Below are positions 1 to 33,135 of a stretch of DNA of 33,135 nt, piece after piece. The translations under genes were made by a program, and so were the position numbers. The DNA is from Angustibacter sp. Root456 (GTDB taxonomy: Bacteria > Actinomycetota > Actinomycetes > Actinomycetales > Angustibacteraceae). Positions within the stretch are counted from its first letter, which is position 1, and each line of letters begins with the position of its first letter. The DNA lies in assembly GCF_001426435.1 (NCBI RefSeq), contig NZ_LMER01000015.1, positions 417,017 to 450,151 of the forward strand, written 5' to 3'. Below the pieces are notes generated by a model. That model saw only the letters and a list, made by a program, of their open reading frames with translations. It was not told the origin of the DNA and searched no databases.

Positions 1-3729
<3,729 letters not shown>

Positions 3730-3748
3730 CGCCCAGAGGGGGCCGGGC

Positions 3749-4195
3749 TCAGGCGACGACGTGCGCGGTGCGGTCTTGCGCGCTCGGGCCGACGAGCGCC
3801 GGCGGGCGGATCCGGCGTCCGGTGACGCGAGCGGGCGTGATGCGCACGTAGTGGCCGCGCTCGTCGCCGGTCCAGCTCGCCAGGCCCAGACCGTCCGCGC
3901 GCAGCACGTCGTCGACGTCGGTGAGCTCGCGCATGAAGCCGGTCACCAGGACGCTCCAGCCGGACTGCCGCTGCTCGTCGATGTCATCGACCTCGAAGGC
4001 GACGACGACCTCGTCGCGTGCGGCGGCCAGGGCGGTGCCGGGCGCGGTGCGCAGCAAGACGCTGTGCCCGTCGAGCACGTAGTTCACCGGGAACACGACC
4101 GGCAGCGCGCGATGGGTGAGCGCGATGCGCCCGACGCGCTTGGCGGCGAGCGCGTGCAGGCACTCGTCGAACGACATGTTCTCCAGCAGATCCAT
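3749..4195 (-). CDS. Pyridoxamine 5'-phosphate oxidase-like split-barrel flavoprotein
   Basis: 148-residue protein of the PNPOx-like split beta-barrel family, which binds FMN or F420. The start MDLLENMSFDECLHAL is followed by the family-typical VGRIALTHRALPVVFPVNYVLDG and later SGWSVLVTGFMREL. An upstream in-frame start exists, but the ATG at 4195 fits the family N-terminus and leaves the DosR box about 35 bp upstream. It is divergent from the DoxX-like gene, with two DosR boxes between them. Relatives of this family belong to the mycobacterial DosR regulon (established knowledge). The substrate is unknown. Confidence 0.85.
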   Translation of the reverse strand: MDLLENMSFDECLHALAAKRVGRIALTHRALPVVFPVNYVLDGHSVLLRTAPGTALAAARDEVVVAFEVDDIDEQRQSGWSVLVTGFMRELTDVDDVLRADGLGLASWTGDERGHYVRITPARVTGRRIRPPALVGPSAQDRTAHVVA

Positions 4196-4227
4196 GCCCC
4201 GATCATCGGCAACCGCGAGCGACCCAC

Positions 4228-4247
4228 TTAGGGCCGAAGGTCCCCAC
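4228..4247. promoter_or_regulatory. DevR/DosR-type operator upstream of split-barrel gene
   Basis: TTAGGGCCGAAGGTCCCCAC carries GGGCC-GAAG-GTCCC, nine of ten half-site bases of GGGAC-N4-GTCCC. It lies about 35 bp before the minus-strand ATG at 4195, a usual distance for DosR activation. Confidence 0.65.
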
Positions 4248-4287
4248 CTGCGCACCGGCGCCCACGCGACCAGCCGGCCCGGCAGGC

Positions 4288-4307
4288 ACCCGGGACCTTG
4301 GTCCGCC
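4288..4307. promoter_or_regulatory. DevR/DosR-type operator upstream of DoxX-like gene
   Basis: ACCCGGGACCTTGGTCCGCC has the same 13-base core, GGGACCTTGGTCC, as the devS/devR box. It lies about 115 bp before the ATG at 4422 and about 60 bp from the neighbouring box, so both divergent genes could be controlled together. Confidence 0.65.
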
Positions 4308-4384
4308 GCGATCGGGACATCCGCCCCTCACCGGACGGCACCGGTCGCGGGACGGTGACGGTGTCACAGAAGAACTGCAGTACC

Positions 4385-4400
4385 CGCACCGCACGGTGCG
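4385..4400 (+). other. Perfect inverted repeat in the leader of the DoxX-like gene
   Basis: CGCACCG-CA-CGGTGCG, with 7-bp arms and a 2-base centre, ends 21 bp before the ATG and upstream of the GGAGGG ribosome site. It could be a small mRNA hairpin or an operator; nothing decides between them. Confidence 0.4.
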
Positions 4401-4421
4401 TGCGTCCTACGGAGGGACACC

Positions 4422-5000
4422 ATGACCGCCATCTCCTCGCAACGCCGACTACCCGCTCAGCGGTCGCACGACCTGGACGTCGTCCTGCACGACGAGCCGG
4501 CCGTCGCCGCCCACAGCACGGCGTTCCGCTACGTCACCGCCGCGATCCGGCTGAGCCTCGGCTGGGTCTTCCTGTGGGCCTTCCTCGACAAGATGTTCGG
4601 CCTCGGCCACGAGACCGAGAGCAAGGCCGCCTGGATCAACGGCGGCAGCCCGACGAACGGCTTCCTGAAGTTCGGCGCGGCCGGCCCGTTCAAGGGCATG
4701 TACAACAACATCGCCGGCGCGGCCTGGGCCGACTGGCTGTTCATGATCGGCCTGGCCGGCATCGGTGTCGCGCTCGTCGCCGGCGTGGCCATGCGGCTCG
4801 CCGCCACCGCCGGGGCCCTGCTCCTGGTGCTCATGTGGACCGCGGTCCTGCCGCCGGCGAACAACCTGTTCATGGACGACCACATCATCTACGCCCTCGT
4901 CCTCGTCGCCCTCGCGATCGCCGGTGCCGGGCACACGCTCGGGCTCGGCAGCTCCTGGGAGCGGCTCGGCATCGTCAAGCGCTTCAGCTTCCTGAAGTAG
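4422..5000 (+). CDS. DoxX-family membrane protein
   Basis: 192-residue integral membrane protein of the DoxX / thiosulfate:quinone oxidoreductase-subunit type. A hydrophilic N-terminus (1-35) is followed by about four hydrophobic segments: SLGWVFLWAFLDKMFGL, then WLFMIGLAGIGVALVAGVA, AATAGALLLVLMWTAV and IIYALVLVALAIAGAG. The signature LGWVFLWAFLDK is typical of the first DoxX helix, and a long loop with conserved Gly/Asn/Phe (about 66-105) is also typical. A strong ribosome site (GGAGGGACACC-ATG) decides the start. A DosR-type box lies upstream. A role in quinone-linked redox balance is a family-level inference. Confidence 0.82.
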   Translation: MTAISSQRRLPAQRSHDLDVVLHDEPAVAAHSTAFRYVTAAIRLSLGWVFLWAFLDKMFGLGHETESKAAWINGGSPTNGFLKFGAAGPFKGMYNNIAGAAWADWLFMIGLAGIGVALVAGVAMRLAATAGALLLVLMWTAVLPPANNLFMDDHIIYALVLVALAIAGAGHTLGLGSSWERLGIVKRFSFLK

Positions 5001-5012
5001 CCGCACCCGCAC

Positions 5013-5080
5013 GACCCCGCGGTCGCCACACCGCGGGTCAGCAGCCAGGCAGGGGCCGGCGAACCGGCCGCTGCCTGGCT
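5013..5080 (+). terminator. Two consecutive strong hairpins after the DoxX-like gene
   Basis: The first is GACCC(C)GCGG pairing with CCGCGGGTC (5013-5039, one bulged C). The second runs 5043-5080: a 10-bp outer stem AGCCAGGCAG/CTGCCTGGCT, one G-G mismatch, a 6-bp inner stem and a CGAA tetraloop. No U-tract follows. It may be a GC-rich terminator, an RNA-stabilising 3' structure, or an attenuator for the nitroreductase gene 23 bp downstream. Confidence 0.6.
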
Positions 5081-5102
5081 CACCCCTACCCGGAGGCTCA
5101 CG

Positions 5103-6095
5103 ATGAGCACCGCGACCGGCACCGACCACCCCGAGGTCAGCGAGGTCACGCTCGCCATGGTCGAGGCGGCTCGGTTGGCGCCGTCCGTCCACAACTCCCA
5201 GCCGTGGCGGTTCGAGCCGCTGCCCGACGGCCTGGCGATCCACGAGGACGCCGACCGCGCCCTGCCCTCGCTCGACCCCCGCGGACGCCAGCGCACCATG
5301 TCGTGCGCCGCCGCGGTGGCGAACGCCGCCGTGGCGCTGGCTCACGCCGGCGTGCAGCCCGTCGTCCAGCTCCTGCCGGACGCCGGGCGCCCCGCCCTGC
5401 TCGCCACCGTGCGCGCGGGGCGTCCGGCGGCTCCGGGTGACACCGACCTGCGCCGGTACGCCGCGATCGCGAGGCGGCGGGCCCACCGGCGCTTGCACCA
5501 GCGCCGCGAGCTCGCAGCGGACGACGTCGAGGCCCTCTGCGAGGCCGTGGTCGGCGAGGGGGCCCGCCCGGTCGTGCCTGACGCGCCCGCGCGGCGCCGG
5601 CTCGGCGTGCTGCTGCGCCGGGCCGTGACCCACCAGCTGCGCGACACCGACCACCTCGCGGAGGTCGACCGGTGGGTGCGCCACCCGGGCGACCCGCAGG
5701 AGCACACCGACGGCATCCCGGTGGCCTCGCTCGGCACGACGCCCTACCCCGCCGACAGCATCGTCCACGACGGCTGGGACGCCGAGGAGCTCGACGAGGT
5801 GCCGGTGGAGGACGAGCTCGAGCTGAGCACGATCATCGCGATCACCACCCGCGGCGACACCCGGCGCGACTGGCTGGTGGCCGGCATGGCCCTGGAGCGG
5901 CTGTGGCTGGATGCCGCGGCCCGCGACCTGGCCGTGACGTTCGCCGACCAGGCGACTCAGTGGCCCGAGACGCGCGACCAGGCGGCCGCCGTCCTCGGGG
6001 TGCCCGGCGAGCTGCAGCTGGTGCTGCGACTGGGCTACCCGCTGGTCGACGTCCCGCCGACGCCGCGGCGTCCGCTGTCGGCGCTGTGGCTCTGA
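5103..6095 (+). CDS. Acg-family putative NAD(P)H nitroreductase
   Basis: 330-residue protein of the Acg (Rv2032-type) nitroreductase-like flavoprotein family. The N-terminal MVEAARLAPSVHNSQPWRF is the FMN-site signature of nitroreductases. RRYAAIARRRAHRR, and a C-terminal half with RRDWLVAGMALERLWLDAA and GELQLVLRLGYP, follow the family layout of two nitroreductase halves. In Acg proteins the second half acts as a lid that closes the flavin site and enzymatic activity is doubtful, so a flavin-storage or redox role is possible. The start follows a CGGAGG ribosome site. It lies after the DoxX-like gene, probably as readthrough of the same DevR-controlled unit across the hairpins. Confidence 0.88.
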   Translation: MSTATGTDHPEVSEVTLAMVEAARLAPSVHNSQPWRFEPLPDGLAIHEDADRALPSLDPRGRQRTMSCAAAVANAAVALAHAGVQPVVQLLPDAGRPALLATVRAGRPAAPGDTDLRRYAAIARRRAHRRLHQRRELAADDVEALCEAVVGEGARPVVPDAPARRRLGVLLRRAVTHQLRDTDHLAEVDRWVRHPGDPQEHTDGIPVASLGTTPYPADSIVHDGWDAEELDEVPVEDELELSTIIAITTRGDTRRDWLVAGMALERLWLDAAARDLAVTFADQATQWPETRDQAAAVLGVPGELQLVLRLGYPLVDVPPTPRRPLSALWL

Positions 6096-6159
6096 CTGAG
6101 GTTGCGTCCACAGCCGAAGGGGACACGCTCAGGCAGGGCCCGGCGTCTCAGCGCTCGTC

Positions 6160-6660
6160 TCAGTGCTGCAGCGCCTGCGCGTACGGCGACCGCGACCAGG
6201 GCATGGGCGCGCGGCCGTCCTCGATCTGCGCGACGAACTCCTCCAGCAGCCAGTGCCGGTAGGCCAGGGCGTCCGCCGGGGTCGCGAGGGTGAGCAGGTG
6301 CTCGCCCTGGCGGCAGTACTCGTCGGCCTCGTCGAAGATGTCACCCAGGTGCCGCACGGCGTCGGCGATCTCACGGGGCACGCGGTAGGTCAGGTCGATG
6401 CTGGTCTCGCCCCGGTCGAGGGCGGCGTCGCGCTGCTTCTCGACGTCGTCCGACACCCCGGCGTACTGGTGCGTCAGCTGGTCGACGAGCACGAGCAGGC
6501 GCGCGGGCAGGTCGCTGTGACCGGACTCGACGGCGGGCGAGTTGGCGATGAGGGTGAGCTCGCGGATGAGGTCGTCGGCGTGCTCCTGCGCCCGCAGGTA
6601 CAGGTCGAGCGGGTAGTCGACGAGGTGCACCTCGAGCACCTCGGGCTGGGCGTCGCTCAC
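6160..6660 (-). CDS. Conserved protein coupled to an RsbW-like ATPase
   Basis: 166 residues, acidic and mostly alpha-helical by composition, with no signal peptide or membrane segment. I recognise no catalytic motif. The GTG start overlaps the TGA of the upstream ATPase gene by 4 bases (GTGA), so both are made from one message and probably act together. Similar-sized helical proteins often sit next to RsbW/HATPase genes in actinobacteria. A regulatory partner or target role is inference from that context only. Confidence 0.75.
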   Translation of the reverse strand: MSDAQPEVLEVHLVDYPLDLYLRAQEHADDLIRELTLIANSPAVESGHSDLPARLLVLVDQLTHQYAGVSDDVEKQRDAALDRGETSIDLTYRVPREIADAVRHLGDIFDEADEYCRQGEHLLTLATPADALAYRHWLLEEFVAQIEDGRAPMPWSRSPYAQALQH

Positions 6661-7052
6661 GACACCGCCTCCCCGTCCTCGTCGTCAGCGGCGAGCTCGA
6701 ACCACACCAGCTTGCCGTCGTCGTCGATCTCGACGCCGTGCCGCAGCGCGAGGCTCTCGACGAGCATGAGACCGCGCCCGGTGGCGGCCTCCTCGGAGTA
6801 CCGGTGGCGGCGGGGGGCGCGGCGGCTGCCGTCACGCACCTCCACGCGCAGCGGCAGGCTGTCGTCACGCACGAGCGTCACCTCGAACGGCGTACCGGCG
6901 TGCAGGACGACGTTCGTGACCAGCTCGCTGGCCAGCAGCTCGGCCTCGGGGCTGAGCCCGTCCAGACGCCACTGGTGCAGGGTGTCACGCACGAACCGGC
7001 GTGCGTCGCGCGTGCTGCTGGGGTGCGCGGGAAGGCTGATCACCGCACGCAC
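6657..7052 (-). CDS. RsbW-like ATP-binding protein (HATPase_c)
   Basis: About 131 residues forming a stand-alone GHKL ATPase like anti-sigma factors and serine kinases of the RsbW/SpoIIAB group. N-box SELVTNVVLHA, G1-type EVRDGSRRAP and G2-type GRGLMLVES are all present. I chose the GTG at 7052, just before the first beta strand (VISLP); longer reading up to 7133 has low-complexity sequence. It would bind a sigma factor or phosphorylate an antagonist. Candidate partners in the window are the coupled 6160-6660 protein and the SpoIIE-type phosphatase at 22.7-24.0 kb (speculative). Confidence 0.85.
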   Translation of the reverse strand: MRAVISLPAHPSSTRDARRFVRDTLHQWRLDGLSPEAELLASELVTNVVLHAGTPFEVTLVRDDSLPLRVEVRDGSRRAPRRHRYSEEAATGRGLMLVESLALRHGVEIDDDGKLVWFELAADDEDGEAVS

Positions 7053-7201
7053 CGGTACCCCGTTTCCTTGTCGCCCGCCAACCGATCGGGAGCAGCCTAC
7101 GACCTCCGGACGTCCCGCGCGCTCCGGCACCACCGTCGTGTCGCGGTGATCGCCTCAGCACCAGTGAACCAGTCCCCGCCGAACCCGCCACCCCAGCGCG
7201 G

Positions 7202-7696
7202 TCAGTACATCGGCCCCATCTCGAACTGTGGGCGGGCGACGGCCTGCTCCGGCACCGGCACCTGCGGCGACGGCAGGACGACGACCGGGCAGTCGGCCCG
7301 GCGGATGCAGCCGGCGGCGGTCGAGCCGACGAGCACCTCGCGCAGCCGGCTGTAGCCGTGACTGCCGACCACGAGGAGCCCGGCGTGGCGCGAGGCCTCC
7401 GACAGCCGCTCGACGGCGGAGCCGAACACGACCTCGCTCGCCACGGTCACCGAGTCGCGGTAGGGCTCGGCCACCTCGCTGACCTGCCGGGCCTGCGTGG
7501 CCTCGGCGTCCTCGCGTGCCGCCCGCGCCACCGCGGTCTCACCCAGGTTGCCCTCGGGCGCTCCGTGGCCGTAGGCGGTGATCACCTCGACGCCCCACCC
7601 GCGTCGCTGCGCTTCCTGCATGGCCCACTCCAGCGCGCGGGCGCTCCCGGGCGACCCGTCGACGCCGACGACGATCACGTCGCGTGTCTCGTTCAT
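7202..7696 (-). CDS. Universal stress protein (UspA family)
   Basis: 164-residue single-domain UspA protein. It starts DVIVVGVDGSPGSARALEWA and has the ATP-binding signature GSHG, then nine residues, then GST, followed by ADCPVVVL. It is therefore the ATP-binding rather than the UspA-only type. A strong ribosome site (GGAGG, 7 bases before ATG) sets the start at 7696, not the longer upstream in-frame start at 7780. A DosR-like box lies about 55 bp upstream. Several USPs belong to the mycobacterial DosR regulon (established), matching the flanking genes. Confidence 0.92.
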   Translation of the reverse strand: MNETRDVIVVGVDGSPGSARALEWAMQEAQRRGWGVEVITAYGHGAPEGNLGETAVARAAREDAEATQARQVSEVAEPYRDSVTVASEVVFGSAVERLSEASRHAGLLVVGSHGYSRLREVLVGSTAAGCIRRADCPVVVLPSPQVPVPEQAVARPQFEMGPMY

Positions 7697-7749
7697 TGTC
7701 AGCACCTCCCGACGCGCCCCATGCTCGCCGCGCTCCGCCGCACCAGGCA

Positions 7750-7781
7750 GAGCCGAAGGTCCCTGCAACGGTCCCTGCAAC
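7750..7781. promoter_or_regulatory. DosR-like box with 12-bp tandem repeat before the stress-protein gene
   Basis: GAGCCGAAGGTCCC (7750-7763) matches eight of ten half-site bases of GGGAC-N4-GTCCC. It overlaps two adjacent copies of GGTCCCTGCAAC (7758-7769, 7770-7781), so the GGTCCC half-site occurs twice in direct orientation. This suggests multiple regulator contacts. Confidence 0.5.
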
Positions 7782-7905
7782 GCTTCGGGGGCCTCGGCTC
7801 AAGCCGTACGGCGCAGCCACCGAAGATCACCGGGAGGGCGACACCGACGTCGGCCGCAGGTGGGGACCATCGGGGGTCATCTCGGCGACGGGTGGAGGAC
7901 GGTCA

Positions 7906-10191
7906 GTGACACGGCGCGGTCAGGGTCAGCCGGGTGCACAGTGGGTGCGCCGGCTGGGTCGTGCTGCCTGGGTGGTGGCGGCGCTGGGGGCCGCCTCCTC
8001 GCTGGTGCTGCCCGGCCCCGACGACGGCGCACCGATCCGCTACGCGCTCGTCGTCACCCTGCTCGCCTTCTTCGCCCTCCAGGTGATCCGGCTGCTGTTC
8101 GCCGCGGCGCTCCACCCGGCCCGTCGCTTGGCCCTGCTGTTCCTCACCGCTGGCGTCGGGCTGTGGGCCGCGGGCGCGGCGACGGTCGGCGCCAGCCAGG
8201 CCGTCGAGCTCGTGCGGTTCCCGGCGCCAGGCGAGGCGCTGTACCTCCTGTCGTACCTCGGTATGGCCGCCTTCCTGCTGCTGGACGTCGCCGGGCGGCG
8301 GCTGCCGGCGCTGTCGGTCTGGCTCGAGGCCGCCGTGGTGTGCGGAGCCGCCGCGTGCGTCTCGGCCTTCGCGGTGCTCTCGCCCCTGGCGCTCACCTTC
8401 GAGCGCGGCGGCCTGGCGCTGCTGCTCGCGATCCTCTATCCGCTGATCGACCTCGTGCTCGGGACGATCGTGCTGGCGCAGCTGCTGCTGCGCCAACGCG
8501 AGCGCACGGGGCGCACGGCCGCGCTGGCGCTGGCGTTCCTCGGGCTGGCGGTGGCCGACAGCAGCTTCCTGGTCTCGCTCAAGCAGGACACCTACTCCAC
8601 GAACGTGCTCCTCGACATCCTCTGGGGCGTCAGCTTCGCCGTCCTGGTGGGTGCGGCGTGCACGCCGCCTCGGCAGGCGGTCGGCCAGGGCAGCGGTCAG
8701 CTGCGCACGCGCACGCTCGTCGTCGCAGCGGGTGTGGGGCTGCTGGTGCTGGTGGTGCACCCGGGCGGCACGATCGGGTGGGTCGTCACGGTGCCGGCGA
8801 TCATCACGCTGGTGGGCGCGGGGGCGCGGATGGTGCTGGCCCTGCGCGAGGCGCGGGGGGCCGCTGAGGCGCTGCGCCTGTCACTCACCGACGAGCTCAC
8901 CGGGCTACCGAACCGTCGTGCGGTGCTGGCGAGCGCCGACGAGTCGCTGCGCGAGCGCCGAGCGTTCGGCTTCATGCTGCTCGATCTCGACGGTTTCAAG
9001 GACATCAACGACAGCCTCGGGCACGGCACGGGCGACGAGGTGCTGATCGCGGTGGCGCGCCGCATGCGCGATGCCTTGCCGTCCGACGTCGTCGTGGCCC
9101 GGCTCGGCGGCGACGAGTTCGCCCTGCTGTCTCTGACCGACGACGACCTGGAGCTGCTCGAGACCGCTCGGCGCGTGCGCGAGGTGCTCATGGCGCCGCT
9201 GCACATCGACAACCTCGACCTCGCCATCGGCGCCTCGATCGGCATCACGGTGGCCGGTCAGGATGACGCGAGCGCCACCGACCTGCTGCGCCGGGCCGAC
9301 GTCGCGATGTACGAGGCGAAGGAGTCTCGCTCGGGCGCGTTGCTCTACGACACGGCACAGGACGGCTACTCGCGCCAGCGGCTGCGCCGCGGCGAGGAGC
9401 TGCGCCACGCGATCGCCAGCAACGAGCTCGTGCTGTGGTACCAGCCGCAGGTCGACGCCGTGAGCCGGCGCGTGACGGCCATGGAGGCGCTCGTGCGCTG
9501 GCAGCACCCGCGCGAGGGGCTGCTCTCGCCGATGCTGTTCTTGTCCGAAGCCCGTCGCGCGGGGCTCATGCCAGCGCTGTCGGACGCCGTGATGCGCATG
9601 GTCGTCTCCGACACACGAGCGTTCGTCGACGCCGGCTACGACTTCCGGGTCGCCATGAACTGCGCGCCGCCGGAGCTGCTGGGCGGTCAGCTGCTGCCGC
9701 GGCTGTACGAGGAGCTGGCCGAGGCCGACCTCCCCGGCGACAGCGTGCTCATCGAGGTCACCGAGGACTCGTTCCTCTCCGATCCCGAGCGGGCGCGCGA
9801 CGCGCTGTACGACCTGCGCGAGCACGAGGTGCAGGCGTCGATCGACGACTACGGGACGGGCTTCTCGTCGCTGGCCTACCTGCGCGACCTGCCGGTGCAG
9901 GAGCTCAAGATCGACCGCAGCTTCGTGTCGGCGCTGACGGCCGACCACCGCACCCGGCTCATCGTGCAGACCACGACGCAGATGGCCCACGCCATGGGGC
10001 TGCGGGTGGTGGCCGAGGGCGTCGAGGACGAGCAGACGGCCACAGAGCTCGTCGCGATGAAGGTCGACGTGCTGCAGGGATACCACATCGCGGCGCCCAT
10101 GCCGCCGGAGCAGGTCGGACCGTGGCTGCGGCGGTGGGCCACCGGAGCGGGCCGGTCGACGTCGGCCGGCACCACGCCGTCCGTCGCCTGA
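7906..10191 (+). CDS. Membrane GGDEF-EAL cyclic-di-GMP protein
   Basis: 761 residues. The N-terminal about 300 residues hold eight to ten hydrophobic helices, a possible membrane-embedded sensor. GGDEF domain about 325-485 has the intact motif RLGGDEF (GGDEF 401-405) and SLTDELTGLPNRRA. EAL domain about 500-750 has EALVRW (527-532), DDYGTGFSSLAYL, ELKIDRSFV and EGVEDE, the residues needed for phosphodiesterase activity. It could therefore both make and degrade c-di-GMP. The start is a GTG preceded by GGAGG at 7894-7898. The longer upstream ORF runs into the stress-gene promoter and lacks a ribosome site. No other c-di-GMP gene is seen in the window. Confidence 0.92.
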   Translation: MTRRGQGQPGAQWVRRLGRAAWVVAALGAASSLVLPGPDDGAPIRYALVVTLLAFFALQVIRLLFAAALHPARRLALLFLTAGVGLWAAGAATVGASQAVELVRFPAPGEALYLLSYLGMAAFLLLDVAGRRLPALSVWLEAAVVCGAAACVSAFAVLSPLALTFERGGLALLLAILYPLIDLVLGTIVLAQLLLRQRERTGRTAALALAFLGLAVADSSFLVSLKQDTYSTNVLLDILWGVSFAVLVGAACTPPRQAVGQGSGQLRTRTLVVAAGVGLLVLVVHPGGTIGWVVTVPAIITLVGAGARMVLALREARGAAEALRLSLTDELTGLPNRRAVLASADESLRERRAFGFMLLDLDGFKDINDSLGHGTGDEVLIAVARRMRDALPSDVVVARLGGDEFALLSLTDDDLELLETARRVREVLMAPLHIDNLDLAIGASIGITVAGQDDASATDLLRRADVAMYEAKESRSGALLYDTAQDGYSRQRLRRGEELRHAIASNELVLWYQPQVDAVSRRVTAMEALVRWQHPREGLLSPMLFLSEARRAGLMPALSDAVMRMVVSDTRAFVDAGYDFRVAMNCAPPELLGGQLLPRLYEELAEADLPGDSVLIEVTEDSFLSDPERARDALYDLREHEVQASIDDYGTGFSSLAYLRDLPVQELKIDRSFVSALTADHRTRLIVQTTTQMAHAMGLRVVAEGVEDEQTATELVAMKVDVLQGYHIAAPMPPEQVGPWLRRWATGAGRSTSAGTTPSVA

Positions 10192-10203
10192 GCCGACCAC
10201 CCC

Positions 10204-10227
10204 GTGCCCTTCGGAGCCGAAGTGCAC
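10204..10227. terminator. Bidirectional hairpin between convergent genes
   Basis: GTGC-C-CTTCGG-AG-CCGAAG-T-GCAC forms two stem blocks of 4 and 6 bp around one mismatch. It lies between the stops of the GGDEF-EAL gene (10191) and the LuxI-like gene (10242). There is no U-tract. Confidence 0.55.
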
Positions 10228-10241
10228 GTAGGGGCTGAGCG

Positions 10242-10991
10242 TCAGGAGACGGGCAGGCCCAGCGGGACGGCGGGCTCGAGCGCCACGAGGTCGATGAGCT
10301 CGGACGCCGACCGGCGCACGAACGCCGACGGCGGCGGGACGACGATGCCGTCGAGCCCGATGCCGAGCGTCACGAGCCGGTGCGCGTCCGGGAACTCGCG
10401 GCGCTGGTTCTCCAGCAGGGGCGTGAAGTGCGCGTACACCGGCGTGCTCGACGGTGAGCCGAGGTACTCCGCCGTGCGCGTGCCCGGCAACGGCCGGGTG
10501 ATGATGCCCACCGACGCCAGCAGCCGCCGCACCCGCTCGTCGAGGATCGCGACGAACGACGACATGTGGTTGACCCGGGCGATGGTCATCAGCCCGTGGT
10601 AGAGCGCGAGCGACAGCCGGGTGCCCGACCGGGCGTAGTCCGAGCGCACCCCGAGCGTCCCGACCTCCCACGTGGTGGTCAGGTCCATGCCCACGGCCGC
10701 CGCCGAGCGCAGCCCGTCGACGTTCCACGGGTCACGCCCGACGTCGGCGAGGGTCTTGAACCCCGACGGCCCGGGCGCGATGAGCCGGACGGCGGCCACG
10801 ACCTGGTCGGCGGCGTCGGCGATCGCGAGGAACACCGAGTCGGGCTCGTACGGCCCGTACTCGACGTCGAGCTCCTCCCGGGTGTTGCCGAACCACTTCC
10901 AGAACACCTCGGCCTCGCACTCCAGGGCGGAGTCGAGCAGGTGTCCGCGCACGTCGAAGTGCATGTACAGCTGCTCGTTCGGCACCGCCAT
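10242..10991 (-). CDS. LuxI/GNAT-like acyl-transfer protein (autoinducer-synthase-like)
   Basis: 249 residues. The first 170 follow the layout of LuxI-type acyl-homoserine-lactone synthases and related N-acyl amino-acid synthases: aromatic FWKW (30-33), Asp42, the strand AADQVVAAVRL with Arg69, WEV with Glu109, and IARVNHMSSFVAILDERVRRLLASVG as the GNAT acyl-CoA/ACP helix-strand unit. The Arg that follows WE(x)S in LuxI is Thr112 here, so substrate specificity probably differs. The C-terminal about 60 residues have no clear match. The ATG overlaps the stop of the SpeD-like gene by one base. Ordinary acetyltransferase activity is the alternative. Family assignment is from motif pattern only. 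Confidence 0.6.
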   Translation of the reverse strand: MAVPNEQLYMHFDVRGHLLDSALECEAEVFWKWFGNTREELDVEYGPYEPDSVFLAIADAADQVVAAVRLIAPGPSGFKTLADVGRDPWNVDGLRSAAAVGMDLTTTWEVGTLGVRSDYARSGTRLSLALYHGLMTIARVNHMSSFVAILDERVRRLLASVGIITRPLPGTRTAEYLGSPSSTPVYAHFTPLLENQRREFPDAHRLVTLGIGLDGIVVPPPSAFVRRSASELIDLVALEPAVPLGLPVS

Positions 10992-11332
10992 CAGAAGGCC
11001 TTGAACTCGACGTGCGGGCTGTCGAAGAACGCGCGCGTGTACTCGACGACGTCGTCGACCGAGAACGGCTTGCAGGCGTAGATGTCGACGCTGAAGAACA
11101 GCCGGGGCTGGTCCCAGGCGTAGAAGTGCGCACCGGAGGTCTCCCAGTGGATCCACCCGGCCCAGCCGTACAGCGGCGACTGGTGGGTGGCGGGCTCCAT
11201 CAGGGCGACCATGTCGATGGTCTTCGACAGCTGCGACAAATAGGTCTTGATCGACTCGGCGTCGATGGGCTCACGGCACAGCCCCTCGACGACGAGGCGC
11301 TGACGGTGGATCTCGGGGGCGAGGTCGTGCAC
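10991..11332 (-). CDS. Small S-adenosylmethionine-decarboxylase-like (SpeD fold) protein
   Basis: 113 residues, GTG start with GGAG six bases upstream. The segment WETSGAHFYAW then FFSVDIYACKPFSVDDVVEYT resembles the bacterial SpeD core. Aligning by hand to Thermotoga SpeD places Ser66 at the self-cleaving serine that becomes the pyruvoyl group and Cys87 at the catalytic cysteine in DLFTCG. The catalytic His68 position is Tyr71 here, with a His at 69. Length fits class 1b SpeD (about 120-130 aa). It may be an active pyruvoyl decarboxylase with altered substrate or a non-catalytic SAM/amino-acid binder. It is coupled (TGATG) to the LuxI-like gene, suggesting supply of an amine or SAM-derived acceptor. 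Confidence 0.6.
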   Translation of the reverse strand: MHDLAPEIHRQRLVVEGLCREPIDAESIKTYLSQLSKTIDMVALMEPATHQSPLYGWAGWIHWETSGAHFYAWDQPRLFFSVDIYACKPFSVDDVVEYTRAFFDSPHVEFKAF

Positions 11333-11511
11333 GTCGGCTCCGCATCACGCAGCCCCCGGCCGAGTGCCAGGGGCGATGTCGCGATCGTGGCAGGTGTGAC
11401 GGGCGGTGCGCCAAGCCTTGCGCCAGACGACACCTCATCGTTCACGCAGGGCTCATCGCGAACTACGCAGCGCAGTCGCCGCCCGGTTCGTGCCCTTCGC
11501 GTCGCCGTCGG

Positions 11512-11778
11512 CTATCCCCCGGCGGTGGCCTCGCGCTCCCGGACGACGCGCTCAGCCGCGGCATCGCGCAGGTCGATGCGCCGCAGCCGCGCGACGATCT
11601 CTCGCTCGCGGTCGATCATCACGAGCAGCTCGGGGTTCAGCCGGGGGCCGGCCTCGCCGTCGACGTACGTCGGTAGCACCCGCACGGCGTCCTCGACCCG
11701 CGCGAGCTCGGCGATGAGCTCTCGCACCGACGCCTGCGGCGTCACGCTGGGTTCGTGGTCGATGGTCGGGTGCGCCAT
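11512..11778 (-). CDS. Small helical protein of unknown function
   Basis: 88 residues. I do not recognise it. The middle region (SVRELIAELARVEDAVRVL, then ELLVMIDREREIVARLRRI) is rich in charged and hydrophobic heptads and probably forms a helical hairpin. The start ATG at 11778 has a weak AAGG site. It lies alone between the SpeD-like gene and a small acidic protein gene. Codon use is typical of the window, so it is likely real. Confidence 0.6.
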   Translation of the reverse strand: MAHPTIDHEPSVTPQASVRELIAELARVEDAVRVLPTYVDGEAGPRLNPELLVMIDREREIVARLRRIDLRDAAAERVVREREATAGG

Positions 11779-11887
11779 GGTGGGTGCCCTTCAGCGAGGT
11801 CGGAGCCCGCGCTGCTTGAGGCACCACCACCGTGGCACGGACGCGCCGTGCGTCAAGTCGATCTTCACGTCGCTTTCACGCCGTCGG

Positions 11888-11913
11888 GGTTTGGGCCGGC
11901 GTCAGGTGGGAAC
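11888..11913 (+). promoter_or_regulatory. Candidate SigB/SigF-type promoter
   Basis: GGTTT (11888-11892), 15 bases, GGGAAC (11908-11913). This fits the actinobacterial stress-sigma pattern GTTT-N13-16-GGGWAY. The predicted start is about 45 bp before the small acidic gene at 11965. It has the same spacer length as the promoter at 13171. Confidence 0.5.
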
Positions 11914-11964
11914 CCTGGAGGTCTCGGGGAGCGCCGGAGCCACCGGCGACGACCAGGAGGACTC

Positions 11965-12135
11965 ATGTCAGGGCCCACGGGCCGGGGTGGCGAGGAGTCA
12001 ACGCCCATGACCACGCAGCACCGCGAACCGCACAGCACCCGACCGCCGGACGTGGCGGCCGACGGGTACGGCGACAGCGACCACACCGACGCCGACGCGA
12101 CCGGCGTCGACCTGCCGGTGGTGCCACCGGCCTGA
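11965..12135 (+). CDS. Small acidic disordered protein
   Basis: 56 residues, starting MSGPTGRGGEESTP, then rich in Asp, Thr and His (GDSDHTDADATGVDLP). The AGGAGG-ACTC-ATG ribosome site is among the best in the window and supports real translation from 11965 rather than the internal ATG at 12007. There is no membrane segment or known domain. It lies behind a stress-sigma-like promoter, so a small general-stress protein is plausible; function unknown. Confidence 0.6.
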   Translation: MSGPTGRGGEESTPMTTQHREPHSTRPPDVAADGYGDSDHTDADATGVDLPVVPPA

Positions 12136-12173
12136 CCGACGAGCGCGCGGCGTGGCGTCGGAAGGCGGCCCGC

Positions 12174-13064
12174 TCACTGCCCGGGCTGGCGGACCTTCCC
12201 GAACACCACGCCGTCGCGGACGTCGAGGTCGACGACCGGCTGCGGCGCGGTGGCCGGCCCGCGGACGACCTGCCCGCCGTCCAGCGCGAAGGCGCTGCCG
12301 TGCCAGGGGCAGACGATGCACTCGGTGCCGCGCACCGGCTCGACCTCACCCTCGTCGAGTGGCGCCGACAGGTGCGAGCACGTGGCCGACAGCGCGTGCA
12401 GGCCGTCGGCCGAGCGCACCACCACGACCGGCTCGGCGCCGAGAAGCACGCGGTGCGGGCTCCCGTCGGACAGCTCGTCGGCCGTGCCGAGCCGGTGCCA
12501 GCCCTCGGGCGCGAGGTGCGGCACGTGCTCGGCGTGGTTGGCCCCGGCGGCCCAGCGCTGGGAGAGGTGCCCGCCGAGCCCGGCGGCCAGCCCGGCGACC
12601 GCCGTCCCCGCGAGCGCCCAGCCCGGACCCCGGCGCGCGAGCGAGACCGACCACGCCGCGACGGCCGTGAGGTTGCCCGCCGCGTGCACCAGAGCGACGC
12701 GCTGCTGCTCGGGATGCAGGTCGGCGAAATCGGCCCACCCGGCGAGCGCGGTCGGGGCCGCGCTCGCCGTGGCCACCGCCGTGAGCAGGCGAGCCCCGCG
12801 GCGCAGGGTGCGGTCACCGGTGGCGAGGGCCACGAGGTCGAGGGTCGCGGCGCCGAGAGCGGCGCCCACCGGCACCTGGGCCAGCGCGGGATGCGCGGGG
12901 TGACCGAGCCAGCGGCCGTGCAGGACGTCGGCCACGCGGCCGCGCCCGATGACGCGGTTGACGGTCTCCTTGGCGGTCGTCGCCACGGCGTCGAGCGCCG
13001 TCCAGCGCACGGGCAGGTCCCACAGCGGCGTCAGTGAGCGTGGGGCGGGGTTCGACGAGCTCAT
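12174..13064 (-). CDS. Membrane protein with DUF2231-like domain and C-terminal Rieske [2Fe-2S] domain
   Basis: 296 residues. Residues about 40-180 hold four hydrophobic segments with the HPAHPALAQVPVGAALGA opening typical of DUF2231-type membrane domains. Residues about 195-290 form a Rieske ferredoxin domain with both cluster motifs: CSH in SATCSHLSAPLDEG and CPWHGS. The order DUF2231-Rieske suggests membrane-tethered electron transfer, partner unknown. AAGGAGACCG-ATG sets the start at 13064. A possible minus-strand promoter GGCAT-N15-GGGTAG (13147-13122) lies upstream. Confidence 0.88.
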   Translation of the reverse strand: MSSSNPAPRSLTPLWDLPVRWTALDAVATTAKETVNRVIGRGRVADVLHGRWLGHPAHPALAQVPVGAALGAATLDLVALATGDRTLRRGARLLTAVATASAAPTALAGWADFADLHPEQQRVALVHAAGNLTAVAAWSVSLARRGPGWALAGTAVAGLAAGLGGHLSQRWAAGANHAEHVPHLAPEGWHRLGTADELSDGSPHRVLLGAEPVVVVRSADGLHALSATCSHLSAPLDEGEVEPVRGTECIVCPWHGSAFALDGGQVVRGPATAPQPVVDLDVRDGVVFGKVRQPGQ

Positions 13065-13170
13065 CGGTCTCCTTGCGGGGTGCGGGTCGGGCTCACGGGG
13101 TGCGGCGGCTCTGCCCGGCACCTACCCGCTGCGCCGACGAGCATGCCGACCCAAGCCGTTTCGCGTCAGA

Positions 13171-13196
13171 GGTTTGCCAACTTGGGGCGGGGGTAG
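13171..13196 (+). promoter_or_regulatory. SigB/SigF-type promoter of the envelope-stress operon
   Basis: GGTTT (13171-13175), 15 bases, GGGTAG (13191-13196), a close match to the actinobacterial stress-sigma consensus. It lies about 65 bp before the first gene of a five-gene coupled operon. GTTT also occurs at 13158-13161 and GGGGTAG at 13201, so the exact pairing is not certain. Confidence 0.6.
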
Positions 13197-13262
13197 TGGA
13201 GGGGTAGCGCCTCGATCCCCTCACCACCATTCCCCAGACCACCCCCGAGAAGGGACCCCCAG

Positions 13263-14099
13263 ATGACTCAGGGACCTGCTGTGACGCCGGCCCACTCGGC
13301 CCCCGGTGGAGCGACGACCTCGCCTCCGTCGGGCTCCGACCTCACCGTCACCGACAGCTACACCACGATCAACTCCACCACTGACTCCACGACTGACTCC
13401 ACGAAGGACGTCGCCAGGGACCAGGCGGCGGGTGTCAAGGACGCCACCGTCGACGCGGCCTCCAGCGTCGCCGGCACCGCCCGCGACCAGGCCGGTGAGG
13501 TGGCTGGCGAGGCCCGCCGCCAGGCTCGCGACCTGCTCCACGAGGGACGCTCGCAGCTGCAGCACCAGGCCGGCGAGCAGCAGCAGCGCGCCGCCGAGGG
13601 CCTGCGCTCGATCGGCGACGAGCTGCGCTCGATGGCCGACGGCTCCGACCAGCAGGGCGTCGCCAGCGACCTCGCCCACCAGGCCGCCGAGCGCGTCAGC
13701 TCGGTCGCGCAGTGGCTGGACGACCGCGAGCCCGGCCAGCTGCTCGACGAGGTACGCGGTTTCGCCCGGCAGCGGCCGATGGCGTTCCTCGCGATCGCCG
13801 CCGGCGCAGGCGTGCTGGCCGGTCGGCTCGGACGCGGGCTGCAGTCCGACGCCGCCGACTCGTCGCCCGCCAACGACCCGGCGTCGACCGGCTCGGCGAC
13901 CACCTCGATGCCTGCCACCTCGGTGCCGGCCTCGATGCCGGCCACCAGCACCCCGACGACCCCCGTGACGCCGGTCCCACCGACGTACGGGACGCCGGCG
14001 CCGACGACCCCTCCGCCCACCGACGTGATCCCGCCGGCCCTGCCGTCAGGTGGCGCCGGTGACGCGTCGGGTGGTTCGGACACGGGAGGTCGGCCGTGA
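13263..14099 (+). CDS. Helical membrane-associated protein with Pro/Thr-rich tail
   Basis: 278 residues. The Ser/Thr-rich N-terminus (1-50) is followed by an Ala/Gln-rich amphipathic helical region (50-165), one hydrophobic segment PMAFLAIAAGAGVLAGRLGRG (about 175-195), then a low-complexity Pro/Thr/Ser tail. The layout resembles DUF883/ElaB-like and CsbD-like envelope-stress proteins but I assign no family. It is the first gene of the operon behind a stress-sigma-type promoter and has a GAAGGGA ribosome site. Its stop overlaps the next GTG (GTGA). It may tether membrane to wall or ribosomes; that is inference. Confidence 0.8.
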   Translation: MTQGPAVTPAHSAPGGATTSPPSGSDLTVTDSYTTINSTTDSTTDSTKDVARDQAAGVKDATVDAASSVAGTARDQAGEVAGEARRQARDLLHEGRSQLQHQAGEQQQRAAEGLRSIGDELRSMADGSDQQGVASDLAHQAAERVSSVAQWLDDREPGQLLDEVRGFARQRPMAFLAIAAGAGVLAGRLGRGLQSDAADSSPANDPASTGSATTSMPATSVPASMPATSTPTTPVTPVPPTYGTPAPTTPPPTDVIPPALPSGGAGDASGGSDTGGRP

Positions 14100-14524
14100 G
14101 CGTGTCGCCTGAGACCCGGGCCGCTGCCGCGAGCCCGGATGCCGAGCGCCCCTCGCTCGGCGAGATGTTCGGCGAGGTCAGCAAGGACCTCTCGCAGCTC
14201 GTCCGCCAGGAGGTCGAGCTGGCCAAGGCGGAGGCGAAGGAGTCGGCGACTCGCGCTGGCAAGGGCGCCGGGATGCTCGTCGGCGCCGCCGAGGCGGCCC
14301 AGCTGGCGCTGGTGTTCCTGTCCGTCGCCGTGTGGTGGGGCCTCGGTAACGCCATCGGCCGCGGCTGGTCGGCGCTCGTCGTCACCGTCGTGTGGGCCGT
14401 CGTGGCCGCCGCGCTCGGCCTGCTCGGCAAGAAGCAGGTGTCGTCCGTCAACGGCCTGCCGCGCACCGCGCAGACCGTCAAGGAGATCCCCCCAGCACTC
14501 AAGCCGCACGAGGAGCAGCGATGA
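14096..14524 (+). CDS. Actinobacterial phage-holin-like (Holin-X/DUF1469) membrane protein
   Basis: 142 residues. The N-terminal cytoplasmic helix LGEMFGEVSKDLSQLVRQEV is followed by ELAKAEAKESATRAGKGAGM, which is the family signature. Two transmembrane helices (about 62-82 and 90-115) follow. Despite the holin name, chromosomal members are housekeeping or stress envelope proteins, usually next to DUF3618 genes as here. GTG start overlaps the previous stop by 4 bases; its own stop overlaps the next ATG. Confidence 0.88.
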   Translation: MSVSPETRAAAASPDAERPSLGEMFGEVSKDLSQLVRQEVELAKAEAKESATRAGKGAGMLVGAAEAAQLALVFLSVAVWWGLGNAIGRGWSALVVTVVWAVVAAALGLLGKKQVSSVNGLPRTAQTVKEIPPALKPHEEQR

Positions 14525-15129
14525 CCACGCAGAACCCTGAGCAGATCCGCGCCGAGATCGAGCGCACCCGCAGCGAGCTCAGCAGCGACGTCGACGCGCT
14601 GGCCGACACCGTCAACCCGCGCAACGTCGCGCGCCGGCAGGTCGGCAAGGTGACCACCGCCGTGGGTGGCGTGCGAGACAAGGTGATGGGGTCGGCGTCC
14701 AGCGTCGGCGACTCCGCCGGGTCGGCGGCGTCGAGCGTCGGCGACGCCGCGTCGTCCGTCGGTGACCGCGCGAGCCACGTGCCCGACGCCGCCCGGTCCA
14801 AGACCCAGGGCAGTCCCCTGGCGGCCGGGCTGGTGGCCTTCGGCGCCGGTCTGCTGGTGGCCGCGCTGCTGCCGGCCTCGGAGCGCGAGACGCACGCCGC
14901 GGCGGCGGTGAAGGAGAAGGCAGAGCCGCTGACGCACGAGGTCACCTCGGTGGCCAAGGACGCCGCTCAGCAGCTGAAGGAGCCGGCGCAGGACGCCGTC
15001 GAGTCGGTGAAGCACACGGCTCAGGACGCCGCAGCGACGGTCAGGCAGGAGGGCCAGTCGGCCGCGGTGGACGTCCGCGACCAGGCCCAGGACGCCCAGC
15101 ACACGGTGCGCGACAGCGCGCAGAGCTGA
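14521..15129 (+). CDS. DUF3618-family membrane protein
   Basis: 202 residues. It opens with the DUF3618 signature QIRAEIERTRSELSSDVDAL and VNPRNVARRQV. A serine/alanine repeat region SSVGDSAGSAASSVGDAASS follows. One transmembrane segment (about 98-117, AAGLVAFGAGLLVAALLPAS) and a long Ala/Gln-rich amphipathic helix follow, with 11-residue LEA-like periodicity (EPAQDAVESVKHTAQDAAAT). Such tails stabilise membranes under desiccation or osmotic stress in other proteins (established for LEA-like repeats). It is coupled at both ends. Confidence 0.88.
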   Translation: MTTQNPEQIRAEIERTRSELSSDVDALADTVNPRNVARRQVGKVTTAVGGVRDKVMGSASSVGDSAGSAASSVGDAASSVGDRASHVPDAARSKTQGSPLAAGLVAFGAGLLVAALLPASERETHAAAAVKEKAEPLTHEVTSVAKDAAQQLKEPAQDAVESVKHTAQDAAATVRQEGQSAAVDVRDQAQDAQHTVRDSAQS

Positions 15130-16193
15130 TGCGGCTCGTCGTCACCGGAGCGAGCGGCAACGTAGGGACGGCGCTGCTGCGCCGGCTGGCGACGTCCGAG
15201 CACGACCTGGTGGCGGTGGCCCGACGGCCACCGCCACCGGTCGCGCCGTACGACCGCGCCCGGTGGCTGAGCGCCGACCTGAGCGAGCCGCGCAGCGAGG
15301 CGGTGCTCGCCGAGGCGGTGCGCGGCGCAGACGCGGTGGTGCACCTCGCCTGGGGCTTCCAGCCCTCGCACGACGTCGGCTACCTCGAACGGCTCGGGGT
15401 GGGTGGCACGCGGCGCGTGGCGCAGGCGGTGCTCGAGGCCGGGGTGCCGCACCTGGTGCACATGTCGTCGGTGGGCGCCTACAGCGCCAAGCGCGACGAC
15501 GCCCGCGTCGTGGAGAGCTGGCCGACGCAAGGCCTCGCGACGTCGGCGTACAGCAGGCACAAGGCGGCGGCCGAGCGCGTGCTCGACATGGTCGAGACCG
15601 AGGCGGCCGCTCCGGTGGTGACGCGCCTGCGCCCGGGCCTCATCGGCCAGGCCCTGGCGGGCAGCGAGCTGCTGCGCTACGGGCTGCCGCCGGCCGTCCC
15701 TGCTGCAGTGCTGCGCCACCTGCCGCTGCTGCCGCTCGACCGCCGGCTCACGGTCCCCGTCGTGCACGCGGACGACGTCGCCGAGGCGATCGTGCGGGCG
15801 CTGGAACGGCGGGCCGAGGGGGCGTTCAACCTGGCGGCCGAGCCCCCGGTGACCGCCGACATGGGGGCGCAGGCGCTCGGTGCACGGATCGTGCCCGTGC
15901 CCGCCAAGGCCCTCAGCCTGCTGGCCCAGGCCAGCTGGTACGCGCACCTGCAGCCCGTCGACCGCGGGTGGGTCGACCTCGCGTACGGCGTGCCGCTGCT
16001 GGACTGCAGCCGAGCCCGTGAGGTGCTCGGCTGGCAACCCACCCGCGACGCCGAGCAGGTGCTGCACGACACCCTGGGCGGCATGGTCGAGGCGCTGAGC
16101 GGGCGCAGCCCGGTGCTGCGGCCCCGACGGGTCGTCAGCGAGCTGGCGCGCTGGCTGCGCCGCGGGCGAATCAGCGAGCGGCGCCTGCCGTGA
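15129..16193 (+). CDS. NAD(P)-dependent epimerase/dehydratase (extended SDR)
   Basis: 354 residues. Rossmann motif GASGNVG (7-13), the ADAVVHLAW strand, and the active-site pair Tyr/Lys in SAYSRHK identify an extended short-chain dehydrogenase of the NDP-sugar epimerase type. The C-terminal part (about 250-340) fits the substrate domain and ends in an arginine-rich tail (RWLRRGRISERR). It overlaps the DUF3618 stop by one base and the next GTG by four. The substrate cannot be told; envelope sugar or lipid modification fits the operon. Confidence 0.87.
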   Translation: MRLVVTGASGNVGTALLRRLATSEHDLVAVARRPPPPVAPYDRARWLSADLSEPRSEAVLAEAVRGADAVVHLAWGFQPSHDVGYLERLGVGGTRRVAQAVLEAGVPHLVHMSSVGAYSAKRDDARVVESWPTQGLATSAYSRHKAAAERVLDMVETEAAAPVVTRLRPGLIGQALAGSELLRYGLPPAVPAAVLRHLPLLPLDRRLTVPVVHADDVAEAIVRALERRAEGAFNLAAEPPVTADMGAQALGARIVPVPAKALSLLAQASWYAHLQPVDRGWVDLAYGVPLLDCSRAREVLGWQPTRDAEQVLHDTLGGMVEALSGRSPVLRPRRVVSELARWLRRGRISERRLP

Positions 16194-16876
16194 GTCTGCA
16201 CGTCGTGGTGGTGCCCGGCCTCGGGGCCGTGGGCTACCTGCAGCGGTTCGCGGCCGCCGTCCGGGCGCGGGGCGCTCGCTGCACGGTGCTCGACCTGCCG
16301 GGACTGCGCCAGCGCCCCCTCGTCTGCGAGCCCACCGTGCAGGGGCTCGGCTTCGCCGCCGCTGAACGGGTGCTCGGCCTCGATGACGAGCACGTCGTGC
16401 TGATGGGCCACTCGACGGGCGCGCAGGCGGCACTGCACGCGGCGGCGTGGGTCGAGCAGGTCCGCCCCCTCGCCGGCCTGGTGCTCGCCGGACCCACTGT
16501 GGCGCCCACGCAGCGCAGCCTCTGGCAGCTGGCCCTCCGAGCGCCGCGGGCCTATCGGCGTGACTCGCCGCGCGAGCTGCTCGACATCGTCGAGCTGGCC
16601 CGAGCGCCTGCGGCCGTCGTCCGCCTGGTGCGCTCGGGGGTGGCCGACCGGCCGGAGGCGACCATCACGAAGGTGGTTGCTCCGGTGACGGTCACGGCCG
16701 GGCGCGCCGACGCCCTGGCCCCGCGGTGGTGGCGCCACGTGCTGGTGGCTCAGGCGATCCGGGCTTCGGGACGGCGCGACATCGAGCTACCCGGCTCGCA
16801 CAACAACCCCTTCACGCACCCCGGCCAGCTCGCCGACGTCGCGGTCAGTGCGCCTGCCGCCGCACGGGCGCGGTGA
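16190..16876 (+). CDS. Alpha/beta hydrolase
   Basis: 228 residues. The nucleophile elbow GHSTG places Ser75. The acid is likely the Asp in AGRADAL and the base the His in GSHNNPF or FTHPGQL. The oxyanion-side motif VVPGLGAVGYLQRF is near the N-terminus. There is no signal peptide, so it acts in the cytoplasm. It is the last gene of the five-gene operon. Esterase, lipase or haloperoxidase-like activity is possible; substrate unknown. Confidence 0.85.
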   Translation: MSLHVVVVPGLGAVGYLQRFAAAVRARGARCTVLDLPGLRQRPLVCEPTVQGLGFAAAERVLGLDDEHVVLMGHSTGAQAALHAAAWVEQVRPLAGLVLAGPTVAPTQRSLWQLALRAPRAYRRDSPRELLDIVELARAPAAVVRLVRSGVADRPEATITKVVAPVTVTAGRADALAPRWWRHVLVAQAIRASGRRDIELPGSHNNPFTHPGQLADVAVSAPAAARAR

Positions 16877-16987
16877 CGACGCGTCGATCTGCGCGCCAGC
16901 CCGCGTTCGGCCGGATGGGGGTCGCCCGGTCAGCCGCTTCAGCGAGGGCCCGGCCGGGTCGATCATCTGCTTGTGCCGCATCCCGTC

Positions 16988-17134
16988 ATGACCGCGCTCA
17001 GCCACGGCGTGCCCGTCACCCTCGTCATGGACCTGCTCTCGAGCGAGGGACCGGACTCGCGCGAGATCCTGCAGTCCGAGCCGCCGCCGCCCGAGCAGTG
17101 GTGGGCACCCGGTAACGGCTCCAGCAACAGCTGA
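16988..17134 (+). CDS. Possible 48-residue protein
   Basis: ATG to TGA encodes MTALSHGVPVTLVMDLLSSE, then GPDSREIL and a Pro/Trp-rich end. The hydrophobic-then-acidic design is coherent and typical of small actinobacterial hypothetical proteins. There is no clear ribosome site and no domain. Its stop codon is embedded in the first copy of a 15-bp tandem repeat. Lies 112 bp after the hydrolase gene. Confidence 0.4.
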   Translation: MTALSHGVPVTLVMDLLSSEGPDSREILQSEPPPPEQWWAPGNGSSNS

Positions 17135-17192
17135 CGAGCCTCAGCCGGACGAGCCTCAGCCGGACGAGCCTCAGCCTGACAAACCTCAGCCG
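17133..17192. repeat. Four tandem 15-bp repeats
   Basis: Copies of GACGAGCCTCAGCCG: two perfect, the third with one change, the fourth with two. Read from 17133 it would encode DEPQP pentapeptides. It lies between the stop of the 48-residue ORF and the 3' end of the lipoprotein gene, overlapping the last bases of the latter. Fifteen is a multiple of three, as in expanding coding repeats. Confidence 0.85.
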
Positions 17193-17602
17193 GCTTGGAG
17201 CGCGGCCGCGTACTGCTGCTGAGCGCCGGCGTCGAGCTGCGGCGAGAGCTGGGCGACGAGGCGATCGGCAACGACGACCTTCATCCCTTGCGCGCGCAGG
17301 GCGTCCGCCCGCTTCTCGGCGGCCAGATGCGACGGCCACTCCTCGAGCAACGCACCGCAGCTCACCGGCTCGCCTGTCGTGCAACGGGTTCGCCGATCGT
17401 AGATCACGCTGCGCGCGATCAGCCCAGGATCGCGCGAGACCTCTTGGTGGGAGTCGTCACGCGTGTCGAGAGCCAGGGCCTGGACGACGGAGGGCACGGT
17501 GTCCTTCAGCTGCGCCTCGGCGGTCTGCATGGCGTCGCGCGGTCCGGACGAGCAGGCGGTGAGGGCCAGCATCATGAGGGCAACCACGATCGTCGTACGC
17601 AT
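17186..17602 (-). CDS. Small secreted lipoprotein
   Basis: 138 residues. Type II signal peptide MRTTIVVALMMLALTAC with lipobox LTAC, so Cys17 is probably lipidated. The mature part is hydrophilic, with two cysteines (RRTRCTTGEPVSCG) that may pair, and a C-terminal half (AAEKRADALRAQGMKVVVADRLVAQ) that looks like an SPOR-like or alpha/beta unit. No known family. It lies 46 bp downstream of the HNH nuclease gene on the same strand and may be cotranscribed. Its 3' end reaches into the 15-bp repeats. Confidence 0.8.
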   Translation of the reverse strand: MRTTIVVALMMLALTACSSGPRDAMQTAEAQLKDTVPSVVQALALDTRDDSHQEVSRDPGLIARSVIYDRRTRCTTGEPVSCGALLEEWPSHLAAEKRADALRAQGMKVVVADRLVAQLSPQLDAGAQQQYAAALQAG

Positions 17603-17648
17603 ACACGAATCGTAGAGCGGTTTCGGCGTTCCTACAGGTCGAGAAGCG

Positions 17649-18908
17649 CTACTCGCACACCCTGCCGTCGTGGTCGCTGTCGCGATACCAGTCGTACTCG
17701 GGGTCGCGGCCCTGCACGTACGGGCCGTAGCCGTGGCTCTTGGCCTCCTCGCAGGTGCCGAACCGCGGGTCGGTGCCCCCGCTCGTCGACGGCGTGCTGG
17801 GCGCAGGTGCCGACGTCGTGGTGGCCGGCGCGGCAGCGACCGTGCCACCACCGAGCCGGAACGCTCGCGCGCTCGGCAGTCGCTGGTCGGGGCAGCGGGC
17901 GAGCACGCGGGCCATGGCGTCCTTCTCCGCGCGCGTCACCCACAGCCCGTAGCGGCTCTTCACCGCGACCTGCCGGGCGACGTACGCGCACCGGTAGGAC
18001 TTCACCGGCGGCAACCAGGTGGCGGCGTCGCCGTCGCCCTTGCTGGCGTTCGTGGGGCCGTCGACCGCGAGCAGGTTGAGCGAGTCGTTGGCGAAGGCGG
18101 TGCGCTGGTCGAGGGTCCAGGTCTGCGCGCCCTTCTGCCAGGCGTCCGAGAGCGCGACCACGTGGTCGACCTGCACAGCGATCGAGGTGCTCTGGCCACG
18201 GACGAAGCTGATGGTGCGGCCGGTGTACGGGTCGTGCAGCGTGCCCTTCAGCACGAGGCAGCCGTGCGTGCCGGCCTTCAGCGTGTAGCGGGTGAGGTCG
18301 CGCCGCAGGACGTCGTTGCGGGTGTCGCAGCCGTTGCGGTCGACGTCGGCCCAGGCCTGCCCGAAGCGCGCGCGGTCGTAGCCGGTCTTGGGCGCGCGAC
18401 CGGCCACCCGAAGGGTCGCGAGGGCGGCCAGCGCGGTGCCGGGACGAGCCGCGGGCTGCGCGGTGGTGGGGACAGGTGGCGCGCTCGACGTCGGAGCGGC
18501 CGTGGTGGTCGTGGTGGCCGTGGTGGTGGCGGTGGTGGTTGCGGTCGGGGAGGCGCTCGCAGTGGCCGAGGCGGTCGTCGGCTCGCTCGAGGAGCGGTTG
18601 CCGGCGCTCGGCCCGGCCGCCACGGAGCGGGCCGAGCTGGTGGCGGACGTCGGGCCGCTGGGCTCGCCGTGCGCGGCCTGCAGCGCCGCCACCACCAGCG
18701 CGAGGGCGCCGACCGATGCGGCGGCGACGAGGCCGGCGCGGCGCCCTCGCGTGCGGCGCCGGGCGAGGGGGGTGGCCGGTGCGTCGTCCACCCAGAAGGG
18801 CCAGCCGGGGGGAGCCGGCGGCCACGACGGGTCGGGCTGCCAACCGTCCGGGGGCGTCCAGCCCGCCGGAGGCGCGGGCCAGCCGGGCGGCGGGTTGAAC
18901 CTCGGCAT
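17649..18908 (-). CDS. Membrane-anchored HNH (DUF1524) nuclease with Excalibur calcium-binding tail
   Basis: 420 residues. The N-terminus is a cytoplasmic Pro/Trp-rich repeat region (PPPGWPAPPAGWTPPDGW), followed by one transmembrane helix (about 62-82) and a Ser/Thr/Ala-rich linker. A DUF1524/GmrSD-C-like HNH domain (about 170-345) has His249 in VDHVVALSDAW, FANDSLNLLAVDG, and WLPPVKSYRCAY. A C-terminal Excalibur motif DSDHDGRVCE (last 10) matches the Ca-binding loop. The nuclease would face outside, suggesting nutrient scavenging or DNA processing at the cell surface rather than restriction. The start MPRFNPPPGW is chosen over a longer frame lacking a ribosome site. Confidence 0.88.
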   Translation of the reverse strand: MPRFNPPPGWPAPPAGWTPPDGWQPDPSWPPAPPGWPFWVDDAPATPLARRRTRGRRAGLVAAASVGALALVVAALQAAHGEPSGPTSATSSARSVAAGPSAGNRSSSEPTTASATASASPTATTTATTTATTTTTAAPTSSAPPVPTTAQPAARPGTALAALATLRVAGRAPKTGYDRARFGQAWADVDRNGCDTRNDVLRRDLTRYTLKAGTHGCLVLKGTLHDPYTGRTISFVRGQSTSIAVQVDHVVALSDAWQKGAQTWTLDQRTAFANDSLNLLAVDGPTNASKGDGDAATWLPPVKSYRCAYVARQVAVKSRYGLWVTRAEKDAMARVLARCPDQRLPSARAFRLGGGTVAAAPATTTSAPAPSTPSTSGGTDPRFGTCEEAKSHGYGPYVQGRDPEYDWYRDSDHDGRVCE

Positions 18909-19041
18909 GCGTCCCCCTCGCGGTGCAGCCGAGCGAACGCACCCGGCCCCCGAGGTATCGGCCGCCGTCTCACCACCCTTGAGCCCCGCCTCCTCTCCGG
19001 CCCCCTCCCCTCCCCCTCCCGTGATCATGCACGCCAGCGCC

Positions 19042-19079
19042 GGCGCGAGAGCTCGCGCCTTGGGGGCCTTTGGCCTCTG
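19042..19079. promoter_or_regulatory. Perfect palindrome next to a DosR-like box
   Basis: GGCGCGAG-AG-CTCGCGCC (19042-19059, 8-bp arms) is immediately followed by TTGGGGGCCTTTGGCCTCTG (19060-19079). The latter matches seven of ten half-site bases of the GGGAC-N4-GTCCC type. Both sit in the divergent gap between the HNH nuclease and a small membrane protein, 52 bp before the latter's ATG. Confidence 0.4.
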
Positions 19080-19130
19080 GTGCGGCCCCCGAGGGGTCAG
19101 GACGCTGGAGGTGACCGAGGAGGCGATGTC

Positions 19131-19508
19131 ATGACCACCGGTCCCGCTCCCACTCACCCCGGCTCAACCGACCACGCGCCCAGCAGTTGGCTCGTTCGCG
19201 CCTGGCTCGGGGTCGCGCTGGCACCCGTGTTCTTCATGCTCGCCTTCGCCGTCGGCGAGGGCGCCTACGCGGTGCTGGGCTACGCACCCGAGAACGCCGA
19301 CGCGCCGACCTGGGTGGTCGTCGTCACCTCGCTGCTGGTGCTGTTGGTCCTCGGTATCCCTTGCGCGGCAAGCGTTATCTACGGTCTGCGGTGCGTCCGT
19401 GCGGGAGACCGGCGGGGGCTGGCGCCCCTGGTGATCGCGTCCCTCGTCTGGGCGGGTGCGGTGGTGCTCACCGTCGTCTCCGAGGTGGGCAACGCCCTAC
19501 GTCGCTAA
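19131..19508 (+). CDS. Small three-helix membrane protein
   Basis: 125 residues. Hydrophilic start, then three hydrophobic segments: WLGVALAPVFFMLAFAVGEG, VVVVTSLLVLLVLGIPCAAS and LVIASLVWAGAVVLTVVSEV. The loop YGLRCVRAGDRRG between helices 2 and 3 is typical of small DUF4190/DUF4064-like actinobacterial membrane proteins. AGGAGG seven bases before the ATG sets the start. Function unknown. A DosR-like box upstream hints at stress control. Confidence 0.75.
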   Translation: MTTGPAPTHPGSTDHAPSSWLVRAWLGVALAPVFFMLAFAVGEGAYAVLGYAPENADAPTWVVVVTSLLVLLVLGIPCAASVIYGLRCVRAGDRRGLAPLVIASLVWAGAVVLTVVSEVGNALRR

Positions 19509-19570
19509 CCGCGCGGCGCTGGGCATCCTCGACGTCGGCGGGGGCACCCGACGCCGTCGAGACGCGGGTG

Positions 19571-20734
19571 TCAACGGGAGCGCAGCGCCTCTCCCATGCG
19601 CTCCAAGGTCTGCACCAGGACGGGCCGCGGCGTCGCGAAGGTGTACCGGACGAAGCCGGTGCCGGCGTCCCCGCACGCGCGGCCGTCGGTGAGGGCCACG
19701 CCGGCGTTGTCGAGGAAGAACTGGGCGGGATCGTCGAGGCCGAGCTCTCGGCAGTCCAGCCAGGCGAGGTAGGTGCCTTCCGGCGGCTCGTAGGAGACGC
19801 CGGGCAGCAGCGTCGTCACCAGCTCCGAGAGCAGGCCGCGGTTGGCGTCGAGGTACGCGAGCACCTGCCCGAGCCACGGGCCGCCGTCGGTGTAGGCCGC
19901 GGTGTTGGCGATGACGCCGAGGTTCGAGGCGCCGTGCTCGGGCAGCATGCCGACCGTCGCCCACTTTTCGGCGTCCGCGTCGTTGGACAGGATCAGCTGC
20001 GCGCACTTCAGGCCCGGCAGGTTCCACGCCTTCGACGCCGACGCCGCGGTCAGCGTGTGACCCGCCGCCGCGTCGTTGACCGAGGCGTAGGGCACGTGCC
20101 GGTGCCCGGAGAAGACCAGAGGGGCGTGGATCTCGTCGGAGAACACCCTGCCGCCGTGGCGCTCGACGACCTCGCAGATCGCCTCCATCTCCCCTCTGTC
20201 GAGCACGCGGCCGACGGGGTTGTGCGGGTTGCACAGGACGAGCAGGTTCCCGCCGGCCCGGAACGCGGCGTCCACGGCGTCGAGGTCGTAGACGTGGCGC
20301 CCGCCCTCGAGGAGCAGCGGCACCTGGATGACCTCGCGGCCCATCGCCGGCGGGATCGTCAGGAACGGCATGTACGCGGGCGTCGGCAGGATGACGGCAG
20401 AACCCGGAGCGCTGAAGTGCTCGATGGCGGCCTGGAGGCCAGCCAGGACGTCGGGGAGCGGTCGGATGCGCTCGGGCGGGACGTCCCAGCCGTACCTGGT
20501 GCGTGACCACTGCGCGTACGCGTCGGACATCTGCGTGCCCAGGGCGCTCGGCAGGTAGCCGAGGAGGCCGGCGTCGACCGCGGCGTGCAGCGCCTCGGTG
20601 ATCGGCGGCGCCGTGCCGAAGTCCATCTCGGCGACGAAGGCGCCGATCCGGTCCGGGTACATCGACCACTTGACTCCGCCGATCGCGCGCAGGCTCTCGA
20701 CCGTGATGGCGTCGAACTCGACGTCCTCGCTCAT
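19571..20734 (-). CDS. PLP-dependent aminotransferase/C-S lyase (MalY/PatB family)
   Basis: 387 residues. Class I/II aminotransferase fold with N-terminal VKWSMYPDRIGAFVAEMDFG (the W-x-MDF region of cystathionine beta-lyase PatB/MalY), NPHNPVGR, FSDEIHAPLVF with the cofactor-binding Asp, and ASASKAWNLPGLK with the PLP lysine Lys235. Members split C-S bonds of cystathionine or cysteine conjugates and release pyruvate, ammonia and a thiol. Some also regulate. The start at 20734 has a GAAGGG site. It lies downstream of the GAF-ANTAR pair on the same strand, separated by 134 bp containing GC palindromes. Confidence 0.9.
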   Translation of the reverse strand: MSEDVEFDAITVESLRAIGGVKWSMYPDRIGAFVAEMDFGTAPPITEALHAAVDAGLLGYLPSALGTQMSDAYAQWSRTRYGWDVPPERIRPLPDVLAGLQAAIEHFSAPGSAVILPTPAYMPFLTIPPAMGREVIQVPLLLEGGRHVYDLDAVDAAFRAGGNLLVLCNPHNPVGRVLDRGEMEAICEVVERHGGRVFSDEIHAPLVFSGHRHVPYASVNDAAAGHTLTAASASKAWNLPGLKCAQLILSNDADAEKWATVGMLPEHGASNLGVIANTAAYTDGGPWLGQVLAYLDANRGLLSELVTTLLPGVSYEPPEGTYLAWLDCRELGLDDPAQFFLDNAGVALTDGRACGDAGTGFVRYTFATPRPVLVQTLERMGEALRSR

Positions 20735-20868
20735 GTCACACCCTTCGTCCCGGCCGGGGGGTCCGGCGCAGTCACGTGGACCCTTGAGCCCACCCTGAGG
20801 GACGACGACGACATGCGCGCGCAGGCACACCGGCTCGGCCCAGCAACGCTCGGTCACGAGCTCACGGA

Positions 20869-21627
20869 CTACTCCGAGCGGGCTGCGTTGCGATCGGCCC
20901 GGGCGTGGTTGAGCACGAGGGCGGCGGGGAGGGCTCGGTCGACCACGGCCCGAGCGAGGTCGGTCAGCTTGAGGTTGTGATCTCGGGCGTACGTCCTGAG
21001 CGCCGCGTAGGCCGCCGCCATGTCGAGATCACCGTTGTACGACAGCACCCCCTTGGCCTGCTCGAGAACGACCCGGCTGTCCAGCGCGGTCTGCAGCTGC
21101 TCGTTGACGAGCGTCTTGTCGGCCGCAGCGCGGTCCTGGATCAGGGCGATCGTGGCGACGTCGGCCAGCGCTTGCGCGAGCCGCAGGTCGGACTCGTTCA
21201 GCGCGCCTGGCGTGGTGCCGAACAGGTTGAGGGCGCCAACGACGTTGTCGCGCAAGCGCATGGGCACCGCGTGCACGCTCGCCACACCGGCCTGCGCCGC
21301 GACGGACGCGAAGTCGGGCCAGCGCGAGGCGACGGCCGCCAGATCCGGGACGTGCACCGGCTGGCCGTCGAGGTAGCAGGTGTGACACGGGCCCTGGGCC
21401 CGCTGGGCTTGGAAGGCTTCGAGGTCCGCCACGCGTTCGGAGGACGCGGCAACGACGTGCAGGGCTCCACGCCGGTCCGCGAGCAGCAGCCCGACGGCGC
21501 TGACGTCGAGCAGGCTGGCGCACTCTGCGGCCAGGTCGGTGAGCAGCTCGTTGACGTCGCGACCCTGGGCGAGGCTGCCCGCCATCGACACGAAGGCGGC
21601 GACGATGTCGTCCTCGCGTGCGGTCAT
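20869..21627 (-). CDS. GAF-ANTAR transcription antitermination regulator
   Basis: 252 residues. A GAF domain (about 20-165) with QGPCHTCYLDGQPVHVPDL is followed by an ANTAR RNA-binding domain (about 178-235) with VVLEQAKGVLSYNGDLDMAA and AYAALRTYARDHNLKLTDLA. ANTAR proteins bind paired hexaloop RNA stems and prevent termination. The ATG overlaps the TGA of the upstream GAF-ANTAR gene (ATGA), so the two are made together. The ligand of the GAF domain is unknown. Confidence 0.9.
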   Translation of the reverse strand: MTAREDDIVAAFVSMAGSLAQGRDVNELLTDLAAECASLLDVSAVGLLLADRRGALHVVAASSERVADLEAFQAQRAQGPCHTCYLDGQPVHVPDLAAVASRWPDFASVAAQAGVASVHAVPMRLRDNVVGALNLFGTTPGALNESDLRLAQALADVATIALIQDRAAADKTLVNEQLQTALDSRVVLEQAKGVLSYNGDLDMAAAYAALRTYARDHNLKLTDLARAVVDRALPAALVLNHARADRNAARSE

Positions 21628-22381
21628 GCCGCACCGTCCGAGTGGCGCCCGGTCGCGGGCCCGTCGTCCTTGCTCAGCACGAGACGGCGGTTCAGGATCT
21701 GATGGGCCACCTGGCTGGCGGTGAGGTTGTGGGCGATGGCGTGCGCCCGCAGCCTGACCAGAGCATCCCCGGCAGTGACCTCGAGCGCGGCGACGATCAT
21801 CCCGGTCGCCTGGTACACCTCGACGCGTTCCAACGACGCCAGCTGGTCGTCACCTGCAGTCCCGTCAGCAGCCCCGCCGGAGTCCAGCACCGACGCCATC
21901 AGATCCAGCAGCGGCAGCCCCGCCAGCCCGGCGGCGACGACCCACCCGACAGCTCCCCGTCGTCGAGGGCTCCCTTGGCACGCCGATAGAGGTCGAGCGC
22001 GCCGATGGACGTGCTGGCGACAGCGATCGGGAGGGCGAACATGGCGTGGACGCCGTGGTCCAAGACCGCCTGGGTCAGCGCTGGCCAGCGGCGTTCGAGG
22101 GGGTCGTCGAGGTCGGGGACCAGCACCGGCGCGCGCAGCGACGCGGCGTCCAGGCACGGGCCTTCACCGTAGGTGAACTGCAGCTCGTCCAACGTGCGGC
22201 TCAGCTGGCTGCTGGATCCGAACGTCCCCTGCATCCTCCCGCCCCCGATGAAGGAGATGGAGGCACCATCGACTCCCAGAAGCTGGACGCAGGCAGCGCA
22301 CAGGCTGTCGGCGGCGGCGAGCGGCGTGGAGGCGTCAGTGACGGCGTCACCGAGCGCGTCTCTGAGCCGTTGCCTGTCCAC
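21624..22381 (-). pseudogene. GAF-ANTAR regulator interrupted by one frameshift
   Basis: The GTG at 22381 follows AGGAGG and opens a GAF domain (RLRDALGDAVTDASTPLAAA, GEGPCLDAA, GALDLYRRAKGALDDGELSG). In that frame the protein ends at 21899 with nonsense (SPPGWRGCRCWI). Shifting one base near 21940-21950 restores WVVAAGLAGLPLLDLMASVL, the GAF end, and an ANTAR domain (VEVYQATGMIVAALEVTAGDALVRL, then AHAIAHNLTASQVAHQIL) that reaches the coupled stop at 21624. One missing G in the run CGGGTGGG would explain it. True mutation and sequencing error are equally possible. If intact, it is about 252 aa and coupled to the next GAF-ANTAR gene. Confidence 0.8.
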
Positions 22382-22686
22382 CCGACCTCCTCGGCACCAT
22401 GACGGTGCGGACGAGTCCATCCTGCCACCGTTCAGCCGAACGCTCGGGAGTGATTCGCTGGCGCGGGCCGGTCACGGCGACTACCGTCGAGAGCGCACGC
22501 GCGGTGCGTGCCCGTCCAGACCTTGCGCGGCGCCGAGAGGCGGCCCATCGGCCTGCCTCCACGCCCCAGGATGGACAGACTGATGCACTCAGCCAGGCAC
22601 CCTTCCCCACGTTCGGCGGCCTTCGGGTCGCGACCGTGCTGCGCAACGACCCCCCACCCCACGGGGAACCGCAGCGCTGGTGTCGG
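22382..22686. other. Divergent intergenic stretch, no supported gene
   Basis: Lies between the GAF-ANTAR gene (minus) and the SpoIIE phosphatase (plus). The plus frame stays open back to an ATG at 22399, but its translation is Arg/Ser-rich without domain character and would overlap the promoter, so I treat it as leader. No clear operator was seen. Confidence 0.5.
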
Positions 22687-23970
22687 ATGCGATGGTCTGA
22701 CTGGTGGTCTGACGGACGCGCAGCCGCGGGGCAGACGGTGACTCCCCTGCAGGCTCAGGTGGCGTCGCTTCGCAAGCGCCATTCGCGCGGCGCCTCCCTG
22801 CACCTGCGTGCCCTGCTCGACGCCGTGGCAGCCGTGCCACCCGCCGAAGGCGTGGACGCACTGGCCCAGGAGCTGTCGGTCCGGATCGACGCGTCCGAGG
22901 TGAGCATGCTGATCGCGGACAACAGCGGGCTCACCCTCGCGCGCCTCGCCCGCCGGACGGCGCCCGGGAAGTCCCGGCCGCTGCGGGCCGCTGGCGAGCA
23001 GGTTCTGATTGCCGAGTCTGCGGCCGGCACGGCGCTGGTGACGCAGCAGCCCCAGGTCAGCAGCGACTGTGACGGCGTGTGGGTGCACGTTCCGGTCAGC
23101 GAGCGGGGCGAGGCGCTCGGCGTGCTGGAGCTGGCGCTCGCCGACGTCCCCAGCACGGAGATCCTGGACTACCTGAGCCTGGCCGGTCAGGTGCTGGCCT
23201 TCGTGGTCATCGCTGACCGGCGGTTCAGCGACCTGTACGAGATCGGGCAGCGCCGCACCCGGCTGACCTTGGAAGCCGAGATCCAACGCCGGCTCCTGCC
23301 TGCCTCCTACGCCTGCGAGGGGCCGCAGTTCGCGCTCGCAGGGTGGCTCGTCCCGGCCAACGAAGCCGGCGGGGACACGTTCGACTACATGGTCGACCGC
23401 GACCGGTTGCACCTGTCGATCACCGACGCCATGGGCCACGGCGTCCCCGCAGCGCAGCTCGCCACCTTGGCCGTCGGCAGCCTGCGCAACAGCCGCCGGC
23501 GTGGCCTCGGGCTCCGCGAGCAGGCACAGGTGGCGAGCGCGCACATCGCCCAGCACGCCGCATCCGACCAGTTCGTGACGGCACTGCTGGGGAGCATCGA
23601 CCTGCGGACCGGCTTGCTGGAGATGGTGAACGCTGGGCACATGAACCCTCTCCTCGTGAGGGATGGGGGCGTCCGCGAGCTTCCTCTCGCCCCGGGGCTC
23701 GTCCTTGGCGTCTTCCCTGACGTGAGGTACGAGGCCCAGCGCGTCCGGCTCCAGCCCGGCGACCGGCTCGCATTCGTCACTGACGGCATGTCGGAGCGCG
23801 ACGCTGCGGCGGCTGAGATCGAGACGTTGCTCGGCACCCTGTCGCACCTGCACCCTCGCCAGACCGTGCAGGTCCTGACCGGCGCCGTCCTGCACGTGAC
23901 CGGAGGTGCAGTGCGCGATGACGCGACAGTCCTGATCGTCGACTGGTACGGGGACCAGATCGACCAGTAG
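22687..23970 (+). CDS. GAF-SpoIIE (PP2C-type) serine phosphatase
   Basis: 427 residues from the ATG at 22687 (GTG at 22738 is an alternative). A GAF-like sensor about 40-195 (AQELSVRIDASEVSMLIADNS) is followed by a helical linker QRRTRLTLEAEIQRRLLPAS, typical before RsbU domains. A SpoIIE PP2C domain about 220-425 has AGGDTFDYM, DAMGHGVPAA, NAGHMNPLLVRDG, FVTDGMSERD and DDATVLIVD, so the metal-binding aspartates are intact. It would dephosphorylate an anti-anti-sigma factor in a partner-switching pathway, though none is encoded nearby. Confidence 0.88.
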   Translation: MRWSDWWSDGRAAAGQTVTPLQAQVASLRKRHSRGASLHLRALLDAVAAVPPAEGVDALAQELSVRIDASEVSMLIADNSGLTLARLARRTAPGKSRPLRAAGEQVLIAESAAGTALVTQQPQVSSDCDGVWVHVPVSERGEALGVLELALADVPSTEILDYLSLAGQVLAFVVIADRRFSDLYEIGQRRTRLTLEAEIQRRLLPASYACEGPQFALAGWLVPANEAGGDTFDYMVDRDRLHLSITDAMGHGVPAAQLATLAVGSLRNSRRRGLGLREQAQVASAHIAQHAASDQFVTALLGSIDLRTGLLEMVNAGHMNPLLVRDGGVRELPLAPGLVLGVFPDVRYEAQRVRLQPGDRLAFVTDGMSERDAAAAEIETLLGTLSHLHPRQTVQVLTGAVLHVTGGAVRDDATVLIVDWYGDQIDQ

Positions 23971-24057
23971 GGCTGCGGACGGTCAAGTCGCCCATGGCTC
24001 GCGCCGACGGGTTGGTAGGCCTCGGTCTTCCATCCACAGGAGCGCACCATCCCCGCC

Positions 24058-25440
24058 ATGTTGAGCCTTCCCTCCTCGCTGCTCGCGCGCATCCTGATCG
24101 GTGTCACGGCCGTGACCGTGCCCGCGGCCGGGGTGGTGACCTACTCGCACCTGCACGGGTCGACGTCGAGCCCGGACGCCGCTACGGCCCCGGAGCGAAC
24201 ACCCGCACCCGCCCCATCTGCCCCCAGCTCCGCGCCGGTCACGCCGGCCGCACCGTCGCCGCTCATCACCCCTGCGGCGCCGCCTGACACTGCCGCGTCC
24301 CGCCGCAGCACTGCGCCGTCTCCCCTCAGCGCTGCGTTCTTCGGGCGCAGCACTGCGCCGTCCCCGGCAGTGCCGCGCAGGGTCTCTCTGCCCGTGGACG
24401 CCCCACGTGCGGCACCGGTCAAGCTGCCGCCAGCCCCGGTGGTGGCCCCGACGCCGTCTGCGCCCCCGGTACCGCCGGTGGTGGAGCAGCCGCCGGCTCC
24501 GTCAGTGCCGGCGTTCTCCGCGGCGGCTGTCCCCTCGGACGTTCACGCCAAGCTCGTCGAGTACGCCTCCAAGGGACTGCTCGCCTACGACGGCAACGAC
24601 ACGTTCAGGCCGGAGCAGATGATCACCCGGATAGATTTCGCGACCGTCCTCGTCGACGTGCTGGACCTGTCGCCCCCGGAGACGGTGACCGGGTCGTACT
24701 CCGACGTGCCGACCGAGGCCTTCGCGGGACCGGCGATCGACGCGATGACGAAAGCCGGCCTCATCAAGGGCATCGACGGCAGTCGCTTCGCGCCCGCCGC
24801 GACCATCAACCGGTCCGAACTGGCGGTACTGCTGGCGAAGGGACTGAACCTGCCGTCGGCGCCACCGGCGCAGCCCACGTTCACCGACGTCCCCACCGTC
24901 AACTACGCCTACGCCGCGATCGAGTCCGTCGCCCAGGCCGGGCTGATGAGTGGTCTGAGCGACGGTGAGTTCCGGCCCGACAAGGCAGTCACCCGTGCGC
25001 AGCTCGCCGTCACCCTGGTGCGAGCGCTCTCCCTGCCGGTCGACGACACGGTCACCTCACCGTTTGTCGACGTGCCCGACGACTCCTACAGCAGCCTCTA
25101 CGTTGTCGCAGCAGTCAGCGCCGGGCTGCTGCGGCCGGTCGACGCGACCCACTTCGACCCCACCGGCGGGGTCAGTCGCGCCGTCGCCGCGCTGCTGTTC
25201 ACCAAGGGTCTGGGGCTGCCGGTGCCGTCGACCACCAGCTCGCCGTTCGCTGACGTGACGAGCCAGTACTACGCCGGGCAGGCGATCGAGGCAGTGGTGG
25301 ACGCCGGGTTGATGAAGCCGGCCAGCAGCGACGTGTTCAACCCGGCGACGGTCCTCACGCTGCCGCAGGAATCGACCCTGTTCGACGGTGCGATGAAGTT
25401 CGCAGCGGCCGGAATGCCGGCACCCGACCCCGCCCCGTAA
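24058..25440 (+). CDS. Secreted SLH-repeat surface protein
   Basis: 460 residues. N-terminal signal or anchor helix (LLARILIGVTAVTVPAAGVV), then a Pro/Ala/Ser-rich stalk (about 35-155), then five SLH-type repeats of about 50 residues (from about 165). Landmarks are DTFRPEQMITRIDFA, SRFAPAATINRSELA, GEFRPDKAVTRAQLA, THFDPTGGVSRAVAA and DVFNPATVLTLPQES, each followed by a conserved leucine helix, and YSDV/FTDV/FVDV/FADV starts. Three SLH repeats normally bind pyruvylated wall polysaccharide; the TRAE-type signature is partly kept here. Convergent with the PfkB gene. The stalk carries a 17-bp direct repeat. Confidence 0.88.
   Translation: MLSLPSSLLARILIGVTAVTVPAAGVVTYSHLHGSTSSPDAATAPERTPAPAPSAPSSAPVTPAAPSPLITPAAPPDTAASRRSTAPSPLSAAFFGRSTAPSPAVPRRVSLPVDAPRAAPVKLPPAPVVAPTPSAPPVPPVVEQPPAPSVPAFSAAAVPSDVHAKLVEYASKGLLAYDGNDTFRPEQMITRIDFATVLVDVLDLSPPETVTGSYSDVPTEAFAGPAIDAMTKAGLIKGIDGSRFAPAATINRSELAVLLAKGLNLPSAPPAQPTFTDVPTVNYAYAAIESVAQAGLMSGLSDGEFRPDKAVTRAQLAVTLVRALSLPVDDTVTSPFVDVPDDSYSSLYVVAAVSAGLLRPVDATHFDPTGGVSRAVAALLFTKGLGLPVPSTTSSPFADVTSQYYAGQAIEAVVDAGLMKPASSDVFNPATVLTLPQESTLFDGAMKFAAAGMPAPDPAP
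24304..24362 (+). repeat. 17-bp direct repeat inside the SLH stalk
   Basis: CGCAGCACTGCGCCGTC occurs at 24304-24320 and 24346-24362, both in frame and encoding RSTAPS. It probably arose by duplication within the Pro/Ser stalk. Confidence 0.8.
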
Positions 25441-25509
25441 GGGGAGGTGCCAGCTCTTCGGGCGCGGGTTCTCACAGCTCGCCACGCCCACGCCTCGGCA
25501 GTGGTGCGC

Positions 25510-26460
25510 TCAGGCCAGCTGCTCGTGACGGACGTTCGCCACCATGGCCCGCACCGCACCCTCGAACCGCTCGCCGCTCTCGCCCGAGACGTGCGCTGCC
25601 GCGGCCGCGAGCCCGAGTGACACAGGGTCGGTGCCCGTCCACCGCGGCGACGCGAGCGCGGCGCAGTAGCCGGCGACGAACGCGTCCCCGGCACCCACCG
25701 CCACGGCCGCCCGTGACACCGCGCTCCAGGAGCGGCAGAGCTCGCCGTCGACGAGGTGGAGCACGCCGTCCGCGCCCAGGCTGACCACGGGGTCCTCGAC
25801 ACCAGCCGCGCTCATCGCCCGCACCGCTGCGATGCCTTGGGCCCGAACAGGATGCTCGGAGGAGTCCGGCACTAGGGCCGCGGCCTCGTCCTCGTTGGGC
25901 TTCGCCATGCGGATCAGGCCGGTCTCCACCACCGCCCTCAGGGCATCGCCCTGGACGTCCGCCACGATGCGCACTCCCCTGCCCGCGAGGCTCCGGGCGG
26001 CCTGGGCCCAGATCTGCGACCGGATGGGCGGCGGCGCTGCACCGTTGAAGCTCACCACGTCCCCCGCCTCGACGTCGGCCAGCAACCGGTCGACCAACGC
26101 GTCGGCGTCGTCATCCACCGCCGTCGCGAGCCGCGCACCCGTCATGTGGCTGGCCGGAGCGCCGGTGGAGGCCACCGACAAGGTGAGGTTCCGCCGGGTC
26201 TCGCCGTCCACGTCGACCAGCACCGGTCGCACGCCGTCCGCCTCGACCAGCCGCGCGAACTCTGGAGCGTCGTCGGCCCCCACGAGCGAGTACGCGGTGG
26301 TGGTCACCCCCAGGCACGACGCGACGCGGGCGACGTTGAGCCCCTTGCCTGCGGCCGCGACCGTCCAGCTCAGGACGGAGCCGACCCCTCCGGGGATGAC
26401 CTCGTCGACGGTCACGTGATGGTCGAACCCCGGGCTCAGGGTCACCGTGCGAAGGGTCAT
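25510..26460 (-). CDS. PfkB/1-phosphofructokinase-like sugar kinase
   Basis: 316 residues of the ribokinase/PfkB superfamily, closest in layout to FruK/LacC. AGKGLNVARVASCLG (GKGLNVAR 38-45) is the N-terminal signature, and GAGDAFVAGYC (256-266) is the C-terminal signature with catalytic Asp259. The opening SPGFDHHVTVDE replaces the usual NPALD, so the sugar specificity may differ. Its ATG overlaps the DeoR-type gene stop by 4 bases (ATGA). Being the last gene of a TrkA/RyR-TIR-sensor operon and not next to a fructose transporter, it may act on a sugar-phosphate or nucleoside-derived signal rather than in glycolysis (inference). Confidence 0.85.
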   Translation of the reverse strand: MTLRTVTLSPGFDHHVTVDEVIPGGVGSVLSWTVAAAGKGLNVARVASCLGVTTTAYSLVGADDAPEFARLVEADGVRPVLVDVDGETRRNLTLSVASTGAPASHMTGARLATAVDDDADALVDRLLADVEAGDVVSFNGAAPPPIRSQIWAQAARSLAGRGVRIVADVQGDALRAVVETGLIRMAKPNEDEAAALVPDSSEHPVRAQGIAAVRAMSAAGVEDPVVSLGADGVLHLVDGELCRSWSAVSRAAVAVGAGDAFVAGYCAALASPRWTGTDPVSLGLAAAAAHVSGESGERFEGAVRAMVANVRHEQLA

Positions 26461-27497
26461 TCCCGCACCTCGGTGATGACGCCGGACAGCACCAGCTCGT
26501 CGAGCCGCTGGAGGACGTGCGGCGGCAGGACGTTGGTCAGGAGCGTGAAGGGCTCCTTCCAGTCGGCGATCTTCACGTGCAGGGAGATCCCGGCCTTGGA
26601 GCTGTCCGCCACCACGAACGGGGCGCGGGAGTGCTCGAGCACGAAGCGCTTGAAGCCCAGCTCGGCGTCGGAACCCATGGTGATGCCGGTCTCCAGGTCG
26701 AAGCCGTTGCCACCCACGAAGCCGAAGTCGATCGGCTTGTCACCGCCGCCGAGCTCGTCCAGCAGCTCCTCGACCTCGCGCCCGACCTTGTCGCCCCAGG
26801 TCGTGGCGTGGGTGTTGGGTCGCACCACGCCACCGACCAGGTGCAGGGCGACCAGCGCCGTGTCGTCGGTCCAGCCGAGCGTGGTCATGAACTCGCTGAT
26901 CACCTGGGCGCTCGTGAGTGAGTTGGTCACGATCGTGATGTCCTCGAGGTCACCCGCCTCGACCGCGGCCAGCATGCTCTCCACGATCGGCAAGGTGGTC
27001 GAGCCGCCGTCGACCGCCACGACCGACCCGTCGGTCACCAGCGCAGCGGCGTACCGCGCGATCAGCGCCTTGGCGACCTGGTTGCGCTCGCGCTTGACCG
27101 CGATGTTCTCTTCCACCACGAACAGACCCTCGGCGGTCTCGCTGAGACCGGGCGCGCAGCCGTTGGCGCGTGCATCATCGAGCAACGCCTCGAACTGCCG
27201 CCTGGTCAGCCCGTCGAAGACGCCCGGCGAGGTCTCCGTCAGGCGCGCCAAGAGGTCACGGCGCGCGATCGGCAGCGCCGGGTTGGGTCGTTGGCAGATG
27301 TAGTCGAGCACCGCCACACCGAACGTCGAGAGCATCCGCCGCTGGGCGTCGGCGAGCGCCGAGAAGTCCACCTCCGACGCGTGGACGGTAAAGGCCGGTA
27401 GCGCGCCCGGGGTTGCTCCCGGCGGCGGTGGCACTCGCTGCTCGGGCGCCGGCATCCGGCTGAGGATGGGAGCCAGCAAAGGGGCCGGGTCGCGCAC
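26457..27497 (-). CDS. DeoR-type sugar-phosphate sensor half of a TIR fusion
   Basis: 346 residues from the GTG at 27497, but the true N-terminus probably lies upstream in the TIR domain. Residues 165-345 form a DeoR/GlpR effector domain (DeoRC): KRERNQVAKALIARYAA, AVDGGSTTLP, ITIVTNSLTSAQV, LVGGVV and VVADSSKAGIS. Before it is a helical region (about 50-110, RRQFEALLDDARANG) that might be a degenerate winged-helix. The reading frame continues upstream as QWLDCPRDQL and LLAPILSRM, which is the expected end of the TIR domain, so the two ORFs were one gene. The stop overlaps the PfkB start. Confidence 0.85.
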   Translation of the reverse strand: MRDPAPLLAPILSRMPAPEQRVPPPPGATPGALPAFTVHASEVDFSALADAQRRMLSTFGVAVLDYICQRPNPALPIARRDLLARLTETSPGVFDGLTRRQFEALLDDARANGCAPGLSETAEGLFVVEENIAVKRERNQVAKALIARYAAALVTDGSVVAVDGGSTTLPIVESMLAAVEAGDLEDITIVTNSLTSAQVISEFMTTLGWTDDTALVALHLVGGVVRPNTHATTWGDKVGREVEELLDELGGGDKPIDFGFVGGNGFDLETGITMGSDAELGFKRFVLEHSRAPFVVADSSKAGISLHVKIADWKEPFTLLTNVLPPHVLQRLDELVLSGVITEVRE

Positions 27498-27850
27498 GAG
27501 CTGGTCGCGCGGGCAGTCGAGCCACTGAGCATGCTGGCGAAGTACGCGAGGCCGTCGGACAGCTCGACGGGCTCCAACCTGACCACGAAGAGCTGTTTGC
27601 CGTCCGCCGCAAGTCGCTCCACCTCGCGCAGCACGTGCGGGGACGCGTTGGACTGCTCGCTCAGGACGAGCAGCCCGCAGTCGCAGTCGCGGATCGCGCT
27701 GATGATCGCCTCGGGGTAGCTGAGTCCGGCCGGGACGTCCCGGGGGGCCATCCAGACTGAGCGGCCCGACGCCTCCACCTGCTCGCGGACGATGTCCGCG
27801 GCCTCACGGTCGGCCGACGAATACGACACGAACATCTTCTGCGCTGTCAC
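27239..27850 (-). CDS. TIR-domain half of a TIR-DeoR fusion (frameshifted after about residue 108)
   Basis: GTG start at 27850 overlaps the RyR gene stop (GTGA). Residues 4-108 form a TIR_2 domain: MFVSYSSADREAADIV, BB-loop region WMAPRDVPAGLSYPEAI, GLLVLSEQSNASPHVLREVE with Glu76 at the usual NADase glutamate, and LFVVRLEP. After YFASML (about 27527) the frame becomes low-complexity nonsense to 27239, while the other frame continues with a TIR-like end. A missing base around 27527 explains this. Catalytic Glu is kept, so NAD cleavage or cyclic-ADPR signalling is possible (inference). Confidence 0.82.
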   Translation of the reverse strand: MTAQKMFVSYSSADREAADIVREQVEASGRSVWMAPRDVPAGLSYPEAIISAIRDCDCGLLVLSEQSNASPHVLREVERLAADGKQLFVVRLEPVELSDGLAYFASMLSGSTARATSSCATRPLCWLPSSAGCRRPSSECHRRREQPRARYRPLPSTRRRWTSRRSPTPSGGCSRRSVWRCSTTSANDPTRRCRSRAVTSWRA

Positions 27851-30252
27851 GGTCTCTCTCGCCCTTGTCGGTCTGTGTAGCTGGCCCGGAACTGTGCATC
27901 GGGGACAACCCACCGGTGCTGAAGCTCGTCTTCGACGACCCAGTCGGTGTGCCGCACCACGGTGGGTCCTTCCTGGGTCTCCACCACCTCGCCGGGCCGG
28001 CCCGGTCTGGCCCGCACGGCGCCGGAACGCTCCCACACGTCATCCGCGACGTGCGTGTAGGTGCGCCGCAGGTCGGCGTCGCGGATCGACCACTGCCCGC
28101 CGTCCTCGCCGGTGACCAGCCAGTCACCCGCCTCGCCGGACATCTGGTGGCCGGACGCGCTGGTCCAGCTCCAAGGCTGGTCCTGGCGCTTGGCTCGCAC
28201 CCGGCCGATCCGCCGGAACGGGCGCAGGTCGGTGCCGGTCGGCTCCGGCGAGGCGGCACTCGGATCGGCCACCGGGAACGGGTGGTAGCCCAGGGTGGCG
28301 AGCAGCGCGAACGAGTTGCGGACGCCGTCGCGCGCCTTGAGCCGCGCCTCGTCGTCGAGCGACGACCAGTCGAGGAGGTTGGGGTGCCGCAGCCGGTGGT
28401 CGCTGCGATCCGGCCCGTACCGCCAGCCGTTGGTGAACAGGTAGTGGCGCCACGCCTCGTGCTCGTGGTGGGCGAGCGCGTCGATCTCGGCGTCGGACAA
28501 CGGGCTCGCCCCGGTCGACGACGCAGCAGGGCGCGTCCAGGAGCGGCCGGCGTGGTGGGCGATCTTCATGGTCGTGGCGATCTGCCGCAGGTTGCTCTGC
28601 CGGTAGAAGTCCGAGAGCTCCGGCCAGGGGCGCCGTCCGGGCGCGGTACCCGTGGGGTCGGGGTCAGCCGCGACGTGCCGCTCGTGCTGACGTCGCGCGA
28701 TCCGTTCCCAGCCGTCCTCAGGCAGCTTGCCGTCCGCCAGCAACGTCAGCCCGAAGGCGCGCAGGTTGCCCATCAGCGCCTCGTCGGCGATGCCCTGCTC
28801 GTCGTCCGTCCACACCAGCACCTGGCACGCAGGCAGCCGGGCGGCCAGCCGCTCGGCCGCGCGCAGCGACGAGGACGACGGCTCCCGCGTGTCCACGACC
28901 AGTGGCCGTTCGCAGCCGGCCACGAGCTGTCCCACGACCGTCGCCGACGCCGGAGAGCCCTCGAACCCGGCTCCCGTCGGGCCGGTGAGCCCGACGTTGC
29001 CGTACCTGCTCTGGTGCAGCTCGTGGTCGGCCAGGAGCTCGGCCGCCTCCGGGTCGACGACCACGACGTCCAGGGATGAGGGAGCCGAGAACTCCGCCTC
29101 CTCGCGTCGATGCTGCGCGAGCTCGTCCAGCAGCGCCAGCGTCAGCGCGGACGAACCGATCAGCACCAGCCGGTCGGCCCGAACGCGCAGCGCGTGGTTG
29201 AGCAGCTCGCGGGCGGTCACCTGGAACACGCCGATGGTGTCCGAGAAGACGGCCGGGGCGTCGACCACGTGCCGGCGGCGCCAGTCCTCGGCCTGCCAGG
29301 GGTCGTCGATGCGGACGACGAGCCGTGGCACGGTGCCGTCGCGGCCTCCGCGGCCGCGCACCAGCTCGACGATCCGGCTCGCGACCTCGATGTTCGCGCT
29401 GCTGCGCTCGCCCAACAGGTAGGCCGCCCGCAGGTTCCGCCCGTCGCGCAGCAGGACGCCCAGCTGCTCGGACGCCGCCGGATCGCCCAGCACGACGAGG
29501 GCGCCCAAGGCCCGGGCGCTCGCGATGTTCGGGTGCGCGGGGTCACGTTCGAGCACCACGATGGAGGTACCGAACGGCCGGTGCGCGGCCAACCGCTCGA
29601 GCAGGCGGAGCGCGTCGTCACCGATGCCGGTCACCAGGAGCACGGACCGGGCCACCCGCGCCCGCAGCCGATCCCACTGGGCGCGGAACACACTGACCAG
29701 GGCCGCGGCCACTCCGAAGGTCGTCGCCAGGGCCGCGATCCTGGCCGTCTGCAACGCCAGCGGCATCGGGGCGGGGCACGACGCTGAGCTGCCGAACGGC
29801 TCCATGACGTTGCCGACGAACAGCGCCATGGTCCAGTGCAGCGCGGTCCAGAACGGCGCCTGCCGCCCGGAGCATCCCCAGTAGGCCGCCATCGCGAGCG
29901 TCACCGCGAGCAGGCTCAGGGCGGCCCCGGCCACGACGGGGAACGGCCTGACCTGGCGGCGCCGAGGCAGCCAGTAACAGAGGAAGGCGGCGACGCCCAG
30001 GGCCGCCAGCAGCAGGATCGTCTCCCAGGCACCGGAGTCGACGTGGCGGCGAAGATCCTGCGGCAACGAGGTCGCCAGCGACGGCCTCAGCGCGACCGCC
30101 GCGAGCACGAGCGCCAGGGCTGCGGTCAGGGCGGTGAAGACGGCCAGCAGCACCTGGTCGAAGGCTGCCGGTCGCCGCACCGCCCTCGGCCGCTGCCGGG
30201 GAGACGACAGCACCCGGCGTCGATGCCGGCGCCGGGTCAGGGGACTCGGCAT
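27847..30252 (-). CDS. Membrane TrkA-N/RyR-domain protein
   Basis: 801 residues. The basic N-terminus is followed by four hydrophobic segments (about 35-55, 75-95, 105-125, 165-190). Two Rossmann-like TrkA-N/NAD-binding units follow (about 200-340, opening SVLLVTGIGDDALRLLERL, and about 360-480, opening RLVLIGSSALTLALLDEL). A RyR domain lies at about 585-690 (FYRQSNLRQIATTMKIAHHA; HHEHEAWRHYLFTNGWRYG; ARDGVRNSFALLATLGY). The tail has two copies of a GDWLV/DWVV...W...FR.(S/T)Y motif. RyR and TrkA-N are regarded as nucleotide/NAD-sensing modules in bacterial conflict systems (established in comparative genomics). It is the first gene of the coupled operon with the TIR-sensor and PfkB genes. ATG at 30252 has GGAG six bases upstream. 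Confidence 0.85.
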   Translation of the reverse strand: MPSPLTRRRHRRRVLSSPRQRPRAVRRPAAFDQVLLAVFTALTAALALVLAAVALRPSLATSLPQDLRRHVDSGAWETILLLAALGVAAFLCYWLPRRRQVRPFPVVAGAALSLLAVTLAMAAYWGCSGRQAPFWTALHWTMALFVGNVMEPFGSSASCPAPMPLALQTARIAALATTFGVAAALVSVFRAQWDRLRARVARSVLLVTGIGDDALRLLERLAAHRPFGTSIVVLERDPAHPNIASARALGALVVLGDPAASEQLGVLLRDGRNLRAAYLLGERSSANIEVASRIVELVRGRGGRDGTVPRLVVRIDDPWQAEDWRRRHVVDAPAVFSDTIGVFQVTARELLNHALRVRADRLVLIGSSALTLALLDELAQHRREEAEFSAPSSLDVVVVDPEAAELLADHELHQSRYGNVGLTGPTGAGFEGSPASATVVGQLVAGCERPLVVDTREPSSSSLRAAERLAARLPACQVLVWTDDEQGIADEALMGNLRAFGLTLLADGKLPEDGWERIARRQHERHVAADPDPTGTAPGRRPWPELSDFYRQSNLRQIATTMKIAHHAGRSWTRPAASSTGASPLSDAEIDALAHHEHEAWRHYLFTNGWRYGPDRSDHRLRHPNLLDWSSLDDEARLKARDGVRNSFALLATLGYHPFPVADPSAASPEPTGTDLRPFRRIGRVRAKRQDQPWSWTSASGHQMSGEAGDWLVTGEDGGQWSIRDADLRRTYTHVADDVWERSGAVRARPGRPGEVVETQEGPTVVRHTDWVVEDELQHRWVVPDAQFRASYTDRQGRERP

Positions 30253-30927
30253 ACGCGCTCCGTGCGGATCATGCCCCTCGCCTGGCCACGCAAGAGAAGC
30301 TCAGCCACGGACGCAGCGCGGGCGCGGTTGCCGACATGCAACGCTTCCTACCAGGTCTGGGCGCGCGCGATGCGGATTGCGCCACGACGCGCTGGCTGTT
30401 CGGGGCAGATCGCGCCCGACAACCCGACGGCGCGGCCCTCGCGGTGCTGCTGGCGCTGGCTGCGAAACTGCAGCTGGTCAGCGCTGGTCAGCACCGGACC
30501 GACGGCACTCCTCCCACCGTCGACGTCCGCTCGCCTCCTGCCTTGCGGCACGAGCGGAGGAAGCTAGGGGCTACGAAGAGGGGGCGACGACGAACCCTAT
30601 CGACGTGCCACGCGCCGACGGCCGCACCCGATGAGGGCGCCGAGAGTTGCGCTACGTCCGAGCCACTTTCAACGCTACCTCCCTGCCCCGACCCGAGGCA
30701 CAGACTCATCTCACCCTCGGGCGGTAGGCACACCAAGGGAGTGCCGGGGGCGAGGGGCAGCTCGGGCTCGAATAGCGAGATCGCGTCGGGGCGCTCCCTG
30801 TAGGTGCGCCCGTACGCGACCGTCGAGCCTGAAGCAAGCATCGACTTGAGCTGCCGAAGGCCCGAGACAGGGCCGGCTTGCGCGCTGTCTGCGGTGTAGT
30901 GGGTCCGACGCGCTGGGTCATCGCTGC
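30253..30927. other. Non-coding or decayed stretch between RyR operon and HipA remnant
   Basis: No ORF has convincing codon use or a domain. A minus-strand reading at about 30670-30850 (LKSMLASGSTVAYGRTY and FEPELPLAPGTPL) looks protein-like but lacks a start or family. A direct repeat GCTGGTCAGC (30473-30482, 30483-30492 region) is present. It must contain the promoter of the RyR operon near 30253-30330, but I recognise no boxes. Confidence 0.45.
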
Positions 30928-31212
30928 ACCGAACCCGTCGCACGCCGCGGCCGCGAAGCGAGCCACGCCATCGCACTCACCCGCAACGGGCGCCGCGACA
31001 GCCGACTCGCCACCGCCCTGGCCGCCGCACCCGACTTCCACCTCGCCGAGGCCGCGGCCCGCGCCGTGATCGACGACGTCGTCGACGCCATCCACCACCA
31101 CTGGGACGAGGCATGCGACCAGGCCCGGCTCACCACCACCGAGCGCGAGGGCCTCTGGCAACGAGAGGTCCTCAACGACTACGTCCTCGAGGGGTACACG
31201 GCAAACATCTAG
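30928..31212 (+). pseudogene. C-terminal remnant of a HipA-type toxin kinase
   Basis: An open frame without a start ends at TAG 31212 and reads GREASHAIALTRNGRRDSRL, APDFHLAEAAARAVIDDVVD, then IHHHWDEACDQARLTTTERE and ending LNDYVLEGYTANI. The NG(x)RD region and the helical AAARAVIDDV...W.EA...L...ER end match the HipA C-terminal lobe. The kinase core and N-terminus are absent, so it is a broken gene. A HipB antitoxin is not seen upstream. Confidence 0.55.
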
Positions 31213-31262
31213 ATCCGCACGCGCCCGTCCCTGCGGTTTTCGTCCGCGTCGGGCCGACCCAG

Positions 31263-31496
31263 ATGGCCGACCTTCACCGGGACGGCATCCTGTCCAACGA
31301 CGAGTTCGCGCTCTTCAAGGCCAAGGCTGCTCGACGGGCTCGGACCAGAGCCGACCGTCGCAGACAGCTCGCCGTCCAGGCTGCGACTCGACGCGACCGA
31401 ACGCCAACAAGCGGCGAAGTGGGCTGCGTCGGCGTGCTGTCCATCTTGCCGCTTCATAGACAGGACATAACGCACCGCGTTATGCTCGGTGGGTGA
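31263..31496 (+). pseudogene. SHOCT-domain fragment
   Basis: MADLHRDGILSNDEFALFKAKAARRAR is a SHOCT-like motif (short C-terminal domain; usual form L-x-x-L-HRDGILT-x-x-EF-x-x-xK-x-xL; its first Leu would be replaced here). The rest is low complexity and overlaps the HigB start. It is probably the tail of a lost longer protein, left as a remnant, though a short independent protein cannot be excluded. Confidence 0.45.
31457..31486 (+). promoter_or_regulatory. HigBA promoter with overlapping palindromic operator
   Basis: -35 TAGACA (31457-31462), 18-bp spacer, -10 TATGCT (31481-31486). The spacer and -10 are covered by CATAACGC-ACC-GCGTTATG (31466-31484), an inverted repeat with 8-bp arms and a 3-base centre, a likely HigA autorepression site. 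Transcription would start near the GTG at 31493, implying a leaderless message. Confidence 0.6.
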
Positions 31497-31774
31497 TCAG
31501 GTCGTTCGGCAACAGCATGACCGAACGCCTCTGGTCGAGAGAACGCACCAAGAAGCTCGATCCGCGGATCGAGCGGACCGCCCTGCGGAAGCTTGTCATC
31601 GTGGACGCCGCCGAGACCCTCGATGACCTTCGGATCCCGCCGGGCAACCGGCTCGAAGCCCTCCGAGGCGACCGGACCGGTCAACACAGCATTCGCATCA
31701 ACCAGCAGTGGCGGATCTGCTTCACCTGGACCCCCGCCGGACCCGAGAACGTCGAGATCGTCGACTACCACTGA
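31493..31774 (+). CDS. higB: HigB/RelE-family toxin
   Basis: 93 residues, a ribosome-dependent mRNA endonuclease of the HigB/RelE fold. The family core LRIPPGNRLEALRGDRTGQH, SIRINQQWRICFTW and ENVEIVDYH is intact, including the Arg and His-Tyr end thought to act in catalysis. GTG start with no ribosome site and a -10 box 7 bases upstream suggests leaderless translation. The toxin precedes the antitoxin, as in higBA. The DNA operator before it supports autoregulation. Confidence 0.92.
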   Translation: MIRSFGNSMTERLWSRERTKKLDPRIERTALRKLVIVDAAETLDDLRIPPGNRLEALRGDRTGQHSIRINQQWRICFTWTPAGPENVEIVDYH

Positions 31775-31790
31775 CCAAGGAGGGACACCG

Positions 31791-32087
31791 ATGACGACGA
31801 CCATTGCGCCGATCCATCCCGGAGAGGTCCTCCTCGAGGACTTCCTCACCCCGCTCGGGGTCACCCAGCACCACCTGGCGATCTCCATCAGCGTCCCGCC
31901 GCGCCGAATCAACGAGATCGTCCACGGCAAGCGTCGGGTGACCGCCGACACCGCGCTCCGGCTGGCCCGCTACTTCGGCACCAGCGACCGGTTCTGGCTC
32001 AACCTGCAGACCCGATACGACCTTGAGCTCGAGAGGGACCACCTCGGCGCCGCCCTCGAACACATCCGCCCTCTCCAGAGCGCTTGA
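31791..32087 (+). CDS. higA: HigA-family antitoxin
   Basis: 98 residues, XRE-type helix-turn-helix antitoxin. It opens with IAPIHPGEVLLEDFLTPLGV (the HigA/VapI signature), then HHLAISISVPPRRINEIVHG, GKRRVTADTALRLARYFGTS and FWLNLQTRYDLE. A good ribosome site (AAGGAGGGACACCG) precedes the ATG, 17 bases after the toxin stop. It would neutralise HigB and bind the palindrome upstream. Confidence 0.93.
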   Translation: MTTTIAPIHPGEVLLEDFLTPLGVTQHHLAISISVPPRRINEIVHGKRRVTADTALRLARYFGTSDRFWLNLQTRYDLELERDHLGAALEHIRPLQSA

Positions 32088-32450
32088 CCACGCGCCCTGC
32101 GCGGCGGAATGACGCACTCTCATCGCGGCAGAAGTGGATGGCCGCGGGCGCAAGCCACGCGGCAGATCCGTAAGCCCACGGCGGGGTGCTCAACGCTTTC
32201 GGTGGTCTCCCCGAGTGTCCTTATGCGCGTGGCGGCGTTCGGCGCGGCGGCTGCGGAATATGACTTCCAGGATGTTGGCCATCCAGACACCGAAGATTGC
32301 GCTGAGCACCCGAATACGCTAACCGCTGTGGATCTCCGTCGGAGACGCCGCGGGGAGGCCGCACGCTACACGGTAGCAGCGGAAACGGGTCGGCCGGAGG
32401 CTCCGGTCGTCCGCCAGCCCAGTCAGGGTGGCTGTTGCCATGATGGGCTC
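32088..32450. other. Gap after higBA, no supported gene
   Basis: A short minus-strand frame (32190-32309, GTG start, 39 codons) reads AIFGVWMANILEVIFRSRR followed by a basic tail. It resembles a membrane-helix remnant, but has no ribosome site and a TAG just before it. Otherwise nothing is recognised. Confidence 0.4.
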
Positions 32451-32988
32451 GTGACGATGACACCCGCGGAGGCAGAGGCTGCCCTAATGCGGGCCCGCTT
32501 GCAGCTGTACGCCTTGCCAGACCTTGCGACTCAGTGGCTACTGAATGGGGTCGACACGCCGGCGCTGCGCGAGCTGGCCGGCCATCCCCGGCGCGACTAC
32601 GACGGCATCCGCGCACTGTGGACGACGGTTCGCGGCGAGCTCGGCATACCGGAGGGCGTGCCACCGATGGATGGTCGCCTGACTCGCTCCGAACTACAGG
32701 AGCTGATTCACGACCTGGATCACCTCGTGAGTGTCTGGCGCCCAGAGTCGGGACTGGACGCTTCGGTTGCTGAGCTCGTGAGCGAACTGTGGTCGGGCGC
32801 TGAATGGCGAGGCTGGTCCTGCGATCGAGGGTCTGGATGCTCGGGGAGAAGCGCTCATCGTGAGGTCGTACGCGCTGGTCGACGAGTTCAGTGAGCCACT
32901 GCTTACCAACAGGGTCCGCAAGCGGTCCATGGCCGAGCTGGCGGCGATCCTTGCCGACCTGATCCGTCACGTACAGGCTCGGCAGTAG
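32451..32988 (+). pseudogene. Protein of unknown function broken by an apparent frameshift
   Basis: GTG/ATG starts at 32451/32457 give MTPAEAEAALMRARLQLYAL, WLLNGVDTPALRELAGHPRR, YDGIRALWTTVRGELG and, later, LHDLDHLVSVWRP-like sequence. After about VSELWSGAE (32805) the frame turns into nonsense. The +1 frame then reads GEAGPAIEGLDARGEALIVR, SYALVDEFSEPLLTN and SMAELAAILADLIRHVQARQ to TAG 32988. A single extra base in 32782-32815 would join them into one protein of about 178 aa. No catalytic motif is visible. Two genes, with the second starting within, is the alternative. Confidence 0.5.
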
Positions 32989-33014
32989 TCGCCCAAGGCG
33001 GGGGCGGGGCTACC

Positions 33015-33029
33015 TCACACGAGGTGTGA
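33015..33029. other. Perfect inverted repeat near the window end
   Basis: TCACAC-GAG-GTGTGA, 6-bp arms and a 3-base centre. It may be an operator for a gene beyond the window or a terminator for the preceding gene. There is too little sequence to decide. Confidence 0.35.
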
Positions 33030-33135
33030 TGTGTGGATCATCAGATTCGGGCGAGCGTAGCCGCCCGCACAACGGCTACTTGTTTCATTGACGGCAGGAC
33101 CGGTGCCTGCGCAGGCTCGGTTCAGGTGCCCGGGT

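Follow-up and report, generated by a model that had tools for sequence, protein, structure and literature searches.

Gene organisation

The window analysed here, a stretch of 33,135 nucleotides from Angustibacter sp. Root456, carries two enzyme genes on its minus strand and, convergent with them, a plus-strand gene for a GGDEF-EAL membrane protein, the end of which lies 50 bases from the acyltransferase stop codon. The features are as follows.

7684..10191, plus strand: multi-TM GGDEF-EAL protein, a candidate receptor with c-di-GMP output; the true start is perhaps the GTG at 7906.
10242..10991, minus strand: LuxI/FeeM-like GNAT acyltransferase, 249 aa, a predicted acyl-transfer enzyme (AF2 fold; family matches of relatives).
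10989..10993, minus strand: TGATG, in which the stop codon of the SpeD-like gene and the start codon of the acyltransferase gene share one base (read directly; ORF coordinates).
10991..11332, minus strand: SpeD-like protein of 113 aa with a GTG start, predicted to form the amine head group (PF02675; AF2 model; conservation in 83 loci).
11072..11074, minus strand: Cys87 codon, equivalent of catalytic Cys83, invariant in 83/83 loci (alignment to canonical SpeDs).
11120..11122, minus strand: Tyr71 codon, replacing T. maritima His68; Tyr in 83/83 loci.
11135..11137, minus strand: codon of Ser66, which corresponds to Ser63, the residue that forms the pyruvoyl group in T. maritima SpeD; invariant in 83/83 loci (alignment to canonical SpeDs).

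The stop codon TGA (10993-10991) and the start codon ATG (10991-10989) have one base in common, the A. Both reading frames and their one-base overlap had been proposed in an earlier, sequence-only reading of this DNA, and direct reading confirmed them. The interval considered in that reading left out the adjacent sensor gene at 7684-10191 (plus strand).

The SpeD-like protein

The 113 aa protein scores 33.7 bits (E 5e-8) against PF02675 (AdoMet_dc), above the curated cut-off of 25, and the same family is matched by all 58 relatives compared (E ≤0.01). Sequence searches of the PDB returned only chance matches to RNA-binding proteins, so a fold comparison was needed. AlphaFold2 models of both enzymes were built with family alignments. 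The model of the SpeD-like protein (mean pLDDT 96.8) matches T. maritima SpeD (1vr7) with Z 14.0 and an rmsd of 2.4 over 106 aa, at 15% identity, and A. aeolicus SpeD with Z 13.3; the best match outside SpeD is human spermine synthase (Z 10.3). The resemblance to SpeD noted in the sequence-only reading is thus borne out by family match and predicted fold, and the comparison with T. maritima SpeD suggested there gave no sign of the unlike fold that was to have told against it.

Residues were equated by alignment to canonical SpeDs and, via one of them, to T. maritima SpeD. Ser63, His68, Cys83 and Ser55 of the latter correspond to Ser66, Tyr71, Cys87 and Ala58, in agreement with the earlier placing of Ser66 and Cys87 at the pyruvoyl and catalytic positions and of a tyrosine at that of His68. 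Conservation was followed in 83 loci, made up of the best 80 of 108 relatives from one pattern scan of a species-genome collection, the window copy and two relatives; the last three are the matches among 99 related genomes, the window's own genome included. The set is phylogenetically uneven and comes mainly from Cellulomonadaceae, Nocardioidaceae, Geodermatophilaceae, Micromonosporaceae, Acidimicrobiia and Saccharibacteria. Ser66, His69, Tyr71, Ser81, Asp83, Cys87 and the motif GWAGWIHWE are invariant in all 83, and the Ser55 position is Ala in every case. Additional close members, identified afterwards, have Ser66, Tyr71 and Cys87 as well, and two of them (L087 and L122) vary in the GWAGWI part.

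Ten further SpeD homologues were aligned to the family. Ser66 and Cys87 are present in all ten; position 71 is Tyr in six (an actinobacterium, two members of the Saccharibacteria class, two cyanobacterial plasmids and a Halioglobus plasmid) and His in four (L089, L125, and both the SpeD and the SpeDC-like protein of L090), as it is in the canonical SpeD and SpeDC-like rows aligned. None of the six Tyr71 homologues has His62, and His69 is absent from five. With Tyr71 in six of the ten and Ser66 and Cys87 in all, the Ser/Tyr/Cys set marks a wider clade than the family itself.

In T. maritima SpeD, self-processing is stated to require S63, H68 and C83 (PMC10407285). Every member of the 83 loci has Tyr for this histidine and Ala for Ser55, so the pyruvoyl group may never form. 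The predicted structure and the retained Ser and Cys lead us to infer a pyruvoyl-type decarboxylase that has diverged to carry Tyr instead of His68, and the missing histidine is the chief reason for caution about the proposed catalysis.

The acyltransferase

The window acyltransferase gave no match in Pfam, including Autoind_synth and FeeM, and its score against TIGR03694 (exosort_acyl), 34.3 bits, lies under the cut-off of 111.95. Among 47 relatives searched at E ≤0.1, exosort_acyl was matched by 39, Acetyltransf_5 by 13, Autoind_synth by 11 (best 1.2e-5), TraI by nine and FeeM by five. The WE motif pointed out in the sequence-only reading is W108-E109, and it recurs in the family: W in 65 and D/E in 69 of 71 complete members.

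The best folds for the AF2 model (pLDDT 94.1) are FeeM (Z 17.2, 182 aa), LasI (Z 16.1, 182 aa) and BjaI (Z 15.9, 195 aa), which agrees with the LuxI-type or FeeM fold that the earlier reading had proposed to look for. An ordinary GNAT of S. aureus (5jph) reaches Z 15.4 over 142 aa only, and the remaining acetyltransferases among the 50 matches listed lie at Z 11.9-14.5. Rows within 1 Z were counted as tied; 5jph therefore ties with BjaI, and the assignment to the AHL-synthase/FeeM group rests on aligned length and family matches together with Z.

A PDB search with the family profile found LasI, weakly (E 0.15 only), and the residue correspondences come from this weak alignment; positions are given in the LuxI numbering (F28, R70, E101, R104, R24, W34). 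The R104 position is Thr or Ser112 in 71/71 members and the W34 position Asn36 in 70/71. The R24 position, placed by extending the local alignment with the R-x3-F pattern, is Glu26 in 71/71. With Thr/Ser at the R104 position and probably Glu at that of R24, formation of a homoserine lactone in the LuxI manner is not expected and, judged by this alignment, the acyltransferase is not a canonical AHL synthase. The description of the protein as a LuxI-type synthase is therefore upheld for the GNAT fold of LasI and BjaI; it fails at R104, the position of which is not conserved, and probably at R24. By eye, the glycine-rich acyl-CoA loop of ordinary GNATs is absent from the family alignment. LuxI and FeeM also do without this loop, and its absence here would favour acyl-ACP as the donor.

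Pairing of the two enzyme genes

The acyltransferase gene is the next gene downstream of the SpeD-like gene in 75 of the 83 loci (best 80 of 108, plus three). The paired genes usually overlap or lie a few bases apart, and the gap is at most about 175 bases. The eight loci without an adjacent acyltransferase are L035, L041, L052, L062, L064, L065, L067 and L082. Two of these (L041, L052) come from genomes in which another copy of the gene is paired (L019, L021), and searches of the other six genomes found no such acyltransferase. Adjacency in 75/83 loci together with the invariance of Ser66, Tyr71 and Cys87 in 83/83 argues that the pair is not a chance arrangement, and the pairing across genomes that the earlier reading had wished to see is present.

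Among 396 genomes sampled from the phylum, the SpeD-like profile matched nine: three with close members (G000, G375 and G280), one with a remote member (G366, 2e-31) and five with weak matches, including SpeDC-like and other SpeD proteins. The acyltransferase profile matched 11 genomes, and its three strong matches are in G000, G375 and G280, all with a SpeD-like gene. The eight weak ones (best E 8e-10 to 6e-6) lack that gene; six proteins scanned from these genomes fit FeeM, LuxI or GNAT models, and the weak matches are probably sister families. Homologues of the GNAT protein without the small partner, which the earlier reading would have held against the coupling, therefore occur in this sample among the weak matches but not among the strong ones. 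Of 195 genomes from the class of L054, a Saccharibacteria MAG, 11 matched the SpeD-like search; the acyltransferase is adjacent in all eight that matched strongly (E <1e-50), five of these sequences having already turned up in the pattern scan.

The adjacent membrane sensor

The window sensor matches PF00990 (E 5e-37) and PF00563 (E 2.3e-62), has 10 TM segments predicted from hydropathy, and retains intact GGDEF, EAL and DDYGTG motifs. Sensors of the GGDEF-EAL type are widespread, and this one may respond to something other than the product of the pair. With 37 GGDEF matches in the window genome, about 3.7% of the sequence lies within 1 kb of one, so that a single adjacency means little; repeated and rearranged linkage means much.

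A sensor gene adjoins 65 of the 75 paired loci (55 GGDEF-EAL proteins and 10 histidine kinases; best 80 of 108, plus three) and none of the eight unpaired SpeD-like loci. Six of the ten pairs without a sensor are on short contigs (L023, L024, L061, L063, L075, L081), and the other four are from Paractinoplanes, where no sensor was found within 5 kb. Counted as 65/69 against 0/8 loci, the association has a Fisher p of 2e-8, the loci not being independent. One unpaired locus (L082) has a kinase without predicted TM segments 2.1 kb away. One mark of a quorum-sensing synthase/receptor module is a steady linkage of synthase-like genes with the gene of a membrane sensor, and such linkage is seen here (65/75 versus 0/8).

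At least six TM segments are predicted in 56 of 58 complete sensor ORFs, the exceptions being L056 (three) and L017 (none, in an over-extended ORF). Orientation varies by clade: the sensor gene may be convergent, upstream and co-directional, divergent, or downstream and co-directional, and in G280 it is placed between the two enzyme genes. The sensor is a GGDEF-EAL protein in Actinobacteria, and a multi-TM histidine kinase in Saccharibacteria and in Mycolicibacterium sphagni. HisKA_7TM (PF16927, 5.9e-11) was matched by just one of the four kinases compared with it, the M. sphagni protein (L060), with which the L054 kinase shares 42% identity in its N-terminal half. Nine Saccharibacteria-type loci hold both enzymes and the sensor together, in a group whose 11 matching genomes measure 0.8-1.2 Mb, and a response regulator homologue is found upstream of the SpeD-like gene in nine loci of this type, one of them confirmed as PF00072. 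The TM domains of three actinobacterial sensor groups are weakly related (E 4e-6 to 8e-5). A TM domain common to the actinobacterial and Saccharibacteria sensors was considered and rejected, the kinase domain being not detectably related to the actinobacterial groups.

In a control of 13 loci from distinct clades, the families recurring across phyla were these enzymes and sensors. Other clusters that formed were shadow ORFs, antisense to these genes or overlapping them; probable ABC transporters, judged by eye; and a response regulator and a FolD-like gene shared between Saccharibacteria loci. None of these was counted among the parts that recur across phyla.

Identity in the N-terminal part of the sensor follows that of the GNAT protein (r 0.86 across 11 loci, 0.77 across six) more closely than that of the SpeD-like protein (r 0.65 and 0.60), locus pairs in these comparisons not being independent. 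Mean pairwise identity across 46 loci is 65% for the SpeD-like protein versus 31% for the acyltransferase, which fits a fixed head-group enzyme with a variable acyl-transfer enzyme and receptor. These sequence comparisons give a hint that the head group would be fixed while acyl part and receptor co-vary.

Distribution and transfer

In the SpeD-like tree, M. sphagni (L060) falls inside the Saccharibacteria clade with support of 98/86; in the acyltransferase tree it lies beside that clade (86/45), and its kinase is of the Saccharibacteria type. Tree position and kinase type together make it likely that this copy moved between Saccharibacteria and Actinobacteria, in either direction. The position of the family in a tree with SpeD and SpeDC is not secure, owing to long branches and an alignment of 113 columns. 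Phage records yielded no relative, and none was confirmed in viral contigs.

Two further neighbours were considered and set aside. The gene downstream of the Micavibrio copy (L067) was taken for a possible relative of nicotianamine synthase (NAS), but Pfam, a PDB sequence search and a comparison with true NAS returned nothing. An Acaryochloris plasmid has a GNAT gene beside a remote SpeD-like gene; this is a tandem GNAT of the ordinary kind and not of the LuxI/FeeM type. In L123, a Saccharibacteria-class genome, the gene after a remote SpeD-like gene does code for a true NAS (PF03059, E 3e-20); a single case is too thin to argue for SAM as substrate.

Interpretation

The window pair belongs to a conserved three-part module of two enzymes and a sensor. 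On balance, the locus probably encodes a two-enzyme signal synthase and a candidate membrane receptor, and the adjacent receptor-like gene is the strongest evidence for a signal. The scheme envisaged for catalysis, substrate, product, order of steps, export and sensing is deduced as follows. The SpeD-like enzyme would decarboxylate an amino acid or SAM to yield a small primary amine, as its fold and its Ser and Cys suggest. This step should precede acylation, because a pyruvoyl group can form its Schiff base only with a free alpha-amine. The LuxI/FeeM-type acyltransferase, judged by its fold, would then move an acyl chain, probably from acyl-ACP, onto the amine, and the resulting N-acyl amine would leave the cell or partition into the membrane. 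There the neighbouring multi-TM protein, given its linkage, would sense it and pass the signal on, as c-di-GMP through GGDEF-EAL in Actinobacteria, and in Saccharibacteria through the multi-TM histidine kinase and the nearby response regulator. Of the sequence-only interpretation, the SpeD fold, the FeeM/LuxI-type GNAT fold and the conserved pairing hold; the statement that the enzyme is LuxI-type and uses SAM is weaker than written.

A more detailed version of this scheme is put forward tentatively. Unlike LuxI, which works as a single enzyme, the locus may make a two-enzyme autoinducer, in which a Ser/Tyr/Cys enzyme derived from SpeD would supply an invariant amine, possibly decarboxylated SAM or a different amine, and an enzyme derived from LuxI/FeeM would add a species-specific acyl chain; multi-TM receptors would read the product through c-di-GMP in Actinobacteria and through a kinase in Saccharibacteria. 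Some Saccharibacteria live on actinobacterial hosts, and if the module has moved between both phyla, parasite and host could share the signal or eavesdrop on it.

Three other explanations were weighed against the two-enzyme signal synthase. We give a small but real chance to a pair that makes an N-acyl amine lipid or metabolite for membrane or defence, with the GGDEF-EAL protein or kinase regulating production or responding to the state of the membrane. FeeM-type enzymes make N-acyl amino acids, FeeM is the nearest fold, and the window genome is rich in GGDEF genes. The sensor, however, stays linked across varied gene orders, including opposite strands, for which a receptor pairing is better suited than operon regulation, and Saccharibacteria keep the three genes together in genomes as small as theirs (nine loci).

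It is also unlikely that the SpeD-like protein undergoes neither processing nor decarboxylation and acts as a partner subunit, binding SAM or an amine and delivering it to the acyltransferase or regulating that enzyme. Such a role would be in keeping with Tyr and Ala at the His68 and Ser55 positions in 83/83 loci, and with the tight stop/start coupling of the SpeD-like and GNAT genes in many of them. Ser66 and Cys87 are nevertheless invariant in the same 83 and in all ten further homologues, including the six with Tyr, which suggests retained chemistry, and eight SpeD-like loci have no adjacent GNAT gene to serve.

Ordinary polyamine metabolism, with an ornithine, arginine or SAM decarboxylase beside a polyamine acetyltransferase, is very improbable: although SpeD homologues have become ODC and ADC (PMC10407285), SpeG chains are among the Foldseek matches of the acyltransferase and the viral polyamine acetyltransferase 3qb8 reaches Z 12.7, FeeM, LasI and BjaI score higher (Z 15.9-17.2), PF01564 (spermidine synthase) was not found in the window genome by a kind of search that also missed its own PF02675 gene, and inspection by eye of the listed neighbours, a minority of which were compared with a family library, brought up no polyamine gene.

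If the two-enzyme signal synthase is correct, the SpeD fold, which has already given rise to ODC and ADC, would have brought forth a further innovation, an enzyme that makes the head group of a signal, and Actinobacteria would gain a membrane-sensed, c-di-GMP-coupled acylated signal missed by searches for LuxI/LuxR. It also raises a question of enzymology: whether a protein of the SpeD fold that has Tyr instead of the essential His68 can still form a pyruvoyl group, or make use of one. The presence of the module in Saccharibacteria and in Mycolicibacterium makes chemical communication between epibionts and the phylum of their possible hosts directly testable.

Comparison with known systems

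No description of the SpeD/LuxI-like pair, or of its actinobacterial c-di-GMP version, was found in the open-licence literature, and from its genes the module looks like an undescribed bacterial route to make and sense a chemical signal. The terms GNAT, acyltransferase and LuxI do not occur in the main text of the study of SpeD neofunctionalisation (PMC10407285). A survey of 11 LuxI proteins in Gram-positives (PMC5539150) contains neither Blastococcus, Actinoplanes or Geodermatophilus nor the word "decarboxylase". Bernard et al. 2020 surveyed 18 CPR LuxI homologues adjoining a sensory kinase as candidate complete QS systems, and took them for AHL synthases in which W35 is retained or changed to F/Y (PMC7567580). 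These LuxI/kinase loci, which may be the same as the Saccharibacteria loci described here, have a LuxI homologue adjoining a sensory kinase in common with the loci of the present pair; the term "S-adenosylmethionine decarboxylase" does not appear in the main text of that survey.

The SpeD-like protein resembles class 1b SpeD and SpeDA/SpeDC in fold, size, PF02675 match and the equivalents of Ser63 and Cys83. It differs from them in the Tyr for His68, the Ala at Ser55 and the motif GWAGWIHWETSGAHFYAW..P..FFSVDIYTCK, and its usual partner is a LuxI/FeeM-like acyltransferase rather than SpeE or another polyamine gene.

The acyltransferase has the fold of LuxI-type synthases (LasI, BjaI) and keeps F28 (as F30), R70 (as R69) and the acidic E101 (D/E109 in 69/71). 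Unlike LasI and BjaI it has Thr/Ser112 for R104, Asn36 for W34 and Glu26 for R24, by the weak alignment and, for the last, its extension; it is also coupled to a decarboxylase-fold protein and neighboured by a sensor that is a membrane protein. FeeM is its best fold match (Z 17.2), with the Pfam FeeM family found in 5/47 relatives and not in the window protein. The PEP-CTERM/exosortase acyltransferase family TIGR03694 is matched by 39/47 relatives (E ≤0.1), with the window protein below its cut-off.

LuxM-LuxN and CqsA-CqsS are quorum-sensing pairs of a synthase and a membrane receptor, and as in these systems a signal synthase-like gene here adjoins a gene for a multi-TM sensor. The present module departs from both in its predicted two-enzyme synthase and, in Actinobacteria, in the GGDEF-EAL output of its sensor.

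Module Copies in Other Genomes

The three-gene module of Saccharibacteria type (SpeD-like gene, acyltransferase gene and HisKA_7TM kinase gene) was also found in Mycolicibacterium sphagni (L060:5001-8422), and in the tree of SpeD-like proteins this copy is nested among those of Saccharibacteria. At one Saccharibacteria locus (L055) the kinase is encoded by two overlapping ORFs, a split due either to a frameshift or to faulty assembly. Blastococcus mobilis DSM 44272 carries the module twice, on separate contigs (L028 and L046), and each copy has an acyltransferase and a sensor of its own. The ORF immediately upstream of the SpeD-like/acyltransferase pair in the window has no Pfam match.

window:11512-11778, minus strand, 88-aa ORF
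L055:6178-8276, split kinase (ORFs 6178-7587 and 7440-8276)

Unpaired and Remote SpeD-like Genes

An actinomycete MAG carries a second, unpaired SpeD-like copy (L041), and the gene after it resembles, by eye, an oxidoreductase of the Old-Yellow-Enzyme type. One genome of the Saccharibacteria class (L123) has a remote SpeD-like gene of the Tyr type with a nicotianamine synthase gene (PF03059, E 3e-20) after it, possibly a second pathway built on the Tyr-type SpeD clade. Remote SpeD-like genes of the Ser/Tyr/Cys type are also present on plasmids of Acaryochloris, Nostoc and Halioglobus, the Acaryochloris plasmid being typed as conjugative.

L041:5412-7367, Old-Yellow-Enzyme-type oxidoreductase-like gene (by eye)
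L123:652-1452 and 1492-1854, minus strand, nicotianamine synthase and SpeD-like genes
L126:5001-5357, L127:4995-5357 and L128:3995-4351, plasmid-borne remote Ser/Tyr/Cys SpeD-like genes

In four genomes of a single actinobacterial family (L090-L093), genes judged by eye to be SpeDC-like, canonical SpeD and SpeE-like are consecutive and adjoin an aminotransferase-like gene. These gene rows resemble the SpeDC clusters described in PMC10407285.
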